Of a DNA stretch of 64,000 nucleotides, positions 1 to 64,000 are shown piece by piece. Within the stretch, counting starts at the first letter, position 1. Every line of letters begins with the position of its first letter. The notes under the pieces were generated by a model. That model did not search any database. It saw only the letters and a program-made list of their open reading frames with translations, and had not been told where the DNA came from. Both the position numbers and the translations under genes were made by a program. Source of the stretch: Thalassospira sp. GTDB taxonomy: Bacteria > Pseudomonadota > Alphaproteobacteria > Rhodospirillales > Thalassospiraceae. Where the stretch lies: assembly GCF_002709775.1 (NCBI RefSeq), contig NZ_PAQR01000025.1:1-64000 (forward strand), written 5' to 3'.

Positions 1-165
1 AAATCGATCGGTCGTCTCCAGGATGCACAGACTGTAGCGCCATAACGCTGCCCGCGCATCCCTTCCTTCTGATCTACAATGTCAAAGAACTCAAAGGCCG
101 AAGCCCCGAACCGCCAAGTCCGCGTCGCCGTTTCGTTTGGCGCCGCACCCCGTCGGTGGAGGCGG
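1..165 (-). other. Leader of an rRNA operon (16S rRNA expected just left of the window)
   Basis: Read on the minus strand, this stretch lies downstream of a near-consensus promoter. It contains the GTTCTTTGACATTG motif (about 79-92), which resembles the boxA-containing 5' leader of alphaproteobacterial 16S rRNA genes. No open reading frame fits. The mature 16S sequence does not begin inside the window, so the rRNA gene itself is inferred. The promoter is seen directly; the identity of the transcript is by recognition of the leader. Confidence 0.7.
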
Positions 166-194
166 GTTATAGGCCCCACTCCCAAAACTGTCAA
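166..194 (-). promoter_or_regulatory. Strong sigma-70-type rrn promoter
   Basis: Minus-strand -35 TTGACA (189-194), 17-base spacer, -10 TATAAC (166-171). Immediately upstream (195-240) the DNA is rich in A/T runs, as in an UP element. Near-consensus hexamers, ideal spacing and an A/T-rich upstream tract are typical of rRNA promoters. Confidence 0.8.
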
Positions 195-638
195 ACCCTT
201 TTTCGGAAAAAAATGCCGAAAAAATACAATTTTGTGAAAACAGGCCAAACAGGCAGGAACCGGGGTTATTTTGCCCTCATCCCGTGGTTGATAAACCAGA
301 GACAAACATGGATCACGCTATTCGGCATCAGCCACTCATGGGCTTTCCAACACAGACATGAAGGATGCCGAACTTGCCCCTGTCTGGAAGCGCGCTTTAA
401 GCACGCCCGAAACACTACATATATATGTGTCGTTTCAAGTTGGTATTTTGGCCCCCGAAACGCCTGTTTCGTGACCCGAATTACAAACAGCTTTCGACTG
501 CCTTGATCTTGCCATTCTGCGATGCCACATGATCGCCGCCCATCAAAGCAAAGGCGGCAGGATTCCCTCAACGGTTCGTAAAGGAAATCGCGCCATTATG
601 TCGTGATGGGTTCCACTTTTGCCCGCAGCAATTCGCAT

Positions 639-667
639 TTCACATCGCCAAATCTTTTATGTATAAG
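639..667 (+). promoter_or_regulatory. Candidate promoter of the M23 peptidase gene
   Basis: TTCACA (639-644), 17-base spacer, TATAAG (662-667), 76 bases before the start codon at 743. The match is moderate. The remaining space from 195 to 638 shows no credible gene on either strand. Confidence 0.4.
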
Positions 668-742
668 GTTTGAGGCGATGTTGCCGGAAAGAGCAACAGC
701 TCGGGTGAACTGATTATTGTCTTTTAGGGGAGTTCTACGGCA

Positions 743-2050
743 ATGGCCGGAAGAGACTTGGTTTCTATTGCAAGCGTGATGGTGATTCTGGGGGGAACAA
801 CCGGGTATCTGTTATCCGATCATTATTCCAACGCCTCGGATACGGCCCTGTCCGCCAGTGCAGCTGAGAGCCTCCATCTGGATGGTGACACCCCTGTCAC
901 CGAAACCGCCAGTATCCCCGATCTTGAGCCGCGCCGCGAAACGGTTGTCCTTGAACAGGGCTCCAACCTGATGGCGACACTGACCGCCACCGGCCTTGAG
1001 CGCACATCAGCCTATAACGCCATTGAAGCGCTGCGCGATGTTTTCAATCCGCGCAAACTGCGTGCCGGTCAGGAATTTGACCTTGTATATGCCGCAGACG
1101 CACAAGACGATATCGAACTTCTCGATCAGATGAGCTTCCAGCCCGATCCCGAGACCATTGTTTCGGTATCACGCACAGATGATGGCTATCAGGCATCCTC
1201 GGACAAGATCGAACTGACCCCGGCACGCAATGTGGCGTCCGGCACGATTGAACAGAGCCTGTTTTTGGCGGCTGAACGCAATGGCGTTCCGATCCCTGTT
1301 CTGATGGACCTGATCGAGCTTTATTCCTATGAGGTCGACTTCCAGCGCGACATCCAGCCGGGCGACAGTTTCGAGATCATGTATCAGGAACTTCAGAACG
1401 ATGCCGGCGAGCGCGTTCGTTTCGGTGATGTCCTTTATGCCAGCATGACGCTAAGCGGTCATGAAGTCCGGCTTTATTCCTATACCGACAGCAATGGCGA
1501 GACCGACTTCTATAATCAGAAGGGTGAGTCTTATCGCCGTGCGCTGATGCGGACCCCGATCAATGGTGCACGCCTGTCATCGGGTTATGGCAAACGCAAA
1601 CACCCGATCCTTGGTTACACCAAGATGCATAAGGGGATCGACTTTGCTGCCCCGACGGGCACACCGATCTTTGCCGCGGGTAACGGCACGATTGCCAAGA
1701 TCGGTCGCAATGGCGGGTATGGCAATTACATCCTGATCCGTCACAACGATTCCTATGACACCGCATATGCCCACATGAACGGCTTTGCCAAAGGCCTACG
1801 TCAGGGTTCGCGCGTCAAGCAGGGTGACGTTATCGGCTATGTCGGCACCACGGGCCGTTCAACCGGCCCGCATCTGCATTACGAGATCCTGAAAAACAAC
1901 GCCCAGGTCAACCCGATCCGCGTCAAGATGCCAAGCGGCAAGACGCTTAAGGGTGATGAGCTTGATCGTTTCCTTGCCGATTCTGATGTGCTGCGCAAAC
2001 AATATGCCGAACTGTCGATCGGCAACCGCAAGATCGCCAGCGCCGAGTAA
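743..2050 (+). CDS. M23 family metallopeptidase (murein endopeptidase-like)
   Basis: A 435-residue envelope protein with an N-terminal hydrophobic segment (about residues 7-25) that should act as signal or membrane anchor. The C-terminal third is a peptidase_M23 (LytM/lysostaphin) domain with both zinc motifs intact: HxxxD at H296/D300 and HxH at H377/H379. The middle part has the OapA/LysM-like substrate-binding layout common in MepM/NlpD-like proteins. The expected role is cutting peptide cross-links in peptidoglycan, or activating amidases, in the periplasm. GGGGAG before the ATG supports the start. It is monocistronic, ending in a strong hairpin terminator. Catalytic competence is inferred from the motifs; the exact cross-link specificity is unknown. 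Confidence 0.9.
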   Translation: MAGRDLVSIASVMVILGGTTGYLLSDHYSNASDTALSASAAESLHLDGDTPVTETASIPDLEPRRETVVLEQGSNLMATLTATGLERTSAYNAIEALRDVFNPRKLRAGQEFDLVYAADAQDDIELLDQMSFQPDPETIVSVSRTDDGYQASSDKIELTPARNVASGTIEQSLFLAAERNGVPIPVLMDLIELYSYEVDFQRDIQPGDSFEIMYQELQNDAGERVRFGDVLYASMTLSGHEVRLYSYTDSNGETDFYNQKGESYRRALMRTPINGARLSSGYGKRKHPILGYTKMHKGIDFAAPTGTPIFAAGNGTIAKIGRNGGYGNYILIRHNDSYDTAYAHMNGFAKGLRQGSRVKQGDVIGYVGTTGRSTGPHLHYEILKNNAQVNPIRVKMPSGKTLKGDELDRFLADSDVLRKQYAELSIGNRKIASAE

Positions 2051-2073
2051 GGCACAGATCAAACACCAATGAA

Positions 2074-2099
2074 GAACCCGCCCTTGTGGCGGGTTTTTT
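2074..2099 (+). terminator. Intrinsic terminator of the M23 gene
   Basis: GAACCCGCC / GGCGGGTTT stem with a short loop followed by a T run, 24 bases after the stop codon. Confidence 0.85.
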
Positions 2100-2233
2100 G
2101 TTGCCTTGAGGGAATGGAATCGACGACAGCGGCCAGCAAGGAACAATCCTACTTCGCACGTTCAGCGACAAAGCAGATCAGACCTCCCCCACATGGGTGG
2201 CAGGAATACTAGAGAGAAGCGTGTTTGCTTTGA

Positions 2234-4030
2234 TTAGGCAGCGTCGCGGTCAAACTGCAGCTTGGCCAGACGACCATATAGCGGGGAGCTTTCGAGCAGT
2301 TCCTGATGGGTGCCGACAGCGACCAGCTTGCCATCATCAATCACGGCAATACGGTCGGCATGAAGAACCGTCGCCAGACGATGGGCAATCACCAGCGTCG
2401 TACGTTCTTTCATGATGGTTTCGAGTGCCTTTTGAACAACCTGTTCGCTTTCGGCATCAAGGGCACTGGTGGCTTCATCAAGAAGCAGGATGGTCGGGTT
2501 GCGCAGGATGGCGCGCGCAATGGCAATGCGCTGACGCTGACCACCGGAAAGGCGAACCCCCTTTTCACCCAGGAAGGTATTAAACCCGTCTGGCAGGCGA
2601 TCAAGAAATTCACTGGCATGGGCGGCATCGGCAGCGGCGCGGACTTCATCATCGCTCGCACCCGGGCGGCCATAACGAATATTGTCCCAGGCATTGGCAG
2701 CAAAGATCACCGGATCCTGTGCAACCAGACCAATGCGTTCACGAACGACCACCGGATCGGCGGTTTTGATATCAACACCGTCAACACGGATCACGCCACT
2801 TGCCGGATCATAGAAGCGCAGCAGTAGCTGGAAGACCGTGGTCTTGCCAGCACCCGACGGACCAACAAGGGCCACCGTCTCGCCCGGCTTGACCGACAGG
2901 TTGAGGCCTTCGAGGGCAGAGCGATCCGGGCGTGCCGGGTAATGGAAGGTGACGTCTTCGAAACTGACATGGCCCTGATGGGGCACAGGCATCGGTGCCG
3001 GATTTTCCGGCGCCTTGATTTCGGGCTCGGTTGAAAGCAGAGCGACAAGGCGTTCGGCGGCACCGGCTGCGCGTTGCAGATCGCCGATAACCTCACTGAT
3101 GGCACCAACCGATCCGGCCACGACAACCGCATAGAAGACAAAGGCAGAAAGCTCGCCGGCCGAGATCGTGCCATTAAGCACATCATGGCCGCCGATCCAC
3201 AGGATGGTGCCGACCGCCCCAAACACCATGACAATGACAATAGCGGTCAGAAGTGCACGCGCCGAAATACGGGCGACGGCGGTTCTGAACGCACCCTCGA
3301 CGTGGCCGCTGAAGCGATTGCTTTCGATTTCTTCGTGGGTATAGGCCTGAACCGTGCGAAGCGCATTCAGCGTTTCTTCGGAAAAAGCACTGACATCGGC
3401 AACCCGGTCCTGGGATTCGCGTGACAGTCGACGCACACGGCGGCCATAGCCAACAATCGGGATCACCACCAACGGCACGACCAGCAAGACAAGGGCTGTG
3501 AGTTTGGGGCTAGTGATGGCAAGCATCGACAGACCGCCGACAAACATCAGGGCATTGCGCAGCGCAATCGAGACACTGGAGCCAATGACTGCCTGCAGAA
3601 GCGTGGTATCGGTTGTCAGGCGCGAAAGCACTTCACCGGTTCGGGTGACTTCGAAAAAGGCCGAGTCCAGTCGGATGATATGGCGATAGACCGCGGACCG
3701 GATATCGGCGACCACGCGTTCGCCGATCCAGGAAACGAGGAAGAAACGCATATAACTTGCGCCTGCCAGAAGCAGTGTGACCGCAAACAGCACAAACAGT
3801 GCGCGATCAAGCAGCGCGCCATCACCTTCGGCAAAGCCTTCATCGACCAGCATGCGCAGGCCATTGCCAAGGGCCAGCACCGTTCCCGATGCCGTGACCA
3901 GAGCAATCAACGCGCCGATCAGCTGCAAACGATATTTCGTGACAAACGGCACGATCGCACGGAGCGACGAGAGGTTCCGGCTGGTTTCACGATCAGAGAG
4001 TTTTGCAGAAGAAGTCGGTGTACGCGCCAA
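2234..4030 (-). CDS. ABC transporter, fused permease and ATPase (MsbA-like exporter)
   Basis: A 598-residue half-transporter: a six-helix type I exporter domain (about residues 25-310) followed by a nucleotide-binding domain with Walker A GPSGAGKTT, signature LSGGQRQRIA, Walker B ILLLDEATSALD and an H-loop AHRLAT. It is expected to act as a homodimer in the inner membrane, exporting a lipid-like or hydrophobic substrate. The substrate cannot be read from sequence; MsbA-type lipid flippases and multidrug exporters share this layout. The start is TTG at 4030, with GGGA nine bases upstream. It lies 46 bases downstream of cyaY on the same strand and is probably cotranscribed. Confidence 0.9.
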   Translation of the reverse strand: MARTPTSSAKLSDRETSRNLSSLRAIVPFVTKYRLQLIGALIALVTASGTVLALGNGLRMLVDEGFAEGDGALLDRALFVLFAVTLLLAGASYMRFFLVSWIGERVVADIRSAVYRHIIRLDSAFFEVTRTGEVLSRLTTDTTLLQAVIGSSVSIALRNALMFVGGLSMLAITSPKLTALVLLVVPLVVIPIVGYGRRVRRLSRESQDRVADVSAFSEETLNALRTVQAYTHEEIESNRFSGHVEGAFRTAVARISARALLTAIVIVMVFGAVGTILWIGGHDVLNGTISAGELSAFVFYAVVVAGSVGAISEVIGDLQRAAGAAERLVALLSTEPEIKAPENPAPMPVPHQGHVSFEDVTFHYPARPDRSALEGLNLSVKPGETVALVGPSGAGKTTVFQLLLRFYDPASGVIRVDGVDIKTADPVVVRERIGLVAQDPVIFAANAWDNIRYGRPGASDDEVRAAADAAHASEFLDRLPDGFNTFLGEKGVRLSGGQRQRIAIARAILRNPTILLLDEATSALDAESEQVVQKALETIMKERTTLVIAHRLATVLHADRIAVIDDGKLVAVGTHQELLESSPLYGRLAKLQFDRDAA

Positions 4031-4076
4031 GGCACTTTATCCCGTATGCAGTGGGAACCACGCAGCCAATCAGAGA

Positions 4077-4409
4077 TCAGCCAAGATCAAGTTTGTTTCC
4101 GGTTTTGACCGCAAGATCAGTCGCAAGCTGATCATTTAGCGTGGTCGAACCACGGGTCGAGGTCCAGGTTTCGTTGTCTTCATCAAAGTCATAGTGGCTT
4201 GCGCCGCTGACTGGCGAAGACAGCCAGACCTGACGGTTCGGGCCATGCTTGTTAATGATGAATTGTTCGCCCGAATCGAGTTCGATGGTCAGGATTCCGG
4301 ACTGCAGATCGACTTCAAGGTCATCGCCCAGTGCATCATCAATAACATCAGACAGCGTTTCGATGGTTTCGTCTGCAATCTGATGGAAGCGGGTTTCCTC
4401 AAGGGCCAC
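4077..4409 (-). CDS. cyaY: Iron donor protein CyaY (bacterial frataxin)
   Basis: A 110-residue protein of standard frataxin length. It starts with an acidic helix rich in Asp/Glu (residues about 4-35) that binds iron in the family. The sheet region contains the conserved NKHGPNRQVWLSSP segment, including the Trp and the SPxSG motif. Frataxins bind Fe(II)/Fe(III) and modulate the cysteine desulfurase IscS during Fe-S cluster assembly in the cytoplasm. It is first in an apparent two-gene unit with the ABC exporter; no isc genes are nearby. Confidence 0.93.
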   Translation of the reverse strand: MALEETRFHQIADETIETLSDVIDDALGDDLEVDLQSGILTIELDSGEQFIINKHGPNRQVWLSSPVSGASHYDFDEDNETWTSTRGSTTLNDQLATDLAVKTGNKLDLG

Positions 4410-4474
4410 AGTCTTGTTCTCCGTCTGTCATCGGGGTCAAACGCCCCGGCAAGGCGACAATCAATTGTTGGCGC

Positions 4475-4502
4475 ACCATACTATATAAAGAGGCCTGTGC
4501 AA
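4475..4502 (-). promoter_or_regulatory. Candidate cyaY promoter
   Basis: Minus-strand TTGCAC (4497-4502), 16-base spacer, TATGGT (4475-4480), 66 bases upstream of the cyaY start. Confidence 0.45.
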
Positions 4503-4624
4503 GTATGCATAAGCACGGGTGCGAGAAAAGCTTGAAACATGGGGCAAGCGCTGCTAAACGACCGCCAGATCGCTACTGCACTCCCCTCATTTGGCGTTAA
4601 TCGGATAATTACCGGTTACAGGGG

Positions 4625-4653
4625 TTGCGCGAGCCGATTTTTTACACTATACA
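4625..4653 (+). promoter_or_regulatory. Candidate rpmE promoter
   Basis: TTGCGC (4625-4630), 17-base spacer, TATACA (4648-4653), 30 bases before the rpmE start, which itself has a GGAG ribosome-binding site. Confidence 0.5.
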
Positions 4654-4682
4654 CCGCGCTTCAAATTCCGGAGTGATAGGCG

Positions 4683-4907
4683 ATGAAAAAAGATATCCAT
4701 CCCGATTACCATGAGATCACCGTTCAGATGACTGACGGCAGCACCTTCACCACGCAGTCGACCTGGGGCAATCCGGGCGACGTGTTGAAGCTCGACATCG
4801 ATCCGAAAAGCCACCCGGCTTGGACTGGTGTTCACCGTCTTCTGGACAGCGGCGGGCAGCTTGCTAAGTTCAAAAAGCGCTTCGCTGGTTTCAATATCGG
4901 CAACTAA
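4683..4907 (+). CDS. rpmE: 50S ribosomal protein L31
   Basis: A 74-residue L31 with the MKKDIHPxYHEI start and the HPAWTG and FKKRFAGF motifs of the family. It has no cysteines, so it belongs to the zinc-independent (C-minus) form instead of the CxxC zinc-ribbon form. It forms part of the intersubunit bridge on the large subunit. It is monocistronic, with a good promoter candidate upstream and a terminator downstream. Confidence 0.96.
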
Positions 4908-4940
4908 GCAAAGAACACGCTTCTGTGTTCTGTGGGATCA

Positions 4941-4979
4941 GCGCCCGTCGCATCTTCTTGATGCCGCGGGCGTTTTTCT
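4941..4979 (+). terminator. Intrinsic terminator of rpmE
   Basis: Stem CGCCCG..CATC / GATG..CGGGCG with two internal mismatches, followed by TTTTTCTT. Confidence 0.75.
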
Positions 4980-5162
4980 TTGTCTAAACCATTAATCTGC
5001 ATAGCTGGTGGCGGTAAAAAACTATAGTTAGAACAACTATTAGCTGCTACCCAGCATATCTGATGGTGATTTCGGCATTTTTTTGCCATAATCCCCTTCG
5101 TTAGGATAAGGCGGCTTGGCTTTGCTGCCCTGTTCTGCTTGCAAGCATCACCAGGCTCTTAG

Positions 5163-7004
5163 ATGAATCAAGTGACGGCACGTAACCAGGTTAGCTATGA
5201 GGTCTATGTTAAAGACCGCTCAGGCCGGTGGCAGATCCACGGCCACTTTACTGGTGCGCAAAAAAAGCAGGCAGAAGAAGAAGCCAAACAGATCGAGCGT
5301 GCCAACCACGTTACGGGCGTGAAGGTCATTCGCGAGGTTTATAACAACGCAACCAACAGCTCTGACGAGTATGTCATTTACGAAACGCGCGGTCAGGGCA
5401 AGCTTGAGAACACCAATCCAAAAGCACAGCCAAAGCGGTCATCGCAGGCCAAGGCGCAAGCTCAGACTCAACGCCCGGGCCCGGCACCGGCACCGATGAT
5501 GCCACGGGCCGATGCATCCGATGACAAGCCGAGTGAAGCTTCCCCGGCAACCATCAAAAAGCCAGCAGCGCGGTCATCCGGATCGGTTGCAGAAAGCCAG
5601 ACGCTTGTCGGACTTGGCCTTAAGATGGCTATGGCGTTTTGTGTGGCGATTGCGATTGGTCTTGCAACCATGTTGGTGACGGCCAAGGGTCTTGAATTCC
5701 TGCCGGACATGGGTGTGAAGATCAGTCAGAGCTTCTATGACAAGATCAACTTCCTGTCCTTTACCGTTGGCTTTTTGGCGAGCGTCGTCCCGATGCTGAT
5801 GGCGCTGACCAAAAAGTTCAAAGGCCGTGCGCGGAAATCATCCGCCTCATCCGCCAGCCCGGCAAGGGGCAGAGGCACCCGTTCGGGCCGAGGCACCGCA
5901 CCCGGACAAAGTGCCGGTTCCGATGCCCGGCGCAAGTCGGCAGCCGAAATGGCCGCAGAAATGGCGCGCGAGGAAAGTGGCGAAGCCGCTGACGACGTGC
6001 CCGAAGAACAGGACATCACTGAAGAAGCACCGGAGGCAAAGGCCCCAGAGCCGATCGACGACACCCCAGAAAAGCCGATGGTCGAGACACGGGAAATGCG
6101 TGCGACCCGCGAGCAGATGCGCGACTTCATCACCGGATCGATCCAGGCCATTCAGCGAAGCGTGCCGTCGCTTGATGCCTATCACAAGTTTGGCGTTAAC
6201 CTTTATGTTGCTGGCGCCTGTGATGCGTGCAGCGAAAAACATGCCCTTGATCAAAAAGACGGGCGCATGATCCTGCGCGATTGCATTTCGGCGCTGGGTG
6301 CGAACAAAAGCATGGCCGATACATTCTGCAAGAATGTTGACGACTATATCCTCGAGCCGAAATACAAGGATATGTACGGTGCCGGTCGCCAGTCGATGGA
6401 CGACTATATCAAGAACGAGAAAAGCATCACGACCTCGGTATCGAAGGCCATTGCCGACTGGAGCGACAAACCCGCTGGCGGCCCACAAGGGGCTGCCGGC
6501 AAGAAGCTTCATGCACTTATGTTTACCGATATCGTCAATTCCACCGCCAAGACGCAGGAATTGGGCGATCACGGCGCGCAACAGATGGTCCATATCCATA
6601 ACCAGATCGTGCGCACCGCGCTGATCAATAATTATGGCAAGGAAGTCAAACATATGGGCGACGGCATCATGGCTGTGTTCCCGTCTTCTGCAAGCTCGGT
6701 CGAGGCTGCCATTGAAATCCAGAAGAACATGGCTTCCCACAATGCCAGTCAGGACCTGAAATTCCAGATCCGTATCGGCATCAATGCCGGCGAAGCGATT
6801 GCCGAGGAAAACGACCTGTTTGGCAGCGTGGTACAGCTTGCCGCACGCGTCTGTGCACAGGCGGGCGGTGATGAAACGCTGGTATCGGATAACGTCAAGA
6901 ATACCTATAGCGGCAGCCGGGCGACCTTTGTCTCCCAAGGCACCCGCCAGATGAAGGGCTTCTCCGAGCCGATTGAGGTCTTCCAGGTTCAGGCACGGAC
7001 CTGA
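5163..7004 (+). CDS. Membrane-linked class III adenylate/guanylate cyclase
   Basis: A 613-residue multidomain protein. Residues 8-75 form a small alpha/beta domain of unknown function. Residues 80-140 are a Pro/Ala/Lys-rich linker. Two hydrophobic helices (about 148-172 and 196-216) should anchor it in the inner membrane. A charged linker (220-315) and an unnamed region with five cysteines (316-430) follow. A class III cyclase domain occupies 448-613. Both metal-binding Asp residues are present (D456 in FTDIVNST, D500 in HMGDGI), as are D551 and the AAR arginine (R562). The usual transition-state Asn is Gln (Q558 in VVQLAAR). It likely makes cAMP from ATP; the N-terminal and cysteine regions may sense a signal. 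The start has AGG seven bases before the ATG. Confidence 0.88.
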   Translation: MNQVTARNQVSYEVYVKDRSGRWQIHGHFTGAQKKQAEEEAKQIERANHVTGVKVIREVYNNATNSSDEYVIYETRGQGKLENTNPKAQPKRSSQAKAQAQTQRPGPAPAPMMPRADASDDKPSEASPATIKKPAARSSGSVAESQTLVGLGLKMAMAFCVAIAIGLATMLVTAKGLEFLPDMGVKISQSFYDKINFLSFTVGFLASVVPMLMALTKKFKGRARKSSASSASPARGRGTRSGRGTAPGQSAGSDARRKSAAEMAAEMAREESGEAADDVPEEQDITEEAPEAKAPEPIDDTPEKPMVETREMRATREQMRDFITGSIQAIQRSVPSLDAYHKFGVNLYVAGACDACSEKHALDQKDGRMILRDCISALGANKSMADTFCKNVDDYILEPKYKDMYGAGRQSMDDYIKNEKSITTSVSKAIADWSDKPAGGPQGAAGKKLHALMFTDIVNSTAKTQELGDHGAQQMVHIHNQIVRTALINNYGKEVKHMGDGIMAVFPSSASSVEAAIEIQKNMASHNASQDLKFQIRIGINAGEAIAEENDLFGSVVQLAARVCAQAGGDETLVSDNVKNTYSGSRATFVSQGTRQMKGFSEPIEVFQVQART

Positions 7005-7114
7005 TCCTTCGCCCACACTTCTGTCTCCATCCATAGCAAGACGACAAACGCAAGCGACGCGTGGGCGTGGTTCCGTCATTAATGGATTTGATGTGAGGGA
7101 AAGACGGTTAGAGC

Positions 7115-7561
7115 TTAGCCGTTGCAGCGAGCGGCGACCTGAAGCTCCATGCGGGCAGTACGCATATAAAGCGAGTGCGCGCGACCCATCAGATCAAGAA
7201 GACCGGGCGAGATAAATCCGCATTCTTCGTGCTGGTTGATGGTGCAAACCCGAAGATCGACCATCAGGTCATCGATATCGACCGCCTCGTCCCAGGGAAT
7301 TTCGCCCTCTTCCACCGCGCGCACGGCAAGCAGCCACGCCATTGCACGGATCAATCGCGTGGTCATGCGCATCTCTTCGACGCATTGTGCAACGGCTTCG
7401 CGGTTTCCCCGTTTTCTGCTTTGCCCCCGATGCGCAGAGAGGTAATTGCGCGCCTCGACCAACAGGGTAAAGGCTTCATCGTAGGTCCGCGAAAAATGAA
7501 CAACCGAGAAATTGCTTTGATACGACGCCGCCTTTGACGTCGGTGGATGCTCGTGAGTCAT
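7115..7561 (-). CDS. DUF1465 family protein
   Basis: A 148-residue, mostly helical protein matching the alphaproteobacterial DUF1465 family (conserved FSRTYDEAFTLLVEARNYL and RMTTRLIRAMAWLLAVRAVE segments). The function is unknown. I chose the ATG at 7561 because the sequence upstream in frame is not family-like and passes into the hairpin at 7621-7643. The only purine tract (GAGG) touches this ATG, so the start is not certain. A strong promoter at 7702-7730 points toward this gene, but a hairpin with a weak T run lies between them, so its expression may be attenuated. Confidence 0.8.
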   Translation of the reverse strand: MTHEHPPTSKAASYQSNFSVVHFSRTYDEAFTLLVEARNYLSAHRGQSRKRGNREAVAQCVEEMRMTTRLIRAMAWLLAVRAVEEGEIPWDEAVDIDDLMVDLRVCTINQHEECGFISPGLLDLMGRAHSLYMRTARMELQVAARCNG

Positions 7562-7611
7562 CCTCAATATATTGGGAAGGTGATGGACCGCTTCAAGGCA
7601 GGGAAATGCCC

Positions 7612-7695
7612 AAATAGAAAGACCGCCCACTTTCGGGGCGGTCTCACCTCAACCTGCTAAACTTGCCGGACTTTTTTGGTTTTGTTTTTTATTGT
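7612..7695 (-). ncRNA. Candidate small RNA or attenuated leader upstream of the DUF1465 gene
   Basis: A promoter at 7702-7730 predicts a start near 7695. About 75 nucleotides later the RNA would form a perfect GACCGCCC / GGGCGGTC hairpin (7621-7643) followed by UUUCUAUUU. The 5' part is A-rich and unstructured. The unit resembles a compact sRNA gene; equally, it could be a leader that terminates early before the DUF1465 gene. No known Rfam family was recognised. Confidence 0.45.
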
Positions 7696-7701
7696 GTGCG
7701 A

Positions 7702-7730
7702 ACTTTAGCCAGCGCTTCACAGGCGGTCAA
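7702..7730 (-). promoter_or_regulatory. Strong promoter of the 7612-7695 transcript
   Basis: Minus-strand TTGACC (7725-7730), 17-base spacer, TAAAGT (7702-7707). Confidence 0.65.
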
Positions 7731-7851
7731 GGCTATTCATGGCACAAATGTGACAATACGTATTAACCCGTACCCTTTTGCGGATTTATCCATATTCACG
7801 CGCGCGAGGTGACCGCAGTTCAATAGCATTAAGCCATTGAATATAAATCAG

Positions 7852-7884
7852 AAAGAAAAAGAACCGCCCTAAAAAGGGCGGCTC
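7852..7884 (-). terminator. Intrinsic terminator of the candidate small RNA
   Basis: Perfect 7-base-pair CCGCCCT/AGGGCGG stem, extended past one mismatch, followed on the minus strand by TTCTTTTTCTTT. Confidence 0.7.
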
Positions 7885-7945
7885 AGTTTAACAGGGAGGC
7901 ATCGAAACATCACGTTCGACAAGGGGGCCATCAGATGACCCTCTA
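7852..7945 (-). ncRNA. Candidate small RNA with a CCUCCC motif
   Basis: A promoter at 7951-7978 predicts a start near 7944. The about 93-nucleotide RNA carries GAUGCCUCCCUGUUAAAC, whose CCUCCC is complementary to a Shine-Dalgarno sequence. It ends in a CCGCCCU / AGGGCGG hairpin (7861-7884) followed by UUCUUUUUCUUU. No reading frame of note is present. Anti-Shine-Dalgarno CU-rich motifs are a hallmark of several alphaproteobacterial trans-acting sRNA families, but I cannot assign it to one. Confidence 0.5.
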
Positions 7946-7950
7946 TTCCA

Positions 7951-7978
7951 CATATAAGGCGGCAAGTTTAATTTTCAA
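7951..7978 (-). promoter_or_regulatory. Promoter of the 7852-7945 small RNA
   Basis: Minus-strand TTGAAA (7973-7978), 16-base spacer, TATATG (7951-7956). Confidence 0.5.
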
Positions 7979-8052
7979 TTAACCGCAGGTTTAAAAAAAC
8001 CATCCTCACGCATAGTATTCAGAAAACTGCTGCGAGATGGCGCCACCGCACC

Positions 8053-8241
8053 CTAGCTTTTGAAAAGTGCCTCGGCCCCTGCCGCCGCACCCTTACGGTG
8101 CGAGAGCGCCTCATCCACATGTTTAATTTCGCGTTCCAGTGCGGCGCGATAGTCTTTCAGGCTATCGACAGACATGCCTTCCAGATTACGCGGCAGACCA
8201 AATTCACCACCTTTGAAGATTGCGACATCTTCTTCGTCCAC
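8053..8241 (-). CDS. DUF1192 family small protein
   Basis: A 62-residue acidic protein with the DUF1192 pattern: a short N-terminal loop (GLPRNLEGMSVDSLKDY) followed by a charged helix (AALEREIKHVDEAL) and a C-terminal ALFKS tail. The function is unknown and the helix could form a coiled coil. I placed the start at GTG 8241 because GGAGG lies six bases before it. The ATG two codons upstream (8247) directly abuts the same GGAGG and is unlikely to initiate. It is divergent from the quinone oxidoreductase gene. Confidence 0.8.
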   Translation of the reverse strand: MDEEDVAIFKGGEFGLPRNLEGMSVDSLKDYRAALEREIKHVDEALSHRKGAAAGAEALFKS

Positions 8242-8336
8242 GGTCATCCTCCATTGTTTCCGACCCGGTCACGGTCATTGAATCTCTTACTGATCCTAGA
8301 TAGGTATAAAACGCAGTTTTCGCCAATGAGGTCCCT

Positions 8337-9344
8337 ATGTCCATTTCAGAATTTCCCGAAAATATGAAAGCCATCGAGATCATCAAGGACGGTGACAAGC
8401 CTGCTCTTGTGCTTGGCGAGGTCGCGGTGCCGGACTATGGCGCTGATGATGTGCTGGTTCGGGTGGCAGCAAGCGGGGTCAACCGACCGGACCTTATGCA
8501 GGTTGCGGGCATGTATCCGCCCCCGCCCGGTGCATCGGACATTCCGGGGCTGGAGCTTTCGGGCGAGGTTGTCGCGCTTGGCGCCAATGTCACTCGCTGG
8601 AAAATCGGCGACAAGGTTTGCGCACTGGTCACAGGTGGCGGCTATGCCCAATATGCGGCCGTTCCGGCAGTACAATGCCTGCCGGTGCCAAGCGGCATGT
8701 CCATGACCGCCGCAGCCGGCGTTCCGGAGACCTTTTTCACGGTCTGGCATAACATTTTTGACAAGGCCAAGCTTAAGGCGGGCGAGACGTTTCTGGTTCA
8801 TGGCGGGACGTCTGGGATCGGCACGACTGCCATTCAACTTGCCAAGGCATTTGGTGCCAGGGTGATTGCGACGGCTGGCAGCGATGAGAAATGCCAAGCC
8901 TGCCGTGATCTCGGCGCAGATATTGCGATTAACTACAAGACGCAGGATTTCGTCGAAGAGGTCAAATCTGCGACCGATGGCAAGGGTGCTGACGTCATTC
9001 TTGATATGGTTGCAGGCGATTATGTCAGCCGGAATTTCAAGGCGGCCGCCTTTGAGGCCCGCATCCTGATCATCGCTTTCCTGCGCGGGCCAAAGGCCGA
9101 AACCAACTTTACGCCGCTGTTGCTGAAACGTCTGACGCTGATGGGCTCAACATTGCGCGCACAGCCCGTCGCCAACAAGGCGGCGATTGCCGATGCCTTG
9201 CGCGAGAAGGTCTGGCCGCTTCTGGAATCCGGCAAAGTCGCACCTGTGATCTATAAGACCGTCGCGCTTGAACAGGCATCAGAGGCGCACGCCATATTGA
9301 AGGGTGGCGCGCACATCGGAAAAGTGATACTGGAAGTCGACTGA
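8337..9344 (+). CDS. NAD(P)H-quinone oxidoreductase (zinc-free MDR family)
   Basis: A 335-residue medium-chain dehydrogenase/reductase without the zinc ligands of alcohol dehydrogenases, closest to the PIG3/QOR group. The N-terminal GroES-like domain is followed by a Rossmann fold with the nucleotide-binding HGGTSGIGTTAIQLAKAFG motif. It should reduce quinones with NADPH in the cytoplasm. The ATG at 8337 is preceded by GAGG with suitable spacing and is preferred over the internal ATG at 8364. It reads alone in front of trcR and is separated from it by 300 bases. Confidence 0.88.
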   Translation: MSISEFPENMKAIEIIKDGDKPALVLGEVAVPDYGADDVLVRVAASGVNRPDLMQVAGMYPPPPGASDIPGLELSGEVVALGANVTRWKIGDKVCALVTGGGYAQYAAVPAVQCLPVPSGMSMTAAAGVPETFFTVWHNIFDKAKLKAGETFLVHGGTSGIGTTAIQLAKAFGARVIATAGSDEKCQACRDLGADIAINYKTQDFVEEVKSATDGKGADVILDMVAGDYVSRNFKAAAFEARILIIAFLRGPKAETNFTPLLLKRLTLMGSTLRAQPVANKAAIADALREKVWPLLESGKVAPVIYKTVALEQASEAHAILKGGAHIGKVILEVD

Positions 9345-9536
9345 TCGCGTATGGATGAAGGTCTGATATCTTTTATCTGACCAATCCATGGCAACATGCG
9401 TATGATTGCGGCTCGAAAAGAAATATTCTTTTCAGAACACCGCAACAGATTGTTGCATTTACCCGCACATTGATCGAAAAGAACGCAATGGCGGGTCCGA
9501 TGATGCGCAGCAACCCTTGTGGTTGACCTTGCTGCA

Positions 9537-9564
9537 TTGTCGGACCACCAAAAGAGATTATATT
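9537..9564 (+). promoter_or_regulatory. Candidate trcR promoter
   Basis: TTGTCG (9537-9542), 16-base spacer, TATATT (9559-9564), 80 bases upstream of the trcR start. The rest of 9345-9644 shows no other feature. Confidence 0.55.
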
Positions 9565-9644
9565 CTGGGGCATACATTCCCGCGCTTTTTGGGCCTTATA
9601 CCCATCGCCGGTCTCCAGAGAGAAAGAAGGAAACAGGAGGAAAT

Positions 9645-10325
9645 ATGGCACAGCCCCTCATGCCCAAAGCAACCGCTGTATGGCTTATCGACAATACCGG
9701 CTTGTCGTTCCGGCAGATCGCGTCTTTCACCGAACTGCACGAACTTGAAATTCAGGCCATCGCAGACGGCGACGTCGGCCAGGGTATCGTTGGCCTTGAT
9801 CCGGTCGCCAATGGTCAGCTGACCAAAGAAGAAATTGAACGCTGCGAAAAAGATCCGCGCGAGCTGCTTAAAATGGCGAAATCCGATCTGCCGCGCCCGC
9901 GCGCGCAGTCCAAAGGTGCCCGTTACACCCCGGTTTCCAAGCGCCAGGATCGCCCGAATGCGATTGCATGGCTGCTTAAGCACCACCCGGAACTTTCCGA
10001 TGCACAGGTTTGCAAGCTGATTGGCACCACCAAGGACACCATCGGCAAAATCCGTGATCGTTCGCACTGGAACTCGGCAAACCTTGCACCGCGCAACCCG
10101 GTGACCATGGGTCTTTGCACCGAGCTTGACCTTGAGAAACAGGTCGTGATCGCGCGTTCGAAAAACCCGGAAAAGATTGCCAAGGACGTCGAACCGGATC
10201 CGCTGCCGGAAGAGCTGCAGATCAATCCGGAACCGGATTATCCGGGCAAGAAAAAAGACGAGAAGAAAGACGAACCGAAAACTTCCGATTACATGGAAGC
10301 GGCCGAAAACCTCTTCAAATCCTGA
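9645..10325 (+). CDS. trcR: Cell cycle transcriptional regulator TrcR (DUF1013)
   Basis: A 226-residue protein matching the DUF1013/TrcR family. Two helix-turn-helix-like segments are visible: TAVWLIDNTGLSFRQIASF near the start and IAWLLKHHPELSDAQVCKLIG in the middle. A Lys/Asp/Glu-rich tail ends in a conserved SDYMEAAENLFKS. In Caulobacter, TrcR belongs to the CtrA-era cell-cycle regulatory network; the family is confined to Alphaproteobacteria. The start at 9645 is fixed by a strong AGGAGG. It is monocistronic, with a promoter candidate and a terminator. Confidence 0.9.
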   Translation: MAQPLMPKATAVWLIDNTGLSFRQIASFTELHELEIQAIADGDVGQGIVGLDPVANGQLTKEEIERCEKDPRELLKMAKSDLPRPRAQSKGARYTPVSKRQDRPNAIAWLLKHHPELSDAQVCKLIGTTKDTIGKIRDRSHWNSANLAPRNPVTMGLCTELDLEKQVVIARSKNPEKIAKDVEPDPLPEELQINPEPDYPGKKKDEKKDEPKTSDYMEAAENLFKS

Positions 10326-10336
10326 CCTATTCCAGA

Positions 10337-10361
10337 GGCCGCCCACCGGGCGGCCTTTTTC
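10337..10361 (+). terminator. Intrinsic terminator of trcR
   Basis: AGGCCGCCC / GGGCGGCCT stem with a three-base loop and a TTTTT tail. Confidence 0.9.
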
Positions 10362-10490
10362 ATTGGGCTGGCGAACAGAAACCCGTAAGGTTTGTTTCAC
10401 ACGATTGCAGTCAAACGGTAACGCAACCGACACGGATGGCTCATACCATTCGCCAGCTTTTCAAATGAACAACACCGAAGACACGTTTCC

Positions 10491-11300
10491 ATGCAAAAAC
10501 GCCCAACCGAACGCCAGGCCGGTATTGTCGAACTTGTCCGTGCAGATGGCTTTCGCACCATCGAACAGCTTGCCGAACGCTTTGATGTAACGCCGCAAAC
10601 CATCCGGCGCGACGTCAATGCGCTGTGTGATGAGGGGCTGCTGCGCCGCCGACATGGGGGTGTTGAACCGGCACTCGAGCATGAAAACATCGCCTATCGG
10701 GCGCGCAAGGTGCTTAACGTCAATGACAAGCGCAAGATCGCAGCTTTGGTTGCGCGTGAAATCCCCAATGGCGCATCCCTGTTCTTTTCCATCGGCACCA
10801 CGCCAGAGCTTGTCGCCAACGCCCTGTTGCAGCATCGCGATTTGCGGATTTTCACCAACAACCTCAATGTCGCCTATGTCGCCGCCACCAATGACAGCTT
10901 TGAGGTCACCCTGATTGGTGGACGGCTGCGCAATCGTGACCGCGATGTTCTGGGTCCGGAGGTCGAGGCGTTCTTTAACAGCTACAAGGTTGATTACGGC
11001 ATTTTCGGTGTTGGCGGCATTGATCCGGATGGAAGTCTTCTTGATTTCGATGAACAGGAAGTCCGCGCCCGATCCGCAATCCTGAAAAATGCGCGCAAAT
11101 CCTATCTGGTGGCCGATCACACCAAGTTTGGCCGCAATGCGGTTGTGCGTGGCGGGTCTATCCGTGATGTCAGCGCGTTCTTTACCGATTGCCCACCACC
11201 CGACCATATCGCCGAAATGATCACCAACGCTGGTGTTGCCCTTTACGCCCCGGAACCGGGTGCCGATTTTCCGACCTTCTTCATTTCTGACGAAGACTGA
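10491..11300 (+). CDS. DeoR/GlpR family transcriptional regulator
   Basis: A 269-residue regulator. The N-terminal winged helix (about 7-60) contains the DeoR signature in IEQLAERFDVTPQTIRRDVNAL. The C-terminal effector domain has the family's sugar-phosphate isomerase-like fold (FFSIGTTPELVANAL, GIFGVGGIDPDG, VADHTKFG). DeoR proteins usually repress a neighbouring sugar or polyol catabolic operon and respond to a phosphorylated sugar. No such operon is adjacent; the next gene is a convergent LysR regulator. Similarity is closest to GlpR, so glycerol-3-phosphate is a possible effector, by inference only. Confidence 0.9.
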   Translation: MQKRPTERQAGIVELVRADGFRTIEQLAERFDVTPQTIRRDVNALCDEGLLRRRHGGVEPALEHENIAYRARKVLNVNDKRKIAALVAREIPNGASLFFSIGTTPELVANALLQHRDLRIFTNNLNVAYVAATNDSFEVTLIGGRLRNRDRDVLGPEVEAFFNSYKVDYGIFGVGGIDPDGSLLDFDEQEVRARSAILKNARKSYLVADHTKFGRNAVVRGGSIRDVSAFFTDCPPPDHIAEMITNAGVALYAPEPGADFPTFFISDED

Positions 11301-11305
11301 CCAGC

Positions 11306-12208
11306 TTAGTGCCCGGTCTTACGGCTTTCTGCAGCTGCCTTCAGGCTGTTGCAGACAGCCTTTAGTCCCGGCGTCAGGGTTTTGTCACGACGCATGACAA
11401 TGGCAAGCTCGCGCGCTAGTGGCGGTGACAGCGGGCGGGTTTTGATGGGGAACTGGGTGCGATCCGGCCTTGCGCCCATTTCGGGCAGGATCGTCGCGCC
11501 GATCCCTGCCCCGACAAGCTCCCTGATGGCTTCGACACTGCCCAGTTCCATGACAGATCGCCCGTTAACACCGAATTTGCGCAGCCATTCATCAACCAGT
11601 GTCCGGGTCAGTCCGCCGCGCTCATAAAGCACCAGTGGCATGGCCTCCAGATCGATGGGGCGGATGACATCACCAACATCAGCATCCGCGTGAAAGATCG
11701 CAACAAACGGATCGGTCATGATCGGCGTTACTGACAGGCTTCGCCCGGTGCACGGCATGGTAACGAGCCCGACATCCAGCTTGTTGTCTTCGATCGCGCG
11801 CACGATATCGCTGGCATTGCCTGTGCGAACCATGATTTCAAGCTTCGGGAAGCTGCGTTGAAGCTTTTCCAGGATTGCTGGTAGGAAATATATACAGGCC
11901 GTTGCCCCGGTTCCAATCCGCACACGTCCGGTCGTGCCACTTGAAAAGCCGGCAACTGCATCCTCTGCCGCGCGGACGGATGCATCAATGTCGCTGATAC
12001 GGGCAAGAAGCGCCAATCCGGCCGGGGTGGCTTCGGCACGTTTACCAACGCGCTCGATCAGTTTCACACCCATTCTGGTTTCAAGCTGGCGAACTTGCTG
12101 GCTGATAGCCGGTTGACTGAGATTAAGCTTGTCAGCTGCTGCGGAAAAGCTACCCAGTGCGACAACATCTGCAAAGGCATGAAGCTGATCAAGGTTAAGC
12201 GCACGCAT
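11306..12208 (-). CDS. LysR family transcriptional regulator
   Basis: A 300-residue LTTR. The N-terminal helix-turn-helix (HAFADVVALGSFSAAADKLNLSQPAISQQVRQLE) is canonical, and a periplasmic-binding-protein-like effector domain follows. I chose the ATG at 12208, 12 codons inside the longest frame, because AAGGAAAA precedes it and the family starts there. It is divergent from a GNAT acetyltransferase gene, with a palindromic T-N11-A box between them, so it probably controls that gene and itself. The effector is unknown. Confidence 0.9.
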   Translation of the reverse strand: MRALNLDQLHAFADVVALGSFSAAADKLNLSQPAISQQVRQLETRMGVKLIERVGKRAEATPAGLALLARISDIDASVRAAEDAVAGFSSGTTGRVRIGTGATACIYFLPAILEKLQRSFPKLEIMVRTGNASDIVRAIEDNKLDVGLVTMPCTGRSLSVTPIMTDPFVAIFHADADVGDVIRPIDLEAMPLVLYERGGLTRTLVDEWLRKFGVNGRSVMELGSVEAIRELVGAGIGATILPEMGARPDRTQFPIKTRPLSPPLARELAIVMRRDKTLTPGLKAVCNSLKAAAESRKTGH

Positions 12209-12221
12209 ATAAAACTTTTCC

Positions 12222-12236
12222 TTATGCTGTGCATAA
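12222..12236. promoter_or_regulatory. Candidate LysR operator (T-N11-A box)
   Basis: Perfect dyad TTATGC-TGT-GCATAA between the divergent LysR and GNAT genes. A second, imperfectly spaced pair TATGC-N9-GCATA lies at 12254-12272. LysR regulators typically bind a T-N11-A palindrome plus a weaker second site in this position. Confidence 0.6.
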
Positions 12237-12292
12237 TTTATCAAAACTTATCTTATGCCGTGTTTGCGCATATTGTCAGCTCAAACATCATC

Positions 12293-12880
12293 ATGCCGGA
12301 TAAAGTCATGCCCCTGAATACCGCCACCAAAGACGTTCCAACGCGACACTCAACCGACATCACCATCCGCGATGCCGTGATTGAAGACATTCCGGCCATC
12401 ACCGCGATCTATCGCCACCATGTGCTGCATGGTACGGCTTCGTTTGAGGAAGAGGCTCCTGACGCGACTGAGATCGGCAATCGCTTTCGCGCCATTCGCG
12501 ATAAGGGCATGCCCTATCTTGTTGGCATCCGCGATGATGAGATCGTCGGATACTGCTATGCCAGCACCTATCGCCCGCGCACGGCCTATCGCCATACGGT
12601 CGAAAATTCGATCTATGTTGCCCCGGATTGCGTCGGTCAGGGCGTTGGCAGCTTGTTGATGGTCGCCCTGATCGAACGCTGCGAAGCTGGCCCCTGGCGT
12701 CAGATGGTGGCTGCCATCGGCGATAGTGCCAACAAGGCCTCGATCACCCTGCATCAGCGCCATGGCTTTGAAATGATCGGGACCTTCAAGAAGGTCGGTT
12801 ACAAGTTTGATCGCTGGCTTGATTCAGTTCTGATGCAGCGCCCGCTTGGCGAAGACAGCCCCGTCATCCCGAAATCCTGA
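12293..12880 (+). CDS. GNAT N-acetyltransferase, phosphinothricin/methionine-sulfoximine type
   Basis: A 195-residue acetyltransferase of the Pat/MnaT subgroup. Marks are the ITIRDAVIEDIPAITAIYRHHVLHGTASFEE opening (substrate loop) and the acetyl-CoA motif VAPDCVGQGVGSLLMVALIE. The closing GFEMIGTFKKVGYKFDRWLDSVLMQ is also typical of the subgroup. Relatives acetylate the amino group of methionine sulfone/sulfoximine or phosphinothricin. The start could also be the ATG at 12308; neither has a clear Shine-Dalgarno sequence. It is divergent from, and likely regulated by, the LysR gene. Confidence 0.88.
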   Translation: MPDKVMPLNTATKDVPTRHSTDITIRDAVIEDIPAITAIYRHHVLHGTASFEEEAPDATEIGNRFRAIRDKGMPYLVGIRDDEIVGYCYASTYRPRTAYRHTVENSIYVAPDCVGQGVGSLLMVALIERCEAGPWRQMVAAIGDSANKASITLHQRHGFEMIGTFKKVGYKFDRWLDSVLMQRPLGEDSPVIPKS

Positions 12881-12889
12881 CTGCACATA

Positions 12890-12924
12890 GAAAAAACACC
12901 CGCTTTTGAAAGCAAAAGCGGGTG
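12890..12924 (-). terminator. Intrinsic terminator of prpE, usable from both sides
   Basis: Perfect 12-base-pair stem CACCCGCTTTTG / CAAAAGCGGGTG with a T6 run on the minus strand. It separates the convergent GNAT and prpE genes. Confidence 0.9.
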
Positions 12925-12981
12925 CAAGGCTGCTCCGTTAACAGGGGAGCGGGAGTGTGCATCTGTGATGGATGGTTTTAT

Positions 12982-14877
12982 CTATTTGGCATAACCGATC
13001 TCTTTGAGGACTTCGGCGATTTCGGGAAGGATCGCCGGATCATCGATCGTTGCCGGGGTGTTGTAACTTTCGCCATCAGCGATGGAACGCATGGTCTTGC
13101 GCAGGATCTTGCCCGATCGGGTCTTGGGCAGACGTTCAACCACGGTAGCCTTTTTAAAGGCGGCTACCGGGCCGATCTGATCACGGACCATGGCAACAAT
13201 TTCGGCCAGGATCGCATCATGCGGGCGGGTCACACCGGATTTCAGAACGATGAAGCCAAGCGGCAATTGCCCCTTAAGATCATCATGCACACCAATCACC
13301 GCACATTCGGCAACGTCGGGATGACCTGACAGCACTTCTTCCATCCCACCTGTCGACAGGCGATGGCCCGCAACGTTGATGATGTCGTCCGTGCGCGACA
13401 TGACATAGATATAACCATCTTCATCGATGAAGCCGGCATCGCCTGTGGCGTAATATCCCGGGAATTCTTCAAGGTAGGATGACTTGAAGCGATCGTCATT
13501 CTGCCAAAGGGTCGGAAGGGTTCCCGGTGGCAGCGGCAGTTTGGCCGCAAGCGCACCGATTTGACCGCGTTCAAGCGGTTTTCCTGCCTCGTCCAGAACC
13601 TGCACATCCCAACCGCAGGCTGCAACCGTCGGCGAGCCGTATTTGATCGGCAGCAATTCAATGCCGCGCGGGTTGGCACAGATCGACCAGCCGGTTTCGG
13701 TCTGCCACCAGTGATCAATCACCGGCACGCCGAGGCTGTTTTCAGCCCACTGCAGGGTGTCGGGGTCCGAACGTTCACCGGCAAGGTAAAGCGCCTTGAG
13801 GCTGCTGAGGTCATAATTTGCCATGTGGGCGGCCTTCGGATCATCGCGCTTGATCGCGCGGAATGCCGTTGGCGCGGTAAAAAGGACCTTGACCTTGTGC
13901 TGGGAAATCACCCGCCAGAAGGCACCGGCATCAGGCGTTCCTACCGGCTTGCCTTCAAACATCACCGTGGTACAGCCAGCCAGAAGCGGTGCATAAACGA
14001 TATAGGAATGGCCAACCACCCAACCAACGTCGGACGCTGCCCAGTAAACGTCGCCGGCCTCGACATCATAGATGTTCTTCATCGACCAATTAAGCGCGAC
14101 CATATGGCCACCATTGTCACGGACAACGCCCTTGGGCTGGCCGGTGGTGCCAGACGTGTAAAGGACGTAAAGCGGATCGGTGGCTTCAACCGGCACACAA
14201 TCAGACGGTGCCGCCTTGGCGCATTCGACTTCCCAGTCGTAATCGCGACCATCGATCAACAGCGCGTCGCTTTGCGGGCGCTGGAACAGGATGACGCTTT
14301 CGGGTTTGTGTTCTGCCATGGCGATGGCTTTATCAAGCAGCGGCTTGTATTCGATCACGCGCGATCCTTCGATGCCGCAGCTTGCGGTCAGGATCAGCTT
14401 TGGTTTGGCATCATTGATGCGGGTTGCCAGTTCGTTGGACGCAAAACCACCAAACACCACAGAATGGATCGCACCAATACGCGCGCACGCCAGCATCGCC
14501 ATCGCGGCCTGCGGGATCATCGGCATATAGATAATCACACGATCACCCTTGGTCACGCCACGCGCATGCAGCGCACCGGCAAGGCGGGCAACATCATCGC
14601 GCAGATGGGAATAGGTGAATGTCTGAACGGTGTTTGTGACCGGGCTGTCATAGATCAGGGCGGGCTGATCACCACGGCCGTCTTCGATATGACGATCAAG
14701 CGCGTTATAGCAGGTATTGACCTTGCCACCGGTGAACCAGCGATAAAATGGCGCGTTGCTGTCATCAAGAACGCGATCCCACTTCTTGTACCAGGAAATG
14801 TTTTCAGCAGCTTCTGCCCAAAAGCCTTCCTTGTCGGCGATCGAACGTTCGTAAATTTCCTGATAGCGACCGGTCAT
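12982..14877 (-). CDS. prpE: Propionyl-CoA synthetase (AMP-forming)
   Basis: A 631-residue acyl-CoA synthetase matching PrpE in length and sequence. It has an ACS N-terminal domain (YQEIYERSIADKEGFWAEAA), the AMP-binding P-loop YTSGTTGQPKG, the WWQTETGW adenylate motif and a C-terminal RSGKILRKT with the catalytic lysine. It activates propionate to propionyl-CoA via propionyl-AMP in the cytoplasm and can also take acetate. The ATG at 14877 (MTGRYQ) is preferred: GGGAGGG lies ten bases upstream and family members start here. No methylcitrate-cycle genes are adjacent. Two inverted repeats upstream suggest regulation. Confidence 0.93.
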   Translation of the reverse strand: MTGRYQEIYERSIADKEGFWAEAAENISWYKKWDRVLDDSNAPFYRWFTGGKVNTCYNALDRHIEDGRGDQPALIYDSPVTNTVQTFTYSHLRDDVARLAGALHARGVTKGDRVIIYMPMIPQAAMAMLACARIGAIHSVVFGGFASNELATRINDAKPKLILTASCGIEGSRVIEYKPLLDKAIAMAEHKPESVILFQRPQSDALLIDGRDYDWEVECAKAAPSDCVPVEATDPLYVLYTSGTTGQPKGVVRDNGGHMVALNWSMKNIYDVEAGDVYWAASDVGWVVGHSYIVYAPLLAGCTTVMFEGKPVGTPDAGAFWRVISQHKVKVLFTAPTAFRAIKRDDPKAAHMANYDLSSLKALYLAGERSDPDTLQWAENSLGVPVIDHWWQTETGWSICANPRGIELLPIKYGSPTVAACGWDVQVLDEAGKPLERGQIGALAAKLPLPPGTLPTLWQNDDRFKSSYLEEFPGYYATGDAGFIDEDGYIYVMSRTDDIINVAGHRLSTGGMEEVLSGHPDVAECAVIGVHDDLKGQLPLGFIVLKSGVTRPHDAILAEIVAMVRDQIGPVAAFKKATVVERLPKTRSGKILRKTMRSIADGESYNTPATIDDPAILPEIAEVLKEIGYAK

Positions 14878-14949
14878 TGGTGAAAAACCCTCCCGCGGCG
14901 TTGGTCTGGATGCATCCATAACCGGAAGCATCCGTAGCGTTATGCTCGT

Positions 14950-14973
14950 AAATCGGCATCATAATACCGATTT
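14950..14973. promoter_or_regulatory. Inverted repeat upstream of prpE (candidate operator)
   Basis: Perfect AAATCGG-N10-CCGATTT dyad 73 bases upstream of the prpE start. Spacing of arm centres is about two helical turns, as for a dimeric repressor or activator. Confidence 0.4.
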
Positions 14974-15009
14974 AATTCACACATACCCCTTAGACATTGG
15001 TAGAGCCTC

Positions 15010-15035
15010 GTAATCCCTTATTTTCTGCGGATTAC
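15010..15035. promoter_or_regulatory. Second inverted repeat upstream of prpE
   Basis: Perfect GTAATCC-N12-GGATTAC dyad. It has no T run on either side, so it is unlikely to be a terminator. Nothing else is visible in the 14878-15148 gap. Confidence 0.35.
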
Positions 15036-15148
15036 AATTACTCAAAACACTGACATAACTGATCCCCCAAGGCCCGGGATTCGTATGTCTTTGCGGTGAT
15101 GTGATTAATGTGGGGAGTTGCCCGAAGTTTTGAAGTGCAGACATAAAG

Positions 15149-15186
15149 TTGCCGCCTCAAGCGTGGGCGATAAGATGAGGCGGCAA
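15149..15186 (-). terminator. Hairpin downstream of the first YdcH-like gene
   Basis: Perfect 11-base-pair TTGCCGCCTCA / TGAGGCGGCAA stem with a 16-base loop, about 90 bases after the stop codon. The following T run is poor (CTTTATG), so it may be a processing or stability element instead of a true terminator. Confidence 0.4.
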
Positions 15187-15276
15187 AAGCAAGAGTTAGG
15201 AAATCTATGAGGTCGTCAAACCGTTCACGTGGGAGATCGCGTGTTCTTGCTCACGCGTTTGGCCACGCCCGAACGG

Positions 15277-15441
15277 CTAATGGGTTATTCGGTTTATCTC
15301 GTCCTTGATTTCAAGCTTGCGACGTTTAATGTCTGCGACAACGGAATCGTCGGGCGCCGGGCGGCGCGTCTCGAGGTGGAGTTCCTGCTCAAGCGCAGCA
15401 TGTTTGGCAGTAAGAGCTTCGATATGGCTTTGAACGCTCAT
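15277..15441 (-). CDS. YdcH family (DUF465) small protein
   Basis: A 54-residue, strongly helical protein with the DUF465 pattern: HIEALTAKHAALEQELHLE, a short polar break and VADIKRRKLEIKDEINRI. It probably forms an antiparallel coiled coil. The function is unknown. The ATG at 15441 is supported by GGAG seven bases upstream, whereas the eight-codon extension upstream has no such site. A second family member is encoded at 17920-18126. Confidence 0.85.
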   Translation of the reverse strand: MSVQSHIEALTAKHAALEQELHLETRRPAPDDSVVADIKRRKLEIKDEINRITH

Positions 15442-15556
15442 TCGCCTACTCCTTATATCTGACATTGCCCACAGGAAGATGGTATTAATTTCGTAACATG
15501 ATTTCCAGTGTTTCGATCAGGAACGTGAACAGGAACACAGTGTCGCAAGGAACGCT

Positions 15557-16174
15557 ATGACGCAAAAAGATCGACTTATCATTGGCATAACCGGCGCGTC
15601 CGGGGTGATTTACGGCATACGTTTTTTACAGCTGCTGAAAAATGCGCCAACCGAGACTCATCTGGTCCTTTCGAAAGCAGCCGAGCGCACCATCGCCTAT
15701 GAAACCGATTTTAAAATCCGCGAAATCAAGGAGATGGCTGACGTTATCCATGACAATGCCGACATCGGTGCCCCGATTGCATCGGGGTCCTTCCGTGCAT
15801 GCGGCATGATCATCGCCCCCTGCTCCATGAAGTCTCTGGCCGAGGTAGCAAGCGGAGTCGCAGATAATCTGATTGCGCGTTCGGCTGATGTGATGCTGAA
15901 AGAACGTCGGCGTCTGGTGCTGATGGCACGTGAAACGCCGCTTCATGCCGGCCATATTCGCAACATGGCGCAGGCGACCGAAAACGGCGCAATCATTGCC
16001 CCGCCGGTCCCGGCATTCTATGCCCGGCCAAAATCACTTGAAGAAATGGTGACGCAAAGCTGTGCGCGGGTTCTGGATCTGTTTGACATCGATCTGCCCG
16101 AAACGGCGCGTTGGGGTGATCCCGAAGCCAGCAACCAGATCCCGGTCACCGGAAAACCGAAAAACCGCGACTAG
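15557..16174 (+). CDS. ubiX: Flavin prenyltransferase UbiX
   Basis: A 205-residue UbiX/Pad1 protein. The FMN-binding GITGASGVIYGIRFLQ motif starts the protein. The central APCSMKSLAEVASGVADNLIARSADV and the RRLVLMARETPLHAGHIRNM segment are diagnostic. UbiX attaches a dimethylallyl group to FMN, making the prenylated cofactor of the UbiD decarboxylase in ubiquinone synthesis. No ubiD is in the window. AAGGAA precedes the ATG. It is convergent with the TIGR02444 gene. Confidence 0.95.
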   Translation: MTQKDRLIIGITGASGVIYGIRFLQLLKNAPTETHLVLSKAAERTIAYETDFKIREIKEMADVIHDNADIGAPIASGSFRACGMIIAPCSMKSLAEVASGVADNLIARSADVMLKERRRLVLMARETPLHAGHIRNMAQATENGAIIAPPVPAFYARPKSLEEMVTQSCARVLDLFDIDLPETARWGDPEASNQIPVTGKPKNRD

Positions 16175-16199
16175 GCCCCGGGCTGGGGATATCAAAACG

Positions 16200-16664
16200 C
16201 TAGGCGATCCCCATCAAGCGGGTGAGTTCGCCAAGCGCTTTGTCACATGCGCTCTGATCAAGCTCGAACCGGTTGGGTGACAGATAGGCGTGCACGGCGG
16301 CAATCGGGTCATCAATCGGTACCGTTTGCACCGCTTCGCACAGAATGTGCTGCTCGATCCGTTCGGCCTGTAATTCTTCTGCTTTGACCTTTTGGCGCAG
16401 GTCCTGCGCGCTGGCACGTGGGTCATTGCGCAAATGGCGCCGAGTATGGCGGAGCGGCTTGATGACGTTTTCGCGCCAATCGCGAACAGATGCCTCGAGC
16501 GAGGAAATGCTCATCGGCGCCAGCCCCTTTTGCCCGAGAAAGAACATGAAAAGCAGCATGTTCACATCAAGGTCACAGCGATCCTGAAGATCGAGACACA
16601 GCTTGGCCACGCCGTCGCGACCATACATCGCGACCGTAAAGGCCCAGACTTCTTCCTGATCCAT
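16200..16664 (-). CDS. TIGR02444 family protein
   Basis: A 154-residue helical protein matching TIGR02444. The FTVAMYGRDGVAKLCLDLQDRCDLDVNMLLFMFFLG opening is characteristic. The function is unknown. The ATG at 16664 has AGG seven bases upstream; the TTG two codons earlier is less likely. It follows the phosphofructokinase gene by 28 bases on the same strand, so the two are probably cotranscribed. Confidence 0.8.
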   Translation of the reverse strand: MDQEEVWAFTVAMYGRDGVAKLCLDLQDRCDLDVNMLLFMFFLGQKGLAPMSISSLEASVRDWRENVIKPLRHTRRHLRNDPRASAQDLRQKVKAEELQAERIEQHILCEAVQTVPIDDPIAAVHAYLSPNRFELDQSACDKALGELTRLMGIA

Positions 16665-16692
16665 TCCCAACCTGCTTGTTTATTATTGGATA

Positions 16693-17799
16693 TCAGACTG
16701 TTTTGGCCGTTCTGGCAACTTTTGGTGGATGCCCAAGATAGGCACCAAGCCCCTTGGCAGTCGAGACCATCGTGCCCGCAGTATCAACAAGGCGAGGTCC
16801 GACAATGACATCTTCCATCGCCACATCCACGACCTTGCGCTGCTGCCAGGCGCACACGCGATCAAATTTCTTTTCGGCAATCAGATCCACCGCATGCACA
16901 CCAAAGGCGGATGCAATCACACGGTCACGCGGCGATGGTGTGCCGCCACGCTGCACATGGCCCAATACCGTCACACGGGTTTCCCAACCGGTCCGTTCGC
17001 CTAGTTCATCGGCCAACCAATGACCAATACCGCCATAACGGACCTTCTGGCCGTCATTCCCCTGTGTGACCGCCGATCCGTCATCGCGCTTGACGGCCTC
17101 GGCCACGATGACCAAGGCATGGTTGCGGCCGCTCTTGCGGATATTGAGGCAATGCTGGGTCAGCTCATCAAGGTCATAATCCATTTCCGGGATCAGGATC
17201 ACATCCGCCCCACCGGCCACCCCGGCAAACAGCGCGATATGGCCCGCATCACGCCCCATGACCTCAAGGATCATGATCCGGTCGTGTGATGCTGCTGTTA
17301 GCTGCAAGCGATCCAGCGCGTCGGTCGCGACATTTACGGCCGTGGTAAAGCCTATGGAATATTCGGTTTCGGCAAGGTCGTTATCGACCGTCTTTGGGAT
17401 ACCGACCAGATTGATCCCGCCCATCTTGGCCAGACGATGCAGGATGGCCATGCTGCCATCCCCGCCAATCCCGATCAGGGCATCCAGACCAAGCTTGTGA
17501 TAGCCTTCGATAACTTCGCTGGATCGGTCGGCAAAACTGCCACCCGGCATCGGGTAATGGAACGGGTCTCCCTTGTTGACGGTGCCCAGAATCGTCCCGC
17601 CAAGGCGCAGCATCCCGTCATTATTGACCTGATCATTAAGGTCAATCGCCTGGGGCGGATCCTGCATCAGGCCGTGCGTGCCCTGACGGATACCGACCAC
17701 GTCCCAGCCATAGCCCAGAACAGCACGACGAACGACCGCAAGAATAACCGCATTCAGTCCGGCGCAATCCCCGCCACTGGTCAAAACTCCGATCCGCAT
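16693..17799 (-). CDS. 6-phosphofructokinase (group with G104/K124 signature)
   Basis: A 368-residue PfkA-superfamily enzyme that phosphorylates fructose 6-phosphate. The phosphate loop TSGGDCAGLNAV is at the start. GGDGS (112-116) keeps the Gly that admits ATP, while PKTVDND (135-141) carries Lys at the position that is Gly in E. coli ATP-PFK and Lys in PPi-dependent enzymes. D139 is the catalytic base. The phosphoryl donor cannot be settled from sequence: similar mixed signatures occur in ATP-dependent enzymes outside the E. coli group. The start at 17799 has AAGGAA upstream. It is the likely first gene of an operon with the TIGR02444 gene. Confidence 0.92.
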   Translation of the reverse strand: MRIGVLTSGGDCAGLNAVILAVVRRAVLGYGWDVVGIRQGTHGLMQDPPQAIDLNDQVNNDGMLRLGGTILGTVNKGDPFHYPMPGGSFADRSSEVIEGYHKLGLDALIGIGGDGSMAILHRLAKMGGINLVGIPKTVDNDLAETEYSIGFTTAVNVATDALDRLQLTAASHDRIMILEVMGRDAGHIALFAGVAGGADVILIPEMDYDLDELTQHCLNIRKSGRNHALVIVAEAVKRDDGSAVTQGNDGQKVRYGGIGHWLADELGERTGWETRVTVLGHVQRGGTPSPRDRVIASAFGVHAVDLIAEKKFDRVCAWQQRKVVDVAMEDVIVGPRLVDTAGTMVSTAKGLGAYLGHPPKVARTAKTV

Positions 17800-17919
17800 T
17801 TGCTTCCTTCCCAATCGTGCCAAATTTGTTTTACAGGGTGGTACAAATCATATGGGTTGCCAACATGATATCTGGTATTATCAACATCCCCTCGCATTGG
17901 ATATTAAGCTGGATCAAAA

Positions 17920-18126
17920 ATGGACGAAATCAATCAGATCGAGATTGAAAAGAGACTTATGTCGCTCCGCGAGGAACACCGCGATCTGGATGTCGCCATC
18001 GAACAAATGGTTCAGGCCCCCCATCATGATCAGCTGCGTCTGGGCCGCATGAAAAAGCGTAAATTGGCGCTGAAGGACGAGATTCTTTATATCGAGTCGC
18101 AGCTCGTACCCGACATTATCGCCTGA
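17920..18126 (+). CDS. YdcH family (DUF465) small protein, second copy
   Basis: A 68-residue helical protein with the DUF465 arrangement: RLMSLREEHRDLDVAIEQMV, a polar HHDQLRLGRM turn and KRKLALKDEILYIESQL. It is longer than the 54-residue homologue at 15277-15441 and on the other strand. The function is unknown. GGAT precedes the ATG by six bases. It is divergent from the phosphofructokinase gene. Confidence 0.85.
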   Translation: MDEINQIEIEKRLMSLREEHRDLDVAIEQMVQAPHHDQLRLGRMKKRKLALKDEILYIESQLVPDIIA

Positions 18127-18239
18127 TTTCTGATCGGCTTATCGCCAAACACGCCTTCCCAAATCACTCTCATAGCAACACGGACCGCGCCAAAAGGTGC
18201 AGCCTGATCCATGATTGTATCATTTGGATGGGATGTGCG

Positions 18240-19076
18240 TCAGATTCCGTGGGGAATGCGGGCCAGTTGGGCCTGATACATTTCCTTGTGCGCACGAAGT
18301 GCTGCGTCCGCTGCATTCAGGGCCGAGGCCGACGTATCGCCGCTTTGCGCATGATGCAGCCCGAATACCGGCACAACCGATATCGGCTGATCATTATGAA
18401 TAAACGGATGCTGATCAAGCCAGCGGGTCACGGCATCGACACGCTGCCAGACGTCTTCTTCGTCAACATTGTACATCAAGGCCGCGAAATCATTGCAGCC
18501 AAGATAGCCAAGATGATGCGGCGACATGATGAAGTCCGCCATGATGCGACGCACATAGTTAAACAGGCCTTCCTTGCAGTCCTGTCCATGACGCTGGAGG
18601 ATTTCGTCGAGGTTCGCCAGTTCGCACATCAGCAGCATCCGGCTGGTGCGATCCCGCCCTACCAATGACATTTCATTTTCAAGGATCTGCAGAAAGGCCG
18701 GGCGACTGATCGCGCCGGTGAACGGATCGCGGCCCTCATTGCGGGCCAGATGCGCCTGACGCTGCTTAAGGTCACTCAGGTTTTCATTCAGCCCGTTGAT
18801 GCGCACCATCAGGCGACCAATCGCCTGTTCGACGGCGGGTGTGACCTGATTATCCGGGATGCCCAGAACATTGGCCATATCGGGGGTATGGTACGGAGCT
18901 TCATCGACACTGTCGGGAACATCGCTGGTATCGATGTCGACTTGATGGTCGCGATTGGGCGCACGACGATGGCCGGCATCCTTGCCATAAGCAAAGATTC
19001 CGTGGGGGCTTGGTGGGTATCTTCCGTCCCCGCCCCCCATCGATGGTGTGATTGATCCGGGCCTTGTGACCTTCAT
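18240..19076 (-). CDS. Degenerate GGDEF-domain protein
   Basis: A 278-residue soluble protein. Residues 1-80 are a disordered Pro/Asp/His-rich tail and 80-112 a predicted coiled coil. Residues 115-270 have the GGDEF layout: RDPFTGAISRPAFLQILENEM matches the DxLTGLxNRRxF entry of the domain. The active-site loop, however, reads GYLGCNDFAAL (190-200) where GGDEF should be. Without the Gly-Gly-Glu residues it cannot be a normal diguanylate cyclase, so it may bind nucleotide or act as a scaffold. GGAAGG upstream supports the start. It is convergent with the second YdcH-like gene. Confidence 0.75.
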   Translation of the reverse strand: MKVTRPGSITPSMGGGDGRYPPSPHGIFAYGKDAGHRRAPNRDHQVDIDTSDVPDSVDEAPYHTPDMANVLGIPDNQVTPAVEQAIGRLMVRINGLNENLSDLKQRQAHLARNEGRDPFTGAISRPAFLQILENEMSLVGRDRTSRMLLMCELANLDEILQRHGQDCKEGLFNYVRRIMADFIMSPHHLGYLGCNDFAALMYNVDEEDVWQRVDAVTRWLDQHPFIHNDQPISVVPVFGLHHAQSGDTSASALNAADAALRAHKEMYQAQLARIPHGI

Positions 19077-19270
19077 GTCTGACCTTCCCGTGCTACCTGC
19101 ACAGTTATATGAGCTAATGGTAAATAATAGATCAAAAACCCAACCGGTTCATCCCTATTTTATATCCATTACAAGTATAGTTTCATAATACATTGGAATA
19201 GCTACAGAATTTCCGGATACCCGCAGGCACATTTCGCAGATTTCCATGATCTGCAATGCATCAAGCAGGC

Positions 19271-19298
19271 TTGCATGATAGGTCTTGCTGCATATAAT
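19271..19298 (+). promoter_or_regulatory. purE promoter
   Basis: TTGCAT (19271-19276), 16-base spacer, perfect TATAAT (19293-19298), 40 bases before the purE start. Confidence 0.75.
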
Positions 19299-19338
19299 GC
19301 GGGCCTTCATGAAACCGCCCGAAAACGGAGCCGCCACT

Positions 19339-19839
19339 ATGAGCGATCAAACCCCGGTCATCGGCATTATCATGGGAAGCCAGTCTGACTGGGAAACCAT
19401 GAAAAATGCAGCAGATGTCCTTGATGCGTTGAACGTCGCGTATGAGACCAAAATCGTCTCCGCCCATCGCACGCCTGATCGCCTGTATGATTATGCCAAG
19501 ACGGCAAAGTCACGTGGCCTTAAGGTTATCATTGCTGGCGCCGGTGGCGCTGCCCACCTTCCTGGCATGGCTGCGGCCATGACGCCGCTTCCGGTCCTGG
19601 GTGTTCCGGTTCAAAGCCGCACACTCAAGGGTCTTGATAGCCTGCTTTCCATCGTCCAGATGCCAGGCGGCGTTCCGGTCGGCACCCTTGCCATCGGTTC
19701 GGCCGGTGCAAAGAATGCCGGTCTGATGGCGGCCGAAATCATGGCGCTGATGGATGATGGCCTGGCCGCCCGCCTCGATGACTGGCGCGCAGCCCAGACC
19801 GCATCGGTCGCCGACGAGCCGGTTGACCCGGCACCGTGA
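19339..19839 (+). CDS. purE: 5-(carboxyamino)imidazole ribonucleotide mutase
   Basis: A 166-residue PurE of class I with the [13 protein letters not shown] phosphate-binding start, [13 protein letters not shown] with the catalytic His, and the [16 protein letters not shown] loop. It moves the carboxylate of N5-CAIR to C4, making CAIR in purine synthesis. The ATG at 19339 follows the promoter closely and has GGAG nine bases upstream. purK follows 117 bases downstream, but a strong terminator-like hairpin lies between them. Confidence 0.95.
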
Positions 19840-19848
19840 TTTGAAAAG

Positions 19849-19876
19849 GCGCGCCCGACGGGGCGCGTTTTTGTTT
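19849..19876 (+). terminator. Intrinsic terminator between purE and purK
   Basis: CGCGCCC / GGGCGCG stem followed by TTTTTGTTTT. Its place inside the purE-purK pair suggests partial termination or separate expression of purK. Confidence 0.75.
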
Positions 19877-19956
19877 TCACATGACATTAAGACAGTTGTC
19901 GCACAGCGGCACAGCGCAATACCTTCCCGTCAGGAAGAGTTTTGATCGAGGATTAC

Positions 19957-21045
19957 ATGACGCAGGATTTCGACACGCGCATCATCGCCCCGGGCAGCAC
20001 CATTGGCATCATGGGCAATGGCCAGCTTGGCCGTATGGCCGCTTTCTGTGCCGCAGAGCTTGGCTATAAGGTTCATGTCTTTGGCCCCGGCGCTGACAGC
20101 CCGACCGAACAGGTCTGTGCCAAGGCAACCGTTGCCGACTATAGCGACCTTGATGCGCTGCGTGCCTTTGCCGCGGATGTCGATGTGGTGACGTTTGAAT
20201 TTGAAAACGTGCCCCATGACAGCGTCAAACTGCTTTCGGACCTTGTGCCGGTCCGTCCGGGCTGGAAATGCCTGCATATCTCGCAAAACCGCCTGCGCGA
20301 GAAGACGTTCTGTAATGACCATGGCATCGGCACCGCCCCGTTTGAGGCTGTCCGGTCGCTTGCTGATCTTGAAGCCGCCGTTACCAAACTTGGCCGCCCG
20401 TCGGTTCTGAAAACCACCGAAATGGGCTATGACGGCAAGGGGCAGGTCAAGATTGCCGACGATACCGATCTTGCCGAAGCCTGGGCAGAAATGAACGGGG
20501 CCGAAGCCATCCTTGAAGGCTTTATCTCGTTCGAGCGCGAGATTTCCGTCATTGTCGCGCGTGGTGTTAAAGGCGATACCGCCTGCTTCTGCCCGGTCGA
20601 GAATGTGCATACCAACCACATTCTTGATGTCACCGTTGCCCCGGCCGAAATTGCCGACGACCTTTCGAAAAAGGCCGAAGACATCGCGATCAAGCTGGTC
20701 AGTGCCATGGAGTTTGTCGGACTTCTGGCGGTTGAGATGTTTGTCACCACCGATGGTGACATTCTGGTCAATGAAGTTGCCCCGCGTCCGCACAATTCCG
20801 GTCACTGGACGATTGATGCCTGCGTCACCAGCCAGTTCGAACAGTTCATCCGTGCTGTTTGCGGCCTGCCGCTGGGCGATCCGGCGCATCATTCCAAGGC
20901 CCGCATGAAGAACCTTCTGGGCGATGACATCAATGACTGGCAGGCAATTTTGACCGAGCCGAATGCGAAACTGCATCTTTATGGCAAGGCCGAAGCAAAG
21001 CCGGGCCGCAAGATGGGCCATGTGACGTGGGTTCTGCCGAAATAA
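19957..21045 (+). CDS. purK: 5-(carboxyamino)imidazole ribonucleotide synthase
   Basis: A 362-residue ATP-grasp enzyme. The N-terminal nucleotide-like fold opens with GSTIGIMGNGQLGRM. The ATP-grasp core has KTTEMGYDGKGQ, EGFISFEREISVIVARG and the metal-binding NEVAPRPHNSGHWTIDAC. It makes N5-CAIR from AIR, ATP and bicarbonate, the substrate of PurE. GAGG five bases before the ATG at 19957 fixes the start. Confidence 0.95.
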   Translation: MTQDFDTRIIAPGSTIGIMGNGQLGRMAAFCAAELGYKVHVFGPGADSPTEQVCAKATVADYSDLDALRAFAADVDVVTFEFENVPHDSVKLLSDLVPVRPGWKCLHISQNRLREKTFCNDHGIGTAPFEAVRSLADLEAAVTKLGRPSVLKTTEMGYDGKGQVKIADDTDLAEAWAEMNGAEAILEGFISFEREISVIVARGVKGDTACFCPVENVHTNHILDVTVAPAEIADDLSKKAEDIAIKLVSAMEFVGLLAVEMFVTTDGDILVNEVAPRPHNSGHWTIDACVTSQFEQFIRAVCGLPLGDPAHHSKARMKNLLGDDINDWQAILTEPNAKLHLYGKAEAKPGRKMGHVTWVLPK

Positions 21046-21078
21046 GGCGATCCCCACCGCCGACCAAATCAGGAATTC

Positions 21079-21110
21079 GCCCCGGATGCCAAGCGCACCC
21101 GGGGCTTTTT
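21079..21110 (+). terminator. Intrinsic terminator of purK
   Basis: GCCCCGG / CCGGGGC stem, 13-base loop, TTTTT tail. Confidence 0.85.
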
Positions 21111-21224
21111 CGTTTGTAGTTCATAGCGTTACGCGAAAGATGACCTGGCTGGCATTTTATGCCCAGTCGATTGGCATCCGGTTTGCTGTTGTTAGGGCAG
21201 GAAACTCTTTACGGATGACATGTG

Positions 21225-21905
21225 ATGAAAAAGCTTCTGATCATTCTTTCACTGACCCTTGGCCTGATCGCGATTGAAAGCCGCACCAACCCCGCCATGG
21301 CGGTTCCGGGTGCTGCCGGCTTCCCCGATGTGATCGAGGGCGACAAGCTTCGCTTTGGCAATATGATTGTCGAACTGTTTGGCATTCGTGCGCCGAAACC
21401 CGGCATGATCTGCCGGGCCGGATCGGTTGAATTCCAGTGCGGTGCGGCCGCTGCCCAAGCGCTTGATCGCATCATTGAAAACTACGCTATCAAATGTCAG
21501 CAGGTTTCGGACGTGCAGCTGTTCCCGATGCTGACCGAATGCCAGATGGGCCAGAATGACCTTAACCGTCTGATCCTGCGCGCTGGCTGGGCGATGGTTG
21601 ATATGGTCAGCTGCGACAGCCATCCGAGCTGTGCGACCTATCTGAGTGACCAGAAATTCGCCAAGGATAACAAAAAAGGCATCTGGATGGGCACCCCGCC
21701 GTCCGAGCTGGTTGCCCTTGCCGCCAAACCGACCAAGCATGACCTGCAGGATGCAGACGACGCCAACGCGCTTAAAAACATGCTTGATGACGCGCGTGAA
21801 CCGCAGCCGGTCGAAAACCCGATCAAGATCGATCTGGCGTCCGAGCTTGAAAAAGCCAACGAACCGGATCGCACGCTGCTGAGCTTCCTGACCAATACCT
21901 TCTGA
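21225..21905 (+). CDS. Secreted SNase-like protein lacking catalytic residues
   Basis: A 226-residue protein with a Sec signal peptide (residues 1-27, AMA/VPG cleavage likely). A staphylococcal-nuclease-like fold follows: VIEGDKLRFGNMIVELFGIRAPKPG, then CRAG..FQCGAAAAQAL and LRAGWAMV. Aligned to thermonuclease, D21 is kept (D40), but R35 is E50, D40 is R55 and E43 is K58. The RNA/DNA-cutting reaction is therefore unlikely. Several paired cysteines suggest disulfides in the periplasm. The last 70 residues are acidic and of unknown fold. The start is ATG 21225 (GTG 21222 possible). It is monocistronic with its own terminator. Confidence 0.78.
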   Translation: MKKLLIILSLTLGLIAIESRTNPAMAVPGAAGFPDVIEGDKLRFGNMIVELFGIRAPKPGMICRAGSVEFQCGAAAAQALDRIIENYAIKCQQVSDVQLFPMLTECQMGQNDLNRLILRAGWAMVDMVSCDSHPSCATYLSDQKFAKDNKKGIWMGTPPSELVALAAKPTKHDLQDADDANALKNMLDDAREPQPVENPIKIDLASELEKANEPDRTLLSFLTNTF

Positions 21906-21951
21906 TACCGCACAGGCAATTTCGAGAGAGTTTCCTTCCCTCAAAACTCAA

Positions 21952-21985
21952 AACGCCACCGGCATACTGCACGGTGGCGTTTTTG
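21952..21985 (+). terminator. Intrinsic terminator of the SNase-like gene
   Basis: AACGCCACCG / CGGTGGCGTT stem with a 10-base loop and a TTTTTGTTTT tail. Confidence 0.9.
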
Positions 21986-22017
21986 TTTTGATCAGACTGC
22001 GACCGCGTTAAGGACGA

Positions 22018-22713
22018 TCAGCCACCAAACTGGCGGCGCATCCGGCCCGGTGTTGGCATGCAGCGTGCGATTTTGGCACCCATCTTAAACGGTGCTGCTG
22101 CAACCTGGCCTGCCTTGCCAAGCTTGGCGGTGATTTTCGGAATTTGCAGGACATTGCCAATACGGCGATCCAGAAACGCCCAGCTATCCGCATGGCCTTC
22201 GGATGTGTCATCAAGCCAGTAGGCAAGCGTTGATCCATAGACACCAGCCAGCAGCATACGCTTGGTGTACCAGTTATGATCGGTCGAGGTATCACCAGCA
22301 GCAACCCACATCTTATCGACCGTGCCATGGGTCAGTTTCAAACCAAGGGCAGCATTCTGCGGCAGGGTCATATAGGCAAGGGCAGCACGCACGGTATCTT
22401 TCTGAGCTTCGACCAGATCAAGGCGGGTCTTGACCGCCGCTGCAATACGCTCACGAATTTTAAGGTTCTCAAGGCCCATTTCATCAAGAGCAGCAACCAT
22501 CTCGCGATCGGTCAACTCGACATAGGTGGTGATGGCCTGACGAATGCCATTGGGCAGCAGTCGATCCACCTCGCCCGGGGCAAGGTCAAGATCGTCCGCG
22601 CCAGCCTGCAGCGCCTGTTTGGTCCAGCCATCAAACGGCACATGTTCAAGAGCTGCCTCGACCAGTGCTTCGCGCTGAGCTTGCAAACGGGTCATGCTTT
22701 CAGTGACAGACAT
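22018..22713 (-). CDS. COQ9 family protein
   Basis: A 231-residue protein with the TetR-like N-terminal helices and the C-terminal COQ9 lipid-binding region (MLLAGVYGSTLAYWLDDTSEGHADSWAFLDRRIGNV). In eukaryotes COQ9 delivers ubiquinone intermediates to the hydroxylase COQ7; the bacterial homologue is presumed to support ubiquinone synthesis. Its ATG directly follows the stop codon of def (TGA-ATG), so the two are translationally linked. It is the last gene of a four-gene unit. Confidence 0.9.
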   Translation of the reverse strand: MSVTESMTRLQAQREALVEAALEHVPFDGWTKQALQAGADDLDLAPGEVDRLLPNGIRQAITTYVELTDREMVAALDEMGLENLKIRERIAAAVKTRLDLVEAQKDTVRAALAYMTLPQNAALGLKLTHGTVDKMWVAAGDTSTDHNWYTKRMLLAGVYGSTLAYWLDDTSEGHADSWAFLDRRIGNVLQIPKITAKLGKAGQVAAAPFKMGAKIARCMPTPGRMRRQFGG

Positions 22714-23298
22714 TCAGGCCTCCTCATCATCAGATCCGGCATCGGTCGAAGCCGATTGCCTAAAGGTAGTCTCGGGCGGGTTTTCGCGCAATTCCTCGTT
22801 AAAACCAAGCAACGACATGTCTTCCATACGTTCGGGATACATCACCCCGATCAAATGATCATATTCGTGCTGAACAACGCGCGCGTGGAAGCCACCGGCG
22901 GCGTGCTCCACGCTCTCGCCCTTTTCATTTAACCCGCGATAACGGATTTTGTTCCATCTTGGCACCACACCCTGCAGGCCCGGAATGGACAAACACCCTT
23001 CCCAGCCATCAACGATGTCATCGCCAATCGGCTCGATTTCCGGGTTGATCAGAACGCTTAAGGGGATTTCGCCATCGTCGGGATCATCGCTTTTGCGAAG
23101 GGCCGGCACGTAATAGACCATGATGGCGAGTGACTGAAACACCTGCGGCGCCGCAAGGCCAACGCCCCCGGCATCCTTCATGGTGTCCTTCATATCAGCA
23201 ATCAGACGCTGAATTTCAGGATCAAGCGGGTCTTCGACCCGGTCCGCAACACGGCGCAGAACCGGGTGGCCCATCCGGGCAATTTTAAGGATCGACAT
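22714..23298 (-). CDS. def: Peptide deformylase
   Basis: A 194-residue deformylase with all three motifs: GVGLAAPQV, EGCLSIP with the metal-binding Cys, and QHEYDHL with the two metal-binding His and the catalytic Glu. It removes the formyl group from nascent N-terminal Met. The C-terminal tail is longer and more acidic than usual. The usual neighbour fmt is absent; instead it sits between an HlyD-like gene and COQ9. The ATG at 23298 was chosen because the family starts at MSILKIARMGHPVLR. Confidence 0.95.
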   Translation of the reverse strand: MSILKIARMGHPVLRRVADRVEDPLDPEIQRLIADMKDTMKDAGGVGLAAPQVFQSLAIMVYYVPALRKSDDPDDGEIPLSVLINPEIEPIGDDIVDGWEGCLSIPGLQGVVPRWNKIRYRGLNEKGESVEHAAGGFHARVVQHEYDHLIGVMYPERMEDMSLLGFNEELRENPPETTFRQSASTDAGSDDEEA

Positions 23299-23336
23299 GG
23301 CCCTATATCCAACCAAAACCGTCTGGCTGTAAAGCC

Positions 23337-24569
23337 CTAATGCCCTGAAAAGACCAGTGTCTGGATCGGCCAGATCAAGGCCTGCACACGCAACAGGATG
23401 GCATGCACCGCGCCCACGGTCTGCACCATATGTAAAAACAGCCAGCGGCCCGCACCGATGTCCGGGTCTTCAAGCTGATCATGGGTGTTGGTATAGGCAT
23501 TGGCGATACATTTACTGCCAAGCGGCACATCGGTTATCGATTCCGGATAAAGCGGCACCATCTTGGCCAGGAACGTGCCCGGCTTGGCGCGATCGGTAAT
23601 ATCAAGCAGCTGGTCACTTGGCCGGAATTGGCCGGCGGCAATCACCGGCTGCACTTCTGTCACCACCATCGGGATGATTTCAAACGGAAGGGACGCGCAA
23701 GTGACTTCCGTGATCACACCGGGTTTGACGACCTGTGTCGCGATCTGGGCAAAGCCCGCCTGATAGATGGTTTCGCCTTCTTTTTCCGGGATCAGGATGC
23801 CAGCCGGACGCAGGATCGGACTGACATAATCCCCGACCTGCAGGGCAAATTGCTGGATCTTGCCCGCAACACCGGCGCGGACCACGGTTTTGGAAAGCTC
23901 CGCCTCGGCTGATCTTAGCGCGGCCTGCGCATTGGCAAGCTGAGCCGGCAGAAGGCTTTGAAGCTTGGTTTCAATCACCGTCATGCTGGCAAGGGCCGCA
24001 TTCAGCCCGCCCTGCCGGGTTGTCAGGGAAACTTCAAGACGCTCGACCTCGCGGCGTGATACCGCATTGGTGCCGCGCGATAAAAGGTCGGATTTGACTT
24101 CAAGTTCGTCACGCACCTGATTATAGGCCCCGCGTGCCTGTTCAACATTGCCCTCGGCCACAGCAAGGTCAGCACGGGAAACTTCCATCTGGGCCCGGAT
24201 TTCGGCAATGCGCTGTTCGGCCATGGCGACCGCTTCACGCTCTACCCGGTTATCAATACGAAACAGCTGATCACCGCCCGCGACGACCTGATCATTCTCG
24301 ACATAAATCTCGACCACGCGACCGCCCTTTTCCGGCAGGATCGTAACGGTGCGGAAAAACGACGACACATTCATGGTCGATGGATGGAAATAGAAAATCA
24401 CCGCAATCAGGGTGATGGTCAGGATCGCACAGCCGACAATGCCGTAGCGCAGCTCGTACCAGACGGAAAACAGGGTGATTTCCTTGCCAATCCGCTTGCC
24501 CTGACGATACCGGCGGATCAGATAATCGGGCAGGATGGTAAAAATCGAACACAGAAGAAGCTCAAACAT
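23337..24569 (-). CDS. HlyD-like membrane fusion protein
   Basis: A 410-residue periplasmic adaptor. A cytoplasmic N-terminal segment (1-43) precedes one transmembrane helix (about 44-63). A split lipoyl/barrel-sandwich region (VTILPEKGGRVVEIYVENDQVVAGGDQLF) brackets a long coiled coil (about 110-220). Such proteins connect inner-membrane pumps to outer-membrane channels. No ABC, MFS or TolC partner is adjacent. Its start overlaps the end of the 138-residue membrane protein gene by eight bases, so the pair is translationally coupled. The C-terminal end is hydrophobic (WPIQTLVF), which is unusual for the family. Confidence 0.85.
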   Translation of the reverse strand: MFELLLCSIFTILPDYLIRRYRQGKRIGKEITLFSVWYELRYGIVGCAILTITLIAVIFYFHPSTMNVSSFFRTVTILPEKGGRVVEIYVENDQVVAGGDQLFRIDNRVEREAVAMAEQRIAEIRAQMEVSRADLAVAEGNVEQARGAYNQVRDELEVKSDLLSRGTNAVSRREVERLEVSLTTRQGGLNAALASMTVIETKLQSLLPAQLANAQAALRSAEAELSKTVVRAGVAGKIQQFALQVGDYVSPILRPAGILIPEKEGETIYQAGFAQIATQVVKPGVITEVTCASLPFEIIPMVVTEVQPVIAAGQFRPSDQLLDITDRAKPGTFLAKMVPLYPESITDVPLGSKCIANAYTNTHDQLEDPDIGAGRWLFLHMVQTVGAVHAILLRVQALIWPIQTLVFSGH

Positions 24570-24978
24570 CTTTGGAGGCCTCCTGCGTCACCGGTTCCGA
24601 ATGACTTGGCCCGTCCGAGTCGTCGATTGCGCCCTTCTTGCGCGCCATGGCTTTCACAGACTCTGCGATTGATTGGATCGGGCCATAAAAATCAGGTACT
24701 TGAACCACCGCAATCACAAGGGCCGCCAGCCAGAACAGGTTGTTATGGGTAAACAGCGCCAGCAGTGTCAGGATGCTGATTAGCTGGATTTGCGTATGGT
24801 TGGCATGATGGGCCATTCGTTCCGGCAGGGCATGCAAGCTAAGGTAAAGCGCGCCTGCCCCGAACACCGCCAGCACCACGAACCAGACAATAACGGTGAA
24901 TAAGACATCTGATTCGCCTGGGGCAGTAACAAAGAACGGCGCATGTGCAATCGCCGTTTCGCGCAAGCCACCTTCCAT
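24562..24978 (-). CDS. Small integral membrane protein paired with an HlyD-like adaptor
   Basis: A 138-residue protein not assigned to a named family. Hydrophobic helices are at about 24-46, 62-80 and 80-97, followed by a charged cytoplasmic-looking tail with many Ser/Asp/Glu residues. GGAGG upstream supports the start at 24978. It overlaps the HlyD-like gene. The pairing of a small membrane protein with an HlyD adaptor resembles the YibI/YibH and YiaW/YiaV pairs of enterobacteria, but sequence similarity to those was not established. Confidence 0.7.
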   Translation of the reverse strand: MEGGLRETAIAHAPFFVTAPGESDVLFTVIVWFVVLAVFGAGALYLSLHALPERMAHHANHTQIQLISILTLLALFTHNNLFWLAALVIAVVQVPDFYGPIQSIAESVKAMARKKGAIDDSDGPSHSEPVTQEASKDV

Positions 24979-25081
24979 TTCCGATCCTCCGAGCTGTTTG
25001 CATCGTGCCCGGAAAATCGGGGGAATTCAGATCGTCCGCCTGATTGAAGTCAGGCAATAGCTGCTGTTAACTCAAGGCATT

Positions 25082-25109
25082 ATAACAACTTTTGATCTAT
25101 TTTTGTTAT
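25082..25109. promoter_or_regulatory. Inverted repeat between the membrane-protein operon and rpsU
   Basis: Perfect ATAACAA-N14-TTGTTAT dyad in the 360-base divergent gap (24979-25339). It lies about 105 bases upstream of the operon's first start. No other strong signal was seen in the gap apart from a TATATA at 25246-25251 that may be the rpsU -10 element. Confidence 0.3.
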
Positions 25110-25339
25110 TTGATGATCGCCATTTGGTTTTAAAGGGATCAAAACAGAAAAACCGCCTGCTTGCCCAATGGGTTTGCCAATTGCGGTCCAATAAACGTCA
25201 AAGGCGAATATCCCCTTCCCTCTTTTCTTTTTGCCCGCTTTGCACTATATACAGGCCACGGTCATGTTGACTGTAAATCCAACCGGGGGGCATTCCGCAC
25301 TCTGGGTGTTTTTGTTTTTTTGAAAGGAGCGTGGTTTCC

Positions 25340-25543
25340 GTGCAGGTAATCGTTCGCGACAACAATGTCGATCAGGCTCTGAAAGCGCTTAAGAAAAAGA
25401 TGCAGCGCGAGGGCATTTTCCGTGAGATGAAACTCCGTCGCCACTTTGAAAAGCCGTCGGAGAAGAAAGCTCGCGAAGGGGCGGAAGCAATCCGTCGTGC
25501 CCGCAAGCTGGAGCGTAAGCGCATCGAGCGCGAAGGCTTCTAG
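25340..25543 (+). CDS. rpsU: 30S ribosomal protein S21
   Basis: A 67-residue S21 starting [24 protein letters not shown] and ending in a basic Arg/Lys-rich helix, as in alphaproteobacterial S21. It helps 30S subunits select mRNA. The start is GTG at 25340, ten bases after AGGAG; a GTG at 25331 abuts the AGGAG and is rejected. It is monocistronic. Confidence 0.95.
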
Positions 25544-25618
25544 TCTTTTTCACTTTCGGGGTATCTCGAACGTGACTGTACGATCGAATTTGGCTTGCCA
25601 AGTTCGGACCCGTGCGCC

Positions 25619-25657
25619 AAGCCCGCCTCGGAGCAATCCGGGCGGGTTTGGTTTTTC
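25619..25657 (+). terminator. Intrinsic terminator of rpsU
   Basis: AAGCCCGCC / GGCGGGTTT stem with a 14-base loop, followed by GGTTTTTC, 75 bases after the stop codon. Confidence 0.75.
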
Positions 25658-25672
25658 TGGACTGTTGTGAAC

Positions 25673-26260
25673 TCAGTTTCCAGACACCCACGCCCGGATG
25701 TCATCAAGCATCGTCGGCTCGTAGCCAATCGGATCTGGCATTGGTTCAGACCGCACAATGATGCCCGACTGGGTACGATAGACGGTATAAAGCGTGTCTT
25801 GCGAGATATCGGTAAAGGTCGAACTGCCATATTCGGCATCGACCAGGAAATTCCATTCCGCCAGATAGTTCATCAGATCAAGCGCATCACCCTGCCCCAG
25901 ATCATAGGCCATCTTCGGCTTGGTATTTTCATCATTGATATCGCGATAGCGGCCTTCAAAGCGCACCAGCTTATAGCGAGCGTCCATACCCATCACATTG
26001 GCCCAGGGCTTCAGCTTGATGAACTCCGCATCAATTCGCCACTGATCACCATAAATCTCAAAGATACCGACATCGCCGCCTTGGCCTGCCGCCAGATGCG
26101 CCTCAAACACATCCTCGCCGAGCGGTTCGAAATACATCTTGGCAATCGGCTTTTCGGCCGTCAGTCGGACATAGGTCAGGATCGTCAGCCCCATGGACGC
26201 TACCAGCGCCACAGAAAGCACAACCACCAAAAGCAGAGAAACCCTTACCAACCGAAACAT
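25673..26260 (-). CDS. Membrane-anchored protein of unknown function
   Basis: A 195-residue protein with an uncleaved signal anchor or signal peptide (residues 5-30) and a mixed alpha/beta periplasmic domain (YFEPLGEDVFEAHLAAGQGG, FIKLKPWANVMGMDARYKLVRFEGRYRD). I do not recognise the family. The pattern of Trp, Arg and Tyr residues suggests a conserved folded domain. GGAAGG precedes the ATG. It lies 60-120 bases downstream of pntB on the same strand, but a strong terminator separates them. Confidence 0.65.
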   Translation of the reverse strand: MFRLVRVSLLLVVVLSVALVASMGLTILTYVRLTAEKPIAKMYFEPLGEDVFEAHLAAGQGGDVGIFEIYGDQWRIDAEFIKLKPWANVMGMDARYKLVRFEGRYRDINDENTKPKMAYDLGQGDALDLMNYLAEWNFLVDAEYGSSTFTDISQDTLYTVYRTQSGIIVRSEPMPDPIGYEPTMLDDIRAWVSGN

Positions 26261-26323
26261 GCGACCTTCCGTACCAGACCTTCTGGATGAAGCATGACAG
26301 AACTATAAGGCGTTGTAGCGCCG

Positions 26324-26355
26324 AAAAAAAGGCGGCCCCATCGGAGCCGCCTTTT
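26324..26355. terminator. Intrinsic terminator downstream of pntB
   Basis: AAGGCGGC / GCCGCCTT stem with a nine-base loop. A T7 run follows on the minus strand and TTTT on the plus strand. It ends the pntA1-pntA2-pntB unit. Confidence 0.85.
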
Positions 26356-26379
26356 ATCGTTTCAAACCGGATAGTTTGA

Positions 26380-27777
26380 TCAGTTATCGAGATGCATGAC
26401 GATTTCTTCGCACATCTTTTTGGCATCGCCGAACAACATCATGGTGTTGTCCTTGAAGAACAGTTCGTTCTGGATGCCAGCGTAACCGGCTGACATGCCG
26501 CGTTTGACGAACAGAACCGTTTTGGCCTTTTCGACTTCAAGGATCGGCATGCCGAAGATCGGGCTGGCCGGGTCGGTTTTGGCGGCCGGGTTGGTGATGT
26601 CATTGGCACCAATCACGAAGGCCACGTCAGCCGAGCCGAAATCACGGTTGATTTCTTCCATTTCCAGCACGTCGTCATAGGGCACGCTGGCCTCGGCCAG
26701 AAGCACGTTCATGTGACCTGGCATGCGTCCGGCCACCGGATGGATGGCGTAGCGGACATTGACCCCCTCGGATTTGAGGATATCGGCCATTTCACGAAGG
26801 GCGTGCTGTGCCTGTGCGACGGCCATGCCGTAGCCCGGAACGATGATGACGCTTGATGCATTCTTCATGATGAAGGACGCATCATCTGCCGATCCGGATT
26901 TGACCGAACGATCACCATCCGCGCCAGCACCTGCGGCTGCTTCGCCCTCGGCCCCAAAGCCACCAAAGATGACATTGAAGATCGAGCGGTTCATGCCCTT
27001 GCACATGATGTAGGACAGGATCGCCCCCGAGGCACCCACCAGCGCACCGGTAATGATCAGCGCGTTGTTTTGCAGGGTAAAGCCGATGCCACATGCTGCC
27101 CAACCCGAATACGAGTTCAGCATGGAGACAACGACCGGCATGTCTGCCCCGCCAATCGGAATGATCAGCGTGATGCCCAGAACAAGTGCCAGTGCCACCA
27201 GGATCCAGAAGGCCGTATGGCTTTCGGTTGCCACAAGGATGACACCAAAGACAACGATGCCAATACCGATGGCAAGGTTGAGCATATGCTGCCCCTTGAA
27301 GCGGACCGGCGTGCCCGAAACGATGCCCTGCAATTTACCGAACGCAATCAGCGAGCCGGTAAAGGTAATCGCACCAATCGCAACACCAAGACCCATTTCA
27401 ATCAGGCTGGCCGCACCGATATTGCCCGCCGTACCGATACCATAGGCACCCGGCGAATAAAGCGCAGCCCCGGCGACAAACACGGCTGCCAGACCGACAA
27501 GCGAGTGGAAGGCCGCGACAAGCTGTGGCAGCGCGGTCATCTGGATCTTGAGCGCGATGACCGTACCGATGGCACCACCGATCAGGATCCCGACGATAAT
27601 GGTTGTGTATGACAGCACAGCCGGGCTTGCCAGCGTGGTAAAGATGGCGATTGCCATACCCACCATGCCAAGGATGTTCCCGGTACGGGCCGATTCAGGT
27701 GACGAAAGTCCGCGCAACGAAAGAATGAAGCAGACCGAGGCCACCAGATACAGGAAAGCCGACAGGTTTTCCGACAT
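26380..27777 (-). CDS. pntB: NAD(P)+ transhydrogenase, beta subunit
   Basis: A 465-residue PntB. Multiple transmembrane helices (about 1-270) form part of the proton channel (domain II). The C-terminal domain III binds NADP(H): VIIVPGYGMAVAQAQHALREM, then YAIHPVAGRMPGHMNVLLAEA and VIGANDITNPAA. It makes NADPH from NADH using the proton gradient. It is the last gene of a three-gene operon with pntA2 and pntA1, the split arrangement known from Rhodospirillum rubrum. Start supported by GGGGGA upstream. Confidence 0.96.
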   Translation of the reverse strand: MSENLSAFLYLVASVCFILSLRGLSSPESARTGNILGMVGMAIAIFTTLASPAVLSYTTIIVGILIGGAIGTVIALKIQMTALPQLVAAFHSLVGLAAVFVAGAALYSPGAYGIGTAGNIGAASLIEMGLGVAIGAITFTGSLIAFGKLQGIVSGTPVRFKGQHMLNLAIGIGIVVFGVILVATESHTAFWILVALALVLGITLIIPIGGADMPVVVSMLNSYSGWAACGIGFTLQNNALIITGALVGASGAILSYIMCKGMNRSIFNVIFGGFGAEGEAAAGAGADGDRSVKSGSADDASFIMKNASSVIIVPGYGMAVAQAQHALREMADILKSEGVNVRYAIHPVAGRMPGHMNVLLAEASVPYDDVLEMEEINRDFGSADVAFVIGANDITNPAAKTDPASPIFGMPILEVEKAKTVLFVKRGMSAGYAGIQNELFFKDNTMMLFGDAKKMCEEIVMHLDN

Positions 27778-27789
27778 TGTGTGTTCCCC

Positions 27790-28221
27790 CTACTTCTTTT
27801 TCTTGAACATATGCAGCATGCGCTGGGCGACGATGAAGCCGCCGAAAATGTTGACGGATGCCAACACCACCGCAATGAAGCCCATCATCTTGGAGAAGTT
27901 CATCTCCACCGGGCCTGCTGCCAGAAGCGCACCGACGATAATCACCGACGAAATGGCGTTGGTCACAGCCATCAGGGGTGAATGAAGTGCCGGGGTGACT
28001 TTCCACACGACGTAATAGCCAACAAAGCAGGCCAGGACGAACACCGTCAGGCCAAGAACCGTCGGGCTAACGCCTGATCCCTGGACCGCAACCGCGGCCG
28101 AACCAGCAGCATCAGATGCGCCGGTTGCCAGACTGTCGGCAAGCTTTGCTGCCTTTTCCGCAAGGCCAAGGGCGGCATCGCGGAGTTCATTTGCATTCTG
28201 CGCTACGGATTGATCAGCCAT
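27790..28221 (-). CDS. NAD(P)+ transhydrogenase, alpha subunit, membrane part (PntA2)
   Basis: A 143-residue protein equal to the C-terminal membrane part of E. coli PntA. The N-terminal third is an Ala-rich helix; transmembrane helices run from about residue 55, with the conserved [23 protein letters not shown] motif. It forms domain II together with PntB. The ATG at 28221 overlaps the stop codon of pntA1, with GGAGG upstream. Confidence 0.94.
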
Positions 28222-29377
28222 TTGCGACCTCCTCCCCGCCGAATTTCGGATGAACGACCTTTCCATCGTGGGTCAGGCGCGTCTCCTTGATGATCTGATC
28301 TTCGCCATCAAATGCGAGTGCGCCTTTGTCCTTATCGACAGAAAGGGTGATGAAGTTCAAAAGGTTCTTGGCATACATCGCCGTCGCATCGGTTGCGACG
28401 GAACTGGTGATGTTGGCGGGGCCTATAAGCTTCACGCCATTATCGGTCATAACCGTTTCACCAAGCTTCACGCCAGCAACATTGCCACCGCGCTCAGCCG
28501 CCAGATCAATGATCACCGATCCCGGCTTCATGCCAGCCACCATGTCGGCGGTGACGATTTCCGGTGCCGGACGGCCCGGAATAAGGGCGGTGGTAATGAC
28601 GATGTCGGTTTTGGTCAGGACCTCTTTAAGCTTTTCGGCCTGTTTTTTCTTGTAGTCATCCGACATTTCCTTGGCATAGCCGCCCGATGTTTCCGCATCA
28701 GAGGCATTGTCATCTTCGACTTCAATAAAGGTGCCGCCAAGCGACTGAACCTGTTCTTTTACCGCCGGGCGCACATCAAATGCCGACACAACGGCACCAA
28801 GGCGCTTGGCGGTTGCTATCGCCTGCAGACCGGCAACACCGGCCCCGACAACAACAACGCGTGCCGGCGGCAAGGTGCCCGCGGCCGTCATCATCATCGG
28901 ATAGATGCGGCCAAATTCATGGGCGGCATCAAGAACCGCGCGATAGCCCGCGAGGTTGGATTGTGATGACAACACATCCATCGACTGCGCACGCGAAATA
29001 CGCGGCATCAGCTCCATGGAATAACCATCAACACCGGCCTTTGCCATGGCCTCGATCAGCTCCTTGCGATCAAACGGCTCAAGCAGGGCGACGACTGCGA
29101 CCCCCTTTTTATAGGCGGTTAATTCGTTGGTTTTGCCATCAATGACAGGTGGGCGCACCTTGAAGATGACATCAGCATCCTTCACGGTGGTTTTCATTGT
29201 TTTGGCAATGGTCGCACCGGCATCGACAAAACGATCATCCGGTATGGCGGCGTCAATTCCGGCACCAGCCTCAATTGCAACGTCAAACCCGAGAGCCTTG
29301 AGCTTTTTCACGGTCTCTGGTGTGACGGCAACGCGCTTTTCCCCGGGCCATATTTCCTTTGGAACGGCCAGTTTCAT
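28214..29377 (-). CDS. NAD(P)+ transhydrogenase, alpha subunit, NAD-binding part (PntA1)
   Basis: A 387-residue soluble domain I. It opens with the AlaDH/PNT motif [22 protein letters not shown] and has the Rossmann motif [21 protein letters not shown] for NAD(H). The RQD-loop equivalent is present ([16 protein letters not shown]). It hands hydride from NADH to domain III. AGGAGG precedes the ATG. It is the first gene of the operon, so its 754-base upstream gap should carry the control elements. Confidence 0.96.
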
Positions 29378-29529
29378 CGCGTTTGACCTCCTTCCCTGTT
29401 GATTGGTCAGTTTGACAATCCGTGTTCATTCAAAGCAACCGGTTCCAGAACGTCATTTCGCGTTCCTTTCGGACCGATCACAGGCAACCCTTATCCAATT
29501 CAATTGCTTCGGACCGACACACCTATCGG

Positions 29530-29580
29530 CCCGAAAAAAGAAAAAGGCGGTTCTTCAGCAATCGCAGAAGAAACCGCCCA
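29530..29580 (-). terminator. Hairpin with T run inside the pnt upstream region
   Basis: On the minus strand GGCGGTTTCTTC and GAAGAACCGCC form an almost perfect stem (29546-29578) followed by TTTTTCTTTTTT. It lies 150-200 bases upstream of pntA1 and more than 550 bases past the nearest upstream gene. It is either an attenuator in the pnt leader or the end of a small unannotated transcript. Confidence 0.6.
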
Positions 29581-29745
29581 CTTTCCCACCACGCATTACA
29601 AGGCATAAAACCTTGCCGACATGTCAGGTCCCACCCGCCATTGGTGCTCAGGACAAACAATCAATGACGCCCTGCATGTCTGCGTTGAAAGCAAGATGCG
29701 ATTTCTCACCGACAACCACAATCCGAAAAACCGATAAAAAAACAC

Positions 29746-29766
29746 TTTAACAAAATATCAGTTAAA
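29746..29766. promoter_or_regulatory. Inverted repeat TTTAAC-N9-GTTAAA
   Basis: Perfect six-base arms in the pnt upstream gap. Confidence 0.35.
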
Positions 29767-29783
29767 ACTTCTAAAAATCCGAT

Positions 29784-29803
29784 ATGTGCGGAAATTCGCA
29801 CAT
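29784..29803. promoter_or_regulatory. Inverted repeat ATGTGCG-N6-CGCACAT
   Basis: Perfect seven-base arms, GC-richer than their A/T-rich surroundings, with no adjacent T run suited to termination. Candidate operator. Confidence 0.45.
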
Positions 29804-29891
29804 TTAATTTCCATTATGGAACAAGTCCTGATCCGGATCGTCACACAATAGATCGTTGATTTTCGGCAGTTTCCCCTGTTTTTACCCCACG

Positions 29892-29915
29892 TTGTAAGTG
29901 AATATTATCTTACAA
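29892..29915. promoter_or_regulatory. Inverted repeat TTGTAAG-N10-CTTACAA
   Basis: Perfect seven-base arms about two helical turns apart. Candidate operator in the 29378-30131 gap, which shows no credible gene. Confidence 0.45.
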
Positions 29916-30131
29916 ATAAACGTCCAAGTCTTCATTTATTGCTTGTACGGCACGCAATAGGGAACGCTGCAAACGCCAAAAGGTTCGCAGAAATATTCTC
30001 GATTTTTTGAAAACTAACCGGGTTCAGGTGCCGAAAATCGTGTTTTTGATCGCGCAACTTGATCAAAAACCCGTTCGACTCTGCATTGAAAACGCGAATC
30101 GCTGGGGACCGACCGCGCGCAATTACGCGAC

Positions 30132-31511
30132 CTATGCGTCGGGTCGCTCGAGACCAATCTGATCAAGGGCGGCTTTCTGCCGGGCTTCGAGTTTTGCGAC
30201 GTCAAAGTCGCCAACCAGATCGTTAAACAGGCGATACCAGTTCACCTGTGCATCCAGACGCAGGAACACCGCGCCAAGCCCGACCGCTGCACGGTCAACC
30301 AGAACGAACTCACGCGGCGGTTTGACGCCGCCAACACGGCGCAGTTCCTGATGCACCTTGCCAGCCACTTCCGCCCCATAGGCGACCGAGTTGGTTTCGC
30401 CCATCTTACGTTCGCGGTCATCAAGGATCGGGCCGTAGACGAAGCTCGCCCAGATATTGAGCACATCAATCAGTTCGCGTGACGGGTTTTCAAAGCCCCA
30501 GCTTTCATAGGCCGAAACAGCCTTTTCCTCGTCCTCGTCCCGCAGTGCTTCATAAAGCGTGATCACCGCCTGAACGAAGTCGGGTTTGAAAATGCGGATA
30601 CAGCCGAAATCGAGAAGATTAACCGACAGATCATCGCGCAGCGTGTAATTGCCCAGATGCGGATCGCCGTGGATCACGCCATAGCGATAAAACGGCACAT
30701 ACCAGGCCCGGAACATATTAAGTGCCACCTGATTACGCGCATCCTGATCAGGATCGCTTTCAAGGAAATGCTTGAACTTCTGCCCCTGCTGCCAGGTCAT
30801 GGTCAAAAGCCGCTTGGTGGTCACGTCATCAACCGGTTCGGGCACATGTACGCAATCCTCATCGGCCAGCATATGGCGATACAGGCGCATGTGTTTGGCT
30901 TCGCGGGAATAATCAAGCTCCTCGCGCAGGCGGGCTGTCAGTTCTTCCTGAATGTTCTGTGCATCAATCGCGCTGTCATAGCGCTTATAGATCGCAAAGG
31001 CCGCACGCAGCTGTTTCAGATCGGCCTCAACAGTTGCCGACATGTCGGGATATTGCAGCTTGCACGCCACATCACGCCCGTCGGGAAGCGTTGCCTTATG
31101 CACCTGCCCCAATGATGCTGCTGCCACCGCATCGTGGCTGAATTCGGTGAATTTTGATTGCCATCCCGCGCCGAGCTCGCTGCGCATCCGGCGTTTGACG
31201 AACAGCCAGCCCATGCTGGGAGCATCTGCCTGAAGCTCTGCCAGGGCCTGGGTATATTCCTTGGGCAGGGCATCGGGGATGGTTGAAAGTATCTGGGCGA
31301 CCTTCATAAGCGGGCCCTTGAGCCCGCCCAAGGCAGAAGTCAGTTCGGCGGCGTATTTGGCGTGATCAATCTCGCCGCCGAACATTTTCCCGGTGGCAAG
31401 GCGCGCGGCCAGCTTGCTGGCCGATGCGCCCACCTTTGCATAACGACGAACCCGCCCGCCAAACCTGTTTTCCTCGTTCGCGGCGGTATAATCATCGTCG
31501 TTATCACTCAT
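30132..31511 (-). CDS. ABC1/UbiB family atypical kinase
   Basis: A 459-residue ABC1 kinase. Family marks are LKGPLMKVAQIL (KxGQ-region with Ala for Gly), the Ala-rich loop DAVAAASLGQVHKA, the HGDPHLGN catalytic loop and LLDFGC. Members such as UbiB and COQ8 are ATPases needed for ubiquinone synthesis or lipid homeostasis. Which of these applies here is uncertain, as there is no clear C-terminal membrane helix pair of the UbiB type. The gene starts one base after the pepF stop codon (TGA-G-ATG), so they form an operon. Confidence 0.9.
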   Translation of the reverse strand: MSDNDDDYTAANEENRFGGRVRRYAKVGASASKLAARLATGKMFGGEIDHAKYAAELTSALGGLKGPLMKVAQILSTIPDALPKEYTQALAELQADAPSMGWLFVKRRMRSELGAGWQSKFTEFSHDAVAAASLGQVHKATLPDGRDVACKLQYPDMSATVEADLKQLRAAFAIYKRYDSAIDAQNIQEELTARLREELDYSREAKHMRLYRHMLADEDCVHVPEPVDDVTTKRLLTMTWQQGQKFKHFLESDPDQDARNQVALNMFRAWYVPFYRYGVIHGDPHLGNYTLRDDLSVNLLDFGCIRIFKPDFVQAVITLYEALRDEDEEKAVSAYESWGFENPSRELIDVLNIWASFVYGPILDDRERKMGETNSVAYGAEVAGKVHQELRRVGGVKPPREFVLVDRAAVGLGAVFLRLDAQVNWYRLFNDLVGDFDVAKLEARQKAALDQIGLERPDA

Positions 31512-31512
31512 C

Positions 31513-33288
31513 TCAGGAAAGCTCCTCCAGCTCGTCGATCATACGCTTGATCATATTAAGGCCCCGCTGCCAGAAGGCCGGGTCCGATGCATCAAGTCCG
31601 AACGGTGCCAGAAGTTCCTTATGCCGTTTGGTGCCACCGGCCTTCAGCATATCAAGATACTTCTGCTGGAAGCCGTCTTCGGCACCCTGATAAACATCAT
31701 ACAGCGAGTTCACCAGGCAATCGCCAAAGGCGTAGGCATAGACATAGAACGGCGAATGGATGAAGTGCGGAATATAAGACCAATAGTACTTGTATTCGTC
31801 TTCATAACGGATGGCATCGCCCAGACTTTCATGCTGTACGGCCAACCAGATGTCGCAGATCTCATCAACGGTCAATTCACCTTCGCGGCGCTTTTCATGC
31901 ACGCGTTTTTCAAACTCGAAGAACGCGATCTGACGCACGACAGTGTTGAGCATATCCTCAACCTTGCCGGCCAGCATGATGCGCTTCATCTTCGGATCAG
32001 ACTCTGAGCGCAGCATCGACTGGAAGGTCAGCATTTCACCAAAGACCGATGCGGTTTCCGCCAGTGTCAGCGGCGTATCAGACAGGAAATAACCCTGCTC
32101 ACCGGCCAGGACCTGATGCACGCCATGGCCCAACTCATGGGCAAGCGTCATCACGTCACGGGTTTTGCCATGATAGTTGAGCAGAAGGTACGGGTGTGCG
32201 GACGGCACGGTCGGATGGGCGAAGGCGCCCGATGACTTGCCCGCACGCGGCGGTACATCGATCCACGGGTTATCAAAGAACTTCTGACCGACTTCTGCCA
32301 GTTCAGGGGAAAATTCGCCGTAAGCCTTGAGCACGGTCGAACGCGCGGTATCCCAATCGATCTGACGATCATCATCATCGGGCAGCGGCGCGTTACGATC
32401 CCAGTAGTCGAGCTGATCAACGCCGAACCATTTCGCCTTCAGGCGATAATAGCGGTGCGACAGATCGGCATGGCTGTTCTTAACGGCCGTGTTGAGCGCG
32501 TCGACAACTTCATCCTCGACCTGGTTGGACAGGTTGCGGGACGATACCGGGGTTGCGAATTTGCGCAGGCGATCATCAATTTCCTTGTCCTTGGCAAGGG
32601 TATTGGTGATGTGCGCCAGAAGCTTGATGTTCTTGCCCAGAACGTCACCAATCGATTTCGCGGCCTTCTTGCGGTCCTCAACCTTGCTTGAAGACAGCAT
32701 GTTGGCGGCATCTGACATGGTCAGATCTTCGCCATCAATCGGGAAGCGGAGTTCTGCCATCGTCTGATCAAACAGGCGCACCCACGCGGCCGATCCGGCA
32801 ACGCGGCGTTCATGCAGGACCTGCTCTACCTCGTCGGACAGCTGATGCGGGCGGAAGGCACGGTTTTCATCAAGCCACGGGCGATAACGACGAAGGGCTT
32901 CGCTCTGATCATACTTGGCATCAAGCGACGCATCTTCGATACGGTTGATTTCAAGACCAAAGAACAGCGACAGGCTGGAAATGCCTGTCATTTCTTCCTG
33001 AACGAACTGATAGAACTGGCCAATGGCCGCGTCCGAGCTGTCACCGGCATATTTCAGTTGCGCAAACGATCCGATCTTGCCGCAGATTTCACTGATGGCC
33101 TCGTATTCGGCAATGGCAGCCGCCAGTTCATCACCCGACAAGTCATTGAGCTTGCCCTGATAGCTTTGCTGGAATGCCTGAGAGCGGCTTTTGGCATCAT
33201 CAAGATCGCGCCGGATATTCGGGTCTTTCAGATCGTTATAGAGATCGGTCAGATCCCAGGTCGGCAAATTCTTGTTGATCGCGTTCAT
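31513..33288 (-). CDS. M3 family oligoendopeptidase (PepF-like)
   Basis: A 591-residue zinc peptidase of the M3B clade. The active-site TLAHELGHGVHQVL has the HExxH motif, and the third ligand Glu lies in LAETASVFGEML. It should cut short oligopeptides in the cytoplasm. The ATG at 33288 has GGAGG six bases upstream and is preferred over the frame start at 33339. It is coupled to the downstream ABC1 kinase gene. Confidence 0.93.
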   Translation of the reverse strand: MNAINKNLPTWDLTDLYNDLKDPNIRRDLDDAKSRSQAFQQSYQGKLNDLSGDELAAAIAEYEAISEICGKIGSFAQLKYAGDSSDAAIGQFYQFVQEEMTGISSLSLFFGLEINRIEDASLDAKYDQSEALRRYRPWLDENRAFRPHQLSDEVEQVLHERRVAGSAAWVRLFDQTMAELRFPIDGEDLTMSDAANMLSSSKVEDRKKAAKSIGDVLGKNIKLLAHITNTLAKDKEIDDRLRKFATPVSSRNLSNQVEDEVVDALNTAVKNSHADLSHRYYRLKAKWFGVDQLDYWDRNAPLPDDDDRQIDWDTARSTVLKAYGEFSPELAEVGQKFFDNPWIDVPPRAGKSSGAFAHPTVPSAHPYLLLNYHGKTRDVMTLAHELGHGVHQVLAGEQGYFLSDTPLTLAETASVFGEMLTFQSMLRSESDPKMKRIMLAGKVEDMLNTVVRQIAFFEFEKRVHEKRREGELTVDEICDIWLAVQHESLGDAIRYEDEYKYYWSYIPHFIHSPFYVYAYAFGDCLVNSLYDVYQGAEDGFQQKYLDMLKAGGTKRHKELLAPFGLDASDPAFWQRGLNMIKRMIDELEELS

Positions 33289-33761
33289 TTGTCCTCCAGA
33301 CAGTCTCGTTGGTCGCGTGCATCCGATCCGCAGCGGCAAAGGTGTGTGCCTTTGCTTTTTAATCGTCCTGATCCGATATATAGCCCGTCAAAGCCATATC
33401 ACCAGACCCGTTTACAGATACGGTTTCAAATTGCTGGGTCGATCATATCGTTCCCTGTGCTACGGACAACAGCAAAGCCGCATCAAGGGCCAAACAAACC
33501 GCATTTTACGGCGCCTTTGACCGGAACAAGGCACCCCAGACCGCGTTTCTGTGACATGGGCGACAATTCGGTCTTTAAAATGTCATTTTCAGGCTGCGCA
33601 ATTGTGCAATCCCTGATAACAAATTCATCTTGGAACGTTCGTTTATTCCGATCTGCTGCGCGCTCGCGCGGGTATAAGGAAAAAGGAAATGACAGCGTTA
33701 CCATCAGGGCAGCGCAAAGATTGCCCGTTCGCGGGAACCAAGAGTGAGGCAAGGAAACGTC
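33289..33761. other. Divergent intergenic region pepF / acyl-CoA ligase
   Basis: No reading frame with family resemblance or ribosome-binding site is seen on either strand. Both flanking genes must have promoters here. A TATATA at 33378-33383 could serve pepF, but no confident -35 partner was found. The near-palindrome TGCGCAATTGTGCA at about 33595-33608 is a possible operator for the ligase gene. Confidence 0.4.
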
Positions 33762-35582
33762 ATGACAAGTTTGCAGGATTATGCCAATTGGCAAAACTTG
33801 CCGACCATGTTTTTTGAAAAGGCCAAGAAACATGGCGACACGCCGTTTCTTTGGACCAAGGATTCAGAGGGCAAGGAATTTGTCCCGACAAGCTGGCAAG
33901 AGGCCGCCGATCAGGTTCGCGCCCTTGCGCGCGCCCTTTATGACATAGGCGTACGTCCTGGCGACCGGGTTCTGTTGGTTTCGGAAAACCGCACCGAATG
34001 GGGCATTGCCGATCTTGCCATCATGTGCGTTGGCGCCATGACCGTCCCCGCCTACACCACCAATACAGAGCGCGATCACCTGCACGCGATCGAAGACAGT
34101 GGTGCGGCGATTGCCATTATCTCGACCAAGAAACTTGCCCAGCCCTTCCTGCATGCCGCCCTGGATAGCGGGCGCTGCCGCCATGCGATCATGATGGAAG
34201 AATGGGGTCAAAGCTTTGTCGGCGATATTACCATTTCGCGCTGGGATGACCTGATCGCCAAGGGGCGTGGCCTGACACATGATGTCGATGACTGGATTTC
34301 CAAGATCAATCGTGATGACCTTGCCTGCCTGATCTACACATCCGGCACGGGTGGGTCGCCCAAGGGTGTGATGCTGAGCCACGGGGCGATCATTTCAAAC
34401 TGCATGGGCGCATTTGACATTATTGATACGCTTGGCATCGACAAGGAAATCTTCCTGTCCTTCCTGCCGCTGTCGCATTCCTATGAACATACTGCCGGCC
34501 TTTATTTCCCGATCAGTATCGATGCCCAGATCTATTACGCCGAGGGGCTCGATAAGCTGGCGGCCAATCTGGCTGAAGTCAAACCGACCATCATGACGGC
34601 TGTGCCGCGCCTGTATGAGATGCTTTATCAGCGCATGAGCCGTATGGTCGAAAAGGAAGGCGGCATCAAGCAGAAGCTGTTTGATCTTACCCTGCGTCTG
34701 GGCCGCAAGAATTACGAAGGCGAACGGCTTGGCCTGATCGAAAAGCTTCAGAACCTTGCCTGTGAACTCTTGCTCCGTCGCAAGCTCCGCCAGCGCTTTG
34801 GCGGCCGGATCAAGGCGATGGTATCAGGTGGCGGTCCGCTGAATTACGAACTGGGTGTGCTGTTCGTATCGTGCGGCATCCGCATCCTTCAGGGTTATGG
34901 CCAGACCGAATTTGCCCCGGTGGTGTCGTGCAACCGCGCGGAAAACAACAAGCTGCGCACTGTCGGCCCGCCGATGGTCGGGGCCGAGGTCAAGATCGCC
35001 GATGATGGCGAGATCCTGCTGCGCGGCGAAAGTATGATGAAGGGCTACTGGAACCTGCCGGATGTGACGGCGGCGACCATTATTGATGGCTGGCTGCATA
35101 CCGGTGATATCGGCAAGTTCGATGAACAGGGCAGCCTGATGATCACGGATCGCAAGAAGGACATCATCGTCAATTCCGGTGGCGACAATATCTCGCCCCA
35201 GCGGATCGAAGGCCTGATGACCCTTGAAACCGAGATTTCCCAGGCCATGGTCTATGGCGATGACAAACCCTATCTGGTGGCGGTCGTCTGGCCGGAAGAA
35301 GACTTCATGCGCGAGTTCGCCCGCGAGAATGGTATTTCAAACTCCATCGAAGAGCTCGGCAAGAATGATGACTTCCGCAAAGTCATCCGCACCGCGATTG
35401 ATCACGTCAATCAGCGCCTGTCGACGATTGAAAAAGTGCGCAGCTTCATGTTTGCCGAAGCACCCTTTACCATTGATAACGAAATGCTGACCCCGTCGAT
35501 GAAAATACGCCGTCACAAGATCCGCGAAGCCTATGGCAAGCAGCTTGACGGCCTTTATCAGCGCAAGCGTGGCGGCCAATAA
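33762..35582 (+). CDS. Long-chain acyl-CoA ligase (AMP-forming)
   Basis: A 606-residue AMP-forming ligase of the FadD15/long-chain group. The P-loop YTSGTGGSPKGVMLSHGAI, the QGYGQTEFAPVVSCNR adenylate motif and the WLHTGDIGKFDEQG hinge are present. The gate-domain segment after SFLPLSHSYEHTAGLYFP fits long acyl chains. It activates fatty acids to acyl-CoA at the membrane. AAGGAA precedes the ATG at 33762. A small P-loop kinase follows 27 bases downstream. Confidence 0.9.
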   Translation: MTSLQDYANWQNLPTMFFEKAKKHGDTPFLWTKDSEGKEFVPTSWQEAADQVRALARALYDIGVRPGDRVLLVSENRTEWGIADLAIMCVGAMTVPAYTTNTERDHLHAIEDSGAAIAIISTKKLAQPFLHAALDSGRCRHAIMMEEWGQSFVGDITISRWDDLIAKGRGLTHDVDDWISKINRDDLACLIYTSGTGGSPKGVMLSHGAIISNCMGAFDIIDTLGIDKEIFLSFLPLSHSYEHTAGLYFPISIDAQIYYAEGLDKLAANLAEVKPTIMTAVPRLYEMLYQRMSRMVEKEGGIKQKLFDLTLRLGRKNYEGERLGLIEKLQNLACELLLRRKLRQRFGGRIKAMVSGGGPLNYELGVLFVSCGIRILQGYGQTEFAPVVSCNRAENNKLRTVGPPMVGAEVKIADDGEILLRGESMMKGYWNLPDVTAATIIDGWLHTGDIGKFDEQGSLMITDRKKDIIVNSGGDNISPQRIEGLMTLETEISQAMVYGDDKPYLVAVVWPEEDFMREFARENGISNSIEELGKNDDFRKVIRTAIDHVNQRLSTIEKVRSFMFAEAPFTIDNEMLTPSMKIRRHKIREAYGKQLDGLYQRKRGGQ

Positions 35583-35609
35583 AACACCAAACGACTGACC
35601 ATAAAGACG

Positions 35610-36032
35610 ATGACGCGCCCCAAAGAAATCAAACAAACCCTTACCCTGGTCCGGGGTCTTCCCGGATCAGGTAAATCGACACTCGCCAAAAATCTGTGCC
35701 AGGCCACCGGTGCAGTTCATCTCGAAGCAGACATGTTCATGGTCGATCATGAAGGGTTCTACGAGTTTGATGGCACCCGCCTGTCGCAGACCCACGCCCG
35801 GTGCGAGGCGGAATGCCACAACGCCCTGTCCGAGGGACAAGACGTTGTTGTCTCGAACACCTTTACCCGCTTCTGGGAAATGAAGGCCTATATCGACATG
35901 GCCGACAAGCACGACATTCTGTTGCAGATTGTCGAATGCCATGGCCGGTTTGGCAGCATCCATATGGTGCCCGATGAAACACTTGCCGATATGCGCGATC
36001 GCTGGGAACCGCTGCCGGAAAAATACCGCTAA
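35610..36032 (+). CDS. Small P-loop kinase-like protein (AAA_33 type)
   Basis: A 140-residue protein with Walker A RGLPGSGKST and a kinase-like lid region. The pattern VHLEADMFMVDHEGFYEFDGTRLSQTHARCE and VVVSNTFTRFWEMKAYIDMA resembles NEDD4-binding-protein-2-like and zeta/polynucleotide-kinase relatives. The substrate is unknown. No antitoxin gene is adjacent, so a zeta toxin role is not supported. It is probably cotranscribed with the acyl-CoA ligase. Confidence 0.75.
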   Translation: MTRPKEIKQTLTLVRGLPGSGKSTLAKNLCQATGAVHLEADMFMVDHEGFYEFDGTRLSQTHARCEAECHNALSEGQDVVVSNTFTRFWEMKAYIDMADKHDILLQIVECHGRFGSIHMVPDETLADMRDRWEPLPEKYR

Positions 36033-36043
36033 GGGACGCGCCC

Positions 36044-36844
36044 CTAGTTCACGGTTGAAAAGACCTGCTTGAGGATATCGGTCGTCCAGCGGGTCGGATC
36101 GCTTCGAATGTCAGCTTCCTGAAGGGCGATGTAGTGGAACAGGCCATCCATCGCCTTATCGGTTGCGTGATCGGTCAGCGATGCCTTGAGGTCGGGGACA
36201 AACGGCAATTGGGCGTACTGCCCCACCATCTGATCATAAAGCGACAAGGCACCGGTATCTGACAGGGCATCCGTGATCATCGGGCGCAGGCGGCCCTCGA
36301 TATCGGTTCCTGAAACACGCCTAAGATACTGGGTTGCGGCATCATCCGGGCCTTGCAAGATGCCCTTGGCATCGGCGACCGTCATCTGGCTTACCGCATT
36401 GATAAGAATATCCCCGGCATCCTGCATCGTCTGTTCGGCTGCACGGTTCATCCGCAATTCGATTTCATCGGCGTAGCTTCCAAGGCCTGCGGCACTCATC
36501 AGTTTCTGGGCGGTCTGGACTTCGTCGGGCAGTGGAATATGCGCGACCGGATCGGCGTTAAAGCCATCAACGGCCCCCAGTTGATCGGTGACCAGATCCA
36601 CCCCGATATCAAGTGCCTGTTTCAGCCCCTGCTCGACCGTATCCGATGACAGGGCCGAGATCCCTGAACCGCCCCCCGATGTGCTTCCCGACCCCGAAGA
36701 ATTCATCGCATCGCCAAGCGCCTGCTTTGCCTTGTCAAAGAAGGATTGGGCATGAACCGGCGCGACGGTTCCGCCAGCCAGAACACCAACAACAAGTGCG
36801 ACAGCACCGGCTTTGAAAACATGATCGGAAGTACGTTTGCGCAT
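36044..36844 (-). CDS. DUF4197 family secreted protein
   Basis: A 266-residue protein. A Sec signal peptide (about 1-30, ending VHA/QSF) precedes a Gly/Ser-rich stretch and the helical DUF4197 domain (MSAAGLGSYADEIELRMNRAAEQ, YLRRVSGTDIEGRLRPMI). The function is unknown; it is expected to be periplasmic. The ATG at 36844 is preferred because AGGA lies six bases upstream; another ATG is at 36859. It stands alone after the clpB terminator. Confidence 0.85.
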   Translation of the reverse strand: MRKRTSDHVFKAGAVALVVGVLAGGTVAPVHAQSFFDKAKQALGDAMNSSGSGSTSGGGSGISALSSDTVEQGLKQALDIGVDLVTDQLGAVDGFNADPVAHIPLPDEVQTAQKLMSAAGLGSYADEIELRMNRAAEQTMQDAGDILINAVSQMTVADAKGILQGPDDAATQYLRRVSGTDIEGRLRPMITDALSDTGALSLYDQMVGQYAQLPFVPDLKASLTDHATDKAMDGLFHYIALQEADIRSDPTRWTTDILKQVFSTVN

Positions 36845-36916
36845 CTGTGGTCCTGCCATTTGCGTTATTGCCCGTGAAGGGAAAGACAATGAAGAGTAAT
36901 CATGGCCCGAAAAAGA

Positions 36917-36946
36917 CAAAACCCCGGTTAATCAACCGGGGTTTTG
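36917..36946 (-). terminator. Intrinsic terminator of clpB
   Basis: Perfect 13-base-pair CAAAACCCCGGTT / AACCGGGGTTTTG stem with a four-base loop, symmetric and therefore possibly bidirectional. Confidence 0.85.
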
Positions 36947-36967
36947 TATGTGATATGTCAGGCGGCC

Positions 36968-39559
36968 TTATTCAATGACCTCGACCTTTTTGCCATTCAG
37001 CAGAAGGTCGCTGCCCTCGGCCGAGACCGGAACCGTGTCACCATCCTTGATCCCGCCTTCCAGGATCTGCATTGCCAGCGGGTTCTGCAGATAACGCTGG
37101 ATAACGCGTTTGAGCGGACGGGCACCATAGATCGGGTCATAGCCTTTTTCGGCCAACCAATCCTTGGCAGCATCATCAAGCTTGAGATCAATCTTGCGAT
37201 CAAACAGAAGCTTCTCAAGACGACCAAGCTGGATATCGACGATCTTGCCCATCTGATCGCGGTGCAAACGATGGAAAAGGATGGTTTCATCCAGACGGTT
37301 GAGGAATTCCGGACGGAACGATGCCCGAACGATTTCCATGACCTGCGCCCGAACCTCACCGCTGTCATGACCCGGATCCTGATTGGCAAGGATCTCCCCA
37401 CCAAGGTTCGAGGTCAGAATGATCAGCGTATTGCGGAAGTCGACAACACGTCCCTGTCCATCGGTCAGACGCCCTTCATCAAGAACCTGCAGCAGGACGT
37501 TGAACACATCGGGATGTGCTTTTTCGACCTCGTCAAACAGGACGACCTGATACGGCCGACGACGTACCGCTTCGGTCAGCGAACCGCCTTCCTCATAGCC
37601 GACATAGCCCGGAGGTGCACCGATCAGACGCGCCACCGCATGTTTTTCCATGAATTCGGACATATCAATCCGAACCATGGCCTGTTCATCATCAAACAGG
37701 AACTGCGCAAGCGCCTTGGTCAGCTCGGTTTTACCGACACCCGTCGGGCCAAGGAACAGGAACGAACCAATCGGTCGGTTTGGATCCTGCAGACCTGCAC
37801 GGGCACGACGTACCGCGTTCGAGATCGAACGCACCGCATCATCCTGACCGACAACCCGTTTGCGCAGCGTGTCTTCCATTTCCAGAAGTTTTTCACGCTC
37901 GCCCTCGAGCATCTTGTCAACCGGGATACCGGTCCAGCGCGACACGACAGACGCAATGTGCTTTTCGGTAACCGCTTCTTCCTTGATACCGCGCGACGGA
38001 TCGTTTTCCGCCTTTTCAAGCAGCGCCAGAAGGGCCGGGATTTCTTCGTATTGAAGCTGTCCGGCACGATCAAGCTTGCCATCACGCATCGCACGTTCAA
38101 GTTCACCGCGGGCCTGATCAAGCTGTTCCTTGATATGGGTTGAAGCGGCCAGTTCTTTCTTCTGGGCTTCCCATTTCGCGGTCAGCTCGGCGGATTTGCC
38201 TTCAAGCTCTGCCAGTTCCTTGTCCAGACGACCTAGACGGTCCTTGGACGCGGCATCCTGCTCTTTCTTGAGCGCTTCACGCTCGATCTTGAGCTGGATG
38301 ATACGGCGATCAAGTTCGTCGATTTCTTCCGGTTTGGAATCAAGCTCCATGCGAAGACGCGAGGAAGCTTCATCCATCAGGTCAATCGCCTTATCAGGCA
38401 GGAACCGATCAGTGATGTAACGGTTTGACAGGGTTGCAGCCGCGACCAGTGCGTTATCGGCAATACGCACCCCGTGATGGAGTTCGTATTTGTCCTTGAT
38501 CCCGCGCAGGATCGATACCGTGTCAGTGACTGACGGCTCATTTACAAATACCGGCTGGAAACGACGGGCAAGTGCCGCATCCTTTTCGATATGCTGACGG
38601 TATTCATCCAAGGTCGTCGCGCCAACGCAGTGCAGCTCACCACGCGCCAAGGCCGGTTTCAGAAGGTTCGATGCATCCATCGATCCCTCGGCCTTGCCGG
38701 CACCGACAAGCGTGTGCAATTCGTCAATGAACAGGATCACCTGACCGGCTTCTGATTCGATTTCGCTCAGCACCGCTTTCAGGCGTTCTTCGAATTCACC
38801 ACGGAATTTCGCACCGGCAATCAACGCACCGAGGTCAAGCGACAGAAGTTTCTTGTCCTTGAGCGTTTCAGGCACGTCACCCTTGACGATACGCAGTGCC
38901 AGACCTTCGGCAATGGCGGTTTTACCCACACCGGGTTCACCGATCATAACCGGGTTGTTCTTGGTCCGGCGCGACAGAACTTGCACCGCACGACGGATTT
39001 CCTCGTCACGGCCAATGACCGGGTCGAGTTTGCCTTCGCGCGCGGCCTCGGTCAGGTCGCGGGCATATTTTTTAAGCGCGTCATACTGGTTTTCGGCACC
39101 CGCACTATCGGCCGTGCGGCCCTTGCGGATGTCATTGATCGCACCGTTCAACCCTTGTGCGGTGACACCGGCATCGGCCAGCACCTTGCCCGCAGTTGAT
39201 TTCGGGTCAAGTGCGATGGTCAGAAGCAACCGTTCAGCCGTGACATAGCTGTCACCGGCCTTTTTGGCGACTTCCTGTGCCTGATCGATCAGACGCGCAA
39301 ATTCAGAGGAAAGATAAATCTGACCATTGCCGCCGGAAACCTTTGGCAATTTTGCCAGTTCCTGCGCGCAACGTTCCTGGGCAACCTTCGGCTTACCGCC
39401 GGATGCCTTGATCAGATTGGCTGCCAGACCTTCTTCGTCATCAAGCAGCACCTTAAGCAGATGAACCGGGACAAACTGCTGATGGTTTTCTCGCAACGCA
39501 AGGGACTGCGCCGACTGGAGAAAGCCTTTTGACCGATCCGTAAAGTTTTCAAATTCCAT
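36968..39559 (-). CDS. clpB: ATP-dependent disaggregase ClpB
   Basis: An 863-residue Hsp100 protein, of normal length. In order: Clp N domain (about 1-145), AAA-1 with GEPGVGKT, a long coiled-coil middle domain (about 400-520) typical of ClpB, AAA-2 with GPTGVGKTE, and the C-terminal small domain. It works with DnaK to resolubilise aggregated proteins. The ATG at 39559 has GGAG upstream. The middle domain separates it from ClpA/ClpC. The 353-base upstream gap should hold its promoter. Confidence 0.96.
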
Positions 39560-39912
39560 TCCTGTCACTCCTTGAGCCAACAGTATTCAGACGATGTGGA
39601 CCTTCTTGGAAGCGTCCACGGCATTGGTGTCATTACCGAATTCTAAAATTATAGATTATTTCGACAGCGACAACATTGATATGTCTCAGTCTAGCGCGTT
39701 TGCAACCACATACCCCTACAAAAGTTGCAAGAATTATTTGTGCACCGCAACACGGCTTTCTGGCATTATTCCAGATAGCAGGCGACGGTCTTGAATTTTG
39801 CATGTGACACAGGGTTGCCCTTGGCAAAACAACGTTCTAACGTCGCTCCGATATGCATGCCACTCGTCCCGCTTAATCCGGCATGCCAAAGCGCCATACA
39901 GGAACACAGATC
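39560..39912. other. Divergent intergenic region clpB / MOSC gene
   Basis: No gene is seen. On the minus strand, CTTGCAA at 39725-39731 and TTGCAA at 39700-39705 could be -35 elements of a heat-shock or housekeeping clpB promoter, but the -10 matches are weak. No confident sigma-32 site was found. Confidence 0.4.
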
Positions 39913-40677
39913 ATGACGATCGAACTCAAAGCCATCAAAAGATACCCGGTCAAGGGCATGCGCGGTGTTGATCTTGCAGAAGCAAAGATCAGCGCGCACC
40001 ACATGATCACCGATGATCGTCGCTTTGTCATTGCCACACAGTCGTCCGTCGGACAGGAAGGCGTGCACGAATGGGCGCGCAAAAGCAACTTCCTGCAGTT
40101 GGTCAACACGCCGAAGCTGGCCGAAATCGGCACCGAATATGATGATGCCACCACGACCCTGACCATTCTTAGAAATGGGCGCGCCATCTGCAAAGGCAAG
40201 CTTGATGACGCCATGGGCCGCACCGTGGTTGAGGATTTCCTCAAGGCATTCCTGAAAAACGACATTGCCGGTACGCCGAAAATCTATTCCGTGCCCGACA
40301 CCCATTTCGGCGACATGAAAGAACCGTTCATATCGCTGCTGAACCTGGCATCAATCCGTGATTTCGGCACCCGCATCGTTCAAAACGAGATTGATCCGAT
40401 GCGTTTCCGTGGCAACCTTCTGATTGACGGGCTGGAACCGTGGAAAGAACTGGAATGGAACGAAGACAAGATCATCAAGATCAATGACATTTCGTTCCGC
40501 GTCGTGCACCCGATCACGCGTTGCAAGGCGACCAGCGTCAATCCGGACACCGCCATTGCCGATATCAATGTACCGCTGATGCTGCGCAAGGGTGTGAACC
40601 ACCTTTATATGGGCGTGTATCTTGAGGCCCTAGGCGATGGCACGATTGCACCGGGCGATGAACTGACCATCGCCTAA
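39913..40677 (+). CDS. MOSC domain-containing protein
   Basis: A 254-residue protein with an N-terminal MOSC_N beta-barrel (IELKAIKRYPVKGMRGVDL) and a MOSC domain carrying RFRGNLLIDGLEPWKELEW and the conserved Cys in ITRCKATSVNPDTA. Relatives (YcbX, mARC) use the Cys to bind molybdenum cofactor and reduce N-hydroxylated compounds. The specific substrate is unknown. AGGA nine bases before the ATG at 39913 fixes the start. It is convergent with the T4CP-like gene. Confidence 0.88.
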   Translation: MTIELKAIKRYPVKGMRGVDLAEAKISAHHMITDDRRFVIATQSSVGQEGVHEWARKSNFLQLVNTPKLAEIGTEYDDATTTLTILRNGRAICKGKLDDAMGRTVVEDFLKAFLKNDIAGTPKIYSVPDTHFGDMKEPFISLLNLASIRDFGTRIVQNEIDPMRFRGNLLIDGLEPWKELEWNEDKIIKINDISFRVVHPITRCKATSVNPDTAIADINVPLMLRKGVNHLYMGVYLEALGDGTIAPGDELTIA

Positions 40678-40683
40678 GCGTTA

Positions 40684-42279
40684 TCAGTCATTACCGGAAT
40701 TGAATGTCGGGGCATGGACCGCCATGCCCTTGAACATCTCGTCGTGATACCAGTCAATGCGATGGGCGCGAATGGGCGGGCATCCCTTGCGGAACAGAAT
40801 TTGTTCTTCCTTGGGGAAACGGGCCACTTCGGCTGATCGCAAGATCGGCTGATTATCCTGTGAACGCAGATGCACCGGGCGGCTGGTATCCTTTCCACCC
40901 CCGGTATCTTCGAATTTCGACATCGCGGTCAGGCCCGACACCCAATCCAGGTTAAATGCCCCTTCCTGCCCCAGCACCGAAATGGCATCAACGCGGCCCA
41001 CGACATTTTCCCAATTCAGACACACATCCATCAGGCCACTCACACCCGAGAAGCCCGGCCAGACGATCATGCCATCGCCATAACCACCGCCCAGAAGGCG
41101 TTCGAACAACGGCATGCGGCCAACACTTTCGATCCCGTCCAGCAGCACGAGGAATTCCGGATCACCCGATTTCCATCCGCGCTGATTGATCAGGTTCATC
41201 ATGCCAGCCAGCATCACACGGCTAAAGGATGGTTGAACTTCCGGGCTTTCGCCGCCCAGCTGCCCAATGACAAAGATCGACACCGGACCGCTGGTAATGT
41301 CTTCAAGGGTAAAGCTGCTTTTGCTGACCAGACGGGCAATTTGCGTATTGTCGAACTCTTCGGTACAGGCCCGGCAGGCCTCGATGATCTTCATGCGCTG
41401 ATCTTCGGTCATATCAAGGATATTGAGCGCCACCTCGGAAATGCGGCCATCGGCGGACTCGATGCTCATCATTTCTTCGAGGATTTTGTAGAACCGGTGC
41501 GATGGCATGGTCAGGTTGCGGCGCACTTCGGCAAGGTTTCGGTTGTCCTTTTCACTGCGCTGGATCGTGAACACGATAAAGCCCTGCAACAGCGTCCTTG
41601 CGGTGCGGACTTCCTGCTCATCGAGTTCCTTGACAAACATCGGCGCCAGAAGCGTATCGGCAATAAGGCCGGTATCGGTAATCAGGCCTTCACCCTGCTG
41701 GCGGATGAAATCAAACGGATTGAAATGTTCGGTTTCAACACCGGTCTGTTTGTGCGGGTCAATCACGATCAGTTTCTGACCAAGCTTGGTTCGGCGCTCG
41801 TGAATGGCGCGAAAGATGCTGCCATACCGCTCATAGACAAACAGGTTGCCGGTATGCAGCAATGCATTCGGTTCGGCCGAGGCGCGGTAATACTCTTCGG
41901 GTTTGGTCGAAAAGGTCAGAACACGTTTAAGACCATTGGCACCAAGCAGGCGTTTGTCATTTCCCCAACGCCCCAGCACAAATGCCGGATTTTTATCAAG
42001 CAGCTTGCGGCCATTGAGGTCCTCAAGGGTGGCCCAGTCGCCTTCGCCACGTGATTTGGCGCCTTTTGTGCCCAGCTTGGGTTTCTTTGATTTGGAAGAT
42101 GAAGATGGCTTCATGCGGTTAAGCACAATGACAACGAGCGGAATGAACATCGGGACGATGAAACAGACAGCCCCCAGAAGGGCCAACTCATAGTCACCAT
42201 TAAACAGCCCAAGGGCGATAACCATACCGCCAAGAGCCCATAGCAAAACCATGACGACCCGAAATAAGCCAGTCCCCAT
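40684..42279 (-). CDS. Lone VirD4/TraG-like coupling protein with degenerate ATPase motifs
   Basis: A 531-residue membrane protein. Two helices (about 6-26 and 33-54) precede a Ser/Lys-rich linker. The rest follows the VirD4/TraG order: WATLEDLNGRKLL and FVLGRWGNDKRL (82-111), then VLTF at 120-123. In active coupling proteins VLTF leads into the Walker A GPTRSGKG; here STKPEEYY follows instead. The Walker B region reads LVLLDGIESVGRMPLFERLLG (377-397), with Gly where DE is expected. The following Q-loop reads WPGFSGVSG (407-415). ATP hydrolysis is therefore unlikely. No relaxase, VirB gene or integrase is near. The function is unknown. GGGGAG precedes the ATG. Neighbours are MOSC (convergent) and DUF4167. 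Confidence 0.75.
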   Translation of the reverse strand: MGTGLFRVVMVLLWALGGMVIALGLFNGDYELALLGAVCFIVPMFIPLVVIVLNRMKPSSSSKSKKPKLGTKGAKSRGEGDWATLEDLNGRKLLDKNPAFVLGRWGNDKRLLGANGLKRVLTFSTKPEEYYRASAEPNALLHTGNLFVYERYGSIFRAIHERRTKLGQKLIVIDPHKQTGVETEHFNPFDFIRQQGEGLITDTGLIADTLLAPMFVKELDEQEVRTARTLLQGFIVFTIQRSEKDNRNLAEVRRNLTMPSHRFYKILEEMMSIESADGRISEVALNILDMTEDQRMKIIEACRACTEEFDNTQIARLVSKSSFTLEDITSGPVSIFVIGQLGGESPEVQPSFSRVMLAGMMNLINQRGWKSGDPEFLVLLDGIESVGRMPLFERLLGGGYGDGMIVWPGFSGVSGLMDVCLNWENVVGRVDAISVLGQEGAFNLDWVSGLTAMSKFEDTGGGKDTSRPVHLRSQDNQPILRSAEVARFPKEEQILFRKGCPPIRAHRIDWYHDEMFKGMAVHAPTFNSGND

Positions 42280-42499
42280 CTAACACTCCCCGAGAATGCG
42301 CCTCTACCGTAAAAGGATGCCGGCTGTTTGATGCCGATCTTGGCTTCACGGTTTTATTTTGTGATTTGTCCCAGATCCCGTGCGACCGTTAATCGACAGT
42401 TGCGCGGGGTATTCGATTATATGCTTATACAGTTTCGCATCCCTTAAAGCACTGCGTCTTTGGGGGTATGTGCGGATTTGGCGCACAAACCCAAACGAC

Positions 42500-42533
42500 A
42501 ACACCCCTGCAAGCGTTGGCTTACAGGGGTGTT
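42500..42533 (-). terminator. Intrinsic terminator of the DUF4167 gene
   Basis: AACACCCCTG / CAGGGGTGTT stem with a secondary AAGC/GCTT pairing in the loop; the minus-strand tail is short in T, so termination may be weak. Confidence 0.6.
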
Positions 42534-42563
42534 TGTCATGTTGAAAGACCGCCTTCTGTCAGA

Positions 42564-43328
42564 TCAGGCCGAAACCGGCTCGGATCCCTCGTCAGAAGTG
42601 GCACCTTCTTCGTCTTCACGGCCAGCGGCACGGCTGCGGCCACGGCGCGCGGTCGGATGGCGACCACGGGTGCGCGCAGCACCGCCAGCAGCACGACGCG
42701 GCTTTTTCTCGCCGTCTTCGCCCTGATCAGCGTCATCGGCATTTGCCGCTGTGTCATCGCCAGATGCTTCGACCGGTGCATTTTCATCGGCATTGGCGTC
42801 ATCGGATTTGCGCGGGCGACCACGGCCTGGACCACGTGCATCCGAACGGCGCGCACGTGGGGCACGTTTCGGCTTGCCACCATCGTCTTCCGACGCTTCG
42901 GCAGATGCATTTTCTGCCTCTACCGGGGTGTTGGTATCGTCATTGTTTGACGATGCATCGGAATTTTCGGTGCTGTCGCCCTGCTGATCATCGTTCTGAT
43001 TGGACTGGGCGTCGTTGCGGTCGTCACGGCCACGGTTGTTGCGCTGACGATTGTTATCACCACCACGTTCTTCACGGCGCTGGTTTTCCCATTCCTGGGC
43101 GGCCTGAAGAATACGGTGATAGTGTTCAGCGTGCTGATAGAAGTTTTCAGCCAGAACCGGATCGTCAGTGCAATCCTTCGCCAGCGAAATGTACTTCTCA
43201 TAGACTTGCTGGGCATTGCCGCGTACGCGGCCGTCCGGCCCATTGCTGTCAAAATTCTGGAATTTCGGATTTACTGGACGTTTATTCGACTGTTGCCGTC
43301 CGCGCGGACGTTTATTGTTATTTCTCAT
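42564..43328 (-). CDS. DUF4167 domain-containing protein
   Basis: A 254-residue protein. The first 80 residues are the conserved DUF4167 domain: a basic Asn/Arg/Gln-rich start (RNNNKRPRGRQQSNKRP) then VYEKYISLAKDCTDDPVLAENFYQHAEHYHRIL. The remaining 170 residues are low complexity: Asn/Arg/Asp-rich, then Glu/Ala/Asp-rich, with repeated RRxARGRxRP-like basic patches. The composition suggests nucleic-acid binding, by inference. The gene sits downstream of prmC, its usual place in Alphaproteobacteria, separated by 292 bases in which no other gene was found. Confidence 0.88.
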   Translation of the reverse strand: MRNNNKRPRGRQQSNKRPVNPKFQNFDSNGPDGRVRGNAQQVYEKYISLAKDCTDDPVLAENFYQHAEHYHRILQAAQEWENQRREERGGDNNRQRNNRGRDDRNDAQSNQNDDQQGDSTENSDASSNNDDTNTPVEAENASAEASEDDGGKPKRAPRARRSDARGPGRGRPRKSDDANADENAPVEASGDDTAANADDADQGEDGEKKPRRAAGGAARTRGRHPTARRGRSRAAGREDEEGATSDEGSEPVSA

Positions 43329-43620
43329 ATCAACATGACTTTGGTGTTGAAGGACAATCCGGCGGCATCATCGGCCCCGGAACCACTCCGTCTGAAAAAC
43401 ATATTTCCCGCTAAACAGCGCCGATCACGGCATTTGTACAAACCTGCCGGGACCCTTATAAAAAGGAGCGGAGATTGTTGACTGTTTACAGGGGAACACG
43501 GCGCTTCCATAAGCGCGTCGGGCACCCGGCCCGTTCAATTCAACCTATATGGCTTGATCGGTTATTCCAACTGTTTTTTTCACTCGCCCGTGCTTTTTTT
43601 ACATCACAGGTCTGGAATAA

Positions 43621-44523
43621 TCAGATTACGCAACGCCCGACCGAACAGCGGGTTTTCTTTGCCGCGACGCAACGAACAATTCCGCCCAGATCTTCGCGAT
43701 ATTCCACCCCGACAAAACCGGCTTCAACCAGCAACTGACCCACATCCTTTTCCTGGCCGCGACCGATTTCAAAGATCACAAAACCGCCCGGCTTTGCCAG
43801 ATCAAACGCCACTTGCGAAAGCGCGCGATAAGCCGCCAATCCGTCGCCTTCATCCGTCAGAGCAAGACGGGGATCAAACTTTTGCACTTCTTGCGACAGG
43901 GTCGTCATCTCATCGGCGGTGATATAGGGCGGGTTTGACATGACAAGATCAAATCCCTCTGCCCGATCAGTCTCATCAAGCGCACTATCCCAATCCGAAA
44001 CGCGAAACTCGACCACATCATCAAGCTCCAGCAACCGGGCATTTTCGCGCGCGCAGGCCACTGCCCCTTCGCTCAGATCAAGTCCGATCCCGGTTGCCCC
44101 GGGCAGATCGCCAACGGCTGACAGCAAGAGGCACCCCGTGCCCGTTCCGAAATCAACAATCCTTGGCGCATCGGCATCTTCAAGGAAATCTATCGCCCAT
44201 TCGACCAGCGTTTCGCTATCGGGTCGCGGCTCCAGCGTTTCAGGTGACAGTTTGAAGGTATGACGCCAGAAATCGCGCTCCCCCAAAATACGCCCGACCG
44301 GCTCATGCCCGATACGGCGTTTGATCATGGCGCGAAAGGCGTCGGCCTTGTCACCTGACACAGGGTCTTCGGGCCAGGCACTGATCCGCCCACCATCAAC
44401 ACCGGCCGCACGCGCCAACAAAATGCGGGCATCCATGCGCGCATTTTCAATACCGGCATTGGTCAGGGCCGTGACGGCCTCCGCCATCAGGGCACCAAGG
44501 GTTGGTGGGGTGTCAGAAGACAT
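43621..44523 (-). CDS. prmC: Release factor N5-glutamine methyltransferase
   Basis: A 300-residue PrmC/HemK. The N-terminal helical domain is followed by the SAM-binding motif VDFGTGTGCLLLS and the catalytic SNPPYI motif. It methylates the Gln of the GGQ motif in RF1 and RF2. Its ATG lies two bases after the stop codon of prfA, whose product is its substrate, so they are made together. Confidence 0.95.
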   Translation of the reverse strand: MSSDTPPTLGALMAEAVTALTNAGIENARMDARILLARAAGVDGGRISAWPEDPVSGDKADAFRAMIKRRIGHEPVGRILGERDFWRHTFKLSPETLEPRPDSETLVEWAIDFLEDADAPRIVDFGTGTGCLLLSAVGDLPGATGIGLDLSEGAVACARENARLLELDDVVEFRVSDWDSALDETDRAEGFDLVMSNPPYITADEMTTLSQEVQKFDPRLALTDEGDGLAAYRALSQVAFDLAKPGGFVIFEIGRGQEKDVGQLLVEAGFVGVEYREDLGGIVRCVAAKKTRCSVGRCVI

Positions 44524-44525
44524 GA

Positions 44526-45608
44526 TCAGCTTTCAATTTCGGCAAGCTTCTGGGCCTGTTCCTCGGCGATCAGAGCATCAATCATTTCATCAACCGCCGG
44601 ACCACCGGCAATGAAATCATCCAACCGATAAAGCGTCAGGTTGATGCGGTGATCCGATACACGCCCTTGCGGGAAGTTATAGGTGCGAATGCGCTCTGAA
44701 CGGTCGCCCGATCCGACCTGTGATTTACGGTCAGCCGCGCGTTCGCTGTCCTTGCTTTCGCGTTCCTGATCATAAAGACGCGACATCAGCATCTTCATCG
44801 CTTTTTCTTTGTTCTTGTGCTGCGACTTGGCTTCCTGGCTGGCCGCCACAACACCGGTCGGAATATGGGTGATACGCACCGCACTATCGGTGGTGTTGAC
44901 GTGCTGACCACCCGCCCCCTGGGACCGATAGGTATCAATGCGCAGATCCTTGGGATCGATCTTGATATCGACTTCTTCGGCTTCGGGCAGAACGGCCACG
45001 GTCGCAGCGGACGTATGAATACGCCCGCCACCCTCGGTCACCGGCACGCGTTGCACACGGTGCACGCCACTTTCAAATTTTAGGCGCGCAAACACGTCTG
45101 TGCCCGACACGTTGACGATCACTTCCTTGAAACCGCCAAGGTCGTTTTCGCTGGCATCCATCTGTTCGAACTTCCAGCCCCGACCTTCGGCGTAGCGCTG
45201 ATACATGCGATACAGATCAGCGGCAAACAGGGCCGCTTCCTCACCACCGGTGCCTGCGCGGATTTCGAGGATAGCGTTTTTGGTGTCTGCCGTGTCTTTC
45301 GGGATTAGCATCAGTTTCATCTGACGCTCTGCCTCGGGCAGCTGGTCCTGGATGTCGTATTTTTCGGTTTCGGCCATTTCGCGCATGTCGCGATCACTTT
45401 CCGGATCCGCCAGAATTTCTTCGGCGTCCTTCAGATCGCTTAGAAGCTTTTTATAGGCCTCAATCGCCTCGACCACCGGGGCCAGTTCGGCATGTTCGCG
45501 CGACAGCTTGGAAAAGCCGTCACCATCAAGCTCTCCGCTTGAAAGAAGCGCGTTGAGTTCGTCGAACCGGCGTGTGACGCCTTCGAGTTTCCCAAGGTCC
45601 AAACTCAC
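44526..45608 (-). CDS. prfA: Peptide chain release factor 1
   Basis: A 360-residue RF1, the standard length. The catalytic loop [18 protein letters not shown] contains the GGQ; the codon-recognition tripeptide region precedes it. It reads UAA and UAG stops. The start is GTG at 45608, with AGGAG eight bases upstream. The hemA stop codon lies two bases before it. It belongs to a tight ispG-hisS-hemA-prfA-prmC order. Confidence 0.96.
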
Positions 45609-45610
45609 TC

Positions 45611-46960
45611 TTAATTCTCCTGTTCAGGGTCGCTGGCCTGATCGTGATGTTGATCAGCGCCAAGCGGCTTGTCTTCAAGTTCAAACAGGCGCGCCAACAG
45701 TTTCTGGGCCTTGACCCATTCCACGGTGCCTGCACCGTCCGTTGTCGTCGCCAAATCCTTCAATGCCTGTGTCGGCGCATGCAAAAGGCGATTAACCAAA
45801 AGCCGGGTCGCCTTTTCCGCATCCCCGTGACTTTCACTAAGCGCATCCGCCCGGACAGCCTCGAACCGTTTTCGCAGATCGGCAATCGCCGGAACGGCTG
45901 CGCGTTGGGCACGGTCACGCACGAAGCTGTCAATTTCAGCTTCGATCAATGCCCAGGCCTGATCGGCCTTTTCTTCGCGCCCGCCGCGTCCTTCGGCGGC
46001 AATCTTTTCCAGATCCTCGATCCGGTAAAAGAACACCTCATCAATCTCGTCGACCTGCGGGTCAATATCACCCGGAACGGCCGTATCGATCATCAGGACC
46101 GGACGGAACCGGCGACGTTTGACCGAAGCCAGCGCGCGTTCCTTGTCGATCATGTAGCGGCGCGATCCGCCAGCCGTCAGAACAAGATCGGCTTCGGCCA
46201 GCAATCGATCAAGATCATCAATCTCCGACCAATGGCAATCAAGGCGCCGCGCAACCAGCCGTGCGCGCGCAGCCAACCTGTCCGTCACCAGAATACGTCC
46301 AATGCCCCGTTCGGCAAGGGATGCCGCAATCAGTTCGCCCATGTCACCCGCGCCAGCGACAAGCAGGGTACAATCACTCAGATCACCATGCAGGTCGCGC
46401 GCAACCGATTGCGCAGCAGCCGCGATTGAAACTGCCCCCTGCCCAATGCCGGTCTGGCTTCGGACCTTTTTGGCGATGGCGTAGGCGGTCTGATAGACCA
46501 GCTCCAACTCGCGCCCGACCAGATCATGCTTTCGGGCGATGCGGTGCGCATCCTTGACCTGACCAAAGACTTCCGGCTCGCCGATCACCAGACTGTCAAG
46601 CGATGCCGCCACCGCAAACATGTGGCGCAGGGCATCGCGACCGGATCGGATATAAAGCTCGCTCGCCAGTTGGTCACGATCAAGATCGGCCCAAAGCGAC
46701 ATCAGATCGATCAGGCGTTCACGCCCGCGTTCGGCCTCGGACGCCAGAAGATGGATTTCGGTGCGGTTACAGGTCGAAACGACAACCGCCTGCCCCAGTC
46801 GGGCCTGTTCGATCGCCGCCAGAAACTGCGGCAGTCGGGCTTCTTCGATGAACAGACGGTCTCGGGTATCCTCGCTTGAGCGCCGATGATTGGTGCCGAT
46901 CACCATCAGGCGATCAAGCGGCCAATCCCCGGCATCCTCATGCGAAATCCCGTCTGTCAC
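45611..46960 (-). CDS. hemA: Glutamyl-tRNA reductase
   Basis: A 449-residue HemA. The N-terminal catalytic domain has IGTNHRRSS and the active-site Cys in [14 protein letters not shown]. An NADPH-binding domain ([16 protein letters not shown]) and a C-terminal dimerisation helix region follow. It makes glutamate-1-semialdehyde from glutamyl-tRNA in the C5 heme pathway, unusual in Alphaproteobacteria, many of which use ALA synthase. The start is GTG at 46960, seven bases beyond the hisS stop. Confidence 0.93.
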
Positions 46961-46967
46961 ACCATTC

Positions 46968-48209
46968 TCACTTCTTGCCGATCACATCAGCCAGCTGATC
47001 AAGGGCGACTTCCTGCTGCTCGCCGCTATCAAGGTCGCGCAACTGGGCGACACCATTGGCAAGTTCATCGTAACCAAGGATCACCGCCAGTTTGGCATTG
47101 GCCTTGTCAGCACGCTTCATGCGCTTCTTCATGTTGCCGGAATAGCCAAGTTCAACCGCAACACCGCCTTCACGCAGCGTCTGGGCAAGGGTGCGGCATT
47201 TTGCTTCGGCCGCGTCACCCATCGGGATCAGTGCCACGGGGCGTGCACCGGCCGGGGCCTCGCCAACCATCAGGGCCAGACGTTCAACACCAGCAGCCCA
47301 GCCAACACCGGCTGTCTGCGGACCACCCATGGTCGAAATCAGCCCGTCATAACGGCCACCAGCCATAACCGTACCCTGCGCACCAAGGGTGTTGGTGGTG
47401 AATTCAAAGCAGGTGTGGCAGTAGTAATCCAGCCCTCGCACCAGACGCGGGTTCAGTTCATAATTGATGCCGATATCGCCAAGGCCTTCGGTCAGGCCCT
47501 TGAAGAATTCCTGGGAATGCGCATTCAGGTATTCGGCAAACAGTGGCGCGTTGGCCACCAGTTCACGATCCCCTTCATCCTTGGAATCAAGGATACGCAG
47601 CGGGTTCTTTTCAAGACGCGCACGGCTGTCTTCGGACAGTTTATCAAAATGACCCTTGAAATAATCGACCAGCACATCGCGGTATGCCGCACGGCTTTCC
47701 GGATCACCAAGGGTGTTCAGCTCCAGCGTGATGCTGTCCCAAAGACCAAGGGCTTTAAGGATATGTGCGCCGTAACCGATCATCTCGATGTCGCCTGCGA
47801 CCTGCTCAACGCCAAGCAGTTCGGCACCGATCTGATGGAACTGGCGCTGACGACCTTTTTGGGGACGTTCATAGCGGAACATCGGGCCATAATAGCTGAC
47901 CTTGACCGGGGACATCTGCTGCATGCCGTTTGAAATATAGGCGCGCGCGATACCAGCCGTTCCCTCAGGACGAAGTGTCACCTGTTCACCACCGCGATCT
48001 TCAAAGGTGTACATTTCCTTGGTCACGACATCGGACGTATCGCCAAGGGTACGGGCAAAGACCTCGGTAAATTCGAAGATCGGCGTGGTCATGCGATGGT
48101 AGCCATACAACTCGCCGATTTCGCGTGCGGTATTCGCGATGTAATCCTGCAGACGGTTCTGTTCCGGCAGAAGGTCGTGCGTGCCACGGACGGGTTGAAG
48201 CGATGCCAC
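46968..48209 (-). CDS. hisS: Histidine--tRNA ligase
   Basis: A 413-residue class II synthetase. It opens with LQPVRGTHDLLPEQN, has motif 2 MFRYERPQKGRQRQFHQIGAE, the histidine-specific LVRGLDYYCHTCFEF and AGGRYDGLI, and a C-terminal anticodon-binding domain. The start is GTG at 48209 with GGAG seven bases upstream. A longer in-frame ATG at 48317 would add 36 residues unlike any HisS and is rejected. The MITE-like element at 48337-48599 lies between it and ispG. Confidence 0.95.
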   Translation of the reverse strand: MASLQPVRGTHDLLPEQNRLQDYIANTAREIGELYGYHRMTTPIFEFTEVFARTLGDTSDVVTKEMYTFEDRGGEQVTLRPEGTAGIARAYISNGMQQMSPVKVSYYGPMFRYERPQKGRQRQFHQIGAELLGVEQVAGDIEMIGYGAHILKALGLWDSITLELNTLGDPESRAAYRDVLVDYFKGHFDKLSEDSRARLEKNPLRILDSKDEGDRELVANAPLFAEYLNAHSQEFFKGLTEGLGDIGINYELNPRLVRGLDYYCHTCFEFTTNTLGAQGTVMAGGRYDGLISTMGGPQTAGVGWAAGVERLALMVGEAPAGARPVALIPMGDAAEAKCRTLAQTLREGGVAVELGYSGNMKKRMKRADKANAKLAVILGYDELANGVAQLRDLDSGEQQEVALDQLADVIGKK

Positions 48210-48336
48210 TTTGGGTCTCCGATCTAACTTGAATTCCAGATATTTGCGCAAAACATCAATGGGCGCAAACACATGCGAACATGAAAATAGCTTTCCGCCG
48301 GTGTGGCGGAAAGCCAAAATTAGTCAATACTGCTTT

Positions 48337-48599
48337 GGGTCAGGACTCATTAATTTGACTTCAATGGTTCATCGGATTTGTGCGGATACGCGAAGCAAAA
48401 CCGCAGAAAGATATAAATCTTGCAAGGTTTTACGACAAAGTAGCCCGTGCAAATCCGATGAATCCGAAGGACAGACGTTATATTTGTAAACTCCGGCGTC
48501 AAATCCCTTGCGCGGGGAACCACCCCGCTCTGCAGCATTTTTCTTGGATTTTACAAATATAACGTCTGCCATTGATGTCCAATTAATGGGTCCTGACCC
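48337..48599. mobile_element. MITE-like element made of nested palindromes
   Basis: A 263-base unit bounded by 31-base terminal inverted repeats (48337-48367 and 48569-48599; GGGTCAGGAC...; three mismatches). Inside are two further palindromes. On the left, 13-base perfect arms TTCATCGGATTTG / CAAATCCGATGAA (48368-48380, 48450-48462). On the right, 19-base perfect arms (48472-48490, 48550-48568) enclose a CGGGG-AACCA-CCCCG hairpin. It encodes no protein. The right end lies three bases beyond the ispG stop codon. No clear target-site duplication is visible, so a non-autonomous transposable element is the best but not the only reading. Confidence 0.75.
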
Positions 48600-48602
48600 T
48601 AA

Positions 48603-49727
48603 CTATTCCGCCGCAGTTTTCTTCGCGGCTTCTTCGGCTTCGATCTTGGCGGCACGTTCTTCGACCAGTTCGACGATATGGTCGACCATCTTTTCCGTGC
48701 TGATATTGTGATCCGGACGGCCGGAAATATACATCTTGTGGTTCCCACCACCGCCACCGGTAAGCCCGATATCGGTTTCACGGGCCTCGCCCGGGCCATT
48801 GACGATGCAGCCAATGATCGACAGCGAAATCGGTGTCGAAATGTGCGCGAGGCGCTCTTCAAGTGCCGCAACAGTTTCAACCACGTTAAAGCCCTGACGT
48901 GCGCAGGACGGGCAGGAAATGATCTGAACGCCACGGGTACGAAGGCCAAGTGATTTCAGGATATCAAACCCTACATGGATTTCCTCGACCGGGTCGGCCG
49001 AAAGCGACACGCGCAGCGTATCGCCAATTCCCGCCCACAGAAGGTTGCCCATGCCAATCGATGATTTCACCGTGCCACCGCGCAGACCACCAGCCTCGGT
49101 AATGCCAAGATGCAGCGGATAGTCGCATGCCTCGGCAAGGCCGTAATAGGCCGCAACCGCAAGGAACACATCCGATGCCTTGACCGAAATCTTGAACTCG
49201 CGGAAGTCCTGATCTTCAAGAATTTTGGCGTGGTTAAGCGCACTTTCGACCATCGCTTCCGGGCATGGTTCGCCGTAACGTTCCAGAAGTTCCTTTTCAA
49301 GCGAGCCGGCATTGACACCGATACGCATCGAACAGCCATGATCCTTGGCCGCCTTGACGACTTCGCGCACACGTTCGGTCGAGCCGATATTGCCCGGGTT
49401 GATGCGCAGGCAGGCAGCACCGGCTTCGGCGGCCTCGATCGCGCGTTTGTAATGGAAATGGATATCGGCAACGATCGGGACATGCACCTGTTTGATGATG
49501 TCTTTCAGGGCTGCGGTTGATTCCTGATCCGGGCAGGACACACGAACGATATCCGCACCGGCTTCTTCCAGACGATGGATCTGCGCAACAGTCGCGTTCA
49601 CATCGGTGGTCAGGGTGTTGGTCATCGACTGCACCGAGATCGGTGCATCCCCGCCGACTTCCACATCACCGACACGGATTTTGCGGCTTTGGCGGCGTTC
49701 AATATCGCGATATGGGCGGACGCTCAT
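48603..49727 (-). CDS. ispG: 4-hydroxy-3-methylbut-2-enyl diphosphate synthase
   Basis: A 374-residue IspG/GcpE. The TIM barrel holds [15 protein letters not shown] and the C-terminal part the [4Fe-4S] ligands in [12 protein letters not shown] and [12 protein letters not shown]. It converts MEcPP to HMBPP in the non-mevalonate isoprenoid pathway. The ATG at 49727 ([12 protein letters not shown]) has GGAA upstream and fits the family. A mobile-element-like sequence abuts its stop codon on the downstream side. Confidence 0.95.
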
Positions 49728-49836
49728 TTCCGGTTCCAAAATGTTCAAAATGTCTTGGGGGAGTATATAGCTTATCAAACGCCGATTAGAAACCGTTGGC
49801 TAACAGATTTTCCGCCAGATTTCGCATAGCTGTCAC

Positions 49837-49866
49837 GAAAAAAGGCGACCCGTTCGGATCGCCTTT
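49837..49866 (-). terminator. Intrinsic terminator of the RodZ-like gene
   Basis: AGGCGA / TCGCCT stem with a 10-base loop, followed on the minus strand by TTTTTT. It separates the RodZ-like gene from ispG. Confidence 0.8.
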
Positions 49867-49907
49867 CGCATTTTGTCTGTTTTATCGCCGGATGGCGTTG
49901 CCGCAAC

Positions 49908-51176
49908 CTATTGAACGCTCGGCTCTTCGGTCTGGGTTAGATCGCTGACATCAAGCGAGAAGTCAGAAATCACCGCGCCATATTCGCCAACCGGCTGGGC
50001 TTCTGCGCCATCGATGCTATAGGTCAGCGCGCCGGCATTCCCGACTTCAAGTTTCAAACCATCACGATTCGGAACCATGTAGGTATCACCAGCCGTCAGC
50101 ATGCGGGTCAGCAGCACATTGCCATCTGCCTCGCGGATACGAACCCAGCTGGTTTCAACCGCCGAAATGGTCACACGGCTGTCAACATTGACCGCACCAA
50201 AGACACGGGCACCACCGGCATCATCGACTTCCGGTGCTGCCGGAACCGATGCAACTTCGGCCGCGGGTGCAGCTGGTTCTTCAACCGGGGCTTCGGCCAC
50301 TTCGGCAGCCGGTGCCGGCTCAGACGCAGGCTGTTCCGCCACTTCCTCGACAACCGTTTCAGGTTCCGGGGTCGGTGCTGCGGCCACAGGTTCTTCGCTA
50401 ACCACCGGTTCTTCGGTCGCTTCTGCGACTTCGGCGACCGGTTCGGATGAAGCCGGCTCAGCTGCCGGTGGTTCCGCAACAGTCGGCTCTTCAACCGGTG
50501 CTTCGGTCCCGGTGACACTTTCTGGCGCGCTGGCAACGGACGGTTCCGGATCGGCAATCACCGGTGCAGGTGTTGCGACCTCGGCCTCGGCAGCCTGTGC
50601 GTCAGCAGCGTTTTCAAGATTGCGCGGTTCGGCTTGTTCGGTCGCCGGGGTCGAATAGCTTGCCAGACGTTCTGGGAGCGGATCGACCAGATCGGCAATG
50701 GTTTTGCCCTGGCTGGACAGGTAATACCAACCGCCATAGGCACCAAGACCGAGCATGACCGCAATCAACAGAACAGCACCACCCGGCACACGGCTTTCCT
50801 GAACCGGTTTCGGGAAGGACAATTCACTGCGGACAGCAGGCGCGTTGCTTTCTTCGCGGAAGCGGCGCGCGATTTCCGCGCCATCCAGTCCGAGATGTTC
50901 GGCATACGCCTTTACGAAGCCAAGACCGTAGGGACCGTTCGGAAGAACCGAATAGTCGCTGCTTTCAATGGCTTCGATGTAAATTTTACGAATACGAAGC
51001 ATGCGGCAAACGTCTTCGACAGATTGCCCCAAACCATTACGGGCGGCCTTAAGCAGGCTCCCGACTTCGGTGTAGCCACCGATCTGGCTATTATCTTCGT
51101 CCATCACAACATCATTTGACGGTTCATCCCCGGACAAAGGCCTGAAACGAAGGCGCCCACGGGTCTCGTCGTCCAA
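49908..51176 (-). CDS. RodZ-like helix-turn-helix membrane protein (DUF4115)
   Basis: A 422-residue protein. An N-terminal HTH_25 domain (VGSLLKAARNGLGQSVEDVCRMLRIRKIYIEAIESSDY) precedes a transmembrane helix (GGAVLLIAVMLGLGAYGGWYYL). A roughly 170-residue linker made almost only of Pro, Ala, Glu and Val follows. The C-terminal DUF4115 domain (SRVTISAVETSWVRIREADG) completes the RodZ layout. RodZ links MreB to the envelope during rod-shape growth. The start is uncertain: TTG at 51176 has AAGGA seven bases upstream, whereas the frame start at 51206 touches its GGAG. Confidence 0.85.
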   Translation of the reverse strand: MDDETRGRLRFRPLSGDEPSNDVVMDEDNSQIGGYTEVGSLLKAARNGLGQSVEDVCRMLRIRKIYIEAIESSDYSVLPNGPYGLGFVKAYAEHLGLDGAEIARRFREESNAPAVRSELSFPKPVQESRVPGGAVLLIAVMLGLGAYGGWYYLSSQGKTIADLVDPLPERLASYSTPATEQAEPRNLENAADAQAAEAEVATPAPVIADPEPSVASAPESVTGTEAPVEEPTVAEPPAAEPASSEPVAEVAEATEEPVVSEEPVAAAPTPEPETVVEEVAEQPASEPAPAAEVAEAPVEEPAAPAAEVASVPAAPEVDDAGGARVFGAVNVDSRVTISAVETSWVRIREADGNVLLTRMLTAGDTYMVPNRDGLKLEVGNAGALTYSIDGAEAQPVGEYGAVISDFSLDVSDLTQTEEPSVQ

Positions 51177-51272
51177 ATGATCTTCCTTTCGCTTTTTGAT
51201 CGCCAACTCCGCACCCCCACGTTACGATCTAGCAATAAAACTAGCAGATATCCCCACCAAAAGCGATTGTTT

Positions 51273-53555
51273 TTAAAGTTTTACACCGTGATCTATTGCG
51301 AAAGCCTTAAGACGCGATCGCAAAGATCTGGTTGGGTTATCCATCACGGTCAGGATATAGCGTTCGACTTCGGACTTGCACATGCTTCTGACCATTTCCT
51401 TCACAGGACCGACAGAGGCTGGTGCCATCGACAAACGCTTGATCCCCAAGCCGATGAGGGCCATCGCTTCGAGCGGACGTCCCGCCATTTCACCACAAAT
51501 GGTCAGGCGGACGTTCCGCTGATCACACAATGTCACCAATTGGCGCATAAATGCAAATACGCTTGGTGACAACGTATCATATCGACCTTCAATCCGCGGA
51601 TTTCCACGGTCGGCAGCAAACATGAACTGCAGCAGATCATTGGTCCCGACCGACAAGAAATCAACCCGCTCGAGCAAGGCTGGTGCCTGCCAGATCAGGG
51701 CAGGAACTTCAAGCATCGCGCCGACTTCGACCTTGCGCGGTACAAAACCGCGCGCCGCTTCACGCTTGAGCTGTTCATCCAGAACCGCCTTGGCCATGTC
51801 AAACTCGGCTACCTCGGCAATCATCGGGAACATGACGTAAAGATCGCGGTCATGACCGGCACGGATCAACGCACGCAGCTGATGCACCAACACCGCCGGA
51901 CGATCCAGCGTGATCCTGATCGACCGCCAGCCCATTGCCGGGTTCTCTTCTGTCATATCTTCCCAATAGGGCAGCAATTTGTCGCCGCCGACATCAAGGG
52001 TACGGAAGACAACCGGCCGGCCCTCGGCCTGCTCGAAAATGCGATCATACAGGCGGGTCTGATCGGTGATATCGGGCATGGCGGATCGCACCATGAACGG
52101 AATTTCCGTCCGGTACAGGCCAATGCCGTCAGCACCGCTTTCAATCACATGCGGCACATCGATCAAAAGCCCGGCATTCACATTCAGCGAAATCTCTGCC
52201 CCGTCGGTGGTTTTGGCCGGCAGGTCACGCATCTGGGCGTAAAGTGCTTTTCGCTCTGCCCGGGCACGCAGGGCGCCGTCAATCACGGCACGGACGTCTT
52301 CACTTGGGCGAACGAAAAGCTGACTGTTATCTGAATCGACAATCAGCGGGTCACCGCCCTCGACCTTATCAAGGACGCCCTTAACCCCGCCCAGCACCGG
52401 AATATCAAGCGCGCGCGCCACAATCGCCACGTGCGAAGTGTGCGATCCTTCCTCAAGCGCAAGACCGCGCAAGCGGGTGTGGTCGTAATCCAAAAGCTCT
52501 GCCGGGCCGATATTGCGTGCGACCAGAATGATGTCATCAGGCAAATCACCAAAGGCCGGTGACTGATACTGCCCGGAAAGATGTTGCAGCAACCGATTGG
52601 CCAGATCTTCAAGATCGTGCAAACGTTCGCGTAAATAAGGATCCGTCACCTGCGCCATGCGCGCACGGGTATCGTCATGCACCTTCTGAACGGCCGCCTC
52701 GGCGGTAAGGCCCGTATGCACCGCTTCGGTAATACGGTTCAGCCACCCGGTATCCTGGGCAATCATCCGATAGGCTTCAAGGATATCGCCCGGATCGTCG
52801 CCCTCATCCATGCCATCAATGCCTGAAACGGCTTCAAGCATCTTATCAAGATGGTTTTGCAGGCCATGCATGGCTTCGCGCAGACGAGTAAGCTCTTCTT
52901 CCGGATCGTCAGACACCATGCGGTCAATGACGATACGTGGTTCATGCAGAACGGCAATACCCTTGCCAATCCCCGGCGCCAGACGCGCACCACCAAGACG
53001 CAACGGCAATAGCGCAATCCCATCAGCCGGGATCAGTTCCTCGCGGCTGACAAGTTCACCAGCGGCGACCATTTCGGCCAGCACCATGGCGACGTTTTCA
53101 AGCGCTTCCTGCTCGTCCTCGGAATAAAGGCGTTCAGTCCGGTTCTGCACGGCAAGAACGCCGATAATACGGCCACCGCGCAGGATCGGCACACCGATCA
53201 TGGAATGATAGATTTCCTCGCCGGTTTCCGGACGATAGGCAAAGTTCGGATGGCTTTGCGCATCCTTGAGGTTCAATGGCCGCGCATGTGCGGCAACAAA
53301 ACCAACAATCCCCTCGCCCACCCGCAGGCGGGTCAAGTGGACTGCTTCCTTGGACAGACCACAAGTCGCAAACAGCTCAAGCACTTCGCCCGCGCGCATG
53401 ACATAGACAGAGCACACCTCTGCCACCATGTCGGCGGCAATGATGGTCACGATCTGTCCGAGGCGTTCTTCGGCAGTCCCCGGACCAGCCATGACGTCAC
53501 GCACACGCTTTAAAAGGCGTCGCGGGCCAGAGACTGCGGCGGACGGAATGCTCAT
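51273..53555 (-). CDS. ptsP: Phosphoenolpyruvate--protein phosphotransferase PtsP (EI-Ntr)
   Basis: A 760-residue nitrogen-type enzyme I. An N-terminal GAF domain (about 15-165) that can sense glutamine in the family precedes the EI domains: the swivelling domain with the phosphorylated His in EEGSHTSHVAIVARAL, and the PEP-binding TIM barrel with GADGIGLYRTEIPFM, RTLDVGGDKLLPYW and LSVGTNDLLQFMFAADR. It starts the PTS-Ntr phosphorelay to NPr and EIIA-Ntr, which controls carbon/nitrogen balance. It lies near lysC, as usual in Alphaproteobacteria. Confidence 0.95.
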   Translation of the reverse strand: MSIPSAAVSGPRRLLKRVRDVMAGPGTAEERLGQIVTIIAADMVAEVCSVYVMRAGEVLELFATCGLSKEAVHLTRLRVGEGIVGFVAAHARPLNLKDAQSHPNFAYRPETGEEIYHSMIGVPILRGGRIIGVLAVQNRTERLYSEDEQEALENVAMVLAEMVAAGELVSREELIPADGIALLPLRLGGARLAPGIGKGIAVLHEPRIVIDRMVSDDPEEELTRLREAMHGLQNHLDKMLEAVSGIDGMDEGDDPGDILEAYRMIAQDTGWLNRITEAVHTGLTAEAAVQKVHDDTRARMAQVTDPYLRERLHDLEDLANRLLQHLSGQYQSPAFGDLPDDIILVARNIGPAELLDYDHTRLRGLALEEGSHTSHVAIVARALDIPVLGGVKGVLDKVEGGDPLIVDSDNSQLFVRPSEDVRAVIDGALRARAERKALYAQMRDLPAKTTDGAEISLNVNAGLLIDVPHVIESGADGIGLYRTEIPFMVRSAMPDITDQTRLYDRIFEQAEGRPVVFRTLDVGGDKLLPYWEDMTEENPAMGWRSIRITLDRPAVLVHQLRALIRAGHDRDLYVMFPMIAEVAEFDMAKAVLDEQLKREAARGFVPRKVEVGAMLEVPALIWQAPALLERVDFLSVGTNDLLQFMFAADRGNPRIEGRYDTLSPSVFAFMRQLVTLCDQRNVRLTICGEMAGRPLEAMALIGLGIKRLSMAPASVGPVKEMVRSMCKSEVERYILTVMDNPTRSLRSRLKAFAIDHGVKL

Positions 53556-53560
53556 TTGAC

Positions 53561-54589
53561 TTAGCTGTCTCTCTTAACGAGGGATTGAACGGCCTGTTCG
53601 ACCAACTCTTCGAGGATTTCGGAAACCGGTTGTTCTTTCTTTACCATACCAACCGACTGCCCGGCCATAACCGATCCGCTTTCAACATCACCATCGATCA
53701 CGGCACGGCGCAATGCACCAGCCCAGAAATGCTCGATCTCAAGCTGCGCGGCGCCCTGATCAAGTTCACCGGCACGGAATTTTTCAATGACCGCACGCTG
53801 GGTATCGCGGAATTCATCGGTGCCCTTGTTCGCGAGCGCACGCACCGGAATGACCGGAAAACGATCATCAAGCTGAACAGTTGTAACTGCATCGCGCGCA
53901 CTTGCGCGGATAAAGGCCTTTTTGAAGTCCGGATGGGCAATACATTCCTCGGCACAGACAAGGCGCGTGCCGATCTGAACACCTGCTGCACCCTGTTCAA
54001 GCAAACCGGTAATCGCTTCGCCGCGGCCAATACCGCCCGCGCAGAAGACCGGAATGTCAGAAACGTTCGGCAGGATTTCCTGTGCCAGAACCGTAAGCGA
54101 CACCGGGCCGATATGGCCGCCTGCTTCGCTACCTTCGATCACCAGCGCGTCCGCGCCCGAACGGATCAGCTTCTTGGCCAGAACCAGCGCCGGGGCAAAA
54201 CAGATGACCTTGGCAAATTCCTTGGCCTGCTTGATCGAGTTCGATGAAGGCAGACCGCCAGCCAAAACCACATGACCAACACTATGTTCGCGGCAAACTT
54301 CAATCAGCTCATCAAGCTGCGGGTGCATGGTGATCAGGTTGACGCCAAACGGCTTGCTGGTCATTTCCTTGGTGGCGGCGATTTCAGCCGACAGCAGATC
54401 CGGGGTCATCGACCCGCAGGCAATCACACCAAAACCACCCGCATTGGACACAGCCGCAACAAGGTGGCGCTCTGAAACCCAGGACATGGCGCCGGCCATG
54501 ATTGCGTAATCGGTTCCAAGGAATTCCTTGCCCGACGCCCACAATTTTTCCAAGCGCGCCCGTGCGGCATCAATTTTCGGATCGCTCAT
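53561..54589 (-). CDS. Flavin-dependent oxidoreductase, nitronate monooxygenase family
   Basis: A 342-residue TIM-barrel FMN protein. Marks are AIMAGAMSWVSERHLVAAVSNAGGFGVIACG (FMN binding start), DALVIEGSEAGGHIG with the catalytic His, and PVFCAGGIGRGEAITGLLEQGAAGVQIGTRLVCAEE. Class members oxidise nitronates or reduce quinones or enoyl-ACP (FabK). The substrate is not determined. The ATG at 54589 is the best start, though its Shine-Dalgarno sequence is weak. It lies five bases upstream of ptsP on the same strand, so they are cotranscribed. Confidence 0.88.
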   Translation of the reverse strand: MSDPKIDAARARLEKLWASGKEFLGTDYAIMAGAMSWVSERHLVAAVSNAGGFGVIACGSMTPDLLSAEIAATKEMTSKPFGVNLITMHPQLDELIEVCREHSVGHVVLAGGLPSSNSIKQAKEFAKVICFAPALVLAKKLIRSGADALVIEGSEAGGHIGPVSLTVLAQEILPNVSDIPVFCAGGIGRGEAITGLLEQGAAGVQIGTRLVCAEECIAHPDFKKAFIRASARDAVTTVQLDDRFPVIPVRALANKGTDEFRDTQRAVIEKFRAGELDQGAAQLEIEHFWAGALRRAVIDGDVESGSVMAGQSVGMVKKEQPVSEILEELVEQAVQSLVKRDS

Positions 54590-54739
54590 ATTCTCTGTAC
54601 CCCAAAGCAGAAACGCAGGGAACCGGTGGTTCCCTGCCATTTCATTACAAAGGCCGAAACACATCGTTCCAGCTAGTATGTAGTATTACAGGTAATTTAA
54701 CAGTGGCTTAATCGTATAGGGTCAGCCAACCTGTTGAAC

Positions 54740-55960
54740 TTATTCAGCATCCAGACCGTATGCCGTGTGCAGAGCACGAACGGCAAGTTCGGTATACTCC
54801 TCGGCGATCAGCACGCTGACCTTGATTTCCGAGGTCGAGATGACCTGAATGTTGATGCCCTTTTCCGCGAGGGTTTCGAACATCTTGCGCGCCACACCTA
54901 CGTGGGAACGCATGCCCACACCAATGATGGACACCTTGGTCACATCAGATGTGCTGAGCAGTTCCTGATAGGCGATCTGCTCTTTGTTCTTTTCGATCAC
55001 CTGAAGCGCACGCTGGAATTCACCACGCGGAACGGTAAAGGTCATGTCGGTGCTTTTGCCGTCTTCAGAGACGTTCTGCACGATCATGTCGACATTGATA
55101 TTTGCATCAGCCAGCGGGCTGAAGATTGAAGCGGCAATACCCGGTTTGTCTGCGACTTTAACCAAGGTGATCTTGGCTTCATCACGGCTATAGGCAATTC
55201 CGCTGACGACTTCCTGTTCCACGATCTCGTCCTCGTCTACAACAAGTGTTCCTTCTGCTTCACTAAAGGTGGAGCGGACCTGCACCCGAACGCGATGGTT
55301 CATCGCCATCTCGACTGAACGGGTTTGCAGAACCTTCGCACCCAGCGAAGCCAGTTCCAGCATTTCTTCGTAGGTAATTTTTTCGATCTTCTGCGCCTTG
55401 GGCACAATGCGCGGATCGGTGGTGTAAACACCCTCGACATCGGTATAGATGTCACAACGATCTGCATTCAGTGCTGCTGCCAGGGCCACCGCAGACGTGT
55501 CCGAGCCACCACGACCCAGTGTGGTGATGCGGTTATCAGGTGCGATCCCCTGGAAACCGGCGACACAAACCACTTCGCCGCCATTCATGCGCTTATCAAG
55601 CTCGGTGGTATCGATTTCCTGAATGCGGGCCTTGGCATGTGCGCCATCGGTCTTGATCGGGATCTGCCAGCCAAGCCAGGAACGTGCAGGCACATCCATG
55701 CTTTGCAGCGCCATCGCCAAAAGCCCGACAGTCACCTGTTCGCCCGACGATACGATCACGTCATATTCACGTGCGTCATACATCGGCGAAACTTCCTGCG
55801 CCCAGCCAACCAGTTCGTTGGTCTTGCCCGACATGGCGGACACGACAACAGCAACCTGATTGCCGGCATCGACTTCGGATTTCACCCGGCGCGCGACATT
55901 CTTGATTTTATCAACATCGGCGACCGACGTGCCGCCAAATTTCATGACAATACGGGCCAT
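54740..55960 (-). CDS. lysC: Aspartate kinase
   Basis: A 406-residue monofunctional aspartokinase. The N-terminal kinase domain begins VMKFGGTSVADVDKI and has TTLGRGGSDTSAVALAAAL. Two C-terminal ACT domains (about 265-406) give feedback inhibition, usually by lysine and/or threonine. It makes aspartyl phosphate, the first step to lysine, threonine and methionine. GGGGA precedes the ATG. The first of two start contexts is clear and no internal start for a separate beta subunit was sought. Confidence 0.95.
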   Translation of the reverse strand: MARIVMKFGGTSVADVDKIKNVARRVKSEVDAGNQVAVVVSAMSGKTNELVGWAQEVSPMYDAREYDVIVSSGEQVTVGLLAMALQSMDVPARSWLGWQIPIKTDGAHAKARIQEIDTTELDKRMNGGEVVCVAGFQGIAPDNRITTLGRGGSDTSAVALAAALNADRCDIYTDVEGVYTTDPRIVPKAQKIEKITYEEMLELASLGAKVLQTRSVEMAMNHRVRVQVRSTFSEAEGTLVVDEDEIVEQEVVSGIAYSRDEAKITLVKVADKPGIAASIFSPLADANINVDMIVQNVSEDGKSTDMTFTVPRGEFQRALQVIEKNKEQIAYQELLSTSDVTKVSIIGVGMRSHVGVARKMFETLAEKGINIQVISTSEIKVSVLIAEEYTELAVRALHTAYGLDAE

Positions 55961-56382
55961 GAAGTATCCCCGCTATGCTCGCCGTCCATCGGCTGTCCGA
56001 ACGTGACGGCATGTGATCCGGTCTCAGCTCAGGTTAGCATGCCGCAACTACAGCGCTTCCCCTGATCCAAGCGGCGTTATCAATACTGCCATAATCTTCG
56101 CGAAACAAGCGTCAAGGATGCCGATAAATTGCGTCGGAGCAATTTTTTTGACCTAAAAATGCCCCCAAGCCCCCGAATGGGACAAATCCCGCCGCATATC
56201 ATGCGAAAATTACCCATTAACCCTGACGGCGCACGCCATCCTTACATGACAGACCCGCGTCAAATTTCCGCAAGATCGCGTGCCGCCGGACGTCATTTGA
56301 CAGCTCGGTATTGCCTTGCCGTTCGCGCGCGCGTAAACAGGGCATCATACAGCAAAGTGTTTTACGCCTTCGGAGCCACACC
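55961..56382. other. Divergent intergenic region lysC / ubiG
   Basis: No gene is seen on either strand. On the minus strand the candidate lysC promoter (56088-56115) is the clearest signal. I found no lysine riboswitch-like structure. The ubiG promoter must also be here, but no clear pair of hexamers stands out. Confidence 0.4.
56088..56115 (-). promoter_or_regulatory. Candidate lysC promoter
   Basis: Minus-strand TTGACG (56110-56115), 16-base spacer, TATGGC (56088-56093), about 120 bases before the lysC start. Confidence 0.4.
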
Positions 56383-57141
56383 ATGTCGGAAGCATCCGCA
56401 CAAACCAGCCGCACTGCCAATGCCGATGAAATCGCACGTTTTTCTGCGATGTCCGAAAAGTGGTGGGACCCGAATGGTGTGATGAAGCCGCTGCACAAGT
56501 TCAATCCGGTGCGCCTGCAGATCTTGCGCGACAATATCTGCGCCCATCTTGGCCGCGATCCGGAAACCATCGAACCGCTTAAGGGCATTGAGATCATCGA
56601 TATCGGCTGTGGTGCAGGCCTTCTGTCCGAGCCGCTTGCACGCATGGGGGCAAAAATGACCTCGATCGATGCATCGGAAAGCAACATCGAAGTCGCCAAA
56701 ATCCATGCCGCGCAATCCGGCCTTGAAATTGACTATCGCTGCTGCACGCCGGAAATGCTGGCCGACGAAGGCAAGCAGTTCGATATCGTTCTGAACATGG
56801 AAGTCATCGAACATGTCGATGACCCGCAATTCTTCATGCAGGCCTGCGCATCAGTTCTCAAACCCGGTGGCTTGATGTTTGTCGCAACGCTGAACCGCAC
56901 GATCAAATCACTCGCCCTGGCCAAAATCGGTGCGGAATACATTCTGCGCTGGCTGCCGGCAGGTACCCATGACTGGCGCAAGTTTGTGAAACCGTCGGAA
57001 ATGTCGGGATATCTGCGTGGTGCAGGTCTTGAGCTTTGTGACATTACCGGTGTCACCTATAACCCGATCAACGATACCTGGGCACCCGCCCCGCGTGATC
57101 TTGATGTGAATTACATGGTGATCGCCCAAAAGCCCGACTGA
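56383..57141 (+). CDS. ubiG: Ubiquinone biosynthesis O-methyltransferase UbiG
   Basis: A 252-residue SAM methyltransferase. The family start DEIARFSAMSEKWWDPNGVMKPLHKFNPVR, SAM motif IIDIGCGAGLLSEPLARMG and the C-terminal HDWRKFVKPSEM are diagnostic. It does both O-methylation steps of ubiquinone synthesis. The ATG at 56383 has GGAG nine bases upstream and fits the family; a 24-residue extension in frame is rejected. It is divergent from lysC and convergent with the DUF1178 gene. Confidence 0.95.
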   Translation: MSEASAQTSRTANADEIARFSAMSEKWWDPNGVMKPLHKFNPVRLQILRDNICAHLGRDPETIEPLKGIEIIDIGCGAGLLSEPLARMGAKMTSIDASESNIEVAKIHAAQSGLEIDYRCCTPEMLADEGKQFDIVLNMEVIEHVDDPQFFMQACASVLKPGGLMFVATLNRTIKSLALAKIGAEYILRWLPAGTHDWRKFVKPSEMSGYLRGAGLELCDITGVTYNPINDTWAPAPRDLDVNYMVIAQKPD

Positions 57142-57156
57142 TCAGAAAGTCACTGA

Positions 57157-57591
57157 TCAGTTCTTCTTGGTTTCGTCGTCCCAGGGCAGCGCCATCACAT
57201 CGATGCCCTCATCGACCAGCTCGGCGGTTTCCTTGAGGGACGCCTGACCATAGATGCCGCGTTTTTCGGTTTCGCCGTAATGGATTTTGCGAGCTTCTTC
57301 GGCAAACTTGTTGCCGACGTTTTCGCAGTTGCTTTCGACCTGTTTGCGAATTTCCGCGATGGCGGCCTGGGTCGCTTCGGCAATGGCCTTTTGCTGCTGC
57401 TTCTCGGCGGCGACTTCTTTTTGGCGTGACGTGCGCAGACGCGGCGCCATCAGGGCCTTGCCAACATTCGACGTTCCACAAACCGGGCATGACAAATCAC
57501 CATCGGCGGCCTGTGCTTCGTAGGTAGCACCGTCCTTGAACCAACCTTCGAATTCGTGATCATGTTCGCATTTAAGCTGGAATAGAATCAT
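57157..57591 (-). CDS. DUF1178 family protein
   Basis: A 144-residue DUF1178 protein. An N-terminal zinc-ribbon-like part (LKCEHDHEFEGWF and CPVCG, with Cys and His ligands) precedes a charged coiled coil (55-100) and a conserved tail (EEARKIHYGETEKRGIYGQASLKETAELVDEGIDVMALP). The function is unknown. No clear Shine-Dalgarno precedes the ATG. It is convergent with ubiG. Confidence 0.9.
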   Translation of the reverse strand: MILFQLKCEHDHEFEGWFKDGATYEAQAADGDLSCPVCGTSNVGKALMAPRLRTSRQKEVAAEKQQQKAIAEATQAAIAEIRKQVESNCENVGNKFAEEARKIHYGETEKRGIYGQASLKETAELVDEGIDVMALPWDDETKKN

Positions 57592-57716
57592 GATGGTACT
57601 TGTATAAGTCGAACCAGTCGCAAAACGATAAGCATATCATATAGACTTCATATGGCCCGCCATGGCCGAAATCGCCAGTCCACGGGCGCCACACTGAATA
57701 ACCAAGATTTACAAAA

Positions 57717-58247
57717 ATGTCATCCCAATTGCCATCAAACTGGATCACACAACATTGCCCTGCCCCAACGCCCTCGCGCAACCGTGCGCTTGATCTGGCA
57801 TGCGGCAAGGGACGGCACAGTTTCTGGCTTGCCAATCAGGGTTGGCAGGTCACAGCCCTTGATCGCGACCTTTCGCAAACGGATACCGAAGCAAACCCGA
57901 CCATCGACTGGCGTGAAGCTGACCTTGAGACCGGTCACTGGCCCTTGGCCGATCAGCAATTTGATCTGATTGTCGTAGTCAATTATCTGCATCGGCCACT
58001 ATTTCCTAACCTGCGCGATGCTGTCCGGGCGGGCGGCACCCTGATCTATGAAACATTCATGGTCGGGAACGAGGCAATAGGCCGCCCGCGCTCACCGGAC
58101 TTCCTGTTGCGTCAGGGTGAAATGATGGAAAACTTTGGCGACTGGAACATCATTGCCCATAGCGAAGGTCCAATCCGTGCAAACGATGGCGATGAAATTA
58201 GCGCGATAAAACAATCGATTGTCGCACAAAAGCCATCGCAAAACTGA
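57717..58247 (+). CDS. Class I SAM-dependent methyltransferase (TehB/Nnmt-like)
   Basis: A 176-residue methyltransferase with the SAM motif ALDLACGKGRHSFWLANQGWQVTALDRD and NYLHRPLFPNLRDAVRAGGTLIYETFM, as in the tellurite-resistance TehB-like subgroup. The substrate is unknown. No ribosome-binding site is clear at the ATG. It is divergent from the DUF1178 gene by about 125 bases. Confidence 0.85.
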   Translation: MSSQLPSNWITQHCPAPTPSRNRALDLACGKGRHSFWLANQGWQVTALDRDLSQTDTEANPTIDWREADLETGHWPLADQQFDLIVVVNYLHRPLFPNLRDAVRAGGTLIYETFMVGNEAIGRPRSPDFLLRQGEMMENFGDWNIIAHSEGPIRANDGDEISAIKQSIVAQKPSQN

Positions 58248-58393
58248 TCGTGCTGGGCATTGGAAAGAATTGCAATAAATCCGTAACACACTGTTATTGC
58301 AAAAAGAAACACAACTTTCACAATTAAATTCTGTCGTTTCTGGCATCTTGCCTGCTGCTGTTTCAGGCAAAGGCGTTGAGAGAGAGAAAAGCC

Positions 58394-60307
58394 ATGAGCG
58401 ATAAATACGAAATCATCGAAGATAGCGACGATATCCCGTCCAACCCGACCAACAATCCGTGCATTGACGATCTGATCAATGCACGTTTTTCCCGCCGTGG
58501 CTTTTTCAAAGGCCTGATGGCAACTTCCGCCGTTGTTGGTGCTGGTATCGCGACCAAGGGTGTTGCCAAGGCACAGTCGCCGTCCACCCTGACCTTCAAG
58601 TCGATCCCGCAGAAAATCACCGAAACCCACGCGGTTGCTGATGGCTATGACGCCAGCGTCCTGATCCGTTGGGGCGACAAGGTCGTCTCTGATGCGCCGG
58701 CCTTCGTTCCGGGTCAGGTCGATGCCAAGGCACAGAACAAACAGTTCGGTTATAACTGCGACTATGTCGGCTATATGCCGCTTCCGGCCGGCTCCCAGAA
58801 TTCCGATCACGGTCTTCTGTGCGTTAGCCACGAATACACCAATGCCGAACTGATGTGGTCGGGCCTCAAGGATGCGATGGGTGCCTCCGAAGAACAGGCG
58901 CTGCACGAAATTGCTGCCCACGGTCATTCGGTGATCGAAGTCAAGAAATCCGGTGGCAAATGGCAGGTTGTTGATGGCTCGGATTATGCGCGCCGCATCT
59001 CCCCGATCGACACCGAAATGCAGATTACCGGCCCGGCCGCCGGTCATGACCGCCTTAAAACCAACACCGACCCGACCGGTACGCGCGTCATCGGCACGCT
59101 GAACAACTGTGCGGGTGGCAAAACCCCGTGGGGTACGGTTCTGATCGCCGAGGAAAACTTCAACGGTTACTTTGGCGGCGACATTGCCAAAACCAGCGAA
59201 GAGCGCAACTATAAGCGCCTTGGTATCTCCAAGGACAGCTGGTACTCGTGGGTTAAATATTTCGACCGCTTCAACGTCGAAAAAGACCCGAACGAGCCGA
59301 ACAAATTCGGCTGGATGGTCGAGATCGATCCGTATGACCCGACCTCGATGCCCAAAAAGCGTACCGCCCTTGGCCGCTTCAAGCACGAAGGTGCCACTGT
59401 CATCATCAACAAGGACAACTCTGTTGTTGCCTATTCCGGTGATGATCAGCGCTTTGACTATCTTTATAAATTCGTTGCGGCCAAAAAATACAACCCGAAT
59501 GACCGCGCATCGAACATGGACCTTCTGGAAAACGGCACCCTGTTTGTTGCCCAGTTCCACGAAGATGGCAGCCTTGACTGGATGCCGCTGATCTTCGGTG
59601 AAGGCCCGCTGACCGCAGAAAATGACTTCCACAGCCAGGCCGACGTTCTGATCGAAGCCCGCCGTGCGGCTGACCTTCTGGGTGCAACCCAGATGGACCG
59701 TCCGGAAGACGTCGAACCGAACCCGGTCAATGGCAAGGTCTATGTCATGCTGACCAACAACTCCAAGCGCAAGGAAGGCAACGCACCGAACCCGCGTGCA
59801 GCCAACCCGCATGGTCACGTGCTTGAACTTACCCCTCCGGGTGGTCGTGGCAAGGATGCCGATCATACGGCTTCGCGCTTTACCTGGGACATCATGATTG
59901 CCGGCGGCAACCCGACCGTTGCCGATGACAAGGCGGTTTACCACCCGGCGGCTGAAAGCTGGGTTTCCTGCCCGGACAACATGGCAATCGACCATCGCGG
60001 TCGCCTGTGGATTTCCACCGATGGCGCACCGAAGTCCGACATTCCTGATGGCATGCATGCCACCGATGTTGACGGCCCTGGCCGCGCACTGACCAAGTTC
60101 TTCTTCGCCTGCCCGGTTGGTGCAGAAATGTGCGGTCCGGAATTCACCCCGGATGGAAAGACGCTGTTCCTTGCGGTCCAGCATCCGGCGGATGGTTCTT
60201 CCTATGACGAACCAAGCACCCGCTGGCCGGACTTCCAAGCTGCCATGCCGCCGCGTCCGTCGGTCGTGGCTGTGACCAAAGAAGACGGCGGTGAAATCGC
60301 AGGCTAA
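58394..60307 (+). CDS. PhoX family protein (alkaline phosphatase-like), Tat-exported
   Basis: A 637-residue protein with a Tat signal (SRRGFFKG, twin Arg at 34-35, then a hydrophobic stretch to the AKA/QS cleavage region at about 61). The rest matches the PhoX/DUF839 beta-propeller (SDHGLLCVSHEYTN, TPWGTVLIAEENFNGYFGG, VSCPDNMAIDHRGRLWISTDG, CGPEFTPDGKTLFLAVQHPAD). PhoX enzymes are Ca/Fe phosphatases in the periplasm; whether this member is active is not shown. The ATG at 58394 has a GAGAGAG ribosome-binding region. No convincing Pho box was found upstream. Confidence 0.9.
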   Translation: MSDKYEIIEDSDDIPSNPTNNPCIDDLINARFSRRGFFKGLMATSAVVGAGIATKGVAKAQSPSTLTFKSIPQKITETHAVADGYDASVLIRWGDKVVSDAPAFVPGQVDAKAQNKQFGYNCDYVGYMPLPAGSQNSDHGLLCVSHEYTNAELMWSGLKDAMGASEEQALHEIAAHGHSVIEVKKSGGKWQVVDGSDYARRISPIDTEMQITGPAAGHDRLKTNTDPTGTRVIGTLNNCAGGKTPWGTVLIAEENFNGYFGGDIAKTSEERNYKRLGISKDSWYSWVKYFDRFNVEKDPNEPNKFGWMVEIDPYDPTSMPKKRTALGRFKHEGATVIINKDNSVVAYSGDDQRFDYLYKFVAAKKYNPNDRASNMDLLENGTLFVAQFHEDGSLDWMPLIFGEGPLTAENDFHSQADVLIEARRAADLLGATQMDRPEDVEPNPVNGKVYVMLTNNSKRKEGNAPNPRAANPHGHVLELTPPGGRGKDADHTASRFTWDIMIAGGNPTVADDKAVYHPAAESWVSCPDNMAIDHRGRLWISTDGAPKSDIPDGMHATDVDGPGRALTKFFFACPVGAEMCGPEFTPDGKTLFLAVQHPADGSSYDEPSTRWPDFQAAMPPRPSVVAVTKEDGGEIAG

Positions 60308-60333
60308 CCCCCTGTATCACTGTCCTGAAATGC

Positions 60334-60369
60334 AAAACGCACCGGCCAATTTGCCGGTGCGTTTTTGTT
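60334..60369. terminator. Intrinsic terminator between PhoX and YHS genes
   Basis: AAACGCACCGGC / GCCGGTGCGTTT stem with a six-base loop and TTTTTGTTT; symmetric enough to serve both convergent genes. Confidence 0.9.
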
Positions 60370-60390
60370 TGTCTGGGCTATATGCCCGGA

Positions 60391-60933
60391 TTACTTGATC
60401 GGGGCCGGCATATCATAGGTGCCGTCATTATCGGCAATCGCCATCCAGCTTTTATCCGATGCCGATTTGGCTTCGAGGCCATTCCAGTTGCCGTCAGCCG
60501 TGTCGATAAATCCGTCGATATCTTCGTTCCAGAAACCGACCACGGCTGGCGTGATGTTCAGATAAAGCTGCCCATCAACAATCCGCCAAAGGTTCGGGTT
60601 GGCTGGCACCTTGCCGCCCTTGGCAATCCCGTATGCGCAATGCCCGTCAAAGGCCGGGGCATATTTTGCCGGATCGGCCAGGAACATGTCGCGGTTTTCC
60701 TCCGACGAAAACGCCCAGGTCGCCCCGTTATAGTCTGCTGTGATATCTGCCCGGCCCGGCACGGCGTGCGGCTGTGTCATGCCGACATCCTTTTGCGGCA
60801 AGTTGAAATAGGCCACCGCGTCATAGCCGCTAATGGCATAGCCTGTTTCATCAACATATTGCTCACCCGCAAGGGCGGCACCCGAAAGGCCAAAGAAAAC
60901 GGCCGATCCGATTAAAAACTGTTTGAACATCAT
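60391..60933 (-). CDS. Secreted YHS domain protein
   Basis: A 180-residue protein with a Sec signal peptide (about 1-23, ending AALA/GEQ). A YHS domain follows: GYAISGYDAVAYFNLPQ and WAFSSEENRDMFLADPAKYAPAFDGHCAYGIAKG. YHS domains are small metal-associated folds, often in copper handling or redox proteins. The role here is unknown. The ATG at 60933 has GGAG eight bases upstream. It is convergent with PhoX. Confidence 0.88.
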   Translation of the reverse strand: MMFKQFLIGSAVFFGLSGAALAGEQYVDETGYAISGYDAVAYFNLPQKDVGMTQPHAVPGRADITADYNGATWAFSSEENRDMFLADPAKYAPAFDGHCAYGIAKGGKVPANPNLWRIVDGQLYLNITPAVVGFWNEDIDGFIDTADGNWNGLEAKSASDKSWMAIADNDGTYDMPAPIK

Positions 60934-61159
60934 CCCTGTTACTCCGGTTGGAAAATCCCTGATGAGCAAAGTGTGCCCGGTACCCGTTCGAAATTGAAAT
61001 GACGTTGCGACACTGTTTCGTGAGATCGCGTGAGGACGCGACATTTCCAGCCAAAAACCCCATATGAACCAAAGCGAATTGCCGCTTGACCTTAACTATA
61101 GTTGAGGAATTACCAAGAAGGGAAATCTGAAACAAAACACATAAGGACAAGGAAACGCC

Positions 61160-61543
61160 ATGAGTGCTGCATTTCTCGAACATGTGAATTTCACGGTCGC
61201 CGATCCGGTCAAAACTGCCGCCAACCTGTGCAAGTGGTTTGGCTGGCATATCCGCTGGCAAGGCCCCGCCATCCATGACGGGCTGACCTATCATGTCGGC
61301 AATGATGACAGCTATGTCGCCATCTATGCGCTCGGCACCCCAAAGAACGGACAGGAAAGTTCCTATGCCACGATTGGCGGGCTGAACCATCTCGGCATTG
61401 TTGTCGAGGATCTTGATACGACCGAGGAAAAGATCAAGGCGGACGGCATCGAGACCTTTAACCATGCCGATTACGAACCCGGCCGCCGGTTCTATTTCCG
61501 CGATGAAAACGACATCGAGTTCGAAGTGGTCAGTTACGCCTGA
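61160..61543 (+). CDS. VOC family protein (glyoxalase/dioxygenase fold)
   Basis: A 127-residue protein with one vicinal-oxygen-chelate domain. Candidate metal residues are H8 (LEHVNFTV), H77 in GLNHLGIVV and E121-like Glu in DIEFEVV. The reaction is unknown. AAGGA precedes the ATG. A palindrome AACTATAGTT lies 57 bases upstream. It is convergent with the nitrilase-family gene, and the two ends are 19 bases apart. Confidence 0.88.
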   Translation: MSAAFLEHVNFTVADPVKTAANLCKWFGWHIRWQGPAIHDGLTYHVGNDDSYVAIYALGTPKNGQESSYATIGGLNHLGIVVEDLDTTEEKIKADGIETFNHADYEPGRRFYFRDENDIEFEVVSYA

Positions 61544-61562
61544 CCACTTCGATTAAACCTGT

Positions 61563-62387
61563 TCAGCAGGGCTTGTATTCCCGATCATTGCCAAGCGATG
61601 GCACCATCCGGCGGATTTCATCTACGCGCGCCAGATCAATCTCGGCAGTCACGAACCCCGGATCGGTGCCACCATCGGCAAGCACCTGCCCCCACGGATC
61701 AATGATCAGGGAATGGCCAAAGGTCTGACGATCACCGGGATGCTCGCCGCACTGGGCCGCGGCAATCACGAAACAACCGTTTTCAATCGCACGCGCCTTC
61801 AAAAGCGTGTGCCAATGCGCTTGCCCCGTGGTGCGGGTAAAGGCCGCCGGGATGCTAAGGACCTGTGCCCCGGCCTTGGCGTAATCGCGAAACAGATGCG
61901 GGAACCGCACATCATAGCAAATCGATACCCCGACCTTGCCAAACTCGGTGACAGCCAAGCGGGCCGTATCGCCGGGACGGAAGGTTTTGCTTTCGCGGTA
62001 GCTTTCGCCATTGGCCAGATCGACATCAAACATGTGGATCTTGTCGTACGATGTAATGACCTTGCCATCCGGGCCGATCACAAAACAGCGGTTCGCCACC
62101 CGGTCTTCGCTCGGTACTTTGACATGCAGCGATCCGACAATCAGGGTGGAATTCAGTTCCTCGGCCAGATCACAAAAGAAAACCAGACCGGGATGCTCAT
62201 CCTCGGGAAAGGCGGCGGCACGCACATTTTCACCACCAAAGGACATCATGGACACGTTTTCAGGAAAGGCGATCAATCTGGCACCAGCCGCATGGGCATC
62301 GCGGGCATAGGTTGCAGCGCGCGCAAGGTTATCAGACATCACATCGCGTGAATTGACCTGAACACAGGCCGCAATGAAACGGGTCAT
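61563..62387 (-). CDS. Carbon-nitrogen hydrolase (Nit1-like amidase)
   Basis: A 274-residue nitrilase-superfamily enzyme with the catalytic triad Glu (in FPENVSMM), Lys (in SYDKIHMFDVD) and Cys (in GVSICYDVRFPHLFR). Its length and motifs fit the Nit1/NitFhit branch, which hydrolyses omega-amides such as deaminated glutathione. That substrate is inference from the family. AAAGGAG precedes the ATG. Confidence 0.9.
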   Translation of the reverse strand: MTRFIAACVQVNSRDVMSDNLARAATYARDAHAAGARLIAFPENVSMMSFGGENVRAAAFPEDEHPGLVFFCDLAEELNSTLIVGSLHVKVPSEDRVANRCFVIGPDGKVITSYDKIHMFDVDLANGESYRESKTFRPGDTARLAVTEFGKVGVSICYDVRFPHLFRDYAKAGAQVLSIPAAFTRTTGQAHWHTLLKARAIENGCFVIAAAQCGEHPGDRQTFGHSLIIDPWGQVLADGGTDPGFVTAEIDLARVDEIRRMVPSLGNDREYKPC

Positions 62388-62587
62388 GACGCAGTCTCCT
62401 TTTTATCGTTATCCGTTGTCATGATGGGCGCGACGCCCCGGTCCGGCAATAGACAATTGGGATAGCGGCCCGCGATTTATCAAGAGATGGACGACCTCGG
62501 TTACATTCCCCCGGGCCCATAAAACCCGAAGATCACAAGGCGCGTGTTTCCGATCCGGATTCAATCCTTCCCAAACCGGGAATTAGC

Positions 62588-62607
62588 GTATACAGTATTC
62601 CGTACAC
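62588..62607. promoter_or_regulatory. Candidate GntR operator
   Basis: GTATAC-N8-GTACAC, containing an inner perfect ATAC-A-GTAT dyad, 17 bases before the GntR start. FCD-type GntR proteins bind short TnGTnnnACnA-like palindromes, often in their own promoter. Confidence 0.5.
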
Positions 62608-62623
62608 CTAACGAGGATCGAAG

Positions 62624-63295
62624 ATGGAACCTCTTTCCGGCCGAAAAAGTCTGACTGACGAAGTGCATGACCGCCTGGTTGATGCCTTGTGTTCCGGTGC
62701 TCTCCCTCCCGGGACACCTTTGCGTCAGGAAGCCATTGCCGAGGAACTCAATGTCTCGCGGCAACCCGTGTTGCAAGCTCTGGGGTTGCTGCGTCGTGAC
62801 GGACTGGTCGAACCCATGGGACGGCGCGGTTATCGCGTTGCTCCTGTGGATCACGAACTGGTGCGCCACGTTTATGACTTGCGAGAAGCATTTGACGGGC
62901 TTGCGGCCCGTCTGGCTGCTGAGGCCAAGGCATCGGATCGGGAATCGGCTTTGCGGGCTGCCATCGAACAGGGACGCCACGCCCTGGGCAGCGGCGACAC
63001 CGCAGAATTAGTTGCAGCCGACGTCGCATTTCATCAAACGATCTACCGTTTGTCGGGCAATCCCCTATTGCCCGAAGCATCCTCCGCAGTCTGGCTTCAG
63101 ATCAGACGCGTGATGCATGCCTATATCCAGATCGGTTACCCCCGTGATCCGATCTGGACCGAACATCAAGCCATCGCCGATGCAATCTGTGTCGGCGATG
63201 GCACACGTGCCCAGATTCTTGCCGTTGAACATAGTCGCAACGCCAAGAATCGCCTGATCTCGAATATGAAGGATACCAATCACCAAACCAATTAA
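62624..63295 (+). CDS. GntR family transcriptional regulator (FCD)
   Basis: A 223-residue regulator. The winged helix (TPLRQEAIAEELNVSRQPVLQALGLLRRDGLVEPMGRRGYRV) is typical of the FadR/FCD group. The C-terminal FCD domain has DLREAFDGLAARLAAE and conserved His/Asp/Glu positions for metal or effector binding. GAGG precedes the ATG. It lies 63 bases upstream of a PhyH dioxygenase gene on the same strand and probably regulates it and itself. The effector is unknown. Confidence 0.92.
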   Translation: MEPLSGRKSLTDEVHDRLVDALCSGALPPGTPLRQEAIAEELNVSRQPVLQALGLLRRDGLVEPMGRRGYRVAPVDHELVRHVYDLREAFDGLAARLAAEAKASDRESALRAAIEQGRHALGSGDTAELVAADVAFHQTIYRLSGNPLLPEASSAVWLQIRRVMHAYIQIGYPRDPIWTEHQAIADAICVGDGTRAQILAVEHSRNAKNRLISNMKDTNHQTN

Positions 63296-63358
63296 CCGCC
63301 CGCAAAGGGCATCAGCCGCAACAGAACAAACAAAAATGTGCGGTGTGGAGGAAACATC

Positions 63359-64000
63359 ATGAAACTGAGTGAGTCTGAACTCGAGAAGTTCCGCGAAGAC
63401 GGCTTTGTCTTTCTGCCCGAATTGTTTTCACGCGACGAAGCAGCCCTGCTTCTTTCCGAGGCCAAGAATATCTATGCCTCCGACCGCGAAGAGGTCTGGC
63501 GCGAAAAATCCGGTGTCGCGCGCACAGCCTTTGCCGCGCATACCTACAACGAAGCCCACCGCCGGCTCGGCGCCCATCCCCGCCTGATCGAACCTGTTGT
63601 CCAGTATCTCGAAGAACAGGTCTACATGCATCAATACAAAATCAACGCCAAAGCTGCCTTTGATGGCGCGGTTTGGCAATGGCATCAGGATTACGGTACC
63701 TGGCAGCGCGACGATGAAATGCCCGAACCGCGTGCTTTCAACATCGCACTCTTCCTCGAAGACGTCACACCGGCCAATGGCCCGCTTTTGTTCATTCCCA
63801 AAAGTCACAAGGCAGGCGTGCTTCAGGCCGGTCATGATCTTGAAACCACATCCTATCCGCTCTGGACGCTGGATCGTGAAACGGTCAGCAAGCTCGCAGC
63901 CGAAGGCGGGTGCGAAGCCCCGATTGGCCCGGCCGGTTCGGTTGTGATGTTCCACGGCAATCTGGTGCATGCCAGCCCGCCCAACATCAGCCCGTTTGAT
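63359..64000 (+). CDS. Phytanoyl-CoA dioxygenase family protein, cut by the window edge
   Basis: 214 codons are visible and no stop is reached. The PhyH Fe(II)/2-oxoglutarate fold is clear: KINAKAAFDGAVWQWHQDYGTWQ supplies the HxD iron ligands, and MFHGNLVHASPPNISP holds the distal His. The pattern resembles ectoine hydroxylase-like members, but the substrate is unknown. GGAGGAAA precedes the ATG at 63359. It follows the GntR gene and is probably its target. The C-terminal end lies outside the window. Confidence 0.85.
   Translation, partial: MKLSESELEKFREDGFVFLPELFSRDEAALLLSEAKNIYASDREEVWREKSGVARTAFAAHTYNEAHRRLGAHPRLIEPVVQYLEEQVYMHQYKINAKAAFDGAVWQWHQDYGTWQRDDEMPEPRAFNIALFLEDVTPANGPLLFIPKSHKAGVLQAGHDLETTSYPLWTLDRETVSKLAAEGGCEAPIGPAGSVVMFHGNLVHASPPNISPFD

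Follow-up and report, generated by a model that had tools for sequence, protein, structure and literature searches.

Type IV coupling proteins of the VirD4/TraG family are defined by their nucleotide-binding domain in the available passages of one study (PMC7431656) and are described as hexameric ATPases in those of another (PMC7434980). Family members such as the ~550-aa proteins of small alphaproteobacterial plasmids combine two N-terminal helices with a RecA-like core and an all-alpha domain. Solved structures exist for TrwB of R388 and for Cag-beta (Cag5) of Helicobacter pylori, both of which are ATPases of type IV secretion systems (T4SSs). No description of a VirD4-family protein without a P-loop was found in a literature search that had subscription papers mostly outside its scope, and none is named in the accessible passages of a 2025 T4SS review (PMC12857230). 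For Thalassospira, titles and abstract openings on type IV secretion or coupling proteins contained nothing on the gene described here, and a "coupling protein" passage (PMC6759196) concerns, as far as the excerpt extends, an unrelated protein. We analysed such a protein encoded in the window, by which we mean the whole stretch of 64,000 nucleotides. It shares with the VirD4/TraG proteins the two N-terminal helices, the core, the all-alpha domain and several non-catalytic residues that are invariant in the family. In contrast to them it lacks the P-loop, the Walker B glutamate, the D-[IP]-K-G-E motif and the catalytic-site glutamine, and its gene sits in the chromosomal core, where the conserved neighbours include no relaxase.

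The gene lies at positions 40684..42279 of the window on the reverse strand, to which all feature coordinates below refer, and encodes 531 amino acids from an ATG start codon; its assignment to the VirD4/TraG family draws on the open frame, a Pfam match and the predicted fold. The match is to PF02534 (T4SS-DNA_transf; 1.1e-29, 104.1 bits against a gathering score of 20.1), and its best-matching stretch begins at residue 137, directly after the place of the P-loop. NCBIfam returned only TraG/VirD4 models for the window protein, with scores far under their cut-offs. A ribosome-binding site, GGGGAG (42286..42291), can be read directly 6 nt 5' of the ATG, and the orthologues carry at least three consecutive G at about the same distance from the start. 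With a GC fraction of 0.545 (window, 0.553) and a leave-one-out codon score of 0.69 (nine neighbours, 0.61-0.75), the composition and codon use of the gene are ordinary for the locus. The gene order is ispG-hisS-hemA-prfA-prmC-DUF4167-[gene]-MOSC-clpB, where DUF4167 and MOSC were assigned by Pfam match and the remaining names are those that we take the neighbours to bear from their sequences. DUF4167 and MOSC flank the gene at every locus. On the window's contig there is no further PF02534 match and no match to VirB4 (PF03135). The preliminary description, which had proposed a full-length gene with a coupling-protein layout, normal codon use and a ribosome-binding site, set in the core genome away from conjugation genes, is borne out in each of these respects, the last of them for the two families just named; all the motifs that it quoted for the layout were located in the 531-aa frame. 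A 394-aa open frame runs antisense to the gene (window 40870-42054, forward strand) and is probably a by-product of codon bias.

We aligned the orthologues with active relatives and compared the catalytic positions. At the Walker A position most active relatives read APTRSGKG; in the orthologues the same columns hold STKPEEYY or CNASLDFY, and the alignment is free of gaps there. In the window protein this site comprises residues 124-131 (STKPEEYY, 41887..41910); G129 and K130 are gone, and the P-loop absent, in 29/29 orthologues, so that the proposed loss of Walker A stands and the search for an orthologue with an intact motif yielded none. The P-loop lysine was present in 56 of 57 coupling proteins other than the orthologues (29 from order, class and own-genus genomes, six from plasmids, 19 from the phylum search and two short frames); the 57th has a frame that does not include that region. 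The loss of Walker B (residues 376-388, 41116..41154), likewise proposed, is correct by half: the glutamate is replaced in every orthologue (G in 24, R in five), but the aspartate D381 is kept in all 29. Two further losses went beyond what had been noted before. The D-[IP]-K-G-E motif is reduced to E-x-x-G (ERYGS in the window protein, residues 150-154, 41818..41832), with D150 changed to E, K152 and E154 lost in 29/29, and G153 kept. The glutamine of FVQD at residue 411 (41047..41049), which we take to be catalytic in active members and which is Q in 35/35 active proteins, is S in 26 and T in three of the orthologues. Of the 12 columns that are invariant in the 35 active proteins, the orthologues have changed seven (G129, K130, L139, D150, E382, Q411, Y420) and preserved five (G153, P175, N187, A207, G387). 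At many replaced sites all 29 orthologues share a single new letter (R119, A139, E150, C302, G412 and C420, and further G440, L444, T451, A452, S482 and W510). This is the pattern expected of a new function and not of decay, and the protein has probably been put to a new use.

On these replacements the protein would be expected to lack ATPase activity. Motif loss alone, however, is no proof that nucleotide binding has been lost. Walker A mutants of a coupling protein fail in conjugation yet keep their location, their nucleotide-binding affinity and their interaction with substrate, according to the passages available (PMC7434980). Since such mutants keep their interactions, an inactive coupling protein is still capable of binding; and since single mutants retain nucleotide binding, caution is due in assuming that there is none here, although the window protein has lost far more. 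Some pseudoenzymes bind nucleotides, and if this one did so through other residues, the Walker B aspartate kept in 29/29 could be accounted for. Every orthologue nevertheless has other residues in place of the site's glycine, lysine, glutamate and glutamine. GK dipeptides at other positions are unconserved; one of them belongs to an SGKS that a single orthologue, L010, carries in its linker. In both structural models described below, moreover, the helix that follows the first core strand begins at residue 127 (130 in the second protein), some three residues short of where the P-loop lysine would stand. We consider nucleotide binding by way of other residues very unlikely.

If the protein had left the VirD4/FtsK-HerA superfamily altogether, its predicted structure should fall elsewhere; both models fall inside it. 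An AlphaFold2 model of a first orthologue (alignment of 23 sequences) had a mean pLDDT of 76.2 and a pTM of 0.74, the other four models of the same run being lower (57.8-65.1), and a model of a clade B orthologue reached 74.9 and 0.74. The two modelled proteins are 45% alike. The first model superposed on Cag-beta with Z 26.4 (rmsd 4.1, 402 aligned) and on TrwB with Z 26.2 (rmsd 3.7, 372 aligned), and the clade B model on TrwB with Z 26.5 (rmsd 3.2, 361 aligned) and on Cag-beta with Z 24.5. These two proteins thus share the fold at Z 24.5-26.5 with only 12-15% identity. Weaker matches were to VirB4, DndH, the Legionella coupling complex, HerA and FtsK. A search of solved structures by sequence returned only Cag5 (7.7e-4), the other listed match (E 0.68) being an unrelated histone. 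By sequence and by modelled fold, the protein is a VirD4/TraG-type coupling protein by descent. Among its best-modelled parts is the all-alpha-domain region, about residues 196-329 (41293..41694), which consists of helices with block pLDDT values of 87-95 and one block at 75; its boundaries are set by analogy with TrwB as given in the excerpted text of PMC7434980. At the N-terminus, hydropathy and the model agree on two helices, residues 3-26 (42202..42273, hydropathy 2.55) and 30-56 (42112..42192, hydropathy 2.85). In the model a turn of only three residues joins them into a hairpin, a spacing unlike that of VirD4/TraG proteins. Two hydrophobic stretches are found by hydropathy in 29/29 orthologues, some with an extra overlapping stretch, and the hairpin is predicted to insert in the membrane.

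We next considered whether the losses are maintained by selection, as a domesticated pseudo-ATPase would imply. Over 29 orthologues a codon model gave an omega of 0.085, with 0.072 in the main clade (n=24) and 0.122 in the smaller one (n=5). Constraining the main clade to an omega of 1 lowered the log-likelihood from -16258.7 to -18584.0, a cost of 2325 units. By region, main-clade omega was 0.030 around the former Walker B and beyond (371-450), 0.048 for 451-525 and 0.070 in the former P-loop stretch (residues 118-160), with a peak of 0.119 in the linker (61-117). In 18 of the 22 named loci (L046 and three clade B loci were excluded) omega was 0.076 for the gene, 0.040 for clpB, 0.047 for hemA, 0.083 for prmC and 0.098 for MOSC. 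Selection on the gene is strong and comparable to that on neighbouring genes. The preliminary description had asked whether orthologues share the loss and whether it is subject to purifying selection; both hold, in both clades, and its reading of the gene as a domesticated pseudo-ATPase is well supported, while the proposal of a function not previously described is a plausible extension of it. Relatives of the protein are common on plasmids, and the gene could on that ground be taken for a decaying relic of a mobile element. This reading is refuted by the omega over all orthologues, by full-length frames in 29/29 (526-533 aa) and by the same neighbours at 22/22 named loci as far as the sequence extends (L046 begins at a contig end), and we give it practically no credence.

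Conservation is densest in a stretch that appears new to this lineage. Over the 29 orthologues 136 of 531 residues are invariant, and the densest 60-residue window, 412-471 (40867..41046), holds 33 of 60, including the motifs GVSxxMxVCxNWENxVG, QxGAFxLDW, LTAMSxFxDTG and PVHL. None of 10000 shuffles attained this density, a test that is descriptive because shuffling disregards the usual clustering of conserved sites. The block lies partly inside a stretch of low pLDDT (439-486).

Orthologues were found by protein search in 29/29 genomes of the family, as the family is delimited in the genome grouping of the search, all of them from one genus and all over the PF02534 cut-off. A second clade, with five members, is only 42-46% identical to the window protein. 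Among 31 genomes of the same order in the first search, 27 had no match and four (G031, G038, G053, G057) had only distant ones, at 29% identity or less. A peptide scan of 84,980 species genomes gave 22 loci, every one from the Thalassospira group; its queries were two conserved peptides of 7-8 residues, with which distant members could be missed. The named loci are from Thalassospira in 21 of 22 cases, the remaining one being Rhodospirillales bacterium MAG.058, and the nearest is Thalassospira sp. HJ (100% in the best segment). A family-alignment search of 248 order genomes and samples of 385 class and 398 phylum genomes recovered only distant relatives outside the group (best E 4.8e-53). Scans with an active relative and with the family alignment revealed no virus-borne relatives; three matches in a phage collection were all distant, two of them from 4-8 kb faecal contigs. 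PADLOC (2023 library) assigned 0 defence families to 18 members of set A1 at E 0.01.

The outgroups point to how the gene came to its place. At 12 outgroup loci around DUF4167 it had no match (in one of these, L113, the contig ends just past DUF4167). MOSC lies near DUF4167 at five of them and adjoins it with no gene between in L110, L117 and L118. Because the outgroup gap is without the gene, gain at the DUF4167-MOSC site in the Thalassospira line is most likely on this comparison of loci, loss in all the others being less economical. In two outgroup loci a different frame occupies the gap (L112:6835-7447 and L115:8489-10333), which seems to accept insertions. Plasmids yielded matches in 1386 records, many of them alphaproteobacterial; in the best 30 of 1386, identity was 22.5-26.4% and alignments covered up to 97% of the length. 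The six of these 30 that were examined are proteins of 552-558 aa, five near an annotated TraA relaxase or mobilisation protein and the sixth near a TraD gene. In two trees, which took in nine and eight of the 29 orthologues, the stem of the orthologue clade measured 2.9-3.0 changes per site, much longer than the branches within the clade. Support for its attachment was moderate (94/86 in one tree and 80/79 for a comparable split in the other), and the two trees do not settle the donor lineage. Three frames (L088, L092, L096) were omitted from the comparison table and the trees, L092 and L096 being short frames with a P-loop, and L090, L091, L093, L095 and L086 were removed from the second tree for their long branches. 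With so long a stem and only moderate attachment, a mobile-element donor can be no more than inferred.

We then asked whether the gene depends on conjugation machinery in its host. VirB4 (PF03135) occurs in 19 of the 29 genomes. Seven genomes, each of 100% completeness (G003, G006, G007, G011, G013, G017, G019), contain neither VirB4 nor any other PF02534 protein. In an eighth, G015, VirB4 is likewise missing and a single weak PF02534 match accompanies the orthologue. All eight have retained the gene, and its presence in the seven indicates that it can do without a resident T4SS of these kinds. Pseudoenzymes often act through an active relative, and the protein might accordingly join an active host ATPase of FtsK/HerA type in a mixed complex, as its regulatory or structural subunit. 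Its predicted fold belongs to that superfamily, and a pseudoenzyme working through an active relative appears in the available part of PMC5201418. In the seven genomes, however, only a more distant ATPase, for example FtsK, could be the partner, and no ATPase of that type is found among the conserved neighbours. A mixed complex is thus unlikely.

A different kind of partner would be one that arrives from outside. As a decoy, the dead protein would join the coupling hexamers of incoming plasmids, or occupy contacts of the T4SS or relaxosome, and so block onward conjugation. The many alphaproteobacterial plasmid records with related proteins would supply targets, and Walker A mutants retain the location and substrate interaction that this would take (PMC7434980, in part). 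In the passages available, a chimeric coupling protein reduced R388 and pKM101 transfer roughly tenfold in E. coli (PMC7431656), and the plasmid proteins PifC and Osa target rival coupling proteins (PMC5696584). Their target would be the same if the protein were a decoy, but PifC and Osa are plasmid-borne and the gene here is a chromosomal core gene. Presumably neither of the two is a coupling-protein homologue. Against a decoy, the protein is only ~20-30% identical to the coupling proteins of plasmids and to resident ones, and the nucleotide-site residues, which lie between subunits (PMC7434980, as excerpted), have been rebuilt, so that mixed rings look unlikely. VirB4 is present in 19/29 genomes all the same, and selection is purifying on average. 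We judge this mode of action quite unlikely.

The account that we prefer is of a domesticated VirD4-type pseudo-ATPase that now serves as an ATP-independent, membrane-anchored scaffold or receptor, and we assign it as a whole a probability of roughly 0.55. A short (~530 aa) type IV coupling protein, probably borne by a mobile element, would have settled between DUF4167 and MOSC in the Thalassospira ancestor, lost its ATPase site, changed fast and then been fixed under purifying selection. Anchorage in the inner membrane would be through the N-terminal two-helix hairpin. A partner, either a protein or a nucleoprotein, would dock on the surface of the RecA-like core and the all-alpha domain, both of which are retained. 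Binding of that partner, or of an adjacent subunit if the protein forms a static ring, would most likely be at the rebuilt 412-471 block; the protein may accordingly be oligomeric. The odds are about even for the broader statement that it is an ATP-independent inner-membrane protein of the core genome, with the motor removed and a new surface on its C-terminal half, that carries out a cell-biological or exclusion task without a resident T4SS. If this is true, the VirD4 family would have here its first described pseudo-ATPase conserved across a genus, as far as our searches reach. The fold would have been kept for the lifetime of the genus with its motor erased, which would separate the receptor or scaffold role from the ATPase role in a conjugation-free setting. 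Labels of "conjugative DNA transfer" derived from PF02534 can mislead for such a core gene.

Aligned upstream regions revealed a promoter-like element, TTGAAT n4 CGTGCAAC n4 GATTAT, at 42389..42416, with three mismatches in the window. It lies ~110-137 bases 5' of the start, is exact in G012 and G016 and has two mismatches in G011. Matches numbered one per genome in these four genomes, and a reversed control gave 0. The spacing resembles that of -35/-10 boxes, which suggests that the element is the gene's own promoter; with CGTGCAAC in the spacer it would possibly be a gene-specific promoter with an operator. The element is not well conserved throughout the main clade and is absent from the list of a consensus promoter scan on this strand.

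Several relatives that turned up in the searches have unusual P-loops. Two loci, L066 and L075, were first picked by a regular-expression pass as P-loop-less relatives and were rejected when the alignment showed NRAGKG and SQTGKS. L088 is a 446-aa frame in genome G604 whose match to the family starts only at profile position 230 and which contains no P-loop; it is probably truncated or frameshifted, and less probably a second P-loop-less relative. In L135, a 710-aa coupling-protein relative, the P-loop is aberrant (GSGGFKTT, i.e. GFKT) with the lysine kept. Genome G012 carries two short coupling proteins with intact P-loops about 20 kb apart (L069:6780-8330 and L070:4958-6541), and inspection of the two stretches by eye revealed no T4SS cluster. 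Finally, a 535-aa coupling protein with the unusual P-loop GAGSGKM lies near a recombinase-like frame (L119:6890-8497) and shares its contig with the pseudo coupling protein in G004.
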